In this document: positions 1-60,576 of the stretch, one piece after another
Numbering within the stretch: position 1 is the stretch's first letter
Layout of the letters: each line of letters opens with the position of its first letter
Origin: Acidimicrobiia bacterium
GTDB taxonomy: Bacteria; Actinomycetota; Acidimicrobiia; IMCC26256; PALSA-610
Reading direction: 5' to 3'
Length of the DNA stretch: 60,576 nucleotides
Assembly (NCBI GenBank): GCA_017882905.1
Contig: JADGOO010000077.1
Location: 1-60,576 of the forward strand
Position numbers and translations under genes: made by a program
The notes under the pieces: generated by a model
What the model was told of the DNA's origin: nothing
Databases searched by the model: none
Seen by the model: only the letters and a program-made list of their open reading frames with translations

Positions 1-2
1 AC

Positions 3-1424
3 GCCGACGTGGTGCTCATCTCCGGCCACGACGGCGGCACCGGTGCCTCACCGCTCACGTCGCTCAAGCACGCGGGTGCGCCCTGGGAGCTCGGCCTGGC
101 CGAGACCCAGCAGACGCTGCTCATCAACGGCTTGCGCGACCGCATCGTGGTGCAGGTCGACGGCCAGCTCAAGACCGGTCGCGACGTCATGATCGCGGCG
201 CTGCTCGGCGGTGAGGAGTTCGGCTTCGCGACCGCTCCGCTCGTCGTCAGCGGGTGCGTGATGATGCGCGTCTGCCACCTCGACACGTGCCCGGTCGGTG
301 TCGCCACCCAGAACCCCGAGCTGCGCAAGAAGTTCAGCGGCAAGCCGGAGTTCGTCGTGAACTTCATGGAGTACATCGCCGAGGAGGTGCGCGAGTACCT
401 CGCCGCGCTGGGCTTCCGGAGCATCGCGGAGGCCGTCGGTCATGTGGAGATGCTCGACACGCGCGAAGCCCTCGAGCACTGGAAGGCGAAGGGGCTCGAC
501 CTTTCGGCGATCCTCACGGTGCCCGAGAACCCGTACGGCCAGACGTTGTTGGCGAGCCGCGCGCAAGACCACGGGCTCGACCGCGCGCTCGACAACGAGA
601 TCATCCGCCTCGCCGAGCCCGCGCTCGAACGGAGCGAGCCGGTCTCGATGCAGCTCGACGTCCGCAACGTGAACCGCACAGTGGGCACGATGCTCGGCTC
701 GGAGATCACCCGCCGCTTTGGTGGCGAAGGCCTTCCCGACGACACGATCCGCGTGCGCCTGCGCGGGTCGGCGGGCCAGTCGTTCGGCGCGTTCGTGCCT
801 CGTGGCGTCACGATGACCCTCGAAGGCGATGCCAACGACTATCTCGGCAAGGGCCTGTCGGGCGGGCGGATCGCCGTGTTCCCGTCGCCGCGGTCGCCGT
901 TCGTCGCCGAGGAGCAGGTGATCGCAGGCAACGTCGTGCTCTACGGCGCCACGGCCGGCGAGGTCTACGTGCGCGGCCGGGTGGGCGAGCGGTTCTGCGT
1001 GCGCAACTCCGGCGCCACCGCGGTGGTCGAGGGCGTCGGCGACCACGGCTGCGAGTACATGACCGGTGGCCGTGCCGTGATCCTCGGACCTACGGGCCGC
1101 AACTTCGCGGCCGGCATGAGCGGCGGCTACGCGTACGTGTACGACCCCGACCGAGCGCTCTGGTCACGGGTGAACCGTGACATGGTCGACCTCGACTCGC
1201 TCGATGACGACGACGTGATCTGGCTCCGCTCCACGATCACGACGCACTTCGAGATGACCGGCTCTGCAGTGGCGGAGCGGATCCTGTCGCGCTGGTGGAA
1301 CGAGGTCGAACGGTTCAGCAAGGTGTTCCCGAAGGACTACAAGCGCGTGCTCGAAGCGACGCGCGATGCCGAGGAACGTGGAGTCGACGTGAACGAGGCG
1401 ATCATGGCGGCCGCTCGTGGGTGA
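3..1424 (+). CDS. gltB: Glutamate synthase large subunit, C-terminal part (5' end outside the window)
   Basis: This is the 3' end of the large subunit of glutamate synthase, which makes two glutamates from 2-oxoglutarate and glutamine. The reading frame is open from base 3, so the gene is cut by the window edge and not by a mutation. The fragment begins in the FMN/synthase domain ([11 protein letters not shown]). It carries the cysteine cluster of the 3Fe-4S centre ([12 protein letters not shown], about codons 85-96 of the visible part). It ends with the GXGXG beta-helix domain, with repeated turns such as [17 protein letters not shown] and GEYMTGG-like strands. Its stop overlaps the GTG start of gltD by 8 bases, so the two subunits are translationally coupled. 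Confidence 0.96.
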
Positions 1425-2889
1425 GACGACCGGATTCATGCGCTACCCGCGGGAGCTGCCACGCCGGCGATCGATCCCGTTGCGGATCCTCGACTGGCAA
1501 GAGGTCTACGAGGAGTTCCCGGCCGACAAGGTGCGCGTGCAGGGCGCACGCTACATGGACTGCGGCATCCCGTTCTGCCACACGGGTTGTCCACTCGGGA
1601 ACCTGATCCCCGAGTGGAACGATCTCGCGTACCGCGACCGCTGGAACCAGGCAATCGACCGCCTGCACGCCACGAACAACTTCCCGGAGTTCACGGGGCG
1701 GCTCTGCCCGGCACCCTGCGAAGGCGCGTGTGTGCTCGGCATCAACGAGCCGGCCGTGGCGATCAAGCAGATCGAGGTCTCGATCATCGAGCGTGCGTTC
1801 TCCGACGACGTCGTCGCGCCCGTGGTGCCGAGCAAGTCCACCGGTCGGCGCGTCGCCGTCGTGGGGAGCGGCCCGGCCGGTCTTGCCGCCGCGCAGCAGC
1901 TCACGCGTGCCGGCCACGCCGTCACCGTCTTCGAGCGCGCCGACCGGATCGGCGGCTTGCTGCGCTACGGCATCCCCGAGTTCAAGATGGAGAAGTGGGT
2001 GATCGACCGGCGCCTCGAGCAGCTGCGAGCCGAGGGCACCATGTTCCGCGTGAACGCCGACGTCGGTGGTGATGGCGACACGGCGGTGCCCGTCGCCGAG
2101 ATCCTCGACCACGACGCCGTCGTGCTGGCCGGTGGCGCCACTGCGTGGCGCGACCTTCCGATCCCGGGCCGCGAGTGCGTCGGCGTGTACCAGGCGATGG
2201 AGTACCTGCCGCCGTCGAACCGGGTGCAGCTCGGCGACCTCGACCGTTCGCCCATCGACGTGCACGGCAAGAAGGTCGTGATCATCGGCGGTGGCGACAC
2301 CGGGGCCGACTGCCTCGGTACTGCGCATCGCCAGGGCGCGGCGAGCGTGCACCAGTTCGAGATCCTGCCGCGGCCGCCCGACGCGCGCACCGACGCGATG
2401 CCGTGGCCCACCTACCCGATGACCTACCGGGTCACCTCGGCGCACGAGGAAGGTGGCGAGCGCGTCTACGCGGTCAACACCGAGTGCTTCCTCGGCGACG
2501 ACAACGGCAACCTGCGCGGGCTGCGCGCTCACGAAGTCGAACAGAAGATGGTCGACGGCCGCCCCACGTTCGAGAAGATCGAAGGCAGCGACTTCGAGCT
2601 CGAGTGCGACTACGTGTTCCTCGCCATGGGCTTCCTCGGTCCGCAGCGTGAGGGCCTGCTCGAGCGGCTCGGCGTGGAGCTCGACGAGCGCGGCAACGTG
2701 CGGCGCGACGAGCACTTCCGCAGCTCCTTGGCGAACGTGTTCGTCGCGGGCGACATGGGCCGCGGTCAGAGCCTCATCGTGTGGGCGATCGCCGAGGGCC
2801 GCTCGGCGGCACACCACGTCGACACGTTCCTCATGGGCAGCACGCAGCTGCCGGTGGCCATCGAACCCACCACCGTGCCGATGCGTTAG
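1417..2889 (+). CDS. gltD: Glutamate synthase small subunit (NADPH oxidoreductase)
   Basis: This 490-residue beta subunit feeds electrons from NAD(P)H through FAD and 4Fe-4S clusters to GltB. The N-terminal cysteines lie at C49, C54, C58 and C97, C101, C105 ([10 protein letters not shown] and CPAPCEGAC). The FAD-binding loop is [11 protein letters not shown] near residue 150, and a second dinucleotide loop, [11 protein letters not shown], lies near residue 290. The C-terminal [18 protein letters not shown] is the usual FAD-contacting end. The GTG at 1417 overlaps the end of gltB; an ATG at 1438 is an alternative start. Length and motif order are normal for the family. Confidence 0.96.
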
Positions 2890-3084
2890 CCACCGTAGGT
2901 CGAACGGTTGGGGAGCACGCGACCCGCGACGCGGGACGTTCGCCTCTGCCGCGGTGACTTGCGACCACTGCGCGCGCGGCGCGCGAAGGCGCACAGTGAT
3001 AGGTGGCGAGCAAGGCAACCTCTCAGTCGGACGGCGGAGGACAGTTCGCCCTGGACCCCCACCCTCATGGGAAGGGCGTGTGCC
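2890..3084 (+). promoter_or_regulatory. Structured 5' leader upstream of the secreted protease
   Basis: This 195-base stretch has no convincing gene. It contains GC-rich inverted repeats (CCCGC-GAC-GCGGG at 2923-2935 and the GCGCGC run near 2970-2985). At about 3020-3043 there is a CTCTCAG box followed by GAGGACAG, which loosely resembles the 3' half of a glycine riboswitch. I cannot fold it or run a covariance model, so the riboswitch reading is only a hypothesis. The first hairpin could equally end gltBD transcription. Confidence 0.3.
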
Positions 3085-4596
3085 ATGAAGCGAACTTCAG
3101 TATCGAAGAGCCGTCGCTCCGGGCGGCGGCTCGCGTTGGCGTCCATTCTGCTGCCGGCAATGGCGATGATGGGTTTCGTGGGCTCCGGTCCTGCTGCCCA
3201 TGCGTCGACGCAGCCTCCGGTTGCGACCGCGCCGCAGAAGGCTGAAGCGGTGGTGCAGCCCAGCACCGTGTTCATCGTGACGAAGTGGTCGGGCTATGTC
3301 CTGTCGGGCGAGCTCGGCACTCTCCTCAACACCGCGTATGACGGGCCGCCGTTGCTGACCGCGACGACGACCTGCTCCGGCTTCATCGTGAGCCCCGACG
3401 GTTACATCGTGACCGCCGGCCACTGCGTCGACGACACGTCGATGGCGTACGGCGGCAAAGGTGTGATCATCGATGCCGGCATCATCAAGCTCGGCAAGTA
3501 CATCGATCTGTCGGCGTCCGAGGTCGCCTTCTTGCAGAAGGATGCCTACGCCAACGCCAAGGTCGAAGGTGCCGACAAGGACTCGCCCCCCGACAGCGTG
3601 ATCGGCGTGTTCCTCACCAAGCGCGTGGCCGGCAACATGTCGGCGACTCCGCTCCAGGCCAAGGTCGTCGACTTCGAGTCGTTCACCAAGGGTGACGTTG
3701 CCCTGTTGAAGGTCGAGTCGAAGACCCCGATGCCGGCCCTCGAGGTTGCACCGGCCGCTGCGGACCAAGGCAGTGGTGTCGTGGCAGCAGGGTTCCCTGG
3801 CTCGGTGCTCGACACCGTCGACCCCAACGTGAGCGAGCCGTCGTTCAAGGACGGCACGGTGAGCGGCACCAAGACTGTCGCCGGAGTGCCGTTCACGGAG
3901 ATCTCCGCTGCGACCAGCTCGGGGATGTCGGGCGGCCCAGTGGTCAACATGCAAGGACAGGCCATCGGCACAGTGAGCTGGACGCCTGGTGCTGAGACGC
4001 AGAACTTCAACTTCATCACCGCCACGAGTTCCTTGAAGGAGTTGTTGGGACGCAACAGCATCAAGACGGCGCTGAGCACTACGGACAGCACGTATCGCGC
4101 CGGTCTTGCGGCGTACTGGCTCGGCAAGTACCACGAAGCCGGGAAGTTGTTCAACCAGGTGCTCGCACTCGAGCCCGATCACGCGATGGCGCAGGAGTAC
4201 GAGCGTCTGTCGGTCACGAAGTACCCGCTCGAGAAGAGCTCGTCGTCGAACATCGGCCTGTTCATCGGTATCGGTGCGGCGGCACTCGTCCTCCTCGGAG
4301 GCGGTGGCATGTTCCTCTCGCGGCGGCGTCGTAGCCGGCGTCCGCTCGAAGGTGCACCGGCCGGAACCGCGGTCGGCGTCCCCGTTGCTGCGGCACCCGT
4401 GGTGATGAACGCACCGGTCGCGGCCCCGCCGATGGCGGAGCCGATGACACCGGGCGCACCGGTCGAGGTCGCGGCGAGTGAGCCGAGCGTCGAAGCGCAC
4501 ACTGCAGCCGGGTTCTGCCCGGAGTGCGGCGCGGCGCACGGCGCCGACGTGCACTTCTGCGAGTCGTGCGGCGCGCACCTCGGAGTGGCTGTTTGA
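3085..4596 (+). CDS. Membrane-anchored trypsin-like serine protease with C-terminal zinc ribbon
   Basis: A 503-residue secreted S1-type protease. A signal peptide (twin arginines, then a hydrophobic stretch) ends near the AAHAS motif at residue 40. The catalytic triad is visible: His113 (TAGHC), Asp204 (FTKGDVALL) and Ser282 (SGMSGGP). A TPR-like helical pair follows at about 340-378, then one membrane helix (389-412) with a positive RRRRSRR stop, a Pro/Ala-rich linker and a terminal CPEC...CESC double-CxxC zinc ribbon (478-495). By the positive-inside rule, protease and TPR lie outside and the zinc ribbon in the cytoplasm. I chose ATG 3085 because it follows a GGAAGGG-like site and opens directly into the signal peptide; an in-frame ATG lies at 3067. 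Confidence 0.85.
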   Translation: MKRTSVSKSRRSGRRLALASILLPAMAMMGFVGSGPAAHASTQPPVATAPQKAEAVVQPSTVFIVTKWSGYVLSGELGTLLNTAYDGPPLLTATTTCSGFIVSPDGYIVTAGHCVDDTSMAYGGKGVIIDAGIIKLGKYIDLSASEVAFLQKDAYANAKVEGADKDSPPDSVIGVFLTKRVAGNMSATPLQAKVVDFESFTKGDVALLKVESKTPMPALEVAPAAADQGSGVVAAGFPGSVLDTVDPNVSEPSFKDGTVSGTKTVAGVPFTEISAATSSGMSGGPVVNMQGQAIGTVSWTPGAETQNFNFITATSSLKELLGRNSIKTALSTTDSTYRAGLAAYWLGKYHEAGKLFNQVLALEPDHAMAQEYERLSVTKYPLEKSSSSNIGLFIGIGAAALVLLGGGGMFLSRRRRSRRPLEGAPAGTAVGVPVAAAPVVMNAPVAAPPMAEPMTPGAPVEVAASEPSVEAHTAAGFCPECGAAHGADVHFCESCGAHLGVAV

Positions 4597-4649
4597 CCGC
4601 CGCCCCAAGGCGTTCGGGCGCATTGCTCGAGCGGCCGCTTCGTTAGGGT

Positions 4650-4683
4650 CCCCCGTTCCCGGACGAAACGTCCGGAGCGGGGG
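4650..4683. terminator. Bidirectional hairpin between convergent genes
   Basis: The arms at 4650-4665 and 4669-4683 pair with one mismatch and one bulge around an AAA loop. The element lies between the plus-strand protease and the minus-strand gene ending at 4700, the right place for a shared terminator. There is no long T tract on either side. Confidence 0.6.
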
Positions 4684-4699
4684 ATCGTCGCGTGCTCCG

Positions 4700-5143
4700 T
4701 CAGCTGCGCTGCGTCACACGACAGTGATAGAGCAGCTCTTCGGCGAGCTCGTCGAGTGCCGCGCGCGCGAGCGCCTCATAGGCATCGACGTCCGCCGCGA
4801 ACGAGGGCGGGAGCGGCACCGAGGGCGCGATCGAGAGTTCGCTCGGCGGCCGCCGGGCGCTCGCCAGCGTCACGTCGACGGGCACGACGGCGGCACCGTT
4901 CGGGCTCCAGAGGCGGGCCGTCGTGGTGATCCGCTGATGGTCGAACGGCGAACCGCCCGTGAGCTGCATACCCACGAAGGCGGCGTCGAGCTCGAAGGTC
5001 CCCAGACCGCCGAGTGTCCACCGCAGGTCAGCGCCGCCCAGCTCACGCCGCAGTGCGAGCACCGCGTTCGCCGAGCTGGGCGCGTCCATCTCGAGCAGGC
5101 GCGCAACTTCCACGTCGCCTTCAACCTCCGTGTCGTGGCTCAT
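4700..5143 (-). CDS. Conserved hypothetical protein, 147 aa
   Basis: I do not recognise a family. The protein starts MSHDTEVEGDVEVARLLEMD and has no signal peptide or membrane helix. The sequence alternates strand-like stretches (RWTLGGLGTFELDAAFVGMQL, ITTTARLWSP, AAVVPVDVTLA) with a closing helix (DAYEALARAALDELAEELLYHC). A small alpha/beta or SRPBCC-like fold is possible but unproven. The frame is open well upstream of 5143, but only from this ATG does the composition look protein-like. It converges on the protease gene and diverges from the peptidase gene at 5235. Confidence 0.6.
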   Translation of the reverse strand: MSHDTEVEGDVEVARLLEMDAPSSANAVLALRRELGGADLRWTLGGLGTFELDAAFVGMQLTGGSPFDHQRITTTARLWSPNGAAVVPVDVTLASARRPPSELSIAPSVPLPPSFAADVDAYEALARAALDELAEELLYHCRVTQRS

Positions 5144-5234
5144 CGTGCACCGCGAGTTACGGCACCGGGCATCGCCGAACTGAGCGAATTCTCGGTCTAC
5201 CGTCTTCGACCGATACCAGTGGGGCCGAACGGGG

Positions 5235-7481
5235 ATGAGCCCGGGGATGGGCGCGGCGATGAGCGCGGCGATGAGCGCGGGACGCGACACGACGGGATGC
5301 ACGGCACGGGGGCGCCCGGCCGGTGCGACGAGACGGCCTTGGCGCCGGCGCGTGACCGGCGGGCTGGCGATGGTGGCGCTCGTGAGTGGCTTCCTCGTCG
5401 TCGCCGGGAGCCCGGCCCTGGCCGCCCGCGGCGAGGTGGCGCCGTCGGCGACGGCGAGCACGTTCACTGTGCACGACGACGGCAGTGTGCACGTCGATGT
5501 GGCGGTCACGATCGTGAACCACGACTCGTGCCCGGCGGGTTACGTGTGCTTCTACGACGCGACCGCGATCGCGGTGCCGACCGTCGCGTCGGGGCTGAGC
5601 TCGGATGGCGGCTCGATCCACGCAGAAGGCGTCTCCGCGTTCTTCGAGCGCGCCGTCGTGTCCTTGAGCTCGAACCTCGTCACCGGCGCGTCGCGTGTGA
5701 TCCACGTGAGCTACGACATCTCTGGTGGCGCCCGCTCGAACCCGTTCGTGCGGACGAACCGCGCCTATGTGGAGTTCTTCGCGTTCGGCGTGGGCGACCC
5801 CGGCCGTGTCGACGTGACGATCACCGTGCCCGACGAGTTCGACTCGACCGTCGACTTCGCCAGCATGGAGCGCAACGACGACGGCCACACCACCACGTAT
5901 CACGCCACGGCGATCACGAATCCCGACAGCTTCACGGCCGCGTTCACCGCCCGCAACGACACGGCGCTCGTCCACCGGTCGCTCGTCGTGGCCGGCCACA
6001 CGGTCGATCTCCGGTCCTGGCCCGGTGACACCGGATGGGCCGACTTCGTGGCCAACGAGCTCACGCGCGGCGTGCCCGCCCTCGAGAGCCTCGTGCGCGC
6101 CCGGCTGCCGAAGACGAACACGCTCACGATCACCGAGACGGCAGCGCCGTACCTCTACGGCTACGCCGGCTGGTACACCGACATCAACAACTCGATCGAG
6201 ATCGGCGACGACCTCGATGCGACGGTCGTGCTGCACGAGGTGTCGCACGAATGGTTCAACCGAGGTGTGTTCAGCGACCGGTGGATCAACGAGGGCCTCG
6301 CCCAAGACTTCTCGACCCTCGCGGTGAGCCGGCTCGGCGGCAAGCTCGCGCAGCCCGACCCGGTGGATCCGAACGCCGCCGGCCACGTGACGCTCGACGA
6401 TTGGTCGGCGCCCCAGTTCCGCTCCGACACGGCCGACGCCGAGGAGCGCTTCGGCTACAACGCGTCATTCTACGTGATCCGCACGCTCGCCGATGAGATC
6501 GGCCCGATCCGCATGGACGCGGTGCTCGGCGCGGCGATGCGCGGCGACATCACCTACCTCGGCATCGTCCACAGCCCCGAACACGAAGCCGGGGGCTTCG
6601 GTTGGCGCCAGCTCCTCGACCTGCTCGACAACACCGGTCACGCTCGTACGGCCGACGCACTGTTCGCGAAGCTCGTGGCGACGGTGCCCGAGCGTGCCGA
6701 GATGGCCGCGCGCACGACCGCGCGTGCGTCGTACGCAGGCCTTGTCGCGCGGAGCGGAACGTGGGGCGCGCCGCGAGCCGTGCGCCAGGCGATGCACGAC
6801 TGGAACTTCGGTGCCGCCGCGCCGGCCGTCTCCCAGGCCCGCAAGGTGCTCGACCTGCGCGACGCGACACAGCGCCTGCTCGCTCCGCTGCACGTGGCCC
6901 TCCCCGCGAGCTTGCAACAGAGCTACGAGCAGTCGGCATCGCTCGACACCGTGGTGTCGGCGGCGACGGCGCTCCACGCCGCGGCACAGTCGCTGAGCGC
7001 GGCGCGTTCGCGCCTCGACGCCGGTCGCAACGTGTGGCAGCGCATCGGCCTGATCGGCGCCGATGCGCAACGTTCCCTCGTGCTCGCTGAGCAGGCCTTC
7101 GCGCGTGGCGATCTCGCAGCGACGGCCCGTGACACCCACGCCGTATCGGTGTCGATCGGTGACGCCAGCCGCGTGGGGCAGCGCCGCACCGCGATCACCG
7201 GCGCGGTGATCCTCGCACTCGTGCTGGTGCTGTTCGGCGTGCGGCGCCTCTCGCGGCGACGGGCGCGGCGTGCCGAGGAGCGAGCGGCCGCGGCACGGGC
7301 GGCCGAGACGGCCGGCGAGCCGGACGACGACTCGGGTGCTGTCGCCGTCGGCTCCGATGCCGATGCCGATGCCGATGCGGATCCTGGCGCCGTTCCCGAT
7401 ACTGGGTCCGAAGCCGGCCCCGGCGCCGACGAGGGCTACGCGACGGCGGGCTTCGAGCCGTCCGACAGCAATCCGGCCTGA
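5235..7481 (+). CDS. Secreted, membrane-anchored gluzincin (M1-like) metallopeptidase
   Basis: A 748-residue protein with an Arg-rich N-terminus and a signal segment (about 42-64, ending ALAARG). The zinc site is visible: H334-E335-x-x-H338 in LHEVSHEWF and the third ligand E353 in WINEGLAQD, the HExxH-18-E pattern of M1/gluzincin peptidases. An all-helical region follows (about 500-650), then a membrane helix (TAITGAVILALVLVLFGV) with an Arg-rich stop and an acidic low-complexity tail. Topology is N-out with a short cytoplasmic tail. The usual M1 GxMEN exopeptidase motif is not obvious, so aminopeptidase activity is uncertain. The start region has repeated in-frame ATGs; I kept the first. 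Confidence 0.8.
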   Translation: MSPGMGAAMSAAMSAGRDTTGCTARGRPAGATRRPWRRRVTGGLAMVALVSGFLVVAGSPALAARGEVAPSATASTFTVHDDGSVHVDVAVTIVNHDSCPAGYVCFYDATAIAVPTVASGLSSDGGSIHAEGVSAFFERAVVSLSSNLVTGASRVIHVSYDISGGARSNPFVRTNRAYVEFFAFGVGDPGRVDVTITVPDEFDSTVDFASMERNDDGHTTTYHATAITNPDSFTAAFTARNDTALVHRSLVVAGHTVDLRSWPGDTGWADFVANELTRGVPALESLVRARLPKTNTLTITETAAPYLYGYAGWYTDINNSIEIGDDLDATVVLHEVSHEWFNRGVFSDRWINEGLAQDFSTLAVSRLGGKLAQPDPVDPNAAGHVTLDDWSAPQFRSDTADAEERFGYNASFYVIRTLADEIGPIRMDAVLGAAMRGDITYLGIVHSPEHEAGGFGWRQLLDLLDNTGHARTADALFAKLVATVPERAEMAARTTARASYAGLVARSGTWGAPRAVRQAMHDWNFGAAAPAVSQARKVLDLRDATQRLLAPLHVALPASLQQSYEQSASLDTVVSAATALHAAAQSLSAARSRLDAGRNVWQRIGLIGADAQRSLVLAEQAFARGDLAATARDTHAVSVSIGDASRVGQRRTAITGAVILALVLVLFGVRRLSRRRARRAEERAAAARAAETAGEPDDDSGAVAVGSDADADADADPGAVPDTGSEAGPGADEGYATAGFEPSDSNPA
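7356..7379 (+). repeat. Hexanucleotide repeat GATGCC x4
   Basis: Four tandem in-frame copies (the last ends GATGCG) encode the Asp-Ala run in the cytoplasmic tail of the M1-like peptidase. As a multiple of three it can change length without shifting the frame. Confidence 0.8.
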
Positions 7482-7524
7482 CCGGCGGGGTTTAGCGAGC
7501 GGCCCCGGCAGGGACAACTCTGAC

Positions 7525-8391
7525 ATGCGTGTCATGTTGGGTCTGGCCGTCGTCGCCCTCGCCGCGGCCGGGACTGGCTTGGCGACATCGCCGCCCGCCG
7601 GGAGCGCAGCGGCGGCGCCGAGCTACGTCGCGCTCGGCGACTCCTACTCGTCCGGCGCGCTCGTGCCGGTCCAGGATCCCACGATCCCTGGCTGCGAGCG
7701 CTCCGACCACAACTACCCGCGCGTGACCGCCGCGGCCCGGCCGTGGTTGCCGTTGCGCGACGCCACGTGTGGCGGCGCGACGACTGCCGACATGACTCAG
7801 ACGGAGAGCGTGCCGGCCGGTCCGGCGAACCCGCCGCAGTTCAGCCGGCTCGACGCCGGTACGAAGATCGTCACGCTCGGCATCGGCTACAACGACATCG
7901 GGTTCATCGACATCTGGGTCAGCTGCGCGACCGTGAATCCCATCGGCACTCCGTGCAAGGACACCTGGGACCCGAACGGCAACGACATCCTTGCCGCTCG
8001 CATCGCGGCCACGGCGCCGAAGATCGGTGCGGCGCTGCGCGGCATCCACGCGCACTCGCCGTCGGCGCGCGTGTTCCTCGTCGGGTACCCGGCGATCCTG
8101 CCCGACGCCGGTACCGGATGCTTCCCGACCATGCCGATCGCGCCGGGAGATGTGCCGTACCTGCGCGCGAAGGAGAAGCAGCTCAACGCGATGCTTGCCC
8201 GCCAGGCCGCGGCCAACGGCGCCGTGTTCGTCGACACCTATCGACCCAGCGTCGGGCACGACGCGTGCACGCTGCCGACCGTGCGGTGGGTCGAGCCGTA
8301 CGCGCCGGCGAGCCCGTCGTTCCCGATCCACCCCAACGCCACGGGCGAACAGGGCATGGCGACGGCCGTGCTGAAGGCCATCGCGGGCTAG
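7525..8391 (+). CDS. Secreted SGNH/GDSL-type esterase
   Basis: A 288-residue hydrolase with an N-terminal signal peptide (hydrophobic 3-25, Ala-rich cleavage region). Block I is GDSYSSG with the nucleophilic Ser, block III is the Asn-containing GIGYNDIGF, and block V is FPIHPNATGEQ with the catalytic His. No Asp sits three residues before the His, as in the secreted Streptomyces-type esterases that use a backbone carbonyl. Six cysteines (CERS, ATCGG, SCATV, TPCKD, TGCFP, DACTL) could form the three disulfides typical of that group. Substrate is probably a lipid or sugar ester. The start is the ATG opening the signal peptide. Confidence 0.88.
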   Translation: MRVMLGLAVVALAAAGTGLATSPPAGSAAAAPSYVALGDSYSSGALVPVQDPTIPGCERSDHNYPRVTAAARPWLPLRDATCGGATTADMTQTESVPAGPANPPQFSRLDAGTKIVTLGIGYNDIGFIDIWVSCATVNPIGTPCKDTWDPNGNDILAARIAATAPKIGAALRGIHAHSPSARVFLVGYPAILPDAGTGCFPTMPIAPGDVPYLRAKEKQLNAMLARQAAANGAVFVDTYRPSVGHDACTLPTVRWVEPYAPASPSFPIHPNATGEQGMATAVLKAIAG

Positions 8392-8396
8392 CGGTC

Positions 8397-8412
8397 GGGG
8401 CGGCGGCGCCCC
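8397..8412 (+). terminator. Short hairpin after the esterase gene
   Basis: GGGGC (8397-8401) can pair with GCCCC (8408-8412), 6 bases after the esterase stop. The next promoter box starts two bases later. Confidence 0.35.
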
Positions 8413-8413
8413 G

Positions 8414-8419
8414 TAAGAT
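8414..8419 (+). promoter_or_regulatory. -10 box TAAGAT of a leaderless promoter
   Basis: A good sigma-70-type -10 hexamer ends 6 bases before the ATG at 8426, placing the predicted transcription start at or next to the start codon. There is no Shine-Dalgarno sequence. Confidence 0.65.
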
Positions 8420-8425
8420 CCGGCC

Positions 8426-9688
8426 ATGTTCGAATGGTCCGAAGAGCACCGGATGATCCGCGACGCAGTGCGCGAGTTCGTCGACAAGGAGGTGCGCCCG
8501 CACCGCGACGAGCTCGAGCACGGCGACATGGCGCCGTACGACTTGCTGCGCAAGCTGTACCGCACGTTCGGCATGGATCAGATGGCGGCGGCAAGCTTCG
8601 ATCGGCGCCTCGCCGCCGAGGAGGCGAGCGCCGGTGAGGGGAGCGCCGGTGAGGGGAGCGCCGGAGCAAGTCGCGCGAGCTCCGACGACGAGGGCGACGG
8701 CGGCGGGCGCAGCAGCGGCTTCACGATGTTGCCGATCATCGAGCTGTGCAAATGCTCACCGGGCATGGTCACCGCGATGGGCGTGTCGGTCGGGCTGACT
8801 GCGGCCGCCATCAACGCCAAGGGCACCGTCGCCCAGAAGCGCCGCTGGGCGCGCGATCTGCTCACCATGGAGAAGATCGGCGCGTGGGCGATCACCGAGC
8901 CGAGCTCGGGCAGCGACGCGTTCGGCTCGATGCTGTCGACCGCGCGGCGAGACGGCGACGAGTACCTGCTCAATGGTTCGAAGACCTTCATCACGAACGG
9001 TCCGTACGCCGACACGATCGTGTTCATCTGCAAGCTCGACGAAGGCAACCCTCCGGCGGAGCGTAAGGTCGTGCAGTTTGTGCTCGACTCAGGCATGGCG
9101 GGCCTCGAGCAGAGCAAGCCGTTGCGCAAGATGGGCTTGCACAGCTCGCCGACGGGCATGTTGTTCCTCGACGACGTGCGTGTGGGCCGTGACCGTCTGC
9201 TCGGGGAGTCCGAAGACGCGTTCACGGGCCGGCAAGGCCGCGAGGCGAGCAAGGCCACGTTCGTGATGGAGCGCAGCGGTGTCGCCGCGATGGCGCTCGG
9301 CATGATCGAACGGTGCCTCGAGCTGTCGGTGCGGTATGCGAAGGAGCGCGTGCAGTTCGGCAAGCCGATCGGTGAGTTCCAGCTGATCCAGCTCAAGCTC
9401 GCGAAGATGGAGGTGGCGCGACTCAACGTGGAGAACCTCGTGTTCCGCTACCTCGAGTCGAGCGCCGCGGGTGTGCCGATGACGCTCGCCGAGGCGTCGG
9501 CGATGAAGCTCTACGCCGCGCAGGCCGCCACGGAAGCCGCACTCGAGGCCGTGCAGCTGTTCGGCGGCAACGGCTACATGGCGGAGTACGAAGTGGAGCA
9601 GATCGCACGCGATGCCAAGGTCCTGCAGATCTACGCGGGCACCGACGAGATCCAGGTGACGCACATCGCCCGTCACCTCCTCGCCTGA
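8426..9688 (+). CDS. Acyl-CoA dehydrogenase
   Basis: A 420-residue flavoprotein that introduces the alpha-beta double bond into an acyl-CoA. The helical N-domain begins MFEWSEEHRMIRDAVREF. The middle beta domain has the FAD-contacting WAITEPSSGSDAFGS and LNGSKTFITNGPYAD. The C-domain has RVQFGKPIGEFQLIQLKLAKM and ends YAGTDEIQVTHIARHLL. The usual catalytic Glu lies near the C-terminus in the family, and the E of GTDEIQ is at the expected place. An atypical acidic/Ser/Gly insertion (about residues 66-95), coded by a 15-bp tandem repeat, interrupts the N-domain. The start is fixed by the leaderless promoter. Confidence 0.93.
   Translation: MFEWSEEHRMIRDAVREFVDKEVRPHRDELEHGDMAPYDLLRKLYRTFGMDQMAAASFDRRLAAEEASAGEGSAGEGSAGASRASSDDEGDGGGRSSGFTMLPIIELCKCSPGMVTAMGVSVGLTAAAINAKGTVAQKRRWARDLLTMEKIGAWAITEPSSGSDAFGSMLSTARRDGDEYLLNGSKTFITNGPYADTIVFICKLDEGNPPAERKVVQFVLDSGMAGLEQSKPLRKMGLHSSPTGMLFLDDVRVGRDRLLGESEDAFTGRQGREASKATFVMERSGVAAMALGMIERCLELSVRYAKERVQFGKPIGEFQLIQLKLAKMEVARLNVENLVFRYLESSAAGVPMTLAEASAMKLYAAQAATEAALEAVQLFGGNGYMAEYEVEQIARDAKVLQIYAGTDEIQVTHIARHLLA
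8626..8664 (+). repeat. 15-bp tandem repeat, 2.6 copies, inside the acyl-CoA dehydrogenase
   Basis: The unit GAGCGCCGGTGAGGG is repeated at 8626 and 8641 with a partial third copy at 8656. It codes for Ser-Ala-Gly-Glu-Gly steps in a surface insertion. Five codons per unit keep the frame if copies are gained or lost. Confidence 0.85.
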
Positions 9689-10860
9689 CCCCCCGATCCG
9701 TCCGGGGCTCGCACGACGAGTGGCACGAGCGCGGCGGGCACGGCCACGAACGCGAACATCGCCGCCCGCAGTCCGGCGTGGTCGGCGAGCCAGCCGATCG
9801 CCACCGGCAGCGGGAATCCCGCGAACTCGATCGTCCCGACCACCGCGCTCACGGTGCCGCTACGGCCCGGACGCAGACGCAACGTCAATGCTTGCAGCGT
9901 GTTCCAGAACCAGGCCGAAGCGAACCCGAAGGCGAGTGCGGCGAGCGCGAGGAGTGCGAGTGATGGCGCGGTCGCCATCACCGCGGCGCTCGCGGTGAGC
10001 GCGACTGCGCTCATGGTGAGCACGCGGCGCGCGCTGCTGCTGTGTCGTCGTCGAGAGGCGAGCGCGTAGCCCGCGACACCGCCGGCCACGAGGGTCGAGC
10101 CGACGAGCGTGGCCACGGCGATGGCCGTGTGGTGCACCCGATGCGTGAACGCGATCGTGAATGCGAGGAAGGTCTCGTCGAGCAGCGTGAACAGCAGGGC
10201 GATGATGCCGAGCCGCCAGGCCCGACCGTCGCGCGCGATGTCGAGCACGTCGCGCCACGGCCGTCGTGACTCGCCGTCGGGGACAGGGTGCGGGCCAGGC
10301 AGTGGCAGCGCCGCGACCCACAGCGAGTAGGCCACGAGGAACGAGCCGCACGCGAGGAAGGGCACCCTCCACGACCAGCCGAGCGCGGCGGTCGCGGCCA
10401 CGAGCGCGGGGCCGAGCAGGTCTCCGACGGAGCCGAGCAGATTGGTCCGGGCGAGCAGGTCCTCGAGCGTGCGACGGCCCGAGTCGCCCGTGTCGCCGAC
10501 GTGATCGGTGTCGGCGAGGTCGACGAGGGCCACCTCGATGCCGTCGACGAGCCCCGACGATCCGAAGCCGAACGCGAACGACGACGCGGCGAGCACGGTC
10601 ACCGAGTGGCCGAGACCGAACGCGAACAGGCTGAGCGCGAACACGAGTCCGCCGAACGACGCCACCGCGCGACGACTGCGATGATCGGCGGCGATCGAGA
10701 GCACACTGCCGGCGATGGCCCCCGGCGCCGCAGCCGCGAGGACGATGGCGGCGTGGCGGTAGTCGAGCCCGAGGTCGGTGCGCCACGATTCGAGTGAGCC
10801 ATCGGAAAGGAAACCGAAGGCTTCGTCGAAGAGGCGCACAGTGACCAACGTCGCAACCAT
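9673..10860 (-). CDS. MFS transporter
   Basis: A 395-residue major facilitator with about 12 hydrophobic segments, for example AAIVLAAAAPGAIAGSVLSI, VTVLAASSFAFGFGSSGL, LALLALAALAFGFASAW and FAFVAVPAALVPLVV. The loop between helices 2 and 3 (ADHRSRRAV) resembles the MFS motif A. A central charged loop (GDTGDSGRRTLEDLL) is followed by a second half typical of drug or metabolite exporters. Substrate cannot be told. The 3' end overlaps the acyl-CoA dehydrogenase end by 16 bases (convergent), and the gene diverges from aat. Confidence 0.85.
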   Translation of the reverse strand: MVATLVTVRLFDEAFGFLSDGSLESWRTDLGLDYRHAAIVLAAAAPGAIAGSVLSIAADHRSRRAVASFGGLVFALSLFAFGLGHSVTVLAASSFAFGFGSSGLVDGIEVALVDLADTDHVGDTGDSGRRTLEDLLARTNLLGSVGDLLGPALVAATAALGWSWRVPFLACGSFLVAYSLWVAALPLPGPHPVPDGESRRPWRDVLDIARDGRAWRLGIIALLFTLLDETFLAFTIAFTHRVHHTAIAVATLVGSTLVAGGVAGYALASRRRHSSSARRVLTMSAVALTASAAVMATAPSLALLALAALAFGFASAWFWNTLQALTLRLRPGRSGTVSAVVGTIEFAGFPLPVAIGWLADHAGLRAAMFAFVAVPAALVPLVVRAPDGSGGQARR

Positions 10861-11082
10861 GCCGACTGGTGCACGGGCGACAAAGCGGCCTAAGGCGGGC
10901 GAGGCGACACGAGCGCGCGCTCGGCCGGCTAACGCGGTGGTGAGGTCGAGCGAACGACGTCAGTAGTGAGCCAGGCGCGCCATGTTGCCAAGGTTACTGA
11001 TGCGCCGACGGCGGGCGTGACTTCCGACCGAATGTGGCCGCGACATTGGGATGGCGGCCCAGTAGCCGCGAGACTGAACACC

Positions 11083-11733
11083 GTGCGACGCAGTGCTGCC
11101 AATCGAGCGAGCGGATGGAGATTCCCGCCCGCCGAGACGGCCGACGCGTACGGCGTGGTGGGAGTCGGCGCCGACCTCGAGCCGGAGACGTTGCTCCACG
11201 CATACTCGCAGGGCCTCTTCCCGATGCGGCTCGGTGGCACGGGTGGTCCGCTCGGCTGGTGGTCGCCCGATCCACGCGGCGTCATGCCGCTCGACGGCGT
11301 GCACGTGTCGCGTTCGCTGCGTCGCGCGCGCGGCCGGTTCGAAGTCACGGTCGACAAGGCCTTCGTCGAGGTGATGCGCGCGTGCGCCGATCCGAAGCGC
11401 CCGCACGGTTGGATCGACGAGTCGTTCGTGGACGCGTACACGCACCTCCACAGCCTTGGGCACGCGCACTCGATCGAGGTCTGGACCGCCGACGGCAATC
11501 TGGCGGGCGGCCTCTACGGGGTGCGCGTCGAGCGACTGTTCGCCGGCGAGTCGATGTTTCACCGCGTGACCGACGCATCAAAGGTGGCACTCTGGGCGGC
11601 CTGCGACCTGCTCGCCATCGACGGCGCCACTCTGTTCGACGTGCAGTGGACCACGCCGCACCTCAGCTCGATGGGCGCGGTCGATGTCGCCCGCCGCGAC
11701 TACGTGCGGCTGGTGCGGCGCGCCGTCTCCTGA
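11083..11733 (+). CDS. aat: Leucyl/phenylalanyl-tRNA-protein transferase
   Basis: Aat attaches Leu or Phe from charged tRNA to proteins with N-terminal Arg or Lys, marking them for ClpAP-type degradation. All hallmark blocks are present: WRFPPAE, LLHAYSQGLFPM, WWSPDPRGVMPL, ACADPKRPHGWI, AYTHLHSLGHAHSIEVW, GGLYGVRVERLFAGESMF and SKVAL. The start is uncertain. The frame is open to a GTG at 10966 and an ATG at 11032, but family similarity begins only at about 11110, so I chose the GTG at 11083 (216 aa). The 10861-11082 gap holds the divergent promoters and nothing else I can identify. Confidence 0.9.
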   Translation: MRRSAANRASGWRFPPAETADAYGVVGVGADLEPETLLHAYSQGLFPMRLGGTGGPLGWWSPDPRGVMPLDGVHVSRSLRRARGRFEVTVDKAFVEVMRACADPKRPHGWIDESFVDAYTHLHSLGHAHSIEVWTADGNLAGGLYGVRVERLFAGESMFHRVTDASKVALWAACDLLAIDGATLFDVQWTTPHLSSMGAVDVARRDYVRLVRRAVS

Positions 11734-11782
11734 ACGGCGTGTCGCGGCGTGGTGCAGCCATCTTGCCCACCGGGTCGGGCGT

Positions 11783-11788
11783 TAGCCT
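11783..11788 (+). promoter_or_regulatory. -10 box TAGCCT of a leaderless promoter
   Basis: TAGCCT ends 7 bases before the ATG at 11796, with no Shine-Dalgarno sequence between. Confidence 0.6.
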
Positions 11789-11795
11789 GCGCGCC

Positions 11796-12143
11796 ATGGC
11801 TGACATCGTCGTGTTCCACAACCCGAGCTGCAGCAAGTCGCGGGGCGCGCTCGACATCTTGCGCGAGCGCGGGGTCGATGCGCAGGTGGTCGAGTATCTG
11901 AAGGCGCCGCCGTCGCGTGCCGACATCGAGCGGATCCTCGGCGCGATCGACGAGCCGCCGGCCGCGCTCGTGCGCACCGACGACCCGAAGTTCAAGGCTT
12001 TGGGCGTGGCCAAGCCCACCGATCGCGCGGCCGTGGTGGATCTGCTCGTCGCTCACCCCGAAGTGATGCAGCGGCCCGTTGTGTTCGTGGGCGACAAGGC
12101 CGTGATCGCTCGCCCGAGCGAGAAGGTCCTCGACTTGCTCTGA
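11796..12143 (+). CDS. ArsC/Spx-family thioredoxin-fold protein (arsenate reductase-like)
   Basis: A 115-residue protein of the glutaredoxin-coupled arsenate reductase family. Cys12 lies in FHNPSCSKSRGAL, followed by VVEYLKAPPSRADIERIL, the family's second strand and helix. The C-terminal VMQRPVVFVGDKAVIARPSEKV holds the Arg and cis-Pro of the oxyanion site. Only one active-site Cys is seen, as in the ArsC and YfgD type, so electrons would come from glutathione, mycothiol or glutaredoxin. No other ars gene is nearby, so a general thiol-reductase role is as likely as arsenate resistance. Confidence 0.85.
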   Translation: MADIVVFHNPSCSKSRGALDILRERGVDAQVVEYLKAPPSRADIERILGAIDEPPAALVRTDDPKFKALGVAKPTDRAAVVDLLVAHPEVMQRPVVFVGDKAVIARPSEKVLDLL

Positions 12144-12243
12144 ACCGGTCAGTTGGAGACGCCGGCGCGACCCCTCCTCGACGTCGTCGTCGTCGCCGTC
12201 GTCTTCGCCGGTCGCTCCTTCGTGGGGGCGGCGGGCCGAAGCG

Positions 12244-12249
12244 TAGATT
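12244..12249 (+). promoter_or_regulatory. -10 box TAGATT upstream of the second acyl-CoA dehydrogenase
   Basis: A near-consensus -10 lies 33 bases before the GTG at 12283, leaving a short leader that contains the ribosome binding site at 12270-12274. Confidence 0.5.
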
Positions 12250-12269
12250 CGATGCGCCCCGCCGCGACC

Positions 12270-12274
12270 AGGAG
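12270..12274 (+). promoter_or_regulatory. Ribosome binding site AGGAG
   Basis: AGGAG with 8 bases to the GTG at 12283 decides that start over the in-frame GTGs at 12274 and 12280. Confidence 0.7.
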
Positions 12275-12282
12275 TGTGTGCT

Positions 12283-13532
<1,250 letters not shown>

Positions 13533-13536
<4 letters not shown>

Positions 13537-14174
13537 CTGGCGTCGCGCCCGACGGTTCTCCCGTCGCGGTGTTCGCGGCGTTGCCGCCGCGTGGTCTTCC
13601 CGAGCTGCTCCACGCGCAGATGGAGGCCGACGACACGGTGCTCGATCTCGGCTGTGGCGCGGGGCGGCTCGCGCACGGGCTGGTGAGCCTCGGCCATGCT
13701 GTCACCGCGGTCGACGCTTCGCAGGAGATGCTCGATCTCGTGCTCGGCTGCGAGACCGTGTGCGCTGACGTGTACGCGCTCGATCTGCGGCGGCGCTTCG
13801 ATGCGGTCGTCGCCGCGAGCCATCTCGTGAACGACTGGCCCGAAGCGCTGCTCTCCACGTGCGCGCGCCATGTGGATCCCGATGGCATCGTGCTGGTGCA
13901 GCGCTACGCGCCCGACTGGGCGAGCGACCCCGAACCGGGCGAAGCGCAGGTGGGCGATGTGGTGATCCGCGTCGCGCCGCTCGCCGCTCCGCCCGGTCGC
14001 ATCGTCGCCGATGTCACCTACTTGCTCGGCGACGAGCAATGGGAGCAGCGCATCGACGCCCTGGTGCTCGACGACGCGGCGCTCGAGCAGTTCGCGGCCC
14101 GCGCCGGGCTCGGCGTCGTCGGCACGTTCGATGAGTTCGGCGAGTGGGTGCGGCTGCGAACCGCGTCTCGCTAG
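13533..14174 (+). CDS. Class I SAM-dependent methyltransferase
   Basis: A 213-residue protein with the Rossmann methyltransferase signature DDTVLDLGCGAGRLAHGL (motif I), an acidic end of strand 2 (AVTAVDASQEML) and RFDAVVAASHLVNDWP (motif IV). Substrate is unknown. It starts at the GTG overlapping the acyl-CoA dehydrogenase stop, so it is probably co-expressed with it and may act on the same pathway. Confidence 0.85.
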
Positions 14175-14177
14175 CGT
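14172..14177 (+). promoter_or_regulatory. -10 box TAGCGT of a leaderless promoter
   Basis: TAGCGT overlaps the methyltransferase stop (TAG) and ends 8 bases before the ATG at 14186. Confidence 0.55.
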
Positions 14178-14185
14178 CGCCGCCC

Positions 14186-15082
14186 ATGCAGGTCGGGATC
14201 ACGCTGCCTTCGATGACCGGTGGGCTCGACCGGGCGGCGTTGCTCGCGTGGCTCGCGATCGCCGACTCCGGTCCGTTCTCCACCGTGGCGGCCGGCGAGC
14301 GGGTCGGCTATCACACGCTCGAGATGATGAACGTGCTCGCGGCGGCCGCGTCGGTGACCGAGCGCGTGGGCCTGATGGCCACGGTGAGCGTGCTCCCGAT
14401 GCACTCGGCGGTGCACGTCGCAAAGCAGGCCGCCACGATCGATGTGATCTCGGGTGGTCGGTTCACGCTCGGCGTCGGTGTGGGCGGTCGTGAAGAGGAC
14501 TACCGGCTGTACGGCGCGCCCTTCGCTCGCCGCCACGCGAAGCTCGACGAGCAGATCGAGCAGGTGCGCGCCACCTGGGCGGGCACGCCGCCCGTCGTCG
14601 ACACGCACGCGGTGGGTCCGCAGCCGGTGCAGGCCCATGGCCGCACCGTGGGGCCGCGCATCTTGTCGGCGTCGATGGGCCCCAAGGGAATGGCGCGCGC
14701 CGCACGGTGGGCCGATGGGCTTGCCGGGTTCGATCTCACAGCCGACCCGGCGGGCATCGCCGCCGCGGCGCGCGCGTTCGAGGCTGCATGGGACGCCGCC
14801 GGCCGGACGGGCAAGCCGTTCCTGCAGAGCAGCGCCTGGTTCGCGCTCGGGCCGGGTGCGCCCGACACTGTCGCGGCGTACGTGCGCGAGTACCTCACGA
14901 TCTACGGCGGAGGGTTCGCCGATCAGCTCGCGGCTGCGCAGCCACTCGTGACGGCGGCCGCGATCGCGCTGGTGCTGCAGGCGGCCGCCGACGCGGGCAT
15001 CGACGAGTTCTTGCTGGTGGCCACCGATGCCGATGTCGACGACGCCCGGCGCGCCGCCGACGCCGTCGCGTCGTGGCATTGA
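14186..15082 (+). CDS. LLM-class (luciferase-like) flavin-dependent oxidoreductase
   Basis: A 298-residue TIM-barrel protein. MQVGITLPSMTG is the first strand, and STVAAGERVGYHTLEMMNVLAAAASVTERVGL and SGGRFTLGVGVGGREEDYRLYG are typical of the F420/FMN-dependent luciferase-like family. It would bind F420 or FMN and oxidise or reduce an unknown small substrate. The family is abundant in actinobacteria, so context adds little. The start is set by the leaderless promoter; the frame is open a little further upstream. Confidence 0.88.
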   Translation: MQVGITLPSMTGGLDRAALLAWLAIADSGPFSTVAAGERVGYHTLEMMNVLAAAASVTERVGLMATVSVLPMHSAVHVAKQAATIDVISGGRFTLGVGVGGREEDYRLYGAPFARRHAKLDEQIEQVRATWAGTPPVVDTHAVGPQPVQAHGRTVGPRILSASMGPKGMARAARWADGLAGFDLTADPAGIAAAARAFEAAWDAAGRTGKPFLQSSAWFALGPGAPDTVAAYVREYLTIYGGGFADQLAAAQPLVTAAAIALVLQAAADAGIDEFLLVATDADVDDARRAADAVASWH

Positions 15083-15086
15083 GCTC

Positions 15087-15145
15087 GTTCTGGTGAGCGA
15101 AAGGGTCGCTCTGCGACCCGCGCGCTCAAGCAAGCTGTGTTGGGG
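15087..15145. repeat. Dispersed palindromic repeat, copy 1 (59 bp)
   Basis: About 88% identical (52 of 59 positions by eye) to 39550-39608. It contains a hairpin with arms 15095-15109 and 15113-15127 (12 of 15 paired) and a TCT loop. It lies between convergent genes, and its last part codes the C-terminal TQLA of the GNAT gene. It may act as a bidirectional terminator. Confidence 0.8.
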
Positions 15146-15683
15146 TGGTGCGGGTCCAGCATTCGGAGCAGCCGAGGGGATGGTCCGTCATCATCCCGTC
15201 GCACGTGAAGCCGAGCGTGCGGGGGATCGCCTGGCTCCTCGTGTTGGCCGGCTCGAGGCAGATCTTGACGGCCTCCACGAGCTCGAGCTCGAGCGCCGCG
15301 TTCGTGAGCGCGACGACCGACGCGCGCACGTAGCCCTTGCCTTCGTCGTCGACGTGCACCCAATAGCCGAGCTCGATGGTGCCCGGACCGAGCCGGGTCA
15401 TCATGCCGAGCGAGCCCCGAACATTCGTCTCGTCGGCGAGCGGCACGAGAACGTACTCGAAGCTCGTTCCCTCGTCCCAGAGCCGTTCACACTCGAGCAA
15501 CCGCGTGCGTTGCACGCCGGTGTCGCACGCCCGTTCGTCGGCCCACGCCATCCAGCGGGCGAGATGGCCGAGCGAGGCCCGCACCGCCGCGGCCGTGCCC
15601 CGTCCGTCGTCGTGACCCGCGCGGCGCAACAGCATCCCGTCGGGATGGTCGAGCACGAGTCGTTCCGGCGGTCGTGGGCTCAC
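15126..15683 (-). CDS. GNAT-family N-acetyltransferase
   Basis: A 185-residue acetyltransferase. The acetyl-CoA loop region reads GYWVHVDDEGKGYVRASVVAL, where the usual Q/RxxGxG/A is DEGKGY. It is followed by the helix ALTNAALELELVEAVKICLEPANTRSQAIPRTLGF, typical of the RimJ/RimL ribosomal-protein acetyltransferase group. The C-terminus is CSECWTRTTPTQLA, whose last residues come from the repeat. I chose the GTG at 15683 because upstream sequence is unlike the family. Confidence 0.8.
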   Translation of the reverse strand: MSPRPPERLVLDHPDGMLLRRAGHDDGRGTAAAVRASLGHLARWMAWADERACDTGVQRTRLLECERLWDEGTSFEYVLVPLADETNVRGSLGMMTRLGPGTIELGYWVHVDDEGKGYVRASVVALTNAALELELVEAVKICLEPANTRSQAIPRTLGFTCDGMMTDHPLGCSECWTRTTPTQLA

Positions 15684-15729
15684 GCGACCAGTTTGCTGGT
15701 TGGCGCCGCGCGTCGCGCCACCAATTCGA

Positions 15730-16419
15730 TCAACGGGGCTCGGGAGTGCGGGCGAACACCGACGGGTCGACCGTGATGTAGATCGCACGGCACGTGGCCA
15801 CGAGCGCATCGCCGTCGTGCGCTTCGGCCCGGATGTGCAGCTTGCGCCCGTCGCGAGACTCGAGCCACGTGCGCAGCCGCAGCGGCGTGTGCACCGGTAC
15901 GGGGCGGACGAAGCGAACCGTGAGCTCGCCGGTGAAGGCGGGTTCGTGCAACATGCCGATCACGGTGCCGGTGAAGTCGTCGAACACGGCGGCGACGATG
16001 CCGCCGTGGGCGCGGCCGGGCGCGCCCTCGAACGCGGCCGGCAGCGTCACGTCGGCCAGCATCGTGTCGCCCTCGCGCCACACGTCGATGGCGACGCTCG
16101 TGGGGTTCGCGCGACCGGCCACGGCCCGATCCTCGAAGCCGGCGCGCCGGGGCGAGATCGGACCGCCGCGCTCCTGCGCGGCGCGCATGAGCGCGGCTCG
16201 GTCGCGGTGCGCACCGTTCGCAATTGCCGCGCTCGTGCCGCGCGCCCAGTCGCGGAGCGCCACGAGGTCGGCATCGTCGTGCTCGTGGCCCACGAAGGCA
16301 TGCATGAGGTCACGCAGGGCGGCCGCGGCCTCCACCCGGAGTGCTTCGTGGTCCTCGAGGGGAGGGTTCTCGTCGTCGTCGCTGGGGGGCCCGCCGCTGC
16401 CCGTCGCCACGCTGTTCAT
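15730..16419 (-). CDS. PaaI-type hot-dog thioesterase
   Basis: A 229-residue protein. The C-terminal half is a hot-dog thioesterase with GAPGRAHGGIVAAVFDDFTG, where the HGG and the helix Asp/Glu are the acyl-CoA thioesterase hallmark, and LTVRFVRPVPVHTPL. The N-terminal 90 residues are helical and acidic (HEALRVEAAAALRDLMHAF) and unlike a second hot dog. It would hydrolyse an acyl- or aryl-CoA in the cytoplasm. The start is supported by TAGAGT 7 bases upstream. Confidence 0.85.
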   Translation of the reverse strand: MNSVATGSGGPPSDDDENPPLEDHEALRVEAAAALRDLMHAFVGHEHDDADLVALRDWARGTSAAIANGAHRDRAALMRAAQERGGPISPRRAGFEDRAVAGRANPTSVAIDVWREGDTMLADVTLPAAFEGAPGRAHGGIVAAVFDDFTGTVIGMLHEPAFTGELTVRFVRPVPVHTPLRLRTWLESRDGRKLHIRAEAHDGDALVATCRAIYITVDPSVFARTPEPR

Positions 16420-16426
16420 CGCCGCG

Positions 16427-16432
16427 ACTCTA
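16427..16432 (-). promoter_or_regulatory. -10 box TAGAGT of a leaderless promoter (minus strand)
   Basis: TAGAGT ends 7 bases before the ATG whose first base is 16419, with no Shine-Dalgarno sequence. Confidence 0.6.
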
Positions 16433-16480
16433 GGCAGGCGCCGCCTGACGGCATCCTGGCCGCTTGGGGCCGCGACGGGT

Positions 16481-16486
16481 TACGCT
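16481..16486 (+). promoter_or_regulatory. -10 box TACGCT upstream of the secreted protein gene
   Basis: This box leaves a leader of about 20 bases that carries GAGGAG (16502-16507), 5 bases before the ATG at 16513. Confidence 0.5.
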
Positions 16487-16512
16487 CCCGAGACCGGCAG
16501 TGAGGAGCCCAC

Positions 16513-17352
16513 ATGAAGCGCATCGCAGGCGTCGTCGTGCTCGCGATCGTGGCAGCTGGCGCGTGGGCGCTCGGCGCGCACTCGTCGAGTTCGAGCTCGC
16601 CGGACACCACGCCCGCCGCGAGCCATCAGGCCACGTCGACGCAGCCCAAGCCCACGTCGACGACGGCGCCCGCCGCGAACGACGAGGGCTTCAAGCTGCT
16701 CGCCAACGGCTTCCAGGCCGAAAAGGCCACGACGGAGCCGATCGCGCTCATGTCGGCGAGCGATCAGGCGAGCCTGCGCCACCAGCTCGACCTGACGCTG
16801 AAGGTGATCGAGATGTACCCGACGGTCAAGCAGGCCGAAGCGGCCGGTTACCGGCGCGCGGGGCCGTACTCGCCCGGACTCGGCGCGCACTGGGTCCGCG
16901 CGAACGGCGCCAGCCTGAACGCGGCGGGCGTGATGACCGACGACGCGCTGATGAATCCGCTCGCGCTCATCTACGACGGCACCGCTCAGGACTCACCGAT
17001 CGCGGGCTTGATGTACTACTCGCTCTCGAAGAACCTGCCCGTCGGTTTCGCCGGTCCCAACGACCACTGGCACTACCACAAGAACATCTGCTTGAAGTCG
17101 GACAACGGCGCGCTCGACGCACCGCTCGGCGCCGACCGTGATGTCGATCCTGCGCTCTGCAGGCAGATCGGCGGCTCCATGCTCACGCAGACGAACTGGA
17201 TGCTGCACGTGTGGTCGGCACCCGCGTACTCGAGCCCGCAGGGCATCTTCGCCCACAACAACTCGGCGCTCGCGTGTTCCGACGGCACCTACTTCGAGCT
17301 GCCGCAGTCGCAGTGGCTGGCGCATCCGCTCAGCACCTGCCGCCATCAGTGA
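16513..17352 (+). CDS. Secreted protein with HWHYHKN histidine cluster, function unknown
   Basis: A 279-residue protein with a signal or anchor segment (residues 4-22), then a Ser/Thr/Pro-rich linker to about 57 and a globular domain. The striking part is GFAGPNDHWHYHKNICL followed by NWMLHVWSAP and FAHNNSALAC. The clustered His residues suggest a metal site, and four Cys in the C-terminal half could form disulfides. I cannot assign a family. The start is supported by a clear GAGGAG site. It is followed after 33 bases by alaX but probably is functionally unrelated. Confidence 0.75.
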   Translation: MKRIAGVVVLAIVAAGAWALGAHSSSSSSPDTTPAASHQATSTQPKPTSTTAPAANDEGFKLLANGFQAEKATTEPIALMSASDQASLRHQLDLTLKVIEMYPTVKQAEAAGYRRAGPYSPGLGAHWVRANGASLNAAGVMTDDALMNPLALIYDGTAQDSPIAGLMYYSLSKNLPVGFAGPNDHWHYHKNICLKSDNGALDAPLGADRDVDPALCRQIGGSMLTQTNWMLHVWSAPAYSSPQGIFAHNNSALACSDGTYFELPQSQWLAHPLSTCRHQ

Positions 17353-17385
17353 GGCAATGACGCAATCGACGGCAGCGCGCACGAC

Positions 17386-18099
17386 GTGACCGAGCTGCTC
17401 TACCTGCGCGATGCATACCTGCGCGAGTTCGATGCCGAGGTGATCGCACTCGACGACGCCGGGCATCGCGTGGCCCTCGATCGCAGCGCGTTCTACCCGA
17501 CGGGTGGCGGCCAGCCCCACGACACCGGCACGCTCGGCAGCGCGCCGGTGCTCGACGTGGTGAAGGCCGACGAGCTGGTGTGGCACGTGCTCGACCCCGC
17601 GGCACCGCTCCCCGCGGTGGGCGCCAGGGTGCACGGCACGGTCGAATGGGAGCGCCGGCACCGGCTGATGCGCACGCACTCGGCGATGCACGTGCTCTGT
17701 GGCGTGATCTGGAACGAGTGGGGACGGGCGGTCACGGGCGGCAACATGGAGCCGCTCGAGGCACGCATGGACTTCGAGTTCGATCCGCTGCCGGCCGACT
17801 TCGCGGCCACGGTCGCGGCCCGCGTGAACGACGAGATCGCCGCCGATCGCCCGATCGAGGTGTCGTTCCTCGACCGCGACACGGCCATCCTCGACGATGC
17901 CCTCATCCGCACCAAGGTCAACCTCGTGCCCGCCTCCGTGCGCGAAGTTCGCGTCGTCGACATCGTCGGCCTCGACAAGCAGGCCGACGGCGGCACCCAC
18001 GTGCACTCCACGGCCGAGATCGGACGCTTCGAGGTCGTCAAGACGGAGAGCAAGGGCAAGGGCAACAAGCGCCTGCGCATCCGCGTCCTCGACGCGTGA
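17386..18099 (+). CDS. alaX: Alanyl-tRNA editing protein AlaX
   Basis: A 237-residue stand-alone editing domain related to the C-terminal half of AlaRS. It would hydrolyse Ser- or Gly-tRNA(Ala). The N-terminal half has SAFYPTGGGQPHDTG, and the zinc motif HSAMH (in RTHSAMHVLCG) is intact. The second zinc motif is normally CxGTHV but reads ADGGTHVHST here, so the expected Cys ligand is replaced by Asp. The GTG start has no strong ribosome binding site. The stop overlaps a seven-residue mini-ORF. Confidence 0.87.
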   Translation: MTELLYLRDAYLREFDAEVIALDDAGHRVALDRSAFYPTGGGQPHDTGTLGSAPVLDVVKADELVWHVLDPAAPLPAVGARVHGTVEWERRHRLMRTHSAMHVLCGVIWNEWGRAVTGGNMEPLEARMDFEFDPLPADFAATVAARVNDEIAADRPIEVSFLDRDTAILDDALIRTKVNLVPASVREVRVVDIVGLDKQADGGTHVHSTAEIGRFEVVKTESKGKGNKRLRIRVLDA

Positions 18100-18122
18100 T
18101 GCCTGCGACGGCTCCGCGATGA
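18099..18122 (+). other. Seven-codon mini-ORF bridging alaX and the next gene
   Basis: ATG at 18099 overlaps the alaX TGA (18097-18099), encodes MPATAPR and ends at TGA 18120-18122, which overlaps the next ATG at 18119. It could pass ribosomes from alaX to the downstream gene or be chance. Confidence 0.35.
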
Positions 18123-18760
18123 CCGCAACGCCGGTGCTCGCGGAGCTGCTGGGCAGCGATGGCGTGCGCGAGGTGTGCGAGCTGCGTGATGCGCACATCG
18201 GCTTCCTCGCGCTGCACGGTGGGCTGGAAGCGACCACGTTCGAGATCGCGGCGGCAGCCGCCGACGCGATCGGCGCGTCGCTGTACGCAGTGGTGCAACC
18301 GCCCGATCTGCGCTGGCACGTACCGTCGCACCGTTACGCACGAACCGACTCGCGGGCGCTCGACGCGTTCTGCGATCACGTGCAGCTGGCGGTGTCGATC
18401 CACGGTTACGGCGGGATCCGCGAATCCGACAATCGTTGGACCACGGCGGTTCTCGGCGGATCGAACCGCGCCGCCGCGCAACGTCTCGCGGCGCGGCTGC
18501 GCGGCGCGTTGCCCGACTACGAGTGGATCGCCGAGCTCGACGACATCCCGACGGCGTACCGGGGGCTGCATCCGTCGAACCCGGTGAACTGCACCCGCGC
18601 GGGCGGCGTGCAGATCGAGCTTCCGCCGCGCGTGCGGGGCAACAGCCCGGTGTGGTCCGACGCGCCGCGCGACGCACGAGGATTCGTGGCGCACACGTCG
18701 ACGCTCGTGGCCACGCTCGCCGCCGCGGTCGACGCCATCGACCCCGGCGCCGCTGTGTGA
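18119..18760 (+). CDS. Poly-gamma-glutamate hydrolase-like protein
   Basis: A 213-residue protein resembling the zinc-dependent poly-gamma-glutamate hydrolase family (also annotated as phage-related replication protein YjqB/YmaC). Support comes from the blocks AHIGFLALHGGLEATTFEIA, VQLAVSIHGYGG, VLGGSNRAAAQRLAARLRGALPDYEW and NPVNCTRAGGVQIELPPRVRG. HGG...E and HGY are likely zinc and catalytic residues. There is no signal peptide. The likely role is breakage of a gamma-glutamyl polymer or peptide bond. It is translationally linked to alaX by the mini-ORF. Confidence 0.7.
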   Translation: MTATPVLAELLGSDGVREVCELRDAHIGFLALHGGLEATTFEIAAAAADAIGASLYAVVQPPDLRWHVPSHRYARTDSRALDAFCDHVQLAVSIHGYGGIRESDNRWTTAVLGGSNRAAAQRLAARLRGALPDYEWIAELDDIPTAYRGLHPSNPVNCTRAGGVQIELPPRVRGNSPVWSDAPRDARGFVAHTSTLVATLAAAVDAIDPGAAV

Positions 18761-18766
18761 GGCTCT

Positions 18767-19516
18767 TCAGTCGAGGTGCGCGGTGTCGTTGTAACGGCGC
18801 AGCACGATGCGTTCGAACGGCCCGTCGGTGCGCTCGATCGTCTCGACCACGATCTCGGAGATCGAGGCATTGTCGGCGCCGCCGAACGCGAAGCCCCGTG
18901 ACCCGGTCGCGGCGCAGAGCAACTGGCCGATCACGCCACCGTGGGTCACGGCTACGACCCGGCCTCCGGGGTGGCGCGCCGCGATGCGTTGGATGGCCGC
19001 GAGGGTGCGCCGCGCGAACTCGTCCTGTGGCTCGGCGCCGGGGATCACGTCCCAGCGCTCGTCGGTGAAGAGCTGCGCGAACAGCGGGTCGCTGGCCGCG
19101 GCGCGCACGCGCAACACGCCACCTTCCCATTCGCCGAGGAACACCTCGCGCAAGTCGGGCTCCACCTCGGGCGTGATGCCGAGCGCCGCGGCGAGGGGAG
19201 CGGCCGTTTGGTGCGTGCGCTGGAGTGTGGTCACGTAGATCGCGTCGATGCGCTCGTGGCGCAGGCGGGCCGCCACCCGCTCGGCCTGTTGACGGCCATG
19301 CGTGTGCAGCTCCGGGTCGCCGTGCCCGTCGACGAGCGGGAACGGACGGTCGGGGTGGGCGGGCGCCGATTCGCCGTGCCGGACGAGCAGGATCGTCGTG
19401 GCCGAGGGCGGTGCCACGTAGCGATGCTGGCGGAAGCCTTCGGGCTCGGCCGTGCTCGTCGGTGCGGTCGGTATTGCGGGCTGGGCGCCACTCGGGGAAG
19501 GGTGAGTCTCGGTCAT
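18767..19516 (-). CDS. Histidine phosphatase (phosphoglycerate-mutase-like)
   Basis: A 249-residue protein. The catalytic phospho-His motif is ILLVRHGESAPA, followed by GRQQAERVAARL, TTLQRTHQTAAPLA (second Arg), the acidic VFLGEWEGG and the second His in VAVTHGGVIGQLL. This is the broad phosphatase branch, not a mutase. The 35 residues before the motif are Pro/Thr-rich and probably disordered. It starts back to back with the thioesterase gene, and the two share an interleaved promoter. Confidence 0.88.
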   Translation of the reverse strand: MTETHPSPSGAQPAIPTAPTSTAEPEGFRQHRYVAPPSATTILLVRHGESAPAHPDRPFPLVDGHGDPELHTHGRQQAERVAARLRHERIDAIYVTTLQRTHQTAAPLAAALGITPEVEPDLREVFLGEWEGGVLRVRAAASDPLFAQLFTDERWDVIPGAEPQDEFARRTLAAIQRIAARHPGGRVVAVTHGGVIGQLLCAATGSRGFAFGGADNASISEIVVETIERTDGPFERIVLRRYNDTAHLD

Positions 19517-19526
19517 CCGGAGCGCC

Positions 19527-19532
19527 ACGGTA
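19527..19532 (-). promoter_or_regulatory. -10 box TACCGT (minus), interleaved with the plus-strand box
   Basis: Serves the histidine phosphatase, 10 bases from its ATG at 19516. It shares the TA at 19531-19532 with the plus-strand box TACGGT. Confidence 0.45.
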
Positions 19533-19536
19533 CGGT
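19531..19536 (+). promoter_or_regulatory. -10 box TACGGT of a leaderless promoter
   Basis: Ends 6 bases before the GTG at 19543. Confidence 0.55.
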
Positions 19537-19542
19537 GCGCGC

Positions 19543-20313
19543 GTGCAGTCGTACGACTTCGTGCCGCCGCCGCTGCATGGCCGCGTGTTCGATGCGCCGC
19601 CCGGCAAGGTTCGCCTCGGCGATGCGACGCGCGGCGGCCGTCTTCGCCTCGATGCGTTGGTGCGCTACCTCCAGGACGCTGCCACCGATGACGCCGACCA
19701 GGCGCTCGGTCTGCCCGACGACGGCGCGCCCCGTGCGTGGATCGTCCGGCGCCTCGCGCTCGAGGTGGGCGAGCTGCCCCGATACCGTGAACCGTTCGTC
19801 ATTCGCACCTGGTGCAGCGGGATCGGGCCGCGCTGGGCCGAGCGGCGCAGCGATCTCCTCGTCGACGGCAAGGTCCGGGTGCAGGCCGCGGCCATCTGGG
19901 TGCACATCGACACGATCACGGGCCGGCCCGTGGCGCTCCCCGTCGGCTTCGAGGCCGTGTACGGCGAGGCGGCCGGCGACCGCGAGGCCTCGCAACGGCT
20001 GCGGCTCCCCGGGCCCTCGTCGTCGGCCACGGCAAGCGGCGCGGCGCCTGTGCCGTGGCCGGTGCGAGCCACCGACTTCGACGTGCTCGGTCACGTGAAC
20101 AACGCGGCCTACCTGCACGCGCTCGAAGAGGTGCTCGCGGCGCGCACGAGCCGCCACGCGCGGATCCATCAGGTGGAGGTTGAGTGGCGGGCGGGCATCG
20201 AGCTCGGCGACCGGCTCGAGCTGGCCGCGGCCGACACCGGCCCCGAGCTGCGGGTGTGGCTCCTCGCCGACAACGAGGTGCGAGCCGCGCTGTTCGCCGG
20301 GTTGCGCCACTAG
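19543..20313 (+). CDS. Double hot-dog acyl-ACP/acyl-CoA thioesterase
   Basis: A 256-residue tandem hot-dog protein of the FatA/FatB-like family. The first half has LDALVRYLQDAATDDADQAL and AWIVRRLALEVGELPRY. The second half has the catalytic-type segment DFDVLGHVNNAAYLHALEEVL, closer to the 4-hydroxybenzoyl-CoA thioesterase D-x-x-G-H-V-N-N pattern than to plant FatA, whose Asn in DxNxH is Leu here. It releases a free acid from an acyl carrier or CoA. The GTG start is fixed by the TACGGT box. Confidence 0.82.
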   Translation: MQSYDFVPPPLHGRVFDAPPGKVRLGDATRGGRLRLDALVRYLQDAATDDADQALGLPDDGAPRAWIVRRLALEVGELPRYREPFVIRTWCSGIGPRWAERRSDLLVDGKVRVQAAAIWVHIDTITGRPVALPVGFEAVYGEAAGDREASQRLRLPGPSSSATASGAAPVPWPVRATDFDVLGHVNNAAYLHALEEVLAARTSRHARIHQVEVEWRAGIELGDRLELAAADTGPELRVWLLADNEVRAALFAGLRH

Positions 20314-20316
20314 CGT
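20311..20316 (+). promoter_or_regulatory. -10 box TAGCGT of a leaderless promoter
   Basis: The box overlaps the thioesterase stop codon and ends 8 bases before the ATG at 20325. Confidence 0.55.
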
Positions 20317-20324
20317 CACGTCCG

Positions 20325-22316
20325 ATGGCGCCGGTGCAGCTCAGCGCAGCCGAGGCGAGAGTCCTCGGATGTCTCATCGAGAAGTCGCTCACCACGCCCG
20401 ACGCGTATCCGCTGTCGCTCAACTCGTTGCGCCTCGCATGCAACCAGACCACCAATCGCGATCCGGTCGTGAGCTACGACGAAGCGACGGTCGACGCGGC
20501 CCTCGACGGGCTGCGGGCCCACCAGCTCGCGGCGCGCGGCAAGACCTATGGCGAGCGCGCGATCAAGCACCGCCATCTGGTCGACGACGGTCTCAACGTC
20601 GATGCCGCGGAGCGCGCGCTGCTGTGTGTGCTGATGCTCCGCGGCCCACAGACCTCCGGTGAGCTCAAGACCCGTGCCGAGCGTCTCCACTCCTTCGCCG
20701 CGCTCGCCGACGTGGAGGACACGCTCGACCGTCTCGCAACCCGCGAGTTCGCGGTGCGTCTCGACCGCCGGCCCGGTCAGAAAGAGAGCCGTTGGCTCGA
20801 GCTCCTGTCGGTGCCCGGCGCCGGCAGCGAAGCCGCGCCGGCGCCCGACCGCGCGCCGGCGCCGGTCGACAGCGCACACGGTGAGCATGGCGAACATGGC
20901 GCTCCGGCCGGCCACGCCGGCCTGCTGGGCGCGGCGGCCGGACCGCAGACGCTCGAGATCACGAACCCGGCCACCGGCGCACTGCTCCGCGAAGTGGCCG
21001 TCGACGACGAGACCGAGATCGAAGCCAAGCTGCGCCGTGCGCGCGCCGCGCAGGCGCGCTGGGCGGCACTTCCCTACGAACGGCGCGCGGCCGCGCTGCT
21101 CGCGTGGCGTGACCAGCTCGGCGCCGACATCGAGGAGTGCGCGCGCATCACCGCGGAAGAGACCGGCAAGACGATCGGCGCGGCGCGCAACGAGATCCGA
21201 GCCGTACAGGACCGGATCACCTGGTTCGTGGCGCACGCTCCCGCGGTGCTCGCGCCGCGCACCGCCACGCAGTCCGACGCGATAGAAGAGCGCATCACCT
21301 ACGAGCCGCGTGGTGTGGTCGCGCACATCAGTGCGTGGAACTACCCCTACTTCGTCGGGCTCAACTCGATCGTGCCGGCATTGGCGTGCGGCAACGCGGT
21401 GCTCTACAAGCCGTCGGAGCTGGCCACGCTCACGGGGTTGCAGCTCGTGGATCTCGCGCATCGGTCGGGTGTGCCGGTCGATGTGCTGCAGACCATTGTC
21501 GGTTCAGGCCCCACAGGCGCCGCGCTCGTGTCGAGCGGCGTCGACCTCGTGTGCTTCACGGGGTCGGTGGCGACCGGCCGGCGGGTTGCCGTGAGCGCGG
21601 CGGAGCATCTCATCCCCGTGCAGCTCGAGCTCGGCGGCAAAGACGCCGCGTACGTGTGCGATGACGTCGATGTCGACGCGGCGGCCGAGGCGGTCGCGGA
21701 GGGCGCGTTCTACCACGGCGGTCAGTCGTGTTGTGCGGTGGAGCGCGTGTATGTACACCAGGCGATCTGGGAGCGGTTCGTGACCTCGTTCGTTGCCGCG
21801 GCGACGCACTGGGCGCCGGGTGATCCCCTCGACGCGGCGAGTGCGAATGGCGTGCTCGCGCGTGCGCAGCAGCCGGAGCTGTTGCAGGAGCAGGTCGACG
21901 ACGCCATCGCGAAGGGCGCGCGCGTGCTCCTCGGCGGCATGTGCGAGCCCGGCGCGGCGAGCTACCCGCCGACCGTGCTCGTCGACGTGGATCACAGCAT
22001 GACCGTGATGCGCGACGAGTCGTTCGGGCCGGTGATCGGTCTCATGCGGGTGCGGGACGACGACGAAGCGCTCGCCCTCGTCGACGACTCGAGCTACGGG
22101 CTCACCGCGGCGATCTTCAGCCGCGACCGCGAACGCGCCGAGGCGTTCCTCGCCCGGTGCGACACCGGAACCGTCTACTGGAACGCGTCGGATCGCACGA
22201 GCGTGACGGTGCCGTGGAGCGGTCGGCGCGCGTCCGGTCTCGGGGTCTCGATGGGCGAAGCCGGCATCGCCTCATTCGTGCGGCCCAAGGCCTGGCATCT
22301 GCGCCCCAGCTCCTGA
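20325..22316 (+). CDS. YceH (DUF480) - aldehyde dehydrogenase fusion
   Basis: One uninterrupted frame of 663 codons joins two families normally found apart. Residues 1-165 are a full YceH/DUF480 double winged helix (QLSAAEARVLGCLIEKSLTT, YPLSLNSLRLACNQTTNRDP, VLMLRGPQTSGELKTRAERL). A flexible linker (about 166-208, with HGEHGEHG) leads to a complete NAD(P)-dependent aldehyde dehydrogenase (209-663). That domain has Asn339 (SAWNYPY), the Rossmann loop FTGSVATGRR, Glu435 in LELGGK and catalytic Cys469 in GGQSCC. The closing PWSGRRASGLGVSMG and SFVRPKAW fit the semialdehyde-dehydrogenase type. No stop or start-like break lies at the junction. The ALDH substrate is unknown. The start is set by the leaderless promoter. 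Confidence 0.9.
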   Translation: MAPVQLSAAEARVLGCLIEKSLTTPDAYPLSLNSLRLACNQTTNRDPVVSYDEATVDAALDGLRAHQLAARGKTYGERAIKHRHLVDDGLNVDAAERALLCVLMLRGPQTSGELKTRAERLHSFAALADVEDTLDRLATREFAVRLDRRPGQKESRWLELLSVPGAGSEAAPAPDRAPAPVDSAHGEHGEHGAPAGHAGLLGAAAGPQTLEITNPATGALLREVAVDDETEIEAKLRRARAAQARWAALPYERRAAALLAWRDQLGADIEECARITAEETGKTIGAARNEIRAVQDRITWFVAHAPAVLAPRTATQSDAIEERITYEPRGVVAHISAWNYPYFVGLNSIVPALACGNAVLYKPSELATLTGLQLVDLAHRSGVPVDVLQTIVGSGPTGAALVSSGVDLVCFTGSVATGRRVAVSAAEHLIPVQLELGGKDAAYVCDDVDVDAAAEAVAEGAFYHGGQSCCAVERVYVHQAIWERFVTSFVAAATHWAPGDPLDAASANGVLARAQQPELLQEQVDDAIAKGARVLLGGMCEPGAASYPPTVLVDVDHSMTVMRDESFGPVIGLMRVRDDDEALALVDDSSYGLTAAIFSRDRERAEAFLARCDTGTVYWNASDRTSVTVPWSGRRASGLGVSMGEAGIASFVRPKAWHLRPSS

Positions 22317-23813
22317 TCACTTGCCCCAGCCGTCCCACAAGACTCGGGTGGCGCCGTAGGGGTCGTCGAGGAGCGTCCACTCGACGTCGATCCGCATCGT
22401 GGCCCGCCGTGTCGTGTCGTACGCGGGCCATGCAGGGATGTCGGCGTGCTGCGGGGAGCCGGTGCGGGCGAACGCGATCCACGCAGCGTGCATCCGGCTC
22501 GCGATCGCGGCCCGCTCGCCACCGTCGCCGGTGAACATGGCGACGCCGGGTTGGTCGAGGTTGTCGAACACGAACGGGATCTCGAGCGCGTGGCACGACT
22601 TGAGCACACCACCGAACGCGGGCGTGGGCCACGTGAAGAGGTACACGAACGCCGGTGCGTGCGCGAGCTGTGCCTCCACGAGGCGCAACCCGGGGATGCG
22701 GAACACCGCATCGCTCGACAGCGCCGTCCAGATCTCAGGGCCTGACGCGCCTGGCATCGCGTTGCGGTAGCCGTCGAACATGCCGTGCGCGGCGTCGCCG
22801 TACCAGTTGCTCGCGCGGGCGATGATGCCGGCGTCGTCGATCGTGGCGAGCGCAGGATCGATGATGTTGAACAAGGTCATCTCGTCGAGGTTCGTGCCAC
22901 ACAACACGGCGATGCCCGCCGCGCTGCCGTCACGGATCGCGTCCATCGGCGGCTGCGGCAGCACCACACCGTCGTGCACGGGCGCGAACGGCAGTGTGGT
23001 GCCCGATGTCTCGAAGCCGAGCACCGCGGCGGCGGCGACCACGTCGTCGGCCGACTTTGCGTACAGGGCTTCTAGGTCGTTGGGGGCGACGCCGAGCGTG
23101 TCGACGATGCGGGCGGCCTTGGCGGCGGCGTCGGCCGGCTCGAGCCCCCACATCGCGGCGCCGCTCTCGAGGATCGCCTTGTGGAACAAGCCGTGCGCGC
23201 CCGGCGTGCCGAGCAACGTGCCCACACTGCCGGCACCGGCCGACTCGCCGAAGATCGTGATGTCGTTCGGGTCGCCGCCGAACGCGGCGATGGAATCGCG
23301 CACCCATTCGAGCGCGGCGATCTGATCGAGCAGCCCGAGATTGCCGCTCGCCGCGAACTCCTCGCCGAACATCTCGCCGAGGTACAAGAATCCGAGCGGC
23401 CCGAGGCGGTAGTTGATGGTGACGAGCACGACGTCGCCGTGCGTGGCGAAGTTGGCGCCGTCGTACCAGGGCGTGGCGCCCGAACCGAACTGGAACGCGC
23501 CGCCGTGGATCCACACCATCACGGGCCGGCGCCCGTCGAGGCCGGGTGTCCACACGTTGAGCACGAGCGCGCCCTCGTCCTTGACCGTGGTGGCGCTGCC
23601 CATCATCTGCTCGAGGATCATGTCGGCCTGGGCGATGTAGGGCGCCGGGGTGGTGCAATCGCGGACGCCGTCCCAGGCGACCTCTCGCACGGGCGGGTGC
23701 CAGCGGCGACGGCCGACCGGCGGGGCGGCGAACGGGATGTTCCGGAAGATGGAGCAGCCGGGCGCTTCGAGGCCCTCGACCTTGCCGCTGCGGGTGTCCA
23801 CGATCGGTGCCAC
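22317..23813 (-). CDS. Type-B carboxylesterase
   Basis: A 498-residue alpha/beta-hydrolase of the carboxylesterase/cholinesterase family. The oxyanion loop is VMVWIHGGAFQFGSG, and the nucleophile Ser lies in ITIFGESAGAGSVG. GLLDQIAALEWVRDSIAAFGGDP is a family hallmark, and the catalytic His is probably that of LKSCHALEIPFVF. No signal peptide is seen from this start, so it may be cytoplasmic. The frame is open upstream to 23936, overlapping the divergent gene; I chose the GTG at 23813, whose GGGAGG site is rather close. It abuts the ALDH fusion tail to tail (TGATCA). Confidence 0.85.
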   Translation of the reverse strand: MAPIVDTRSGKVEGLEAPGCSIFRNIPFAAPPVGRRRWHPPVREVAWDGVRDCTTPAPYIAQADMILEQMMGSATTVKDEGALVLNVWTPGLDGRRPVMVWIHGGAFQFGSGATPWYDGANFATHGDVVLVTINYRLGPLGFLYLGEMFGEEFAASGNLGLLDQIAALEWVRDSIAAFGGDPNDITIFGESAGAGSVGTLLGTPGAHGLFHKAILESGAAMWGLEPADAAAKAARIVDTLGVAPNDLEALYAKSADDVVAAAAVLGFETSGTTLPFAPVHDGVVLPQPPMDAIRDGSAAGIAVLCGTNLDEMTLFNIIDPALATIDDAGIIARASNWYGDAAHGMFDGYRNAMPGASGPEIWTALSSDAVFRIPGLRLVEAQLAHAPAFVYLFTWPTPAFGGVLKSCHALEIPFVFDNLDQPGVAMFTGDGGERAAIASRMHAAWIAFARTGSPQHADIPAWPAYDTTRRATMRIDVEWTLLDDPYGATRVLWDGWGK

Positions 23814-23892
23814 TGGCCCTCCCGAGCTCGATGTACAGGCCTCGCGAGCGTATTCGTTAACTTCTGCGGCCCGACGTGCCGACACCTCCTCC

Positions 23893-25467
23893 ATGCGCCG
23901 ACGCCTCAGTGCCTTCCTCGCGCTCGCGGTGCTCACGACACTCGTCGGAGCCTCGAGCTCTGGATTCGGGGCTCAGGCCGGGAGCGACCCGGCCAACCAA
24001 CCACCGCCGGCCGCCGACCCGACCCACGTGCCGGGCTACGACCGCGACCCGCTGTCGCTGCTCGGCCCGAGCCGGCTGACCGCGGCGCAGATGGCTGCGT
24101 TCGTGAGCAACGGCCACACGCCGCACATCACGGTGTCGATCGAGCAGCTCGCGCAGATCTACGTGGAGGAGGGCAACGCCCTCGGCGTGCGGGCCGACAT
24201 GGCGTGGGCCCAGTCGATCGTGGAGACCGGCTCCTTCGGGTTCGCCGGCAGCATGGTGCACCCCTCCGACAACAACTTCTCGGGCATCGGTGCGTGCGAC
24301 TCCTGCTCGCACGGCAACCCGTACCCCACCGCGCGCCTCGGCGTTCGGGCCCAGATGCAGCTGCTCCGCGGCTACGCCGACCCGAACCCGCCGCACGGCT
24401 ACGTGATCTACCCGCCGAAGCCGTACCGCGGCAGCGCGCCCACGTGGTGGCAGATGGGCAACGGCCACTGGGCGACCTCGACGCGCTACGCGTCGTCGGT
24501 GATCTCGGTGTACGGCCGCATGCTCGACTTCGCGCACATCAACCTGTCGTACTCGCCGCCGCCCGGTGCCGCGCTCGCCGCGACGAGCATCGTCGACGGG
24601 CCGCCACCGGAGCCGCCGACACTGCCCGGACAGGGGCTGTACCTCGCCGACGTGCAAGGCCAGGTGTACGACGTTGGTGACGCGCGCTTCTGGGGTTCGG
24701 CCTACGACGCCGGCAGTGACGTGGTGCCGACGGCGATCGCGGCGACGCCCACTGCCGACGGCTACTGGCTGTTCCTGACGAACGGCAAGGTCCTCGAGTT
24801 CGGCGCCGCGAACAAGCTCGGAAGCCCGGCAACCCGCGTCGCCGCGGTGGCCGCCGCGCCGCACGGACAGGGCTACTGGACGGTCACGTCGTCGGGTGTC
24901 GTGCAATCGTTCGGTACCGCCGCGCACATCGCGCCAGCGCCCGGCTCGATCCCGGCTGGTGCCCGCATCGTCGGCATCGTGGCCACGCGCACCGGAAGCG
25001 GCTACTGGCTCGTTGATTCGCTCGGTCGGGTCGAGGCGTACGGCGACGCCCGCTTCTTCGGGTCGCTGTCCCACGGCACCGTGCACGACCCGGTGGTCGG
25101 GTTGGCGCCCACGCCCTGGGACGACGGCTACTGGTTGGCGACGTCGTCGTGTCGGGTCGTCGGCTTCGGTGCCGCGAAGGCGACGGGTGGCCTCGCCGAA
25201 GACCTCGCCGACAACACCGACTACGTGAAGTTCCCGACCGCGGCGCAGCGGCGCCTCGTGGGCATCTGGGAAGCCGCGCAGCACCTCGTGATCGCGATCC
25301 GGCCCACGCCCACAGGCGGTGGCTACTGGCTCGTGACTGCCGACGGCCTCGTGATCGGGCGTGGTGACGCCCCTGACTTCGGCCAGGTGCAGCAGACGGG
25401 TGTGCCGGTGCTGGCCGCGACGAGCCGCCTCGACACGGCGTCGCCGTTCCGCCCTCACCGGCCCTGA
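23893..25467 (+). CDS. Secreted glucosaminidase with six-fold propeller-like repeat domain
   Basis: A 524-residue exported protein. A signal peptide (about 1-27) is followed by a linker and a family-73-type glucosaminidase domain (about 82-215). Glu111 in AWAQSIVETGSF matches the catalytic Glu of the LESG motif, followed by NNFSGIGACDSC. After a Pro linker come six repeats of about 40-50 residues: YLADVQGQVYDVGDA, GYWLFLTNGKVLEFGAA, GYWTVTSSGVVQSFGTA, GYWLVDSLGRVEAYGDA, GYWLATSSCRVVGFGAA and GYWLVTADGLVIGRGDA. They read like beta-propeller blades. It probably cuts peptidoglycan glycan strands, with the repeats binding the wall or another protein. Confidence 0.85.
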   Translation: MRRRLSAFLALAVLTTLVGASSSGFGAQAGSDPANQPPPAADPTHVPGYDRDPLSLLGPSRLTAAQMAAFVSNGHTPHITVSIEQLAQIYVEEGNALGVRADMAWAQSIVETGSFGFAGSMVHPSDNNFSGIGACDSCSHGNPYPTARLGVRAQMQLLRGYADPNPPHGYVIYPPKPYRGSAPTWWQMGNGHWATSTRYASSVISVYGRMLDFAHINLSYSPPPGAALAATSIVDGPPPEPPTLPGQGLYLADVQGQVYDVGDARFWGSAYDAGSDVVPTAIAATPTADGYWLFLTNGKVLEFGAANKLGSPATRVAAVAAAPHGQGYWTVTSSGVVQSFGTAAHIAPAPGSIPAGARIVGIVATRTGSGYWLVDSLGRVEAYGDARFFGSLSHGTVHDPVVGLAPTPWDDGYWLATSSCRVVGFGAAKATGGLAEDLADNTDYVKFPTAAQRRLVGIWEAAQHLVIAIRPTPTGGGYWLVTADGLVIGRGDAPDFGQVQQTGVPVLAATSRLDTASPFRPHRP

Positions 25468-25524
25468 CGCGCGGCACCGGCGCCGAAGTGCGTCGGCCGC
25501 GCGTCGGCCGCGAGACTCGGGCGC

Positions 25525-26319
25525 ATGCTCCGAATCGACGACGCTGATCGCATCCGCCTCATCACGCTCGACCGGCCCGCGGCGCTCAACGCGTTCAACG
25601 ACGAGCTGTACAACGCGGCAGGCGCGGCGCTGAACGACGCCGCGGCGGCACCCGACATCGCTTGCGTTGTGATCACGGGCACGGGCCGCGCGTTCTGCGC
25701 CGGTCAGGATCTGGGCGAGATGTCGCAGCTCGGCCGCTCGAGCTACGACGCGCCCGATCGCGCGGCCGATGCAGCCCCCGCGGCCCACGGCTTCCCGGTG
25801 TTTCTCGACACGCTCGCCGCGTTCCCGAAGCCGGTGCTCTGTGCGGTGAACGGGCTCGGCGTGGGCATCGGGCTCACGATGCTGTTCCACGCCGATCTCG
25901 TGTTCATCGCCCGCTCGGCGCGGCTGCGCGCCCCGTTCGTGAGCCTCGGCGTGGTGCCTGAAGCCGCGGGCAGCGTGACGATGCCGATCGCGATGGGTGC
26001 GCAGCGTGCGGCGTACGCGCTGTACACCGCCGAGTGGATCACCGCCGAGCAGGCCCACGAGTGGGGAATTGCCTTCGAGGTGTGCGACGACGCCGCGGTG
26101 CTGGCCCGCACGCTCGACGTGGCGCGCTCCATCGCACGCATGCCGGTGGTGTCGCTGCGCGAAACGAAGCAGGTCGTGCTCGCAGGGCGCATCGACGCGA
26201 TCCGCGCCGCCCGGCGGCGCGAAGACGAAGCGTTCGCGCGTCTCGTGATGGGGCCGGCGAACATGGAAGCGCTCACCGCGTTCCTCGAGAAGCGGCCCCC
26301 CGACTTCAGCGCGCTCTGA
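25525..26319 (+). CDS. Enoyl-CoA hydratase/isomerase
   Basis: A 264-residue crotonase-fold enzyme. ITLDRPAALNAFNDEL, VVITGTGRAFCAGQDLGEM (oxyanion hole) and KPVLCAVNGLGVGIGLTMLFHADLVF are family hallmarks. Of the two acid/base Glu positions, the second reads VVPEAAGS with Glu present, whereas the first is not obviously acidic, so isomerase or another crotonase reaction is possible. It would act in beta-oxidation with the thiolase and dehydrogenases nearby. Confidence 0.88.
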   Translation: MLRIDDADRIRLITLDRPAALNAFNDELYNAAGAALNDAAAAPDIACVVITGTGRAFCAGQDLGEMSQLGRSSYDAPDRAADAAPAAHGFPVFLDTLAAFPKPVLCAVNGLGVGIGLTMLFHADLVFIARSARLRAPFVSLGVVPEAAGSVTMPIAMGAQRAAYALYTAEWITAEQAHEWGIAFEVCDDAAVLARTLDVARSIARMPVVSLRETKQVVLAGRIDAIRAARRREDEAFARLVMGPANMEALTAFLEKRPPDFSAL

Positions 26320-26336
26320 GCACCGCGCCGTCCGCG

Positions 26337-27182
26337 TCAGATCTTGTCCCACACCATCGGTGAATCGGCCGACGGGGCGTCGAGCATCTCCACAGGACTG
26401 TGCTTGTTGATGTGGCCGATCAGGCCGTTGTACACGGAGTAGCCGACGAGCTCGCGCAGCCGGTCGTCGAAGCGCGCCGCGATGTCGCGCGGGATGCCGA
26501 GCTGCTGGTTCTCCTGCTGGCGGATCCAACCGGCGCAGTAGTTCATGGCGATTCCCACCCGGCGTCCGTCGGTGGTGTTCGCGCCGCCACCGTGCCAGAG
26601 CGAGCCGTTCCACACGAGCACCGACCCGCGGGTCATCTCCGCCGCGATCGAGTCGTAGTGCGCGCCGTAGTCGGGTGAGCTGTCGGCGCGGTGCGAACCG
26701 GCGACGAGACGGGTGGCCCCGTTCGCCTCGGTGAAGTCGGTGAGCGCCCACATCGTGTTGCACACCGTGGGAACGTGTGGCTTGGGCAGCGGTATCAGCT
26801 GGTCGTCGGCGTGGATCGGCTGGGCGCGCTCGCCGGGCAGGATCGAGATCGACGACAGCGACGACACGAGACAGCCCCGATCGAGCACACCCTCGACGAT
26901 CGGCAGGACGGCGGGATGCACGGGCACGCGTTCGTACAGCCGATCGAGCGCGAGCAGGTTGTAGATCCGCACCGTGGCGTGGCCCTCGAAGCTGTTGGGC
27001 GCGGGTTGCACGTCGTAGAGCGCTTCGAGTCGCAACAGGTCGTCGTGCAGCGCGTCGACGAGGTCGGGCTCGATCACGCCGGGCAGGATCGTGTAGCCCT
27101 GCTCGCGGATGCGCTCGACGTGCGCCGAGACGTCGTCGGTACCCGTCGACTTGGGTGATGCCGTTGGCGTGCCGGTGGTCAT
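26337..27182 (-). CDS. Phytanoyl-CoA dioxygenase (PhyH) family oxygenase
   Basis: A 281-residue Fe(II)/2-oxoglutarate oxygenase. The iron facial triad is visible as His124-x-Asp126 (QPIHADDQ) and His197 (LWHGGGANTT), with the 2-oxoglutarate Arg about ten residues later (DGRRVGIAMNY). The N-terminal REQGYTILPGVIEPDLVDAL and the WALTDFTEANGATRLVAGSH core are typical. It would hydroxylate a hydrophobic or CoA-bound substrate. The ATG at 27182 is set by TACCCT 6 bases upstream. The promoter interlocks with that of the divergent gene. Confidence 0.87.
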   Translation of the reverse strand: MTTGTPTASPKSTGTDDVSAHVERIREQGYTILPGVIEPDLVDALHDDLLRLEALYDVQPAPNSFEGHATVRIYNLLALDRLYERVPVHPAVLPIVEGVLDRGCLVSSLSSISILPGERAQPIHADDQLIPLPKPHVPTVCNTMWALTDFTEANGATRLVAGSHRADSSPDYGAHYDSIAAEMTRGSVLVWNGSLWHGGGANTTDGRRVGIAMNYCAGWIRQQENQQLGIPRDIAARFDDRLRELVGYSVYNGLIGHINKHSPVEMLDAPSADSPMVWDKI

Positions 27183-27188
27183 GCGCAC

Positions 27189-27194
27189 AGGGTA
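27189..27194 (-). promoter_or_regulatory. -10 box TACCCT of a leaderless promoter (minus strand)
   Basis: Ends 6 bases before the PhyH ATG and shares the TA at 27193-27194 with the plus-strand box. Confidence 0.6.
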
Positions 27195-27198
27195 CGTT
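27193..27198 (+). promoter_or_regulatory. -10 box TACGTT of a leaderless promoter
   Basis: Ends 8 bases before the ATG at 27207. Only 24 bases separate the two divergent start codons. Confidence 0.6.
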
Positions 27199-27206
27199 CG
27201 CTCGCC

Positions 27207-27722
27207 ATGGCGATCTATGCCCTCGGCGACCGCGTCCCGAAGATCGACCCGTCGGCGTTCGTGCACCCCGAAGCCACGGTCATCGGCAGCGTCACGATCG
27301 GGCCCGAGTCGAGCGTGTGGCCGCAGGCGGTGTTACGAGGCGACTCGAGCCAGATCGTGATCGGGGCGCGCACGAGCATCCAGGATGGCGCAGTCATCCA
27401 CTGCACCCGCGCCAACGAGACCCGCATCGGCGACGACTGCGTGATCGGCCATCTCGTGCACATGGAGGGGTGCACGATCGAGTCGGGCGCACTCGTGGGC
27501 TCCGGGTCGATCGTGTTGCACCGCGCCATCGTGCGCACGGGCGCGCTCGTCGGCGCGGCCGCACTGATCACGAACGACACCGAGGTGCCGAGCGGCGCGA
27601 TGGCGCTCGGGGTTCCCGCCAAGATTCGGCCCGATTGCGTGAACGCCGCCGACATCATCGAGCAGGCCGCGGGCTACGTGGCGAATGGCCGCTACCACAA
27701 GGCGAACACGCGCCTGCTCTAG
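27207..27722 (+). CDS. Gamma-carbonic-anhydrase-like left-handed beta-helix protein
   Basis: A 171-residue hexapeptide-repeat trimer protein (YrdA/PaaY/CamH type). Turns such as VIGSVTIGPESSVWPQAVLRGD form the helix. Two zinc ligands are clear, His65 (GAVIHCT) and His82 (VIGHLVHMEGC). The third ligand position, HGC in the family, is Glu87-Gly-Cys here, while an extra His85 lies two residues earlier. Carbonic anhydrase activity is therefore uncertain. The C-terminal helix (ADIIEQAAGYVANGRYHK) is typical. Confidence 0.87.
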   Translation: MAIYALGDRVPKIDPSAFVHPEATVIGSVTIGPESSVWPQAVLRGDSSQIVIGARTSIQDGAVIHCTRANETRIGDDCVIGHLVHMEGCTIESGALVGSGSIVLHRAIVRTGALVGAAALITNDTEVPSGAMALGVPAKIRPDCVNAADIIEQAAGYVANGRYHKANTRLL

Positions 27723-28430
27723 CTAGACGGTTGCGCCGACCAGCCGGCCGACCACGTAGGTGACGATCATCGCCGCCGAGCTCCACAGCACGACGCGTGC
27801 TGCGGCGCGCTGCCACGGTGCGCCGCCCGCACGGGCACCGAGCCCGCCGAGGATGAGAAGCGCGAACAGGGCGGTCGCGGCAGTGGCCGCGATGCGCGCG
27901 CCCTGCGGCGCGACTATGACAGCGATCACGGGGAACAGCGCGCCGGTGGAGAAGGCGAGCGCCGATGTCCAGGCGGCCTGCACCGGGTTCGCAGCCAGCG
28001 CGTCGGTGATGCCGAGCTCGTCGCGCATGTGCGCGCCGAGCTCGTCGTGCGCCATCAGCTGCTGTGCGACGAGGCGCGCCAGGCCGGGCTCGACGCCGCG
28101 CTGCTCGTAGATCTTCGCGAGCTCTCGCATCTCACCCATGGGATTGGCGTCGAGCGCATCTCGTTCGATGCGCACGTCGGCCATCTCCGTATCGCGTTGA
28201 CTCGACACCGACACGTACTCGCCGGTCGCCATCGACATCGCGCCGGCCACGAGCGACGCGAACGCCGCGGTGAGCACGGCCGTGCGCGAGCTGGTAGCGG
28301 CCGCGACACCGATCACCAGCGACGCGACCGAGACGATCCCGTCGTTGGCGCCGAGCACGGCGGCCCGCAGCCAGCCGACGCGGTGGGTGCGGTGATGCTC
28401 GCCGGCGACATGGTGATCAACCGCGGACAC
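27723..28430 (-). CDS. VIT1/CCC1-family divalent metal transporter
   Basis: A 235-residue membrane protein with five likely helices. GWLRAAVLGANDGIVSVASLVIGVAAA is the conserved first helix with Asp in the pore, and AFASLVAGAMSMATGEYVSVSSQRDTE is the second. The cytoplasmic stretch with clustered Glu (AKIYEQRGVEPGLARLVAQQLMAHDEL) corresponds to the metal-binding domain. The family moves Fe2+ or Mn2+ out of the cytoplasm in exchange for protons. It starts at a GTG with TAAGGT 6 bases upstream and abuts the previous gene tail to tail. Confidence 0.88.
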   Translation of the reverse strand: MSAVDHHVAGEHHRTHRVGWLRAAVLGANDGIVSVASLVIGVAAATSSRTAVLTAAFASLVAGAMSMATGEYVSVSSQRDTEMADVRIERDALDANPMGEMRELAKIYEQRGVEPGLARLVAQQLMAHDELGAHMRDELGITDALAANPVQAAWTSALAFSTGALFPVIAVIVAPQGARIAATAATALFALLILGGLGARAGGAPWQRAAARVVLWSSAAMIVTYVVGRLVGATV

Positions 28431-28436
28431 GGCGTG

Positions 28437-28442
28437 ACCTTA
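28437..28442 (-). promoter_or_regulatory. -10 box TAAGGT of a leaderless promoter (minus strand)
   Basis: Ends 6 bases before the GTG at 28430. Confidence 0.6.
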
Positions 28443-28551
28443 CCGGCGGTGTGGGCCCGCCGGCCCGGGGCGGCGCGGAACCCCGTGGTGGGTGCGGCGT
28501 AGGCCGGGCGGTGGCGCACGGCGGGGTGGAAGGCACGAGCCGGGAGCTGAT

Positions 28552-28557
28552 TAGTCT
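28552..28557 (+). promoter_or_regulatory. -10 box TAGTCT upstream of the thiolase
   Basis: Gives a leader of about 29 bases containing GAAAGAGG (28577-28584), a usable ribosome binding site 8 bases before the ATG at 28593. Confidence 0.5.
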
Positions 28558-28592
28558 GCAGCGTCCAGAATGTCGAGAAAGAGGCCCGCGCA

Positions 28593-29792
28593 ATGACCGA
28601 AGCCGTGATCGTCGCCTACGCCCGCACGCCGATCGGCCGGGCGAACAAGGGGTCGCTCGTCGACTGCCGCCCCGACGACCTGTCGGCGCTGATCATCAAG
28701 GCCGTGCTGGCGCGTGCGCCGCAGCTCGACCCTGCGGCGATCGAAGACGTGATCTGGGGTTGCGGCCAGCCCGCGGGTGAAGCGGGCACGAACGTGGGTC
28801 GCGTCGCCGGCCTCCTCGCCGGCATCGACGCGCCGGGTGTCACGGTGAACCGTTACTGCTCGTCGTCGTTGCAGACGATCCGCATGGCGTCGCACGCGAT
28901 CCGGGCCGGTGAGGGCGATGTCTTCATCGCCGGTGGCGTGGAGACGGTGAGCCGATTCGCGAGCGGCATCGCCGACGGTGGCCCGCCCAACCCGAAGTTC
29001 GGTGACGCCCGTGCCCGCTCGAAGCAACGCGAGCAGGGTGGCGCGCCGCGCTGGGAGCCGGGCAGCGGTCTGGCCGACGTGTACATCGCGATGGGCCAGA
29101 CGGCCGAGAACGTGGTGGAGGCCGAGAATGTGTCGCGTGAGGAGATGGACCGCTTCGCGGCGCAGAGCCAGCAGCGCGCCGTCGCCGCGCAGGAGCGCGG
29201 TTTCTTCGACCGTGAGATCATCCCGGTGGAGCTGCCCGACGGTCGTGTGATCACGAAGGACGACGGGCCGCGTCCCGGCACCACGGCCGAGAAGCTGGCC
29301 CAGCTGAAGCCGGTGTTCCGGCCCGACGGTTCGGTGACCGCCGGCAATGCCTGCCCGTTGAACGATGGCGCGGCCGCAGTGATCGTGATGAGCGACACGA
29401 GGGCGAAGGCGCTCGGCATCAAGCCGCTGGCGCGCATCGTGAGCAGCGGCGTGTCGGCGCTCAACCCCGAGATCATGGGTCTCGGGCCGATCGAGGCGTG
29501 CCGCCAGGCACTCGGTCGGGCGAAGCTCACGATCGACGACATCGACCTCGTGGAGATCAACGAGGCCTTCGCCGCACAGGTGATCCCGAGCGCGGCGCAT
29601 CTCGGCATCTCGTGGGACAAGCTCAATGTGAACGGCGGCGCGATCGCGCTCGGCCACCCGTTCGGGATGACGGGCGCCCGCATCATGTCGACGTTGCTCA
29701 ACGGCCTCGAGGACGCCGACAAGCAGTACGGCCTCGAGACGATGTGCGTGGGCGGTGGCCAGGGCATGGCCATGATCGTCGAGCGCATCTGA
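28593..29792 (+). CDS. Acetyl-CoA acyltransferase (thiolase)
   Basis: A 399-residue thiolase. The acyl-accepting Cys89 lies in VNRYCSSSLQ, followed by GEGDVFIAGGVETVSR. The C-terminal half has INEAFAAQ, GGAIALGHPFGMTGAR (catalytic His) and MCVGGGQGMAMI (second Cys). These are all the catalytic blocks of the degradative FadA-type enzyme, which cleaves 3-ketoacyl-CoA in beta-oxidation. Length is normal, and the start has a clear ribosome binding site. Confidence 0.94.
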   Translation: MTEAVIVAYARTPIGRANKGSLVDCRPDDLSALIIKAVLARAPQLDPAAIEDVIWGCGQPAGEAGTNVGRVAGLLAGIDAPGVTVNRYCSSSLQTIRMASHAIRAGEGDVFIAGGVETVSRFASGIADGGPPNPKFGDARARSKQREQGGAPRWEPGSGLADVYIAMGQTAENVVEAENVSREEMDRFAAQSQQRAVAAQERGFFDREIIPVELPDGRVITKDDGPRPGTTAEKLAQLKPVFRPDGSVTAGNACPLNDGAAAVIVMSDTRAKALGIKPLARIVSSGVSALNPEIMGLGPIEACRQALGRAKLTIDDIDLVEINEAFAAQVIPSAAHLGISWDKLNVNGGAIALGHPFGMTGARIMSTLLNGLEDADKQYGLETMCVGGGQGMAMIVERI

Positions 29793-29803
29793 GCCCACAA
29801 CCA

Positions 29804-29856
29804 CGTCCTGCGCCCGCGCTCCTGCCAGATCCTGGCTGGCTGGCGGGCGTGGGACG
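29804..29856 (+). terminator. Long hairpin after the thiolase gene
   Basis: Outer arms 29804-29817 and 29843-29856 pair at about 12 of 14 positions, and an inner GCCAG-ATC-CTGGC stem lies between. There is no T tract. It separates the thiolase from the GGDEF gene. The rest of 29793-29967 shows only the leader of the next gene. Confidence 0.5.
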
Positions 29857-29950
29857 CAGGTGGGACGGTGGGGTCGACGCGGCGCTACAGATCGCCGCTG
29901 CGGTGCCGAAGTCTTCGTTAGCCGGCGGGTGCCATGGTGGGCGCACGGCG

Positions 29951-29956
29951 AGGAGG
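29951..29956 (+). promoter_or_regulatory. Ribosome binding site AGGAGG
   Basis: Lies 11 bases before the ATG at 29968 and favours it over the upstream GTG at 29860. Confidence 0.6.
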
Positions 29957-29967
29957 ACACGGGCCTG

Positions 29968-31458
29968 ATGACCGCTGCGGAGCACCGCGACGCCGCTGCG
30001 CGCTTGCGTGACGTGCTCACGTCGGCCGCGCGCGCCGTGCCTGCTTCGCAGGAGTCCGGAGCGATCGACGGCGTCCGCGACGCGTTGACCGGCCTGGCCA
30101 ACCGCTCGCTCGTGCTCGAAGCGCTCGGCGGAGCGCTGGCCCGTATGGCGCGCACGGGTCGCGGCCCGGCGGTGATGTTCTGCGACCTCGACGGCTTCAA
30201 AGCGGTGAACGACGGCTTCGGTCACGAGGCCGGCGACCGGTTGCTCATCGAGGTGGCCCACCGGTTCGTGGAGTGCGTGCGCGGTACCGACATCGTGGCC
30301 CGTTTCGGTGGCGACGAGTTCGTGGTCGTGCTCGAAGACGTGCACGAGGTCGACGACGCCGTGACGGTGGCCGAACGAATCTTGGCGCGCGTCGCCGAGC
30401 CGATCGTGCTCGACGGCGGCCACGCGCAGGTGAGCGCGAGCATCGGCATCGCGCTCGCGCACCCATTCGCGACCACTGCCGACGATCTTCTCGCCGAAGC
30501 CGACGCCGCGATGTACCGCGCGAAGCGAACGGGCAAGCACCGATATCAGGTGTTCGACGATGACCTGCGCACCCGGCTCGAAGAGCGTGCCGAGCTCCGC
30601 CACGATCTCGAAGGTGCGCTCGCCCGCGACGAGCTGATGACGGTCTTCACTCCGGTTGTGCGTTCGGCCGACGGACGCCTCTCGATGCTGGAGGCGGCGT
30701 TGCGCTGGAAGCATCCCGAACGGGGGATGCTCGGCGCGGCCGAGTTCATGCCGCTCGCACGCAAGCAGGGTTTGGCCCGTCGACTTGATCGTCACGCGCT
30801 CGTGGCCGCGGCGAGTGCCGCGCGCGGATGGAACGCCGTGCACGATCGTTCGGTCCCGGTGACGGTCTGGGTCACCGTGGGCGTGCAGGACCTGCTCGCC
30901 GGTGAGCTGCAGTCGTTCGTGGCCCAGCTCGTGGAGGACGAGGCACTCGGCCCCGGCAGCCTCGGCATCGAGGTACAGCTCGCGAATCTGAATGAGCACC
31001 CGAAGCAGGCCGAGAGCGCGTTGCAGAGCATCGCGTGGCACGGCGTGCGCGTCGCAGTCGACGACTTCGGCGCCGATCTGTTCTCGCCGATGCAGCTCCA
31101 GCGCTTCCATGTCGACACGGTGAAGCTCGACCGGCGCCTGTTGCGCGCCGCGGGCAGCGCGCCCGAGGCCCTCAGCGCGCTGGCCGCCGTGGTGGCGCTC
31201 GCCCGCGCGCTCGGACTCGCCGTCGTGGCCAAGGGTGTCGACAGCCGCGAGCAGCTCGAGCTGCTGCAGGAGCTCGGTTGCGAGCTCGTGCAGGGCGACG
31301 TGGTCGCCACCGCGCAGCCGGCCGGCGCCGTGTCGTCACTCCTCGAGGCCGCTCCGCCGTGGGCGAATGCCGACTGGCCGCGCGTCGCGCCGCTCGGTGC
31401 GCCGCTCACGCGCTCGCAGCTGCTCGAACGCCTGATGCGCCTGCACGCAGCTGCCTGA
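29968..31458 (+). CDS. Diguanylate cyclase (GGDEF) with degenerate EAL domain
   Basis: A 496-residue cytoplasmic protein without membrane helices. The GGDEF domain (about 31-195) is complete: DALTGLANR, FCDLDGFKAVNDGFGHEAGD, the active site RFGGDEF at 112-118, and an RxxD inhibitory site (RGTD, 105-108) five residues before it. The EAL-like domain (about 205-480) has lost key residues. EALLRW reads EAALRW, the metal-binding Glu segment reads GIEVQLANL, and AEGVE reads AKGVD, although DDFG is kept. It should make c-di-GMP, and the EAL part probably binds it or regulates. No sensor domain is present beyond a 30-residue helix. Confidence 0.88.
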   Translation: MTAAEHRDAAARLRDVLTSAARAVPASQESGAIDGVRDALTGLANRSLVLEALGGALARMARTGRGPAVMFCDLDGFKAVNDGFGHEAGDRLLIEVAHRFVECVRGTDIVARFGGDEFVVVLEDVHEVDDAVTVAERILARVAEPIVLDGGHAQVSASIGIALAHPFATTADDLLAEADAAMYRAKRTGKHRYQVFDDDLRTRLEERAELRHDLEGALARDELMTVFTPVVRSADGRLSMLEAALRWKHPERGMLGAAEFMPLARKQGLARRLDRHALVAAASAARGWNAVHDRSVPVTVWVTVGVQDLLAGELQSFVAQLVEDEALGPGSLGIEVQLANLNEHPKQAESALQSIAWHGVRVAVDDFGADLFSPMQLQRFHVDTVKLDRRLLRAAGSAPEALSALAAVVALARALGLAVVAKGVDSREQLELLQELGCELVQGDVVATAQPAGAVSSLLEAAPPWANADWPRVAPLGAPLTRSQLLERLMRLHAAA

Positions 31459-31482
31459 CGAGGACCGCCCGCGCGCGTTCGC

Positions 31483-32301
31483 TCAGCCGCGCGGGCGCAG
31501 ATGCGTCTCGGTCACCACGGCCTGCTGCGTGTGCGGACGCTCGGCGCGGCTCGCCATGATGCCGTGATCGGCGCGCAGGCGCGCCATCCCAGCGTTGTGA
31601 CCCGAGTACGACGATGGCTGACGCAGCATCCACAGGATGCCTTCCGCGGCCACCTCGGGCGGTTCCCAATCGGCATGGTCGAACTCGGGCGCGTTGGCGA
31701 GGAAGCCCTCCGACGCCACGGGCACGTCGATGCGGAACGTGTTCACGGCGATGCCGTCGTCGGCGAGCTGCGCGGCGAGGCACATCGTCATGTGCTCCAT
31801 CGCGGCCTTGGCCATGCCGTAGGCCATGAGCCCAGGGAAGTAGTTGAGCGCGGCGAGCGACGACACGTTCACGATCGAGCCGCCGCCACGGACGCGCATC
31901 GCGTCGACGGCGGCCTGGATTGCGATCAACGGCGCGCGCAGGTCGACGTCGAAGACGAGATCGAACCGCTTCATGGGCAGCTCGAGATCGCCCGGGAACG
32001 TGATGGCCGCGTTGTTCACGAGGATGTCGAGCGCACCGAAGTGCTCGATCGTGCGCGCCACCATGGTCTGCACTTCGTCGTCGTTCGCGAGGTTGGTGGG
32101 GATCGCCAGCGCTTCGCCGCCCGCGATCTCGATGCGGCGCACCGTGGCGTCGATCGTGCCTGGCGTGGGCTGCGGCGACGCTTCGGTGGCGCGCGCCGCG
32201 CACGCGACTGCGCATCCGGCCTGCGCCAGCGCGATCGCGGTGGCAGCGCCCACCCCGCGGCTCGCGCCGGTGACGATCGCGACCTTGCCTTCGAGATCCA
32301 T
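31483..32301 (-). CDS. Short-chain dehydrogenase/reductase
   Basis: A 272-residue classical SDR: IVTGASRGVGAATAIAL (NAD(P) loop), DILVNNAAITFPGD, IVNVSSLAALNYFPGLMAYGMAKAA (catalytic Ser, Tyr and Lys in YxxxK) and FRIDVPVASEGF. The basic residue after the Gly loop (SRG) favours NADP(H). The C-terminal 50 residues extend beyond the usual core (GMARLRADHGIMASRAERPH). Substrate is unknown. The ATG is set by TAGGTT 6 bases upstream. Confidence 0.9.
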   Translation of the reverse strand: MDLEGKVAIVTGASRGVGAATAIALAQAGCAVACAARATEASPQPTPGTIDATVRRIEIAGGEALAIPTNLANDDEVQTMVARTIEHFGALDILVNNAAITFPGDLELPMKRFDLVFDVDLRAPLIAIQAAVDAMRVRGGGSIVNVSSLAALNYFPGLMAYGMAKAAMEHMTMCLAAQLADDGIAVNTFRIDVPVASEGFLANAPEFDHADWEPPEVAAEGILWMLRQPSSYSGHNAGMARLRADHGIMASRAERPHTQQAVVTETHLRPRG

Positions 32302-32307
32302 GCGCGG

Positions 32308-32313
32308 AACCTA
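32308..32313 (-). promoter_or_regulatory. -10 box TAGGTT of a leaderless promoter (minus strand)
   Basis: Ends 6 bases before the SDR ATG at 32301. Confidence 0.6.
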
Positions 32314-32373
32314 ACGCGCCGTGAGGACCGCAGACACGCTTGGACGCTGATATGCGAGGGCTCGCGTGATCGG

Positions 32374-33045
32374 TCAGTGGGCGCGGGCGCGTATGCCGAG
32401 CAGTAGGGGCACGGACGTCACCCGCGCGTCCTCTTCCGTGGCTTCCAAGCACCAACCGGTCTTCGAGACGGCGTTCAGCAACGCGGGCAGGGGAACGTTC
32501 ACGGTGCCGACGCGGCGCCGGATCCCGTCGCCGAGGAGCGGGTGGTCCTCGAAGCGAGCGTGATCTCGGTAACCGGCAAACACCGTGACTCCACCGTCAG
32601 GCTGCCTCTGCTCGAACACCCCACCGAAGCAAGGATGCGACATGACGAGCACGAGGTGACCATGCTGCACGGTCACTCGGCGCGCGTCTGCGAGGACCGA
32701 GGAGAGGTCGTCGAAGTCAGTCGCTGTCATGATCGTCGCGATCGCGTGGAACGTCGCGTCGGCAAATGGCAGCTCGGAACCGTCGGCCCGCAGGCAGCTC
32801 TCGCCCCGTTCCTGCGCACGTCGGAGCTGGTCCGTCGACAGGTCGACGCCAACGACGTCGTACCCGAAGGCTCTCAGCGTTTCGTGGTGCCGCCCGGTCC
32901 CGCAGCCCAGGTCCAACGCCGGTCCCGAGCCCGGCAGCACCAGGGCGCGAGTCAGCGACTCGGCCAGGGCGGCCACCTCGCTCATCTGGCCGGCCTGGTA
33001 GTCGTCGTACCAGGCGGCGAAGCCGTCGTACCGGACGAGACGCAT
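32374..33045 (-). CDS. Class I SAM-dependent methyltransferase
   Basis: A 223-residue protein beginning MRLVRYDGFAAWYDDYQAG. Motif I is GPALDLGCGTGRHHETL, the strand-2 acidic residue lies in DVVGVDLSTDQLRRA, and ADGSELPFADATFHAIATI is motif II/III. This is the UbiE/Methyltransf_11 type; substrate is unknown. The N-terminal AWYDDYQ box is typical of small-molecule methyltransferases. An open frame continues far upstream but runs into the ligase-polymerase gene in another frame and is not real. Confidence 0.85.
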   Translation of the reverse strand: MRLVRYDGFAAWYDDYQAGQMSEVAALAESLTRALVLPGSGPALDLGCGTGRHHETLRAFGYDVVGVDLSTDQLRRAQERGESCLRADGSELPFADATFHAIATIMTATDFDDLSSVLADARRVTVQHGHLVLVMSHPCFGGVFEQRQPDGGVTVFAGYRDHARFEDHPLLGDGIRRRVGTVNVPLPALLNAVSKTGWCLEATEEDARVTSVPLLLGIRARAH

Positions 33046-33128
33046 CCGCGAGAGTGAAGCACGACCGTAGGAATCGAGAGCGGTGATTTGCCTGGCAGTC
33101 TCCGGGCCGACGCGACGCGCACTGCGCG

Positions 33129-34025
33129 TCACACCGTCGGCAGCTCTTGTTGCACGGTGAGGTTGTCGGCGAACAGGTCGCCGTGCTGCTCCACGCGTGC
33201 CAGCACGTCGGGCGCTTCGAACGCGAGGCCGTCGGGCGTGTCGAGTGCGTCGAGCTCGGCCCAGGAGATCGGTGTCGACACCCACGGACGTTCCCGGATC
33301 CGCAGCGAGTACGGCGCCACCGTGGTCTTGTGCGCGTCGTTCTGGCTCCAGTCGACGAACACCTTCCCCGGACGGCGCTCCTTGGCCATCACGGTGGTCA
33401 CGTGCTCGGGGTCGCGCTGTTCGAGCAGCTGGCCGAGCGCGAGGGAGAGCCGCTTCGTGTCGTCGTCGGTGTAGCGCCGGTCGGGGTCGTTGATCGGCAC
33501 CGAGACGTGCAGGCCCTTGCTCCCCGACGTCTTCACGAGCACGGTCTCGAGCCCGAGGCGCACGAGCACGTCGCGCAGCTCGAAGGCCACTCGCCGGCAG
33601 TCGAGCACCGTGGCGCCTGGTCCGGGGTCGAGGTCGAACACCATCGCTGTGGGTCGCTCGGGCGCCGCGCTCGTGCCCTGTTGCACATGCAGCTCGAGCG
33701 CGGCCAGGTTCGCCGTCCAGGCCAGTGCGGCCCGCGACTCGATGGCGCAGCCGGTGTAGCCGGCGGCCGGCGCCGTGGCGATCCAGTCGGGGTGGTGCGG
33801 CGGGCAGCGCTTCTCGAAGAACTGCTGGCCGTCGACCCCGTTGGGAGCCCGCACGAGGGTGGGGGAGCGCCCGGCGAGGTGGCCCAGCAGGGCGGGCGCG
33901 ACCCGGGTGTAGTAGTCGATCACCCCGGCTTTGGTGAACCCGGCGGCCGGGTACAGCACCTTGTCGAGGTTCGTGAGCCGCAGGTGGTGGCCATCGATCA
34001 CGACGTCGGTCGGGCGGGGCGGCAT
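33129..34025 (-). CDS. LigD-type NHEJ polymerase/primase (stand-alone)
   Basis: A 298-residue archaeo-eukaryotic primase-fold polymerase equal to the Pol domain of LigD, with no ligase or phosphoesterase domain attached. LTNLDKVLYPAAGFTKAGVIDYY opens the family. The metal Asp pair is in MVFDLDPGPG (131-133), and KTSGSKGLHVSVPI and VFVDWSQNDAHKTTVAPYSLR complete the active site. In NHEJ it adds ribonucleotides to broken ends held by Ku. It is divergent from ku, with start codons only 38 bases apart. Confidence 0.9.
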   Translation of the reverse strand: MPPRPTDVVIDGHHLRLTNLDKVLYPAAGFTKAGVIDYYTRVAPALLGHLAGRSPTLVRAPNGVDGQQFFEKRCPPHHPDWIATAPAAGYTGCAIESRAALAWTANLAALELHVQQGTSAAPERPTAMVFDLDPGPGATVLDCRRVAFELRDVLVRLGLETVLVKTSGSKGLHVSVPINDPDRRYTDDDTKRLSLALGQLLEQRDPEHVTTVMAKERRPGKVFVDWSQNDAHKTTVAPYSLRIRERPWVSTPISWAELDALDTPDGLAFEAPDVLARVEQHGDLFADNLTVQQELPTV

Positions 34026-34031
34026 TACGAT
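34026..34031 (+). promoter_or_regulatory. -10 box TACGAT for ku
   Basis: TACGAT begins directly after the divergent ATG (34023-34025) and leaves about 26 bases of leader with a strong ribosome binding site. A minus-strand TAACGT (34037-34042) could serve the polymerase gene. Confidence 0.45.
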
Positions 34032-34050
34032 CGTCGACGTTACCCACGTG

Positions 34051-34057
34051 AAGGAGG
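34051..34057 (+). promoter_or_regulatory. Ribosome binding site AAGGAGG for ku
   Basis: One of the strongest Shine-Dalgarno matches in the window, 6 bases before the GTG at 34064, which fixes that start. Confidence 0.8.
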
Positions 34058-34063
34058 TCTGGG

Positions 34064-34894
34064 GTGCCCAGCGCGATCTGGACCGGAACGGTGGGGTTCG
34101 GCCTTGTGCAGGTGCCCGTGCGCATCGTCACTGCCACCCGCAGCAAGGACGTCTCGTTCAACCAGCTCGAAGTCGACACCGGCGCGCGCATCCGCTACAA
34201 GAAGGTCTCCGATCAGACGGGCGAAGAGGTCACCCCCGACCGGATCGTGAAGGGCTACGAGTTCTCCAAGGGCCGCTACGTGGTGGTGGAGGCCGACGAG
34301 ATCGCCTCACTGCAACCCAAGGCCGGTCACACGATCGAGATCGAGGAGTTCGTCGACCTCGACGCCATCGACCCGCTCTACTTCGAACAGCCCTACTACC
34401 TGCAGCCCGACGCCAACGGCATCAAGTCGTACAAGCTGCTCGTGGAAGCGATGGCCGAGCTCAACAAGGTGGCCATCGGCAAGGTGGTCATGCGCTCGAA
34501 GGAACGCCTCGTGGCGATCCGGCCCGTCGACGGGGTGCTGTGCCTCGAGACGATGCGCTACGCCGATGAAGTGCTCGACCGTGAGTCGCTGCTCCCCGAC
34601 GAGGAGACCGAGCCCTCGGACCGTGAACGGGCGATGGCCCGCCAGCTCGTCGAGACGCTGGCCGTCGACGCGTTCGACATCGACAAGTACCACGACGAGT
34701 ACCGCACGCAGCTGCTCGAGCTCATCGACCGCAAGGCAGCCGGCGAGGAGATCGTGGCGCCGGCGGTGAGCGAAGCGCCCACGAAGGTGCTCGATCTCGT
34801 GGCCGCGCTCGAGGCCAGCCTCGCGCGCGCCGCCGACCAGCGCGACGGCGCCGCCGCCGACACCGCGCAGGCGAGCGCGGCCGAGACCGCCTGA
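34064..34894 (+). CDS. ku: Ku DNA-end-binding protein
   Basis: A 276-residue bacterial Ku, a homodimeric ring that threads onto double-strand breaks and recruits the NHEJ polymerase and ligase. MPSAIWTGTVGFGLVQVPVRIVTA, YKKVSDQTGEEVTPDRIVKGYEF, PLYFEQPYYLQPD and ERLVAIRPVDGVLCLETMRYADEV are the core blocks. The C-terminal tail (about 235-276) is Ala-rich and acidic, unlike the Lys-rich DNA-binding tails of some Ku proteins. Confidence 0.95.
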   Translation: MPSAIWTGTVGFGLVQVPVRIVTATRSKDVSFNQLEVDTGARIRYKKVSDQTGEEVTPDRIVKGYEFSKGRYVVVEADEIASLQPKAGHTIEIEEFVDLDAIDPLYFEQPYYLQPDANGIKSYKLLVEAMAELNKVAIGKVVMRSKERLVAIRPVDGVLCLETMRYADEVLDRESLLPDEETEPSDRERAMARQLVETLAVDAFDIDKYHDEYRTQLLELIDRKAAGEEIVAPAVSEAPTKVLDLVAALEASLARAADQRDGAAADTAQASAAETA

Positions 34895-34898
34895 GCGG

Positions 34899-35099
34899 CT
34901 ACGACGCCGCGGCGAGGCGCCGGCGCGTCGCCGCCCGCCGCACGCGGGGCTGGCGCGGCTCGGGCACAGTGGTGGTGGCCGTGTGCTCGTGGTCGAGCCA
35001 GCCGCACGCGCTGCACACGGGCGAGCCGATCTCGGGGGCCGCGAACCCGGCGCACGGTTCGGCCAGCGTCTCGACGTACTGCAGGGCGAGATCGTGCAT
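34899..35099 (-). CDS. Small Cys-containing protein, 66 aa
   Basis: The protein runs MHDLALQYVETLAEPC... with VCSACGW, a CxxC that with C16 may bind zinc, and a basic, Arg-rich tail (RVRRAATRRR). A GGGAG site lies upstream of the ATG. No family is recognised. It ends 4 bases from the ku stop on the opposite strand. It could be a small zinc-ribbon nucleic-acid binder; chance coding is not excluded. The 35100-35221 gap shows nothing else. Confidence 0.5.
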   Translation of the reverse strand: MHDLALQYVETLAEPCAGFAAPEIGSPVCSACGWLDHEHTATTTVPEPRQPRVRRAATRRRLAAAS

Positions 35100-35221
35100 G
35101 GCGGGCTCCCGTCGGCGTTCGGCACTGATGCTACGGGTCACCATCGCACGCACCTGGGACACCCGGCTCCACCCGATTTGCCCGCCTGAGTGACCGTGTC
35201 GCCGGGGCGCCCCTGCGACGG

Positions 35222-36340
35222 TCAGCGGCGGGTGCGGGCCGCGTCGAGCGCCAGGCGCACGCGGGCGTCGCTGTCGGCGCTGAGCCGATCGAGTGTGGCC
35301 CGGCTCTTGGCCGCGCCCAACGCGCCCAGCCCGCGCACCGCGTAGTAGCGGGTGCAGCTGTCGTTATCGGTGCACGCACGCTCGAGCAGCGGCCGGAGCA
35401 CCTCACGAGGCTTGTCGGCCATCGCCTTGACCGCGGCCCGGCGCACCGGCCGAGCACTGTCGTCGAGCGCGGCACGCCAGGCGCGCTCCGCCGCGAACGG
35501 ATCCGACACGCCGATGCGGGCCACGGCTTCCACGCGCATGAACGGGTCGGGCGAGGTGAGCGCGTCGCGCACCTTCGCCATGCCACGCGGCGAGCGAACC
35601 TCGACGTCGGCGAACTCGGCGCGGGCGCGCTCTTCCTGGCGATCCACGATGTGCACGCGTGCCGAGGCGAAGTGCGCACCGAGGTGCACGAGCAACGGCA
35701 GCAGCACGTCGTGCCAGTGCGCGGCGTCGTGCACTTCGATCGCGTAGCAGCCGGGAGCGAGCATCACGCCCGAGATCGCCGGGAACGCTTCGAAGAGCTT
35801 CTTGAGTCGCGCGTCGTGCGTGTCGGCGGCGCTACGGATCCAGCCGCTCGCCGCACCGCCTGTGCCCGCGCCCGTGAGGAAGTGCACGATGCGCGGCTGC
35901 GGTCCGGCTTCGGCCACGACCGGCCCGTCGAACGTGTCGCCGAGGTCGACCGGTGCGGGGACGCCGTCGACGGTGACGTCGTCGCCGGCGCCGCCGTTCG
36001 GTGTGCCGTCGAGCACGATGTCGACCTCCACTCGGAACGAGCCCGCCTTCCACCCGAAGGCGATGGCGAGGTCGTTGCCGAGCGTGACGGTGTGCCAACC
36101 GGCGCCCGGCCCGACGATCGAAGCGAGCGCGGTGTCGTCGTCGATGCGCCACGGCGCGCCGGAGAAGAAGCGGCGCAGGAGCACACGGGCGCGGTCGACC
36201 AGCGCCGGCGGCGTCTGGGTCATCGCGCCTCGGACGATCTGTTCGACGGCGGTCGGCCCGAGCCGGCGCGCGTCGACCTCGGCGCGGGCGCGATCGCGAC
36301 CGCTCGCCGGGCGGATGACCAGCGACTCTCCGAGTGTCAC
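35222..36340 (-). CDS. HEAT-repeat protein with Nfu_N-like middle segment
   Basis: A 372-residue cytoplasmic protein. Residues up to about 160 are of unknown fold. A middle segment (about 172-222, KKLFEAFPAISGVMLAPGCYAIEVHDAAHWHDVLLPLL) resembles the Nfu_N domain found in CvfC-type HEAT proteins. The C-terminal 130 residues contain at least three HEAT repeats (DALTSPDPFMRVEAVARIGV, ALDDSARPVRRAAVKAMAD, ACTDNDSCTRYYAVRGLGALG). The likely role is protein-protein scaffolding. The family assignment rests on my reading of short segments. The start is a GTG without a strong binding site. Confidence 0.65.
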   Translation of the reverse strand: MTLGESLVIRPASGRDRARAEVDARRLGPTAVEQIVRGAMTQTPPALVDRARVLLRRFFSGAPWRIDDDTALASIVGPGAGWHTVTLGNDLAIAFGWKAGSFRVEVDIVLDGTPNGGAGDDVTVDGVPAPVDLGDTFDGPVVAEAGPQPRIVHFLTGAGTGGAASGWIRSAADTHDARLKKLFEAFPAISGVMLAPGCYAIEVHDAAHWHDVLLPLLVHLGAHFASARVHIVDRQEERARAEFADVEVRSPRGMAKVRDALTSPDPFMRVEAVARIGVSDPFAAERAWRAALDDSARPVRRAAVKAMADKPREVLRPLLERACTDNDSCTRYYAVRGLGALGAAKSRATLDRLSADSDARVRLALDAARTRR

Positions 36341-36393
36341 GTGCTCTCATCGGACGGCCGCAACGGCCCTGAAGGTGCCCTGACCGGGGACGT

Positions 36394-36413
36394 TGCCCAT
36401 TCCGGGCATTTTT
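36394..36413 (+). terminator. Intrinsic terminator on the plus strand
   Basis: TGCCC-ATTCC-GGGCA (36394-36408) followed at once by five T residues (36409-36413). Both flanking genes are on the minus strand, so this would stop a plus-strand, possibly antisense, transcript. Confidence 0.55.
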
Positions 36414-36431
36414 CGGGTGCCCGGTGGGCGG

Positions 36432-37496
36432 CTAGGGCCTCGCCACTTGCACGCTGGCACCGTCGCGCCATTCCCGCAGCACCAGGTAGTGACCCTTCAG
36501 AGCGGCGTGGTCGTAGGTGCCGAAGCCGATCAGCGTGCCCTCGTAGCCCGAGGTGGCCGGCAGCTGCTTCACCCGGCGCAGGCCGTCGGCGACACCCGCC
36601 CTGGTGAGGTGGTCGGCCCGCGCGATCGCCTCGCCGAGCAGGCGGCCCATGTCGTAGGCCGCGCAGCCGATAGGACCGCCCGCCGCGCGCCTCGACTGCT
36701 CGGCGAGCGCGGTACGCACGGTGTTGTCGTCGGCGATCGTGTCGACGTACTCCCAACCGGCGTAGCCGTCGCGCCAGTCGGGCCGCGCGTAACCGAACAT
36801 GAGCGACGAGTTCGCAAGTACCGGCACGTTCCAGTGCAACGCGTCGAGTCCGAGGCTCAACGCGCGCGACGCCACACCGAGCCCGAAGTACACGAGCACT
36901 TCGGGCGCGCCCACGCGCAAGCGATCGAGCACGGGTTCGAGTGACTCGGCCAACGGTGAGATCGCCGCGGTGGCTGTCACCTCGAGGCCGAGACGGGCGC
37001 GCGCCGCGTCGAAGCACTCTGCGTAGCGCCGACCCACGGGCGACTGGTCGTACACGATGGCCGCGCGCGAAAGGCCGCGCTCGATCATGCGAGTGGCGAG
37101 CAGCGGGGGCTCCTCTTCGAGCGAGCCCACCTGGTAGTGGAACATCCATTCGCTGCGGGTGCGCTCGCCACCGCTGTAGTTGATCGCCGGCACGCGAGCC
37201 GCGTCGCACAGCGGCGCGGCGATGAGCGCGTTGTCGGAGATCGACGGCCCCACGATCGCGAGCACGCCTTCGGCATTGAGCTCGGCGAATGCCGTGACGA
37301 GCTCGTGCTCACTGCCCGCCGGCAAGCCGCGCGCGTGACGGGCCACGAGCTCGACCGGCCGATCGACCCGGCCGGCCACTGTGGCGAGGCCGAGGCGCAG
37401 CGTGTCTTCCACGAGCGCGCCGCCGTCGCCCTGCGGGAAGTCGTAGAGGAGGCCGAGACGGATCGGCGTGATATCTCCGGCGGCGGATCGTGTCAT
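36432..37496 (-). CDS. Periplasmic-binding-fold (LIV-type) protein without signal peptide
   Basis: A 354-residue protein of the Peripla_BP_6 family: IRLGLLYDFPQGDGGALVEDTLRLGL, LNAEGVLAIVGPSISDNALIAAPLC, VPAINYSGGERTRSEWMFHYQVGS, RAAIVYDQSPVGRRYAECF and AAYDMGRLLGEAI. It begins MTRSAAGDITPIRLG with no signal peptide or lipobox. It is therefore probably a cytoplasmic ligand-binding protein, like AmiC, and not a transporter component. No permease gene adjoins it. It diverges from the HelD-like gene with 18 bases between the starts. Confidence 0.82.
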   Translation of the reverse strand: MTRSAAGDITPIRLGLLYDFPQGDGGALVEDTLRLGLATVAGRVDRPVELVARHARGLPAGSEHELVTAFAELNAEGVLAIVGPSISDNALIAAPLCDAARVPAINYSGGERTRSEWMFHYQVGSLEEEPPLLATRMIERGLSRAAIVYDQSPVGRRYAECFDAARARLGLEVTATAAISPLAESLEPVLDRLRVGAPEVLVYFGLGVASRALSLGLDALHWNVPVLANSSLMFGYARPDWRDGYAGWEYVDTIADDNTVRTALAEQSRRAAGGPIGCAAYDMGRLLGEAIARADHLTRAGVADGLRRVKQLPATSGYEGTLIGFGTYDHAALKGHYLVLREWRDGASVQVARP

Positions 37497-37501
37497 GCCG
37501 G

Positions 37502-37507
37502 TATTCT
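37502..37507 (+). promoter_or_regulatory. -10 box TATTCT of a leaderless promoter
   Basis: Ends 7 bases before the ATG at 37515. Confidence 0.6.
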
Positions 37508-37514
37508 CGCCGAA

Positions 37515-39533
37515 ATGCCCCACCCCGAGCTCGAGGTGGAACGCGCGCGCCTCGCGTTCTTCCGCAAATGCCTCGACGAGATGCGGGTGCGCACGGCGGC
37601 GTTCGTCGCCCGCGAGGAGATCCTGGCGGCCAGCGAGGTCGACGCGGTCTCGGTGCGCTACGAGCTCGAGCAGCGGCTCCGCAGCCTCGAAGACCACGCC
37701 GTGCTGTGCTTCGGTCGCATCGACGAGGAGGCCGCACCCAACGCGGGCGGGCCCACACAGTGGTACGTGGGCCGCAGGCATGTCGATGATCCCGACGGTG
37801 AGCCGGTCGTGGTCGACTGGCGCGCACCCGTGTCGATCCCGTTCTACCGGGCCACGGCCGCCGACCCGTTCGGCCTCGAACGGCGGCGGCGCTTCACGTT
37901 CGTGGGCCGCGAGCTCGCCGACATCTACGAGGAAGACTTCAGCGACCCCGACTCGCTGCTCGCCCAATCCGGCGCGCACGGCGTGCCCGACCCGCTGCTC
38001 GCCGAGCTGCGGCGGGAGCGCACCGGGCAGATGCGCGACATCGTGGCGACGATCCAAGCCGAACAGGACGAAGTGATCCGCGCGTCACTGCGCGAGTGCC
38101 TCGTGGTGCAGGGCGGCCCGGGCACGGGAAAGACGGCCGTCGGCCTGCACCGAGCCGCGTTCTTGCTCTACGAACAACGCGAGCAGCTCAGCCGCACCGG
38201 CGTGCTCGTGCTCGGACCCAACTCCGTGTTCCTCGACTACATCAGCCAGGTGCTGCCGTCGCTCGGTGAGACCTCGGTGACCCAGACCACGCTCACCGGT
38301 CTGTTCGGCCTGCGGTTCCGGGTGGGAGTCACCGACGCGGAGGAGCGCGCCCGGCTCCTCGGCGATGTGCGTCTGGCCGCAGTGGTCGGACGCGCGTGCG
38401 ACGCGTCGATCGCGTTGCCCGACTCCGATGTGGAGCTGCGGTTCCGTTCGCGTGTCATGCGCATACCGGCGCCGCGCGTCGCAGAGATCGTCGCTGAGTC
38501 GCGCGGTCGCGCCGCGCCGCGCCGCGACCAACGGCTGCGGTTTCGCACTCGGCTGCTCCGCGATGCCTACGAGCGATGGACAGGCGGCGAGTTCCTCGCG
38601 ACGGGCGAAGACGAGTTCGCGAACGAAGTGCTTGCGCACCGTGATTCGCGCACCTCGATCGACGAGATCTGGAAGCCCGCCAACCCCGTGACGGTGGTCC
38701 GCACGCTCTTGACGTCGCGCGCTGCGCTGGCGCGCGCCGCCGATGGAGTGCTCTCGCCCGAAGAACAGCGCATCGTGTTGCGGCGACGGGCTCGTGACGG
38801 CTCCGAAGAGCTGTGGAGCGTGGCCGAGCTGCCACTCATCGACGAAGCCGAGGCGCTGATCACCGGCGAGATCCGGCGTTACGGGCACGTGGTCGTCGAC
38901 GAAGCGCAAGACCACTCGCCGATGGCGTTGCGCACGATCGGCCGCCGCGGCCTGCGCAGCTCGCTCACGGTGCTCGGCGACCTCGCGCAGGCAACCGGTG
39001 CGCACGCGGTCGCCGACTGGGCCGAAGCGCTCGAGCACCTGGGTGCACCACCCGACGTCGCCCGACGCGCCGAGCTCACGATCGGTTACCGGCTGCCCGC
39101 CGCCATCCTCGAGTACGCCAACCGGTTGCTGCTGTCGGCCGCACCGCATGTGACGCCGGCGCGCTCGGCGCGCATCGAGGGTGATCCGCCCGTGATCGTT
39201 GCCGCGACGCGTGACTCGTTGGCCGCCGAGGTGGTCGTGCGCGCCAAGCACCTCGCCCGCATCCACATGACCACTGCCGTGATCGCGCCACCATCGCTGC
39301 ACGACACGCTGACGGCCGCAGACCTCGGCGCCGGCGTGCTCGGCGACCCGCTCGTGCTGCTCGACCCGCTCACCGCCAAGGGGCTCGAGTTCGACGCGGT
39401 GGTCGTGGTGGAACCGGGCATGATCTACGCCGACAGCCGCCACGGGGCGCGCCTGCTCTACGTGGCGCTCACGCGCGCGGTGCAGCACCTCACGATCGTG
39501 CACGCCGCCGATCTGCCCGCCGACCTCGCCTGA
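37515..39533 (+). CDS. HelD-like UvrD-family ATPase/helicase
   Basis: A 672-residue superfamily 1 protein with the HelD layout. A coiled N-terminal arm (ELEVERARLAFFRKCLDEM...VRYELEQRLRSLED) and a UvrD-like wedge with GGPTQWYVGRRHV and VVDWRAPVSIPFYRATAADP come first. Then follow Walker A GGPGTGKT at 200-207, Walker B VVVDEAQDHSPM, the LGDLAQATG motif and the C-terminal AKGLEFDAVVVVEP and LLYVALTRAVQHL. HelD proteins bind RNA polymerase, open its clamp and release stalled complexes or rifamycins. I see no rifamycin-associated palindrome upstream. Confidence 0.9.
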   Translation: MPHPELEVERARLAFFRKCLDEMRVRTAAFVAREEILAASEVDAVSVRYELEQRLRSLEDHAVLCFGRIDEEAAPNAGGPTQWYVGRRHVDDPDGEPVVVDWRAPVSIPFYRATAADPFGLERRRRFTFVGRELADIYEEDFSDPDSLLAQSGAHGVPDPLLAELRRERTGQMRDIVATIQAEQDEVIRASLRECLVVQGGPGTGKTAVGLHRAAFLLYEQREQLSRTGVLVLGPNSVFLDYISQVLPSLGETSVTQTTLTGLFGLRFRVGVTDAEERARLLGDVRLAAVVGRACDASIALPDSDVELRFRSRVMRIPAPRVAEIVAESRGRAAPRRDQRLRFRTRLLRDAYERWTGGEFLATGEDEFANEVLAHRDSRTSIDEIWKPANPVTVVRTLLTSRAALARAADGVLSPEEQRIVLRRRARDGSEELWSVAELPLIDEAEALITGEIRRYGHVVVDEAQDHSPMALRTIGRRGLRSSLTVLGDLAQATGAHAVADWAEALEHLGAPPDVARRAELTIGYRLPAAILEYANRLLLSAAPHVTPARSARIEGDPPVIVAATRDSLAAEVVVRAKHLARIHMTTAVIAPPSLHDTLTAADLGAGVLGDPLVLLDPLTAKGLEFDAVVVVEPGMIYADSRHGARLLYVALTRAVQHLTIVHAADLPADLA

Positions 39534-39534
39534 C

Positions 39535-39549
39535 GGCGCCCCCGGCGCC
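39535..39549 (+). terminator. Hairpin GGCGCC-CCC-GGCGCC after the HelD-like gene
   Basis: A perfect 6-bp stem with a 3-base loop starts two bases after the stop codon and is directly followed by repeat copy 2. Confidence 0.5.
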
Positions 39550-39608
39550 GTTCTGGTGAGCAGAGGGGTCGCTCTGCGACCCCTGCGCTCAAGCAAGCTG
39601 CGTCGGGG
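39550..39608. repeat. Dispersed palindromic repeat, copy 2 (59 bp)
   Basis: Partner of 15087-15145. Hairpin arms 39558-39572 and 39576-39590 pair at 13 of 15 positions around TCT. It again sits between convergent genes and codes the terminal TQLA of the minus-strand gene. Confidence 0.8.
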
Positions 39609-40299
39609 GAGGGGTTGAGGTGGTCGCGGGGGTGGTCGTGAGGGCGGTCGTGGGAGTGCCCCAGGCGGAGCCGTCCCAGTGCTTGATCACCTTCGCCGGC
39701 ACGCCCGCGACCACGCTGTTCGCCGGCACGTCACGCGTGACCACCGCGCCGGCCGCCACGGCCACGTGCTCGCCGAGATCCACACCCGGCAGGATCACGC
39801 AGCCGTGCCCCAACCACGAACCCGACCCGATCCGCACCGGCGCGTTGTGCCACATCTGCGTGCCGATCGGTGTGCCGAGATCCTCGTAGCCGTGGTTCTG
39901 ATCGGTGATGTACACGTAGTGGCCCGTCCAGATGTCGTCGCCGATCTCGATGCGCTCGTGGCCCACGATGCCGATGCCCTTGCCGAGCACGCAACGGTCC
40001 CCGATGCGGATGATCGGATCACCGACCGCATCGGCGTGGATCGGCATGCCGGCAGCAACCGACGCGTACGCACCGATCGTGGTGTGGTCGCCGATGCTGA
40101 TGCGGCCCTCGCCGAAGATCACGCCCGGCGGGAACGAGATCATCGAGCCCGTGCCGAAGTGATGGAAGCGTCGGGCCCGCCGATGGTGCGGTCCGAGCGC
40201 GCCGTACCGCTCCACGGCCGACCAGCCCGCGTGGATCGCGTCACCGATGGCGCGATCCACGCGAGCTCGCCAGGCCGGCTGCCCGCCGGCGTCAGCCAC
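39589..40299 (-). CDS. Hexapeptide-repeat O-acetyltransferase (maltose/galactoside acetyltransferase type)
   Basis: A 236-residue left-handed beta-helix acyltransferase. The repeats run through GEGRISIGDHTTIGAYASVAAG, CVLGKGIGIVGHERIEIGDDIWTG, YITDQNHGYEDL (His likely catalytic) and VRIGSGSWLGHGCVILPGVDLGEHVAVAAGAVVTRDVPANSVVAGVPAKVI. An acetyl or acyl group would go from CoA to a sugar. The Thr/Pro-rich tail ends in TQLA from the repeat. The GTG start overlaps the stop of the transporter lipoprotein by 8 bases, so it is the last gene of the LIV operon. Confidence 0.85.
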   Translation of the reverse strand: MADAGGQPAWRARVDRAIGDAIHAGWSAVERYGALGPHHRRARRFHHFGTGSMISFPPGVIFGEGRISIGDHTTIGAYASVAAGMPIHADAVGDPIIRIGDRCVLGKGIGIVGHERIEIGDDIWTGHYVYITDQNHGYEDLGTPIGTQMWHNAPVRIGSGSWLGHGCVILPGVDLGEHVAVAAGAVVTRDVPANSVVAGVPAKVIKHWDGSAWGTPTTALTTTPATTSTPPPTQLA

Positions 40300-42064
40300 C
40301 GAGCTTCGGCGAGGGGTACGTGGGCCCCGTCCACTTCAACGCCGCCGGTACGGGCAGACACGCGTCGCAGCCCGTCGTGCCGTCGTCGAAGTACGCGACC
40401 GAACCTTGCTTGTCGAACAAGCCGAGCGGCGTCGTCGGCATCTTGCCGATCAGGATCCGCTTTCCGTCCTGCACCGTCTCGTACAGACCCGAGCCCGGCG
40501 CGCCTGTCTCGTCTTGGCCCTTGGCGGTCGGGTTCCACCAGACGATCGCGTAGTCGTCGATGCCGGAGTAGTCGGTGCCGTTGGGCCACAAGCCGTGGTC
40601 GCCGAAACTCACGGTGTCACGCAGGCCACTGGGGTCGGGCGTGAGCGGCGCAGAGAAGATGCCGGCGCGGAACGATTCGGGTGTGAGCTTTGCGCCGGCG
40701 AGCTGGATGCCCGTGAAGAGCAAGCGGACGTTCGCTTCGTAGATCGCGACGCCGTTGACCGCTTCGGGATCGTGGCCCGTCGCCCAGCGGTACTCGCTCA
40801 CGGGGTCGGTCTGTTCGCGCGGGATCCTCGAGGCGATGAGCGACTCACCGAACGCGTGCTTCCACTGTTGCGGGTCGAACTTGCGCCCGAACACGGCAGT
40901 GTCGGCGTACACCGTGCCGGCCAGCACCCACTCCGGGAAATACCCCTGCGCCGTCGCTTCCTTCGTGAAGTAGATCGGCTCCAGCGGATCACCTGTGAAC
41001 ACGACCGTCGTCGCACCCAACGCGCTCAACTGGCGGGCGATCGTCTTGCCGTCCTGGGGTGCGGTCGCGACATTGAGGAAGTACGTGACGCGGCCCTTGT
41101 AGTTCGCCGGGCCGACCGCGGCCTTCAAGTTCTTCTCGAACGTGTTCCACGACGACGCGTACTGGCCGTCGGCCGTGTCGTAGGTGAGCAGCGCGAACGT
41201 GCGCTTCTGCTTCGTGTACGCCGGGTTGCCCGCCCACACCGCGTCGTGACCGGCCAGCTGCTTCTTCACGAACTCCACCGACATCGCCGCGCTCTCGTCG
41301 GGTGACGGGCCCACCGGCCACAGATACGGCGAGTTCTGCTGGTAATAGGCCTCGGGCTGCGCGATCACGCACGAACCGACGCACAAGATGTGATCGGCCG
41401 CGAGCTCCGCGCTGAACGACTTCGCCTGCGCCGGACCGCCGATCACCGCGAACACGCCGAGTTCCTTCGCCTTGATCGCGTCTTGGCGCGCGGCGGCCTC
41501 ATCGGTGCTCAAGCCAGTGCCCTCGATCTTGACGGCCTCGACCTTGCGGCCGAACGTCTCCGCCACCGCGTTGAACTCCGCCACGAAGTTCTTCGTCGTC
41601 GCTTCGACCTGCGCGGGGGAGTCGTAGGCACCCACCGCCCTCAACAAGGCATCGCCGGTGGGGTCGGGCGGCGCGATGTAGTAGCCGACTTTGATCGTCG
41701 TCGCGGTCACTCCGGGTGTGGTCGCACCGCCGTTGTTGGCGCTCTTCGGCGCCGGCACACACGGGATCGAGCCGTTGATCGGGATCTTGATGAGGCCCGT
41801 GGTCGTGTCGCAACTGGCAGGCCACGTGAGCTTGTCGGCACAGCCGCCGTCCTTCGCGGCCTGATACGTGATCGGCACACCGGTGTCGGTCGCGCTCAGC
41901 GCGGCCTGGCACGCGGCCGACGCACTCGACGCCGTCGACGGTGTCGTCGTATTCGCGCCGGTGTTCGTGTCCTTCTTGGCGCACGACGCGGCAAGAACCG
42001 CGACCACGCCGATCACTGCAACCGAGCTCCACGCGCGGCGCCGCTCACCCCGACCATTTCGCAT
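40292..42064 (-). CDS. Substrate-binding lipoprotein of a LIV-type ABC transporter
   Basis: A 590-residue exported protein. A basic start and hydrophobic segment end in the lipobox-like VLAASCAK (Cys near 27), so it is probably membrane-tethered. A Thr/Ser linker is followed by an extra Cys-rich segment (about 45-105) and then the Peripla_BP_6 fold from TTIKVGYYIAPPDPTGDALL, with FAVIGGPAQAKSFSAELAADHI, FLNVATAPQDGKTIARQLSALGATTVVFTGDP and VSEYRWATGHDPEAVNG. It is longer than usual LivJ/K proteins (about 370). GGGAGG lies upstream of the ATG, and a hairpin lies in the leader. Confidence 0.88.
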   Translation of the reverse strand: MRNGRGERRRAWSSVAVIGVVAVLAASCAKKDTNTGANTTTPSTASSASAACQAALSATDTGVPITYQAAKDGGCADKLTWPASCDTTTGLIKIPINGSIPCVPAPKSANNGGATTPGVTATTIKVGYYIAPPDPTGDALLRAVGAYDSPAQVEATTKNFVAEFNAVAETFGRKVEAVKIEGTGLSTDEAAARQDAIKAKELGVFAVIGGPAQAKSFSAELAADHILCVGSCVIAQPEAYYQQNSPYLWPVGPSPDESAAMSVEFVKKQLAGHDAVWAGNPAYTKQKRTFALLTYDTADGQYASSWNTFEKNLKAAVGPANYKGRVTYFLNVATAPQDGKTIARQLSALGATTVVFTGDPLEPIYFTKEATAQGYFPEWVLAGTVYADTAVFGRKFDPQQWKHAFGESLIASRIPREQTDPVSEYRWATGHDPEAVNGVAIYEANVRLLFTGIQLAGAKLTPESFRAGIFSAPLTPDPSGLRDTVSFGDHGLWPNGTDYSGIDDYAIVWWNPTAKGQDETGAPGSGLYETVQDGKRILIGKMPTTPLGLFDKQGSVAYFDDGTTGCDACLPVPAALKWTGPTYPSPKLGG

Positions 42065-42083
42065 GTACGTCGATCCTCCCCTT

Positions 42084-42108
42084 CGCACACCGATCTTGGA
42101 CCGGTGCG
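42084..42108 (-). other. Hairpin in the leader of the binding-protein gene
   Basis: 42084-42092 can pair with 42102-42108 with a small bulge. It lies between the ATPase fusion and the lipoprotein gene and might adjust their relative expression by transcript processing or stability. Confidence 0.3.
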
Positions 42109-42152
42109 ACGCGCTCGCGCGCGCCGAACAATACGGCTTGCTCAGTCTCCCG

Positions 42153-45100
42153 TCATGGCACACGACCACCTGAACGCGCCACCACGACCTCGCTCGTGCC
42201 GAGGTACGACGCCACCACGTGCGGATGGTGCACCACCTCCGTCGGCGGCCCCACCGTCACGACCTCGCCGAGATCCATCGCCAACAGTCGATCCGAGATC
42301 GACAGCAGCAACGGAACGTCGTGCTCCACGATCAGCAACGTGGTGCCCGTCTCGGCACGGATCCGCAACAGCAGCGGCGCCAGCGCCTCCGCCTCGCGCT
42401 GGGCGATGCCCGAGCTCGGCTCGTCGAGCAGCAGCACCGACGGCCCGTGCGCGAGCACGCACGCGAGGTCGACAACCCGACGACTCCCCGTTGAGAGCTC
42501 GCGCACGTACTTGTCGCGGAAGTCGCCGATGCCCATCAGCTCGATCAGCTCGTCGACACGCGCCGTGAGCCTTCGTTCCGAGCGCGTCACCCACGGAGCC
42601 CACAACGCCGACGACAGCGCGCTGCGTGCGCGGACCGAACGCTCCAACGCGGTCGCCAGCGTCTCCTGCACCGTCAAACCAGAGAACAGCCTGCCGTCCT
42701 GGAACGAACGGCCGAGACCCTCCGACGCGCGCCGCGCCGCCGACAACGCCGTCACATCACGACCGGCAAGCTCGATGCGCCCACCATCGGGTGACTCGAA
42801 GCCCGAGATCACATCGAACAACGTGGTCTTGCCCGCGCCATTCGGCCCGAGGAACCCGAGGATCTCGCCACCGCGCGCCGTGAACGACACGTCGTTCAAC
42901 GCGGCGACACCACCGAAGCGCTTCGTGATCCCAGTCACCTTGAGCCGAGGGTCGCCCTCGGGAGACTTGGGCGTGCCGGTCTCGGCGTCGCCCTCGGGAG
43001 GTGGTTGCACCGCGGTCTCGGCGTCCGGGGCGTTCTCCACCCCCGCTCGCTGCGCTCGCGCCCCGGTGGGGCTTTGACCCTTGCCTGGTGTGCCGGCGCC
43101 GTTGGTCGTGGCCGTGGCGGCGCCTTCGAGGAACACCGAGCGCAGGATGTCGGGGCGGTCGAGGAGCTCCGCGGTCGGACCGTGGAAGCGGATCTCGCCC
43201 TTCTCCATGAAGTATGCCGTCTGCGCCACGGTGAGTGCGAGGTTGACCGATTGCTCCACCAGAATGATCGTCGTGCCATCCGATGCGATCTCGCGCACGA
43301 TCTCGAGCAGCTGCTCCACGATCGCCGGTGCCAGCCCGAGCGACAGCTCGTCGATCATCAACAGGCGCGGCTTCATGATGAACGCCATGCCGAGCGCCAA
43401 CATCTGCTGCTGACCGCCTGACAGGTTGCCGGCCGGCTGGTCGAGGCGCTCCACCAACACCGGGAACAGCTCGAGGACCCGGGCGTGCGCGCGCTCGACG
43501 GCCGCGGGCTCGCGCCGCTGGGTCCAGCCCGCGAGCCGCAAGTTCTCGGCCACGGTGAGCCCTGGGAACGTGCCCTGACCGCCCGGCATCAGCACGACAC
43601 CGCGATGCGCGATCTCGTTCGGCGGTGCGTAGGTCGCGTCGCGCCCGTCGAACACGACCGCGCCGTTCGTCGCTTCGACCAACCCGCTGATCGTCTTGAG
43701 CAGCGTGCTCTTTCCGGCGCCGTTCGTGCCGAGCAGGGCCACCACCTCGCCCGCGTCGACCTCGAAGTTCACGCCGAAGAGCACCTGCACGTTGTCGTAG
43801 TGCACGTCGACGTTGCGCACGAGCAGCAGCTTCAAGCGGCCGGCCCGCCGTTCGTACAAGGCCTCGGCCTGCGCAGCCGTCGATGTCCAAACCCGGTTGA
43901 TGTCGGACTTCACGTAGAACGCCGCCGTCGCCATCAGCCATGCGCCGACGAGGAAGATCGGGGCCATGAACGCCATGCCGGCACGGATGCCCCAGGCGTC
44001 GGCAATCGCCGTCGCGACGACGATCGCCGACAGGCCCGGCAAGATGAACACCGACGACATCGCGAAGCCGAGGCCGCGGACCTTGGGTGGCGTGGCCAAC
44101 GAGAGCGCAGCGAATGCGGCCGGTCCGACGAGCGCGCCGCTGCCACGCATGATGATGCCGGCGATCACCGCAACCCACACATTGGGAGCGACCGCGAACA
44201 CGATGAAGCCACCCGACACGATCACGCCGATGACCGCGATGAGTCGGAGCCCGATCCCGGGGTCACGCAGCATGAGCCGGCTCGCGAGCGGAATGCCGAG
44301 CAGGATTCCGGCCGCACCGGCCGGCGCAGTGCAGGCGGCGATGATGCCGCGGTGCAGCGCGTCTTCGTGGAAGACGTCGTTGTAGTAGAGGTTCGCCAGC
44401 GTCGCGAAGCCGAGCAGCGAAGCGGCCAGGAACGGCAGCCCGATCCAGATGCGTCGCAGCGTGCCGACCGCCCACAGGATCCGCACCGACTCGGCGAAGC
44501 TGGGTGGCACGTCGTCGGTGTCGGCCACCTCGGCCGACGCGCCGCCGGCGCCGCGTTCGAAGTGGCCGCGCTTGGGCTCGCGTAGTCGCGTCGCGCCGAC
44601 CACCACGAAGAACAGCGTGGGGATCACGAACACGAGGAACGGCGTGCGGAAGCCGAACACGTGGGCGAGCAAGCCGCCGATCGCGGCTCCGGTGAACTCA
44701 CCGAGCGGATCGCCGAGACCATGCAGGCCGTACGCGTCGGCACGCGCTTCGATCGGGTAGTAGTCGGCCACGAGCGAGTTGTGGGTGGGTGTGACGACGG
44801 CCCGCCCCATGCCCGCGCCGATCCGCATGAACACGAGCACGAGCAACGTCGGCGCCAGGCCAGTGCCGAAGCCGAACACCGCCCAGAGCGCTGCGCCGGT
44901 GACGGCCAGGCGGACACGGGGCAAGCGATCGGCGTAGTACCCGAGGGGTACCTCGAGCAGCAATCCGCCGATGAGCGTGAGCGCCACGAGTGCGCCGAAA
45001 CCGGTGTCCGACATGTGGAAGTGGTCACGGATGTCGGGCCCGAGGATCTGGAAGACGTTGCGGTCGATGCTCTCAGCCGCGCTGAGCCCGAACAACGTGG

Positions 45101-45206
45101 CGAGGGGCAGCATCGGATAGCCGCGCGCCGCGTCGCGCAGATACTGGCGTGGTGAGCGCGGCTTGTGCGGCCGCAACGACCCGAAGTCGATGCCGAAGGC
45201 CTTCAT
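42153..45206 (-). CDS. MFS transporter - LivF - LivG triple fusion
   Basis: A single 1017-residue frame. Residues 30-435 are a 12-helix major facilitator (GYYADRLPRVRL is motif A; MRIGAGMGRAVVTP and MRGSGALVGPAAFAAL are helix segments). Residues 457-695 are a LivF-like ATPase: Walker A GTNGAGKS (493-500), signature LSGGQQQ, Walker B LLMIDELSLGLAP, and VEQS with Gln at the switch-His position as in LivF. After a Pro/Gly linker (about 696-752), residues 753-1005 are a LivG-like ATPase: GPNGAGKT (787-794), FQDGRLFSGLTV, weak signature LSTGSRR, VLLLDEPSSGI and switch His in VEHD. It lies between the LivHM fusion and the binding protein, so it supplies both ATPases of that importer; the role of the MFS part is unknown. 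Confidence 0.92.
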   Translation of the reverse strand: MKAFGIDFGSLRPHKPRSPRQYLRDAARGYPMLPLATLFGLSAAESIDRNVFQILGPDIRDHFHMSDTGFGALVALTLIGGLLLEVPLGYYADRLPRVRLAVTGAALWAVFGFGTGLAPTLLVLVFMRIGAGMGRAVVTPTHNSLVADYYPIEARADAYGLHGLGDPLGEFTGAAIGGLLAHVFGFRTPFLVFVIPTLFFVVVGATRLREPKRGHFERGAGGASAEVADTDDVPPSFAESVRILWAVGTLRRIWIGLPFLAASLLGFATLANLYYNDVFHEDALHRGIIAACTAPAGAAGILLGIPLASRLMLRDPGIGLRLIAVIGVIVSGGFIVFAVAPNVWVAVIAGIIMRGSGALVGPAAFAALSLATPPKVRGLGFAMSSVFILPGLSAIVVATAIADAWGIRAGMAFMAPIFLVGAWLMATAAFYVKSDINRVWTSTAAQAEALYERRAGRLKLLLVRNVDVHYDNVQVLFGVNFEVDAGEVVALLGTNGAGKSTLLKTISGLVEATNGAVVFDGRDATYAPPNEIAHRGVVLMPGGQGTFPGLTVAENLRLAGWTQRREPAAVERAHARVLELFPVLVERLDQPAGNLSGGQQQMLALGMAFIMKPRLLMIDELSLGLAPAIVEQLLEIVREIASDGTTIILVEQSVNLALTVAQTAYFMEKGEIRFHGPTAELLDRPDILRSVFLEGAATATTNGAGTPGKGQSPTGARAQRAGVENAPDAETAVQPPPEGDAETGTPKSPEGDPRLKVTGITKRFGGVAALNDVSFTARGGEILGFLGPNGAGKTTLFDVISGFESPDGGRIELAGRDVTALSAARRASEGLGRSFQDGRLFSGLTVQETLATALERSVRARSALSSALWAPWVTRSERRLTARVDELIELMGIGDFRDKYVRELSTGSRRVVDLACVLAHGPSVLLLDEPSSGIAQREAEALAPLLLRIRAETGTTLLIVEHDVPLLLSISDRLLAMDLGEVVTVGPPTEVVHHPHVVASYLGTSEVVVARSGGRVP
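43040..43076. repeat. REP-like GC-rich element within the inter-ATPase linker
   Basis: The segment combines a CGCTCGC direct repeat (43044-43058) and GCCCC-GGT-GGGGC (43060-43072) followed by TTT. It codes for part of the linker (about residues 711-724, QSPTGARAQRAGVE). It looks like an intergenic palindromic element inserted into coding sequence. Confidence 0.4.
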
Positions 45207-45234
45207 ATTCGCCTGCTTCGCCCGGCGGCTCGCA

Positions 45235-47490
45235 TCAGGTGTTCTCCATGAGCTCTTGGCCGAGGTCGGCGGCGGCGATGATGGCCGCGGCCGCGAGCGG
45301 GTCCGACTCTCCGTTGGCGCCGCTGTGCCCCGCGCCGGGTGCGGGTGTCTCGACGAGCGTGTCGGCGAGCAGCGACGGCACGCGGATGCCCTTGCGCCGC
45401 GCGAACCACCGCAGTCCGCCGTCGCGCAGGTCGCCCAGCGCGGCGCCGAGGCCGGAGGGCACGATCATGAGCACGATCAGCATGCCCGCGCCCGTGGCGA
45501 AGTACGACAAGAAGAACAGGTCGCCGGTGAACGAGTACGACACGATGCGCACGAAGACCGCGCCGAGCACGGCGCCGCCCACCGAGCCGAGACCACCGAC
45601 GACCACCATCGTGAAGACCTGGAGGCCATAGGCCGGGCTGAAGAAGCTTGGGATGAGGTCGCGGTCGAGATGCAGCAGCAGCGCGCCGGCAAGCCCCGCG
45701 AGGAAGCCGGAGGTTGCCAGTGCGACGAGCGTCGTGCGGGCAGTCCGCACGCCGTAGGCCTCGGCCGCGCGCTGGTTCTCGCGAGCGGCAACGATGACGC
45801 GGCCGGCTCGCGATCGCCGCAGCCCCCGTACCGCCACGATCGATAGCACGACACACGCCACGATGAGGGCGAAGTACGAGCGTTCCGACTCCACGTGGAG
45901 CACGCCGAGCAGCGGTGGGCGCGGTTGTCGGTCGACCGCCGCGCCGAAATCGGGCAGCCAGCTGGCGAACGGCGAGTACGCCGTGTTGAGCAGGTACGTC
46001 AACGTCAACACCGAGAGCGCCAGGGTGCTGATCCCGAGCGTGAGGCCTTTGGAGCGCAGCGCGGGGAGGCCGATGATCGTGAGCGCGAGCGCACCGGCGA
46101 TGCCCCCGACGATGAGCGCGACTGCGAGATCGACCTCGAAGGTGAGCCGCGTGGTGAGCGACGCCGCGACCGCGCCGCCGATGCCGGCGACGGCCATCTG
46201 ACCGAGGCTCACCTGTCCGGCCCACCCGGTGAGCACGACCAGCGAGATCCCGATGATCGCGAAGATCCCGGCGTAGTTGGCCTGGCGCAGGCGATCGATC
46301 GGCAGCCAGAGCCCGACTGCGAGCACCGCCGCCGCGATCACTGCGTAGCCGACGAAGCGTGCGATACGGATCTCGCGAACCGACCGCAGCTCCTTCGGGA
46401 TCGGGCGGACCTCGCGGATCGCCTGCCACGACGAGGCGAGATCGGTGCGCCGGTTCGTACGCGGTCGGTAGATGAGCAGCGCGGTGATGATCACGAGGGT
46501 GATGGCGAGATCACGGTACGGATCGCGATCCCAGTCGGACTTCACCGCGACGCTCACGATGCCAATGCCGATGGCCGACAGCATGATCGTGGGCAGGCGT
46601 TCCATGCGGCCGATCGTGGCCGCCGCGAGCGCGGCGAGCAGCGCCGTCGCATCGAGTGGGATCCCGAGGCCGAAGCCGTCGCGGCCGCCCCGCAGGAACA
46701 TCGCCACGAAGGCCAGCAGCGCCGCGATGGCCCAGACGGTCGAGTGCAGACGTCGAACGGGGATGCCGAGCAGCAGCGCGCGGTCGGTGCTCTCGGCGGC
46801 GCCCCGCAGCGCGACACCGGTCGCGCTGAGCCGGAGGAACAGCGCGAGCGAGATCAACAGGGTCGGCGCGGCGATGATCGTGATCAGATCCCACGCTCCG
46901 AACGCGGTTTGGCCGACGTGGAACGTGATCGTGAACGGCGGGTCGATGCTCGGTGTGCCGCCCGGCTTCCACGCGTTACTGAGGAACAGTGCCGTCGCCG
47001 TGAGGATCTGCGAGATCCCGATGGTTGCGACCGTGAGGATGAGTCGCGGCGCCTTGAAGAAGCGGCGGACGAAGACGAACTCGACGACCACGCCGAGGAC
47101 CAGGGAGCCGACGAGGCCGATGCCGAGGGCGATGTAGAAGTTCCAACCCCACGTGATGATGAGCAAGCCGGCGAAGACTGCCGGGAGCTGGCCGAGATCA
47201 GCCTGCGCGAAGTTGATCGCGCGGTTCGTCCGGAACAGCAACGCGATGCCGACGGCGATGAGCCCGATCGTGATCCCCTGGATCATTCCTTCGAAGAAGA
47301 TCGAGGAGTCGGGGATCGCGCCGCTGACGGGGCTCGGGCTGTAGGTCTTGGCGAGCTGATGCTGCGCGACGGTGATCGCGAGCAGGACCGCGAGGGGAAC
47401 GAGCGCGCTGAGCGCCGCGACGCGGTCTCGAGAGGCATCGAGCAACGACCCCGACTTCGGGCCGCGCCCGGTGAGCTCAGGCCGCTTCAC
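45235..47490 (-). CDS. LivH-LivM fused permease of a branched-chain amino acid type ABC transporter
   Basis: A 751-residue membrane protein joining the two permeases of a LIV importer. Residues about 68-345 are LivH-like (GITIGLIAVGIALLFRTNRAINFAQADLG, LGVVVEFVFVRRFFKAPRLILTVATIG). Residues about 385-690 are LivM-like (NYAGIFAIIGISLVVLTGWAGQVSLGQMA, LTLGISTLALSVL, ARENQRAAEAYGV with the EAA-type contact loop, FFSPAYGLQVFTMVVVGGLGSVGG). A charged loop joins them. The 60-residue C-terminal tail is cytoplasmic. The GTG start overlaps the tetR stop (GTGA), and the next gene follows after 28 bases. Confidence 0.93.
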   Translation of the reverse strand: MKRPELTGRGPKSGSLLDASRDRVAALSALVPLAVLLAITVAQHQLAKTYSPSPVSGAIPDSSIFFEGMIQGITIGLIAVGIALLFRTNRAINFAQADLGQLPAVFAGLLIITWGWNFYIALGIGLVGSLVLGVVVEFVFVRRFFKAPRLILTVATIGISQILTATALFLSNAWKPGGTPSIDPPFTITFHVGQTAFGAWDLITIIAAPTLLISLALFLRLSATGVALRGAAESTDRALLLGIPVRRLHSTVWAIAALLAFVAMFLRGGRDGFGLGIPLDATALLAALAAATIGRMERLPTIMLSAIGIGIVSVAVKSDWDRDPYRDLAITLVIITALLIYRPRTNRRTDLASSWQAIREVRPIPKELRSVREIRIARFVGYAVIAAAVLAVGLWLPIDRLRQANYAGIFAIIGISLVVLTGWAGQVSLGQMAVAGIGGAVAASLTTRLTFEVDLAVALIVGGIAGALALTIIGLPALRSKGLTLGISTLALSVLTLTYLLNTAYSPFASWLPDFGAAVDRQPRPPLLGVLHVESERSYFALIVACVVLSIVAVRGLRRSRAGRVIVAARENQRAAEAYGVRTARTTLVALATSGFLAGLAGALLLHLDRDLIPSFFSPAYGLQVFTMVVVGGLGSVGGAVLGAVFVRIVSYSFTGDLFFLSYFATGAGMLIVLMIVPSGLGAALGDLRDGGLRWFARRKGIRVPSLLADTLVETPAPGAGHSGANGESDPLAAAAIIAAADLGQELMENT

Positions 47491-48167
47491 TGGCCGCCAC
47501 GCCTTTGGTGTCCGCCCGATCCAGCTTCCAGGAGGGGCTCGAGTGCGCCGCGCAGCACGGCCGACGCCGCCGTCACATCGAGACCTTGGTGTGTGCGCAG
47601 CTGCTGCCAGGCGCTTTCCGAGGCGATCAGGTCGACTGCCTCCACGGCGTCGGCGCGTCCGGCGAGCTCGGCGGCGAACACGCGCTCGATCTCGGCGCGC
47701 GCTCGCGCCCGCCCCGACGCGAGCATCCGTGACAGCGACCTCGAGAATGGCTCCTGCAGCGCGGCCGCGCGCCCGACGGGGCCGAGTGCTTCCCAGATGC
47801 GCGCCCGCTGCGCGATGAACGCATCCATGCGCGCGTCGAGTGGTCCGTCGCTCGGTACGAGCCGCAGGATCGCAGCGAGCGACGCCACTTCCTCGGTCGC
47901 GGCGGCGCAGAACAGATCTTCCACGTCGTCGAAGTGCGTGTACACCGAGCGCAGCGACACGCCGGCCCGCTCCGCGATCTCGCGGGCGGTGGGGCGCAGG
48001 TTGCCGGCGCGCAGCAGGTCGAGCAGGGCCTGCACGACCGCCTCGCGGGTTCGCTGCGACCGGGCGGCGCGACCGTCGCGGGGTTCGTTGCCGCGGTCGG
48101 GGCCGCGGTCGGGGCCGCCAGTGTCGGCCCCTCCCCGTCGGGCGTGAGCGGCGCGCTCGGCGGCCAT
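47487..48167 (-). CDS. TetR-family transcriptional regulator
   Basis: A 226-residue repressor. A disordered Arg/Gly-rich start (1-33) is followed by the helix-turn-helix domain: RTREAVVQALLDLLRAGNLRPTAREIAERAGVSLRSVYTHFDDVEDLFCAA. The C-terminal ligand/dimer domain is helical (ARIWEALGPVGRAAALQEPFSRSL). As the first gene of the LIV operon and coupled to it, it probably controls that operon in response to the transported substrate or its CoA ester. A perfect palindrome overlaps its own promoter. Confidence 0.9.
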   Translation of the reverse strand: MAAERAAHARRGGADTGGPDRGPDRGNEPRDGRAARSQRTREAVVQALLDLLRAGNLRPTAREIAERAGVSLRSVYTHFDDVEDLFCAAATEEVASLAAILRLVPSDGPLDARMDAFIAQRARIWEALGPVGRAAALQEPFSRSLSRMLASGRARARAEIERVFAAELAGRADAVEAVDLIASESAWQQLRTHQGLDVTAASAVLRGALEPLLEAGSGGHQRRGGQ

Positions 48168-48176
48168 CGGGCGGTC

Positions 48177-48182
48177 ACCCTA
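48177..48182 (-). promoter_or_regulatory. -10 box TAGGGT of the tetR-LIV operon
   Basis: Lies 9 bases before the tetR ATG at 48167 and touches the palindrome at 48182-48191. Confidence 0.45.
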
Positions 48183-48191
48183 AGGATCCTT
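48182..48191. promoter_or_regulatory. Palindrome AAGGATCCTT, candidate TetR operator
   Basis: A perfect 10-bp palindrome 15 bases upstream of tetR and adjoining its -10 box, as expected for autorepression. TetR sites are usually longer, so this may be only the core. Confidence 0.4.
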
Positions 48192-48283
48192 CACACCGCG
48201 TGCAACTGTGGTCGCGCCCAGACCGGGCTCGATGGCGCACGCCGCGACTGCGAGCGCTCGCTGCCGGCGGCGGTCCGGCGTCG

Positions 48284-48289
48284 TAAGGT
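48284..48289 (+). promoter_or_regulatory. -10 box TAAGGT of a leaderless promoter
   Basis: Ends 6 bases before the ATG at 48296. Confidence 0.6.
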
Positions 48290-48295
48290 GCGCGG

Positions 48296-48958
48296 ATGCC
48301 GCCGCGCATCACGATCGCTGCGCGGAGCGCTCCCGTCGAGGTCGTGGCGGGCGGCGTCGACGGTGTCACCGTCGACGGTGGGTCCATCGTGACCACCGAC
48401 GAGGGCATCGAGATCACTGGGCGCAGCTCGAGGCTGCGGGTGGGCTGCCCAGCCGGCGCCGACGTGCGCATCGCGACGGCGTCGGGCAAGGTCACCACGA
48501 CCGGTCCGCTCGGCGACGTGCACATAACGACTCGCTCGGGCAAGGTCTCGGTCGGCGAAGCGCGCCGTCTCGAGGTGCGGACCATGTCGGGACGCGTCCA
48601 TGTGGGTGCGTGCGAGGGCGAGTGCCGCTGTGTCGTGACGAGCGGCGCCGTGACGATCGACCGGGCCGGGAGCGTCGAGGTCACGTCCACATCGGCCAAG
48701 GTCGAGGTCGGCGATGTCGGCGACGCCGCGATCACGGTGATGAGTGGTGCCGTCGTTCTCGGCACGCGCCGCAACACGGCCGTGAAGGTTCGATCGATGT
48801 CGGGCGCCGTGCGGGTGCAGGTGCCGGCCGATGCGCGCCCGCGCACGTCGCTGCGCGCCAAGGTCGGCAAGGTGCGCTGCGAGTGCCCCACGGGAGACGA
48901 CGGCGAGATCGACGTGAAGACGATGAGCGGGCTCATCGAGGTGACGTGCCGAAAGTGA
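48296..48958 (+). CDS. DUF4097-like beta-helix protein
   Basis: A 220-residue protein built of short repeats of the type TxSGxVxVG: TASGKVTTTG, TRSGKVSVGEA, TMSGRVHVGAC, VTSGAVTIDRA, STSAKVEVGDV, VMSGAVVLGTR, SMSGAVRVQV and TMSGLIEVTC. They form a right-handed beta-helix like DUF4097 (putative adhesin). No signal peptide or membrane helix is present, so it is cytoplasmic by sequence. It overlaps the following cyclase gene by 4 bases, which suggests the two act together. Confidence 0.8.
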   Translation: MPPRITIAARSAPVEVVAGGVDGVTVDGGSIVTTDEGIEITGRSSRLRVGCPAGADVRIATASGKVTTTGPLGDVHITTRSGKVSVGEARRLEVRTMSGRVHVGACEGECRCVVTSGAVTIDRAGSVEVTSTSAKVEVGDVGDAAITVMSGAVVLGTRRNTAVKVRSMSGAVRVQVPADARPRTSLRAKVGKVRCECPTGDDGEIDVKTMSGLIEVTCRK

Positions 48959-49464
48959 GCGACGTCACGTCGACGTGCACCGGGGCGATCGCCTTCACCG
49001 ACCTGGTCGGCTTCACCGAGCTCACCGCGCTCCACGGCGACCTGCTCGCCCTCGAGCTGGTGGAACGACAAGAGCAGCTCGCCCGCGCACTCCTCGGCGC
49101 GAACGGTCGCATCGTCAAGCAGCTCGGCGACGGCCTGCTCCTCTTCTTCGATGAGCCGGGTGCTGCGTTCGCCGCGTGTTGCGCGTTGCACGCCCGCGCG
49201 GCCGACGAGTCGGTCGACGGCCTCCCGCTGTGGATCCGCACCGGCATGCACTGGGGCTCACCGAGAGTGCGCGGCGCCGACCTCATCGGCCATGACGTGA
49301 ACGTCGCGTCGAGGATCTCCGATCTGGCGGGCCAGGGCGAGATCCTGCTCACCGCCGCGTTCGTCGCGGCCGCGGGCAACCACACCGACGGTCAGATCGA
49401 ATCGATCGGGCCCGTGTTCCTGCGCGGCGTGGCCGATCCGGTGGAGGCCTACCGGGTCTGCTGA
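48955..49464 (+). CDS. Class III adenylate/guanylate cyclase, minimal catalytic domain
   Basis: A 169-residue protein that is nearly only the class III cyclase homology domain. The metal-binding Asp lies in GAIAFTDLVGFTEL and the second in VKQLGDGLLLFF (with the substrate-reading Lys). The transition-state Asn and Arg are present in GHDVNVASRISDLA. All key residues are there, so it should be active as a homodimer and make cAMP or cGMP. The GTG start overlaps the DUF4097-like gene. Confidence 0.88.
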   Translation: MSDVTSTCTGAIAFTDLVGFTELTALHGDLLALELVERQEQLARALLGANGRIVKQLGDGLLLFFDEPGAAFAACCALHARAADESVDGLPLWIRTGMHWGSPRVRGADLIGHDVNVASRISDLAGQGEILLTAAFVAAAGNHTDGQIESIGPVFLRGVADPVEAYRVC

Positions 49465-49468
49465 CCGC

Positions 49469-51064
49469 TCACGACGGGCCACCGCGGGCGCGCAGCTCGT
49501 ACTTCAACACCTTGCCCGTGGCGTTCAGTGGGAGCTCGGTCACGACCTCGACAACGCGGGGCACCTTGTAGTTGGCCATCTCGGCTCGGCACCAGGCGAT
49601 GATCTCGTCGGGTGTGGCCTGCGCTTCGTCGCGCAGGATCACGAACGCGTACCCGACCTCGCCGAGGCGCGTGTCGGGCACACCGACGACCGCGACCTGC
49701 GCGATCGCGGGGTGGCGCGCCATCAGCCCCTCGATCTCGGCCGGGTAGGCGTTGAAGCCGCCCACGATGAACATGTCCTTCTTGCGGTCGGTGATCTTGA
49801 TGTAGCCGCGTTCGTCCATCGTGCCGATGTCGCCCGTGTGCAACCACCCGGCCGCGTCGATCGTCGCCGCGGTCTCGGCCGGGTCGTCGAAGTAGCCGAG
49901 CATCACGTTGTAGCCCCGCACGACGATCTCGCCCGGTTCGCCGCGCGGTACCTCGGTGCCGTCGTCGGCGACCACCTCGACGTCGATGCCGTCGATCGCC
50001 CGGCCGCTCGTGGTGGCAATGGTCTCGGCGTCGTCGTCGTGGCGGCACATGGTGGCGATGCCGCACGTCTCGGTGAGGCCGTAGCCGGTGACAACGTTCT
50101 CGAAGCCGAGCCGTTGGCGCATCGCCTCGATCATCGACACCGGGATCGCGGCCGCGCCCGTGACCGAGAGGCGCAGCGACGACAGATCGAACTGATCGAG
50201 GTCGTTGCGAGCGAGGATCGTCTGGAAGAGTGCGGGCGGCCCCGGCAGCATCGAGATGCGGTCGCGCGGCACGCGGTCGAGCACAGCCTGCGCGTCGAAG
50301 ACGGCGTGGGGGAGCAGCGTTGCGCCGGTCATGAGCGACGCGAGGATGCCGGCCTTGTAGCCGAAGGCGTGGAAGAACGGGTTGATCACGAGGTAGCGGT
50401 CGCCGTGGCGCAACCCCACCACGTGCGCCCAGTAGGAGAACGCACGCAGGTTCTGGGCGTGCGTGGTGCGCACACCCTTCGGGTGCCCGGTCGTGCCGCT
50501 CGTGAACAGGAGGTCCGACATGGCGTCGGTCTGCACCGCAAGGGCGGTGGTGCGTGCTCGTTGCGGATCGACTGCCTCGCCGCGGGCGAGGAACTCACTC
50601 CACGTGAGCGCGCCCGCCGCAGGGGAGCCGCGCAGCACCACCCGTGTTCGCAGGGCGGGGAGGTCGTGGGCGGCGAGCAGCTCGAGGTAGTCGGTGTCGA
50701 GGAATCCGTTCACCGTGAGCAGCGCCGTGGCGCCGCTCTTGGCCAGCACGTAGGCCGCTTCGGTTCCCTTGAAGCGGGTGTTGAGCGGCACGAGCACCGC
50801 TCCGGCCGACTGCGCGCCGAGGGCGCCAACGACCCACTCCCAGATGTTCGGTGCCCATACCGCCACCCGGTCGCCGGGCTCGATGCCACTCGCCGTGAAC
50901 GCCCGGGCGGCCTCGAGCACGGCGTCGGCGAGCGCGCGGAACGTGAGTGTGACGTCGGCGTCGACGTCGATGACGGCTGCGTCGAGGCCCCAACGCTCGG
51001 CGGCGATGGTCACGAGGCGTGGTGTGGTGGCAAACTCGAGGTCGCCGCGGGGCACGTCGCTCAT
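49469..51064 (-). CDS. Acyl-CoA synthetase (class I adenylate-forming)
   Basis: A 531-residue ligase that activates a carboxylic acid as acyl-AMP and then acyl-CoA. DLLFTSGTTGHPKGVRTTH is the P-loop, VTGYGLTETCG is motif A5, AGWLHTGDIG and KITDRKKDMFIVGGFNAYPAEIE are A7/A8, and the acyl-adenylation Lys lies in LPLNATGKVLKYEL. It is of the medium/long-chain FadD3/FadD17-like group. It ends 5 bases from the cyclase on the other strand. Its ATG (51064-51062) overlaps the ATG of the divergent cyclase gene. Confidence 0.92.
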   Translation of the reverse strand: MSDVPRGDLEFATTPRLVTIAAERWGLDAAVIDVDADVTLTFRALADAVLEAARAFTASGIEPGDRVAVWAPNIWEWVVGALGAQSAGAVLVPLNTRFKGTEAAYVLAKSGATALLTVNGFLDTDYLELLAAHDLPALRTRVVLRGSPAAGALTWSEFLARGEAVDPQRARTTALAVQTDAMSDLLFTSGTTGHPKGVRTTHAQNLRAFSYWAHVVGLRHGDRYLVINPFFHAFGYKAGILASLMTGATLLPHAVFDAQAVLDRVPRDRISMLPGPPALFQTILARNDLDQFDLSSLRLSVTGAAAIPVSMIEAMRQRLGFENVVTGYGLTETCGIATMCRHDDDAETIATTSGRAIDGIDVEVVADDGTEVPRGEPGEIVVRGYNVMLGYFDDPAETAATIDAAGWLHTGDIGTMDERGYIKITDRKKDMFIVGGFNAYPAEIEGLMARHPAIAQVAVVGVPDTRLGEVGYAFVILRDEAQATPDEIIAWCRAEMANYKVPRVVEVVTELPLNATGKVLKYELRARGGPS

Positions 51065-52337
51065 GGCCGACGAGGCTATCGAGGACCCGTCCACTGCCGA
51101 TGAGACGCTCGTGGACCAGTCGTCGCAGATCTCGCGCCACAACCCGGCGCCGAACCGCGACGAGCTGGTCGCGCTCGGGCTTCTCGACCTGACCGAGCCC
51201 GACGCGCTCGATCGAGAGGCCTTGTTGCAGTTCGTCCTTGCCCGAGGCGCGACGCTCGACGATCTCGAGCACAGCCGCGATCTCGGCCGCATGGTCGGCG
51301 CGTCGGTGGAGCAGATGCTGCGCCCGGGGCCGCGCTTGTCGCGGCGAGAGATCGCCTGGCGCACGGCGATCGACGACGACGTCCTTGTGCGCATGCGCCA
51401 AGCGGCGGGCCTGTCGGACCCTGGGATCGACGCGGCCTGCTTCACCGAATCCGACGTGCTCGCGGCGCGAGCGTTCGAACGCCTTGCGTTGCTGTTCGGC
51501 GAGCCCGTGGCCATGGAGCTGATGCGGGTGGTCGGCGGCGCGTTGGCCCGCATCGCGGAAGCCGCCTTGAGTGCCTACGTGGTGAACGTCGCCGCGCCAC
51601 TGCGACACTTGGCCGCGAGCTCGAGCGACGCGAACGAGCACCATGCGAGCACGGGGCGTGCGCCGAAGGTGGATGTCGACCTGACGACCGCGCGCGCGTT
51701 CACCGAGGTCGCCGCCGCGCTCCCGGACCTGGGTCGGTCGCTCGACACGCTCCTGCGGCACCATCTTGACGCGGCGATGCAGCAGCTCGCCGTGACGCAG
51801 CACGGCTCGATCGACTCCGATGTGGTGTCGCTGACGGTCGGCTTCGTCGACCTCGTGGGCTCCACGGCCTGGGCGCGTGCGCTCCCGGTGCACGATCTCG
51901 CGGCCGCGCTCAGCCGCTTCGCCGCCCTCGCCAATGAGGTCGCGAGCAATCGGGGTGCGCGCGTGGTCAAGCTGATCGGCGACGAGGTGATGTTCGTGGC
52001 GGGCAACGCCGCCGACGCGTGCACGATCGCAATCGAGCTGGTCGAAGGCTGCGGTTCTGATGCCGAGCTCCCGCCGTTGCGGGGTGGGATCGCCACCGGC
52101 GAGGTCGTTGCCCGTGACGGCGACTACCACGGCGCGATCGTGCACCTCGCGTCTCGGATCGTGAAAGAAGCCGAGCCGTACACGGTGGTGGTCGATCGGG
52201 CCACGGCGCGCAGCGCCGGTCGCGGCGACCATCGCCTTGCCTTCCGGACGGCCGGCGCGCGCGTGCTGCGCGGGTTCGACGAGCCGGTCGAGCTCGTGGG
52301 CGTCAGTCCGCGAGAAACTCCAGCAGCAGTGGCGTGA
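51063..52337 (+). CDS. Class III cyclase with Rv1264-type N-terminal regulatory domain
   Basis: A 424-residue protein. The N-terminal 200 residues are helical (NRDELVALGLLDLTEPDALD, SREIAWRTAIDDDVLVRM-like, ALLFGEPVAMELMRVVGGALARIAEAA) and resemble the pH-sensing regulatory domain of mycobacterial Rv1264. The cyclase domain (about 250-415) has the metal Asp residues (TVGFVDLVGST, VKLIGDEVMFV). At the transition-state position, however, the usual VNxAxR reads VHLASR, with His for Asn. Activity may be reduced or altered. It converges with the epoxide-hydrolase-like gene, overlapping it by 35 bases. Confidence 0.85.
   Translation: MADEAIEDPSTADETLVDQSSQISRHNPAPNRDELVALGLLDLTEPDALDREALLQFVLARGATLDDLEHSRDLGRMVGASVEQMLRPGPRLSRREIAWRTAIDDDVLVRMRQAAGLSDPGIDAACFTESDVLAARAFERLALLFGEPVAMELMRVVGGALARIAEAALSAYVVNVAAPLRHLAASSSDANEHHASTGRAPKVDVDLTTARAFTEVAAALPDLGRSLDTLLRHHLDAAMQQLAVTQHGSIDSDVVSLTVGFVDLVGSTAWARALPVHDLAAALSRFAALANEVASNRGARVVKLIGDEVMFVAGNAADACTIAIELVEGCGSDAELPPLRGGIATGEVVARDGDYHGAIVHLASRIVKEAEPYTVVVDRATARSAGRGDHRLAFRTAGARVLRGFDEPVELVGVSPRETPAAVA
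51072..51077 (-). promoter_or_regulatory. -10 box TAGCCT of a leaderless promoter (minus strand)
   Basis: Serves the acyl-CoA synthetase, 7 bases from its ATG at 51064. The box lies inside the first codons of the divergent cyclase gene. Confidence 0.55.
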
Positions 52338-53136
52338 ACTTCTGAGGGAGCTCGCTCGGGATGAAGTGCCCGCAGCCGGCGATCCGCTCGTAGCGCCACG
52401 GCCCGTCGACGAAGGCTCCGGAGCCGATCATCTGCGTCTCGGTGAGTGCGCCGTCGCCCTCGCTCCACACGCCGAGCGTGGGGCACTGCACGTTGGGCAG
52501 GGCGATCCGGTCGCCGAGGAACTGCGCCTCGGGGTTCACGTTCGCTCGGTAGATCCCGAGCGACGCCGTGAGCGCGCCGGGTCGCTCCAAGAGCAGGCGG
52601 TGCCGATCGGCATCGGGGTTGCTGCCCCACATGTGGAGCGCGGCCCAGTCGTCGCGGGGCAGCACGGTCTCGGCCATCGGGTGCGAGAAGAGCCAGAAGT
52701 ACCAGGAGCGGCGGCGCTGCTCCCAGCCGGCGTCGCCGAACACGCCCGGGTGTCCGACCGACACGGCGCAGAGCCGTTCCACCCGGTCGGGTGCGAGGGC
52801 GGCGAATCCCCACGCGATGCCCGCGCCCCAGTCGTGAGCCACGAGCTGCACGCGCGGCGCGCCGAGCTGATCGAGCAGCGCGATGAGGTCGGTGAAGTGG
52901 TGAATGAGGCCGTACGCCTCGACCTCGGCGGGCTTGTCGCTCTCGCCGAAGCCGCGCAGATCGGGGGCGATCACCCGCCGTCCCGAAGCCACCAGCGCGT
53001 CGATCTGGTAGCGCCACAGGTGATGGTCGTCGGGCCAGCCGTGCAGCAGCAGCACGGGCAGCGCATCGGTGTCGGTCGGGCCGTCGACGAGCACGTTGAG
53101 CCGGATGCCGTTCACGTCGTGGAGTGCGGTCGCCAT
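52303..53136 (-). CDS. Alpha/beta hydrolase of the epoxide hydrolase group
   Basis: A 277-residue hydrolase. LLLHGWPDDHHLWRYQ holds the oxyanion HGxP, and the nucleophile elbow VAHDWGAGIAWGF has Asp, as in epoxide hydrolases and haloalkane dehalogenases. APDLRGFGESDKP is the conserved strand-4 region, and the catalytic His lies in IAGCGHFIPSELP. Lid tyrosines are not resolved by eye. The likely reaction is opening an epoxide or ester-like substrate in the cytoplasm. The start is set by TAGCGT 7 bases upstream. Confidence 0.88.
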   Translation of the reverse strand: MATALHDVNGIRLNVLVDGPTDTDALPVLLLHGWPDDHHLWRYQIDALVASGRRVIAPDLRGFGESDKPAEVEAYGLIHHFTDLIALLDQLGAPRVQLVAHDWGAGIAWGFAALAPDRVERLCAVSVGHPGVFGDAGWEQRRRSWYFWLFSHPMAETVLPRDDWAALHMWGSNPDADRHRLLLERPGALTASLGIYRANVNPEAQFLGDRIALPNVQCPTLGVWSEGDGALTETQMIGSGAFVDGPWRYERIAGCGHFIPSELPQKFTPLLLEFLAD

Positions 53137-53143
53137 CCGAGAA

Positions 53144-53149
53144 ACGCTA
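53144..53149 (-). promoter_or_regulatory. -10 box TAGCGT of a leaderless promoter (minus strand)
   Basis: Ends 7 bases before the ATG at 53136. Confidence 0.6.
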
Positions 53150-53185
53150 GGCGCGCCGGACGTGACTCTTGCGGGTGAGCGCCCA

Positions 53186-53866
53186 ATGGCCTCGTTGGTG
53201 TGGCACCCTGTCGAGGTGGCACTGCTCGATGGCACGCTCACCGACGGGACGGTCACGCTCCGAGCCGTTGATGGTGGCGACGGCTCCGATGTGTTCGCCG
53301 CCCTGTCGAGCGACCCGACGGTGGCCCGCTGGACCCGCGTGCCGTGGCCGTACACGCGTGCGCACCTCGACGAGTTCCTGCGGGCGGTCAAGGTCTGGCA
53401 CAGCGGGAGGACCGACCTGGCCCTGGCCATCACCGACTCCGGCACCGGCGAGTTCTTCGGGTGCATGGGGCTGCACCGCGTGGGTTACCCCGACCTTCCC
53501 CGCTCCGCGTTCTTGCCCGACGAGGTGGGCTACTGGGTGCAGGCCGGCGTGCGCGGGCGGGGCGTCGCGACCCGCGCGTTGCGTGTGCTGTCGCAGTACG
53601 CACTCGACGTGCTCGAGCGTCCCCGCCTCAACCTGCAGACGAAAGTGGGCAACGAGGCGTCGGTCACGGTCGCTCGACGAGTGGGCTACCAGTTCGTCGC
53701 GCGGGTGCCGGCGCGCGACGTCGACGACGACGATGTCGACCACGACCGCTACGTGCTGCGCGCCGCCGACCTCGAGGCATCACGTTCGCGGCCGTCGGTG
53801 AGCGCCGAGCCGGCCCACCCGGCCGACGCGGCGGGGACCGCTACTTCGAGCCCGTCTGCGCCTTGA
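53186..53866 (+). CDS. GNAT-family N-acetyltransferase (RimJ/RimL type)
   Basis: A 226-residue acetyltransferase. [23 protein letters not shown] is the typical RimJ/L start. [15 protein letters not shown] and [28 protein letters not shown] contain the acetyl-CoA loop (VRGRGVA, matching Q/RxxGxG/A), followed by [22 protein letters not shown]. The target is probably an N-terminal amine or a small molecule. The start is chosen at ATG 53186; a GTG at 53217 is possible. The 3' end overlaps gpm by 26 bases, convergent. Confidence 0.85.
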
Positions 53867-54605
53867 CGCCCTCGATCGCCGCGGCCGCGGCTGCGTCGTC
53901 GAGGTAACGCCCGCGCACTCCGAGATGCGCGTCGGTGTGCACCGGCTGCAGATCGGCGTCGAGCTCGTACACGAGCGGCAGACCGGTGGGGATGTTGAGG
54001 TCGATCACCTGCTCCGCGGTCATGCCGTCGAGATGCATCGCGAGGCCGCGTAGCGAGTTGCCGTGCGCGACGACGAGCACAGTGTGACCGGCGCGCAGGT
54101 CGGGCACGATCGCGTCGTACCACCACGGGAGCATGCGCTCGATCACGTCGCGGAGACATTCGGCGCGGGGAAGCACGTCGCGGGGGAGCGTGTCGTAGCG
54201 AGCGTCGATGCCCGACTGCGGGTCGTCGATCGGCATCGGCTCGGGCGGTACGTCGAAGCTGCGGCGCCAGAGCTGCACCTGGTCGGCGCCGTACTTGGCG
54301 ACTGTCTCCTTCTTGTTCAGTCCCTGCAGGGCTCCGTAGTGCCGCTCGTTCAGTCGCCACGAGCGGCGCACCGGCAGCCATGAGCGCCCCATGGCGTCGA
54401 GGGCGATCTGGGCGGTGTGGATGGCGCGCACCTGCAACGACGTGTGCAGGACCGTGGGCGCGATCCCGGCGGCGGCGAGCTGCTCGCCGCCGCGGCGAGC
54501 CTCGGTGCGGCCCAGATCGGTGAGATCCACGTCGACCCAGCCCGTGAACAGGTTCCGGAGGTTCCATTCGCTCTGGCCATGCCGGAGCAACACCACGCGC
54601 GCCAT
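53841..54605 (-). CDS. gpmA: 2,3-bisphosphoglycerate-dependent phosphoglycerate mutase
   Basis: A 254-residue glycolytic enzyme that interconverts 3- and 2-phosphoglycerate. Motifs are [29 protein letters not shown] (phospho-His9, given here in two blocks: RHGQSEWN and [10 protein letters not shown]), [35 protein letters not shown] and [20 protein letters not shown] (second His). Length and motifs are those of true dPGM, unlike the broad phosphatase at 18767. No strong ribosome binding site precedes the ATG. Confidence 0.94.
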
Positions 54606-54646
54606 GGAAAGATCGTCGCGCTCGCGAGCTCGATTTGCTGAATGAG

Positions 54647-54673
54647 GAGAGGCTCGCCCCCGGCGAGGCTCTC
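54647..54673. other. Hairpin in the divergent region between gpmA and the phosphatase operon
   Basis: A 12-bp inverted repeat with one mismatch (54647-54658 and 54662-54673) and a CCC loop, 14 bases before the ATG at 54688. It could be an operator, or an attenuator-like stem if transcribed. Confidence 0.4.
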
Positions 54674-54687
54674 CGAGAAGCGGATCC

Positions 54688-55224
54688 ATGGACATACCCT
54701 TGACTCCCGTGGCCGGGCTTCATGTCGTCTCGTTGTGCACCGGCAACGCCGCGCGCAGCGTGATGGCCGGCGTGCTGCTCGCCGAGCACGTGCCTGATCT
54801 GGTGGTCACCACGAGTGGTACCCACGTGATCGAGGGCCTGCCGATGAGCTGGCGCACCGCCGACGCGATCCGCAGCCTCGGTCTCGACGTGCCACCGCAC
54901 CGCAGCCGCCAGGCCACCCCCGACGAGCTGGAGCACGCCGACCTGGTGATCGCCGCGGCGCGTGATCACGTGCGCTGGATGCGCCGCGTGCATCCGCGAG
55001 CCGCGGCCCGCAGCGCCACGTTGAAGCGGCTCGCTCGCGACCTCGGTGCGCCCGACGGTCGCTCGTTCGGCGAACGCGTGAGCGCGCTCGGTCTCGACGC
55101 CGTCGAGCTCGAGGAATGGGAAGACGTCATCGATCCTGCCGGCGGCGACATCGACGTGTTCGTCGAGACTGCCGCGGAGATCGCCGAGCAAGTACATCTG
55201 CTCGCGCCCAAGCTGGTTGGCTGA
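54688..55224 (+). CDS. Low-molecular-weight protein-tyrosine-phosphatase-like protein
   Basis: A 178-residue protein with the P-loop CTGNAARS (Cys17, Arg23; Cx5R) directly after the first strand (LHVVSLC). [20 protein letters not shown] and [22 protein letters not shown] follow, where the DPxGG Asp is in the place of the general-acid Asp. It is similar to LMW-PTP and thioredoxin-type arsenate reductases. No further conserved Cys pair of the arsenate-reductase type is visible, so phosphatase is more likely. First gene of an operon through 59305. A GTG at 54709 is an alternative start. Confidence 0.82.
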
Positions 55225-55242
55225 CTGGAGGTTGGAGCAATC

Positions 55243-56007
55243 GTGTCGGCACCGCTGCGCCATGCCCCGAACTTCCGCGATCTCGCTGGTGTGGTCATGG
55301 CAGACGGGCGCCGTGTACGCGCCGGTCTCGTGTACCGCAGCGGCGTGCTCGACCGTCTCGACGACGACGACCTCGCCGCGCTCGCTGCCCTCGGCGTGCG
55401 GACGATCGTCGACGTGCGCAGCGACGACGAGGTGGCCGCGCGCCCGAACCGTCTCCCGGGCGGCATCGAGTCGCTTCACCGGCCGATCACCGACGTGTCG
55501 GCGGCACCGCTCGCGATCCTGGAACAGCTCGAGCGCGGCGACACGGAGGGCCTCGGAGCCGAGATGCTCATTCGTGGCAACGACGCGTTCGTGCGGCGGT
55601 TCCTCGATCGCTTCGCGGGGGTCGTCGGCTTGCTCGCCGACCCCGAGCGGTGGCCGATCGTGGTGCACTGCACGGCCGGCAAAGACCGCACCGGCTTCGC
55701 GATCGCGTGCTTGCTCTGGGCTGCTGGTGCCGACGACGACGCGGTGCTCGCCGATTACCTGCGCACCAACGAGCACCTGGCGCAACGCCATGCCGAAGCG
55801 CTCGCGCACGCGGCGACACGTGTCGCCGACGTGGAGCCGTTGCGCGAGATGATGGAGGTGCGCGCCGAGTACCTGCTGGCGGCACGCGCCGCGATCGACG
55901 AGGTCCACGGCAGCATCGATGCCTTCGTGCGCGACGGCCTGGGCCTCGACGACGCGGCCCTCGTGAGGCTGCGCGATCACCTGCTTGAGTACCCTCCGGC
56001 CCCGTGA
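55243..56007 (+). CDS. Tyrosine/phosphoinositide phosphatase of the PtpB/MptpB-like group
   Basis: A 254-residue protein with NFRDLAGVVMADGRRVRAGLVYRSG, VRTIVDVRSDDEVAARP and the P-loop HCTAGKDRTGFAIACLLWAAG (Cx5R with Lys and Asp, as in MptpB and lipid-phosphatase-like enzymes), then LADYLRTNEHL. Cytoplasmic. It would dephosphorylate phosphotyrosine, phosphoserine or phosphoinositides. It follows the other phosphatase by 18 bases and overlaps the next gene by 4 (GTGA). Confidence 0.9.
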   Translation: MSAPLRHAPNFRDLAGVVMADGRRVRAGLVYRSGVLDRLDDDDLAALAALGVRTIVDVRSDDEVAARPNRLPGGIESLHRPITDVSAAPLAILEQLERGDTEGLGAEMLIRGNDAFVRRFLDRFAGVVGLLADPERWPIVVHCTAGKDRTGFAIACLLWAAGADDDAVLADYLRTNEHLAQRHAEALAHAATRVADVEPLREMMEVRAEYLLAARAAIDEVHGSIDAFVRDGLGLDDAALVRLRDHLLEYPPAP

Positions 56008-57758
56008 ACGATGCCCGCACGGTGACTCCGGTCGGCGTACCGGCCAAGGTGCTCGAAGCCGAAGCCCAGCTCCTCGCGCCGGGGAGCCCGTTCGAGCTCG
56101 TCACCGAGACGATCGACGGCCAACCCATCGGCGCCTTCCGCCAGCGCACCACCAACCTGCGCGACCTGCTCGCGAAGTCGCCGGGGTTCGGCGACCGCGA
56201 GTACCTGGTCGCCACCGATGGCGAGACGGAACGACGGCTCACGTTCGTTGAGCACGAGCGCCAAGTGGCGTCGCTGGCGCGCGTGATGGCGGAGCAGTAC
56301 GGCGTGGGCAAGGGCGATCGGGTCGCGATCCTCGGTGCGAACAGCATCGATTGGATCATCACGTTCTGGGCCACGATCAGCTTGGGCGCGATTGCCTGCG
56401 CGCTCAACGGATGGTGGACGGGTCCCGAGATCGAGTACGGCGTCTCGTACACAGAACCCGCGTTGCTGGTGGCCGACCGCAAGCGCATCGACCGCGTCGG
56501 CGGCAAGGATCTCGGCGTTCCCGTGCTCGTGATGGAAGACGATCTGGGCGCCCTCGTCACGCGGTACCCCGATGCACCGCTGCCCGACGTGGAGATCGGC
56601 GTCGACGACCCGGCGATCATCCTGTTCACGAGCGGTACGACAGGTCGGCCCAAGGGTGCCGTGCACACGCACGGCAACGTCGGATCGTTGCTCGCCATGC
56701 TCTTCTTCCAGGGTGCGCGCGGCATGATCGCAGGGCCGCCCGCGCCAGAACCGGCGCCGGGCAGCGCGCCACAGGCGCTCACTCCCACGCAGTTCATGAC
56801 GAGCCCGCTCTTCCACGTGTCGGGTCTGCACACGGGCGCCGTGATGTTCATGGCGACGGGTGTGCGCAGCGTCTGGTGGATGGGGCGCTTCGATCCCGGC
56901 AAGGTGGCGCCGGTGCTCGAACGTGAGCGCTGCACTGGATGGTCGATCACCGAGACGGTGCTGCACCGCTTCGTGCACCACCCCGATGTGGCGGCGGGGA
57001 AGTACGACTACTCGGCCGTGCGTTCGATCGGCGGCGGCGGTTCGGCGATCCCACCGGCCACGCAGGACCTCGCACGCAAGGTGTTCCCGAGCTCGGCGCG
57101 CACGATGGGAATCGGATACGGCCTCACGGAGTGCACCGCGCTCGCGACGAGCAACTTCGGTGACGAGCTGATCGCGTTCCCCACGAGCTGCGGCCGCCCG
57201 TTGCCCACGATCACCCTCGAGATCCGCAGCTTCGACGATCCACTGGGCCCGGCGCTCACCGACGGCGAAGAGGGCGAGGTGTGGATCCGGTCGCCGATGG
57301 TGATCCGCGAGTACTGGCGGCGCCCCGACGCCACCGCCGAGACGATCTACCCGGGCGGGTGGCTGCGCACCGGCGACCTCGGCTGGATGGAGGGCGGCCG
57401 GCTGTACCTCGCGTCGCGCCGCAAGGACCTGATCCTGCGCGGTGGTGAGAACATCTACCCGGCCGAGATCGAGGCGCGCCTCGTGGAGCACGAGGGCGTG
57501 GAGGAGGTCGCCGCGCTCGGCGTGCCCGATCCCGAGTTCGGCCAGGCCGTGAAGGCCGTGATCGTGCGGCGCGCGGGCGAGCGCGAAGCGACTGCCGAGG
57601 AGCTCGAGGAGTTCTGCGCGGCGGCCATCGCCTATTACAAGGTCCCCACCCAATGGGAGTTCCGCACCGAGCCGCTGCCGCGCAACGCGATGGGCAAGCT
57701 GCTGCGCGACGCTCTCGACGGCGACGCAGGTGCCGAACGCCGCTTCGTCGAAGAGTGA
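56004..57758 (+). CDS. Acyl-CoA synthetase (class I adenylate-forming)
   Basis: A 584-residue ligase: IILFTSGTTGRPKGAVHTH (P-loop), IGYGLTECTALAT (A5), GGWLRTGDLGWME (A7), LASRRKDLILRGGENIYPAEIE (A8) and the Lys of LPRNAMGKLLRDAL (A10). About 40 residues before the core (VGVPAKVLEAEAQLLAPGSPFEL) are typical of a subgroup acting on long-chain or aromatic acids. The GTG start overlaps the phosphatase stop, so the two are coupled. Confidence 0.92.
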   Translation: MNDARTVTPVGVPAKVLEAEAQLLAPGSPFELVTETIDGQPIGAFRQRTTNLRDLLAKSPGFGDREYLVATDGETERRLTFVEHERQVASLARVMAEQYGVGKGDRVAILGANSIDWIITFWATISLGAIACALNGWWTGPEIEYGVSYTEPALLVADRKRIDRVGGKDLGVPVLVMEDDLGALVTRYPDAPLPDVEIGVDDPAIILFTSGTTGRPKGAVHTHGNVGSLLAMLFFQGARGMIAGPPAPEPAPGSAPQALTPTQFMTSPLFHVSGLHTGAVMFMATGVRSVWWMGRFDPGKVAPVLERERCTGWSITETVLHRFVHHPDVAAGKYDYSAVRSIGGGGSAIPPATQDLARKVFPSSARTMGIGYGLTECTALATSNFGDELIAFPTSCGRPLPTITLEIRSFDDPLGPALTDGEEGEVWIRSPMVIREYWRRPDATAETIYPGGWLRTGDLGWMEGGRLYLASRRKDLILRGGENIYPAEIEARLVEHEGVEEVAALGVPDPEFGQAVKAVIVRRAGEREATAEELEEFCAAAIAYYKVPTQWEFRTEPLPRNAMGKLLRDALDGDAGAERRFVEE

Positions 57759-57768
57759 GAGCGCCCCA

Positions 57769-58389
57769 ATGCCGTTGAACCTCGCTGAGCTCGTCGCCCC
57801 CGCGCACACCGCGCTCGTGCTGCAGGAGGTGCAGAACGGCGTGGTCGGCACGCGCAGCGCACTCCCGCAGCTCGCGGCATCGGCCGCCGCGGTCGATCTC
57901 GTCGAGCACTGCGCGCAGCTCGCTCGACGCGCGCGCGAGCGCGGCGTTCCGGTCTTCCATTGCACGGCCGAGATGCGGGCCGACGGCGTGGGTGTGAACC
58001 GCAATGCGCGTCTCTTCGCTGGCGTCGCGAAGTCGGACGTGAAGCAGTCGCCCGGCAGCGACGCGGTGCGGGTGCCCGACGCGATCGGTGTCGACGAGCG
58101 CGACGTCCTGCTGCCGCGCCATCACGGCGTCGGTCCCATGACTGACACGCAGCTCGATTCGATGTTGCGCAACTGCGGTGTCACCACGATCGTGGGTGTA
58201 GGCGTGTCGCTGAACATCGGCATGTTCAACATGGTCGTCGACGGTGTGAACCGCGGCTACCAGATGGTGTTGCCACGCGACGCGGTCGCCGGGGTCCCGC
58301 CCGAGTACGGCGAAGCGGTGCTCGCGAACTCGCTCTCGCTGCTCGCCACGATCACCACGACGGCCGACGTTCTTGCCGCCTGGTCCTGA
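57769..58389 (+). CDS. Isochorismatase-fold protein with altered catalytic triad
   Basis: A 206-residue protein with the isochorismatase/cysteine-hydrolase fold (TALVLQEVQNGVVG; HCTAEMRADG; TTIVGVGVSLNIGMFNMVVDGVNRGYQMVLPRDAVAG). The Asp-Lys-Cys triad is not there. The Asp before xQ is Glu20, the Lys position reads LLPRHH with Arg, and the Cys position (VxxCV) is Gly in SLNIGMF. It is therefore probably not a standard hydrolase. It starts 10 bases after the acyl-CoA synthetase and overlaps the next gene by 17. Confidence 0.8.
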   Translation: MPLNLAELVAPAHTALVLQEVQNGVVGTRSALPQLAASAAAVDLVEHCAQLARRARERGVPVFHCTAEMRADGVGVNRNARLFAGVAKSDVKQSPGSDAVRVPDAIGVDERDVLLPRHHGVGPMTDTQLDSMLRNCGVTTIVGVGVSLNIGMFNMVVDGVNRGYQMVLPRDAVAGVPPEYGEAVLANSLSLLATITTTADVLAAWS

Positions 58390-59305
58390 TATCGAGGCGG
58401 CGCGCCGGTTCCTCGTCGCGCACCTCGGCGCCGGCGTCAGCGCCGTGGAGCTCGTAGGCGCGGGTGCGTGGTCACGGTGCTTCGGCTTCGCGCTCGCGGG
58501 TCGCGAGCTCGTCGTTCGCTTCGGCCGCCAGCGCGACGACTTCGACAAGGATCGCCGGGCGACGTCGTTCGCGTCGGCCAGGCTCCCGGTGCCCGATGTG
58601 CTCGAGGTCGGAGCCGCGTTCGACGGCTGGTTCGCGATCTCGACCCGCGCCCGCGGGGAGCCGCTCGAGCACCTCGACGCGGCGGGGTGGCGAGCCGTGC
58701 TGCCGTCGCTGCTCGGCGTGCTCGACGCGCTCCACGCGGTGGATCTGCAGCCGGCTACGGGGTGGGGTCCCTGGGACGCGCAGGGTGTGGCGCCGTTCGC
58801 GTCGTGGCGGGAGTTCCTGCTCAGCGTCGCCGACGACACGCCCGCGCGCCGCACGGCGGGTTGGCGGTCGCGGCTCGCGGCGTCGCCGTTCGGCGACGCT
58901 GATTTCGGTGCTCGCCTCGCCCAGCTCGCGCACGTCAGCGAGCATGGCGATGCGGTGCCGCGCCACCTCGTGCACGCCGACCTCCTGAACCGCAACATGC
59001 TCGTCGACGGCGTGCACATCAGTGGCGTGCTCGACTGGGGATGCTCGTTGTACGGCGATCCGATCTACGACGCGGCATGGGTGGAGTTCTGGGCGCCGTG
59101 GTATCCGGCGTGGGCCGACGCCGACGTGGTGGGCGCCCTGTACCGCCACCTCGAGGGTCGCGTCGCGCACCCGGCGACCATCGAGGCTCGTCGCCGCGCC
59201 TGTCTGCTGCACATCGCGCTCGATCACTACGCGTACAACGCGTGGAAGGGCGACGCGTCGGCGTTGGGCGAGGTGATCGATCGGACGCGGCAGCTCATCG
59301 ACTGA
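58373..59305 (+). CDS. Aminoglycoside-phosphotransferase-like kinase
   Basis: A 310-residue APH/choline-kinase-fold protein. AWSRCFGFALAGRELVVRFGRQ is the ATP-binding N-lobe, the catalytic loop is HLVHADLLNRNML (Asp and Asn), and the metal Asp lies in ISGVLDWGCSLYGDPIYD. The natural substrate is unknown and unlikely to be an antibiotic in this setting; acyl-CoA dehydrogenase-linked APH proteins phosphorylate hydroxyacyl-CoAs, and an acyl-CoA synthetase lies in the same operon. The start appears to be TTG at 58373, since no ATG or GTG fits. Confidence 0.82.
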   Translation: MPPGPDIEAARRFLVAHLGAGVSAVELVGAGAWSRCFGFALAGRELVVRFGRQRDDFDKDRRATSFASARLPVPDVLEVGAAFDGWFAISTRARGEPLEHLDAAGWRAVLPSLLGVLDALHAVDLQPATGWGPWDAQGVAPFASWREFLLSVADDTPARRTAGWRSRLAASPFGDADFGARLAQLAHVSEHGDAVPRHLVHADLLNRNMLVDGVHISGVLDWGCSLYGDPIYDAAWVEFWAPWYPAWADADVVGALYRHLEGRVAHPATIEARRRACLLHIALDHYAYNAWKGDASALGEVIDRTRQLID

Positions 59306-60458
59306 CGAGCGAGCGAGCCCGCAGGACGAACGCGATGGCGGTGCCGGCGGCTGCGATCACGCCCGCAAGCGCGACGGCCGGGAGCGCCACGGCACCCTGT
59401 GCTTCGAGGAGCGCGCCGATCGCCCAGGGCAATGCCATCGCGCCGAGCCCGGAACCCACGAGGTAGAGGCTCGTGACCGTGCCGGTGGCGGGCACGGCGG
59501 TCTCGCTCACCGAGAGCATGCTCGGGAACATCGACGCGATCCCGAACGCGAACACGACGGTTCCCGCCCAGAGCACGAGCCGGTTGTCGCCGCCCACGAG
59601 CAGCGCCGTCGCGGCGCCCGCCGCGATCAGGTGGTCGCCCGCGAGCATGCGCGCCGGGCTCACGCGCCGGGCGATCGGAACGCCGGCGATACGTCCGATT
59701 GCGAACGAGCCGAGGAACACCGCCCCGAGGAGCGTCGCTTCCTGCGTGCTGCGCACACCACGATGGCGGGCGTACTCGTAGACCCACCCCGCGAAGCCGA
59801 TCTCGACTCCGACGTACACGCCGAACCACGCCGCCCCGAGCGCCGTCATCGCGCGGCACCCCGGCGGGATCCCTCGCCCGATCGCTTCGTGCGGGTTCGC
59901 CGGACCGAGACGGCGACCGAGCACGACCACGGGCACGAACGCGACCAGCGCGACTGCGAGGTACGCCGAGTCGATGCCGTCGGTCCATGCGAGCGAACGG
60001 CCCACGATGAGCGGCGCCGCCGTGGCGCCGATCGCGAACGCGGCATGCAGGGCGTTCATCGACGCGCCGCCACCGAAGCGCCACAGCACCACGGAGTTGG
60101 CCGCGATCTCGATCAACCCGGTGCCGAACCCGAGCACGACCTCGACCACGACGAGCACGGCCAGGCTGTTGCCGCGCGGCACGCACAGGGCGGCAGCGCC
60201 CATGATCAACAGGCCCACCTGCATCACCCGGTGCACGTCCCGTCGGGCGACGAGCTGGCCACAGAGGATCACGCCCACGAGGTAGCCGAGCGACGAGGCG
60301 GTGAAGAGCACCCCGATCGTGGCCGTGCTCGACCCGGTGTGCGCCCGCAGCGTGGCGAGCGACGGCCCGAGCACGAGCGTCGCCACCCCCATCGCGCCGA
60401 ACGCCCCCAAGTACGACACGAGCGGCGTGGACTGCGGGGTCGAGGGGGAAGACGCCAC
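59295..60458 (-). CDS. MFS transporter
   Basis: A 387-residue major facilitator with about 12 helices (YLGAFGAMGVATLVLGPSLATL, LFTASSLGYLVGVILCGQLV, VLVVVEVVLGFGTGLIEIAANS, LGAVFLGSFAIGRIAGVPIARRV). GQLVARRDVHRVMQVGLL resembles motif A. NALHAAFAIGATAAPL recalls the fucose/FucP-like and YbjJ-type subfamily. Substrate is unknown. I used the GTG at 60458; the open frame continues to 60569 with Arg-rich, less convincing sequence. It overlaps the kinase gene by 11 bases at the 3' end. The last 118 bases of the window show only a weak TAGACG box. Confidence 0.85.
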   Translation of the reverse strand: MASSPSTPQSTPLVSYLGAFGAMGVATLVLGPSLATLRAHTGSSTATIGVLFTASSLGYLVGVILCGQLVARRDVHRVMQVGLLIMGAAALCVPRGNSLAVLVVVEVVLGFGTGLIEIAANSVVLWRFGGGASMNALHAAFAIGATAAPLIVGRSLAWTDGIDSAYLAVALVAFVPVVVLGRRLGPANPHEAIGRGIPPGCRAMTALGAAWFGVYVGVEIGFAGWVYEYARHRGVRSTQEATLLGAVFLGSFAIGRIAGVPIARRVSPARMLAGDHLIAAGAATALLVGGDNRLVLWAGTVVFAFGIASMFPSMLSVSETAVPATGTVTSLYLVGSGLGAMALPWAIGALLEAQGAVALPAVALAGVIAAAGTAIAFVLRARSLVSR

Positions 60459-60576
60459 ACCGAAGCGTCTAGCAGAGCCGCCGGAGACGGCGATCGGAGC
60501 AGCCCGGGAGCGACGAAGGAGCGACACGGGTGCGCAGTGAGCTCGTGCGGTAGGCGGAGCCGTCGCCATGGACGCG

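Follow-up and report, generated by a model that had tools for sequence, protein, structure and literature searches.

Introduction

YceH/UPF0502 proteins (DUF480; PF04337) are represented by three crystal structures (E. coli YceH, PDB 5vyv; 5u8j; 3bz6) and have no known function. They are built from tandem winged helices and usually end in a C-terminal coiled coil, which is not a defining feature. The titles of entries 5vyv and 5u8j call YceH "involved in membrane biogenesis", and E. coli YceH is predicted to interact with proteins of the repression of transcription (PMC13246756); neither amounts to a demonstrated function. The open-licence papers that we searched hold almost nothing on YceH and describe neither a fusion of YceH to an aldehyde dehydrogenase (ALDH) nor any other DUF480 fusion, and most text matches to "DUF480" appear to be longer DUF numbers. 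Papers on B. subtilis "yceH" presumably concern a gene that shares the name but is not related.

Two described architectures resemble the protein analyzed here. PutA has an N-terminal DNA-binding-type domain joined to a dehydrogenase of the ALDH superfamily, and comprises a ribbon-helix-helix domain, an FAD proline dehydrogenase and a P5C-type ALDH. In MocR proteins, which bind DNA and PLP, a GntR winged helix is followed by an aminotransferase fold (PMC5320631). On the enzymatic side, the closest described system is the gamma-glutamyl-ethanolamine route, which proceeds by gamma-glutamylation, alcohol oxidation, aldehyde oxidation, and amide hydrolysis in Phaeobacter (PMC10132767) and Streptomyces (PMC6529630).

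Results and Discussion

A complete YceH domain is joined in frame to a complete ALDH

The fusion gene starts with ATG at position 20325 of the window (the whole 60,576-nt stretch of Acidimicrobiia DNA that was analyzed) and runs on the forward strand through 663 codons without an internal stop to a TGA at 22314–22316 (Table 1). It is the sole yceH in the source assembly, a draft of 259 contigs. Hmmscan found exactly two domains in the product. DUF480 matches residues 6–152 over 149 of 149 profile positions (E = 8.8e-56), scoring 188.6 bits against a curated cut-off of 25, while Aldedh (PF00171) matches residues 208–655 over profile positions 7–459 of 461 (E = 4e-127; 425 bits). The in-frame join proposed in the initial annotation is thus upheld as one uninterrupted ORF with both domains complete and, by these domain tests, the protein is a bona fide YceH combined with a bona fide ALDH. 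We rejected PutA as its identity, since only DUF480 and Aldedh were found and both the ribbon-helix-helix and the proline dehydrogenase domains are absent; the ALDH also scores best with subfamilies other than the P5C type of PutA. With MocR, the protein shares the succession of a winged-helix module and a C-terminal enzyme fold. The families are different ones, and the binding of DNA and PLP is a property of MocR.

The AF2 model consists of two confident domains with a disordered stretch between them at residues 165–206, where pLDDT falls below 50 at residues 165–193 and 195–206. The YceH half (mean pLDDT, 88) was matched by Foldseek to 5vyv, 5u8j, and 3bz6 with a TM score of about 0.9 and 42 to 48% identity, in agreement with the winged-helix fold assigned from the sequence. 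Moreover, it has kept all 24 near-invariant residues, defined as those with a conservation of 95% or more among coil-type YceH proteins. The window protein therefore shares with stand-alone YceH the full PF04337 domain, the tandem winged-helix fold, and the near-invariant residues, and differs from it in carrying a linker and an ALDH instead of the coiled coil; the linker has no heptad segment.

The active site of the ALDH half, previously reported as intact on the basis of Asn339, Glu435, and Cys469, proved to be so. These three residues, together with K362, E365, and E565, are invariant in seven fused and 16 stand-alone homologs. Furthermore, among the 128 ALDH columns that are invariant in the 16 stand-alone enzymes, 97 are kept in all seven fused ones, catalytic residues included. 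E365, located three codons past K362, is a Glu typical of NAD-preferring ALDHs.

Table 1. Features of the fusion locus, in window coordinates.
Feature	Position	Strand	Basis or remark
Acyl-ACP-thioesterase-like gene, upstream of the fusion ORF on the same strand	19561..20313 (3' end fixed)	+	Pfam PF01643/PF20791
yceH-aldh fusion ORF, 663 aa	20325..22316	+	Kept in 9 further species
YceH/DUF480 tandem winged-helix domain, aa 6–152	20340..20780	+	Pfam, AF2, Foldseek, 24/24 near-invariant residues
Ala/Pro/Gly-rich disordered linker, aa 165–206, ~42 residues	20817..20942	+	pLDDT, no heptad segment
Aldehyde dehydrogenase domain, aa 208–655	20946..22289	+	Pfam; PDB sequence matches over 208–654; AF2 high confidence
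N339, oxyanion-hole Asn of ALDH	21339..21341	+	Invariant
K362, NAD-binding Lys of ALDH	21408..21410	+	Invariant
E435, ALDH general base	21627..21629	+	Invariant
C469, ALDH catalytic nucleophile	21729..21731	+	Invariant
E565, NAD-ribose-binding Glu of ALDH	22017..22019	+	Invariant

The fusion is conserved across one family and has a single origin

The full fusion is present in 10 of the 14 species of an uncultured Acidimicrobiia family, distributed over six genera and including the window. The family has yceH in 11 of its 14 genomes, and the eleventh (G011) encodes a YceH with an ALDH remnant. All named records of the fused loci are Acidimicrobiia/Actinomycetota metagenome-assembled genomes, one of them on a 2.96-Mb contig. 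The possibility that an assembly or sequencing artefact fused two neighboring genes is practically negligible, as the same in-frame junction occurs in nine further genomes that were assembled separately, the one on the 2.96-Mb contig among them; an error at the junction is thus ruled out. We also looked for yceH and the ALDH gene as separate neighbors, which would provide Rosetta-stone proof. No yceH was found within 9 kb of the 74 stand-alone ALDH relatives, and no such ALDH lies next to yceH where the order has it as a separate gene.

Outside the family, yceH is stand-alone in all 13 other genomes of the order that have it. The nearest stand-alone kin of the fused ALDH, about 50% identical (about 44 to 54%), are all in other phyla, including Pseudomonadota, Myxococcota, Spirochaetota, Cyanobacteriota, and Bacteroidota, and no stand-alone ALDH elsewhere in the order comes close (about 40% identity at most). 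The fused proteins form one group in the YceH-domain tree (SH-aLRT, 96) as well as in the ALDH-domain tree (SH-aLRT, 90), and the inner order agrees between the two, with the window placed with G003 and G004, and G001 with G007 to G010. Because both trees give single groups of agreeing inner order and the nearest ALDH kin occur only in other phyla, we infer that the ALDH was gained horizontally, fused once in the ancestor of the family, and then passed on by vertical descent. The 36 to 42% identical ALDHs of G011, G012, and G013 (genus g8) were considered as the unfused ortholog and rejected, as they form a separate clade; the branch that separates them from the fused and the stand-alone operon ALDHs has a support of 100.

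The tail of G011 (L034:9766-11031) covers only positions 15–228 of the 461 of the ALDH Pfam profile, lacks the catalytic Asn, and stops at the Glu motif. Since G011 is nested inside the fused clade on the YceH tree, this remnant represents later decay. The base composition of its reading frame, compared over the three codon positions, is of the coding type, and thus the truncated tail may still be translated, making G011 a possible catalysis-free descendant of the YceH–ALDH fusion. The loss of the catalytic part with YceH intact indicates that, in this genome, YceH is independent of aldehyde oxidation.

The fused ALDH is probably active and related to operon-borne enzymes

The 74 loci of the stand-alone ALDH relatives, some of which are cut by contig ends, frequently contain a GS-like ligase (43 loci), an Fe-ADH (56 loci), and a peptidase C26 (40 loci), and also an amino-acid permease. 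In composition, this gene set matches the gamma-glutamyl-ethanolamine pathway. The fused ALDH thus resembles a gamma-glutamylacetaldehyde-type enzyme in its ~50% identity to operon-borne stand-alone kin of several phyla, while the likeness to the named pathways of Phaeobacter (MED193_10051) and S. coelicolor (SCO1612) is drawn via the gene set. The arrangement of permease, GS-like ligase, Fe-ADH, peptidase C26, and ALDH recurs as an operon over many phyla (L054-L127) and probably serves the catabolism of gamma-glutamylated amino alcohols.

In contrast to these operons, the fused gene has no GS-like ligase, alcohol dehydrogenase, or amidohydrolase adjacent to it in the family, and the Fe-ADH was not found in the family. 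The pairs of GS-like and C26 genes that the family does have lie at other loci, away from any ALDH of this kind. The window genome has two such pairs, G000:C259 (L136) and G000:C106 (L137), one of them near a FAD-oxidase-like gene. In view of the conserved columns, the catalytic residues with the NAD-type Glu, and the operon kinship, the fused ALDH probably oxidizes an amino- or gamma-glutamyl-aldehyde of a related kind. With the Fe-ADH missing and the partners located away from any such ALDH, this putative substrate may differ from that of the gamma-glutamyl-ethanolamine pathway.

YceH proteins have repeatedly exchanged their C-terminal tails

The tails of 99 distinct actinobacterial YceH proteins were classified as coil or globular by a crude heptad score. 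A coiled coil was predicted in 74 of them, all scoring at least 1.07, and a globular domain or remnant in the other 25. The globular tails comprised 10 ALDHs, one ALDH remnant, eight SnoaL_2/NTF2-like domains, two nitrobindin-type THAP4 domains, two MDMPI_N/DinB-like domains (one of which passes the Pfam threshold), one methyltransferase-like tail that is below the Pfam cut-off yet matches three methyltransferase models, and one unidentified. In the linkers of the fused YceH proteins that were examined, the heptad score detected no comparable coil. The YceH tree requires at least eight changes of tail type, and the near-invariant YceH residues are kept in nearly all fusions; two seeming losses in L026 are gap positions of a cut alignment sequence.

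Seven of the SnoaL_2/NTF2-like fusions (L172, L176, L178, L179, L194, L196, and L219) form a clade within one actinobacterial family, and the eighth (L167) stands separately. The genus of the latter, g34, also contains the methyltransferase-like tail (L159:5134-6402), which gives two tails in one genus. The nitrobindin-type tails, of the heme-binding THAP4 kind, are at L160:6518-7627 and L166:5047-6105, and the DinB/MDMPI_N-like tails, of the mycothiol-dependent isomerase type, are at L174:1581-2765 and L175:4825-6033. The YceH at L157:6221-7579 has a tail of ~290 residues with no Pfam match.

In Pseudomonadota, yceH is widespread, being present in 124 of 399 sampled genomes, and mostly encodes a protein of standard length. 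Nearly all of the 20 loci examined there are long open frames, and one is a true C-terminal fusion, to RidA (Ribonuc_L-PSP; L255:1212-2249). Long open frames were discarded as evidence of fusion and only C-terminal extensions were counted, because in high-GC genomes most such frames are upstream read-through without a domain. Two phage records, OQ572415.1 and OR851305.1, also contain yceH, probably as host DNA.

The recurrent exchange of tails is new and opens the function of YceH to experiment. Few clues to function can be read from sequence, and fusion partners are one of them. The initial annotation regarded the fusion as a first functional hint for YceH; a hint it is, but the membrane biogenesis title and the predicted repression links precede it. 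Several recurrent swaps, with varied domains, occur at one position with the near-invariant residues kept, which suggests a constant output in the winged-helix half and an input or oligomerizing part in the tail. ALDHs form dimers or tetramers, and dimers or trimers are common among NTF2-like, nitrobindin, DinB, and RidA domains. Our best reading of the sequences is that the tandem winged helices of YceH would form a conserved output module, followed by an exchangeable C-terminal module that oligomerizes and handles metabolites.

For the window protein, we weighed whether its two halves are coupled. They might instead be two useful proteins joined by chance, co-translated and uncoupled, with the ALDH acting as an ordinary metabolic enzyme. 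The linker would suit such a passenger, being long, disordered, and poorly conserved (mean identity of 23% across the ten fused proteins, compared to 66% for YceH and 65% for ALDH), as would the full conservation of each domain in itself. Likewise, yceH is not found beside the stand-alone ALDHs, occurs in only 15 of the 39 genomes that carry such a relative, and is never fused to an ALDH of this kind there. On the other hand, the fused junction has persisted over about 40% protein divergence in six genera, and the coil was lost exactly where a globular tail was gained, repeatedly and with different domains. We consider a chance union of this kind to be quite unlikely.

On balance, we favor a genuine, vertically inherited fusion, made once, in which an acquired ALDH of the gamma-glutamyl-aminoaldehyde type replaced the coil of YceH, leaving YceH as the output and the ALDH as a catalytic oligomerizer. 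According to this model, a horizontally acquired NAD-type ALDH of the ethanolamine-pathway kind would have taken the place of the coiled coil in the ancestor of the family. The tandem winged-helix half would have stayed a conserved output module that binds a partner, either DNA or protein. The ALDH half would have remained catalytic and, being obligately dimeric or tetrameric, would hold at least two YceH modules together on flexible linkers. In this manner, aldehyde oxidation or NAD occupancy could be brought to the site of YceH. As modeled, the disordered and fast-evolving linker argues against tight allostery between the two halves.

The YceH half resembles protein scaffolds as much as DNA binders

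The distant fold matches of YceH in Foldseek are RPC62 (a subunit of RNA polymerase III), ESCRT-II, and ScpB, and also MarR, PadR, and Fur. The better ones (RPC62, ESCRT-II, and ScpB) include both protein scaffolds and factors associated with DNA. Thus, the modeled tandem winged helices resemble protein–protein scaffolds and DNA binders equally, and YceH may bind either DNA or protein.

These matches bear on a regulator of the PutA kind, in which, by analogy, the YceH half would bind operator DNA and the ALDH half would sense aldehyde or NAD(H), so that the protein would act as a repressor in one state and as an enzyme in the other. Such a role would fit the winged-helix fold, which has MarR, PadR, and Fur regulators among its distant matches, and the predicted links of E. 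coli YceH to repression (PMC13246756). The swappable metabolite-binding tails are also reminiscent of MocR, PutA, and similar one-component regulators (PMC5320631, PMC5293562). It is less easily reconciled with the scaffolds among the better fold matches, with the retention of YceH in G011 after loss of the catalytic half of the ALDH, and with the position of the fusion gene, which in several species abuts or overlaps the upstream gene. We therefore regard a PutA-like switch as plausible, though rather unlikely. From the earlier regulator proposal, the fusion, the intact ALDH, and the winged-helix fold stand, and the variety of tails fits the one-component pattern. What does not extend to YceH at large is its description as "aldehyde- or NAD-responsive", because other lineages carry SnoaL, nitrobindin, DinB, RidA, or coil-only tails and G011 has kept YceH with a dead ALDH.

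A broader view, which we put forward tentatively, is that YceH may provide the shared output half in a modular family of regulators or adaptors that has not been described before, with an oligomeric, metabolite-handling domain as the exchangeable tail (ALDH, RidA, nitrobindin, SnoaL/NTF2-like, DinB/MDMPI, or methyltransferase). In the window protein, the ALDH would then report on a reactive aldehyde at the site of YceH or remove it.

In the window, 11 nt separate the end of the thioesterase-like gene from the fusion ORF, and the two are probably co-transcribed. In several other species of the family, the fusion starts 6 nt after a luciferase-like gene or overlaps it by 4 nt. As the fusion gene abuts (11 nt) or overlaps (4 nt) the upstream gene, the sequences point to no private operator or promoter region of its own at those loci. 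The locus is partly syntenic within the family, with a His-phosphatase, thioesterase, or luciferase-like gene upstream and a carboxylesterase and a gamma-carbonic-anhydrase-like gene on the downstream side. Elsewhere in the window, the ORF at 23650-25467 (+) has repeated "DGYWL...G" motifs in its C-terminal half, behind a glucosaminidase-like stretch, and looks like a secreted repeat protein.
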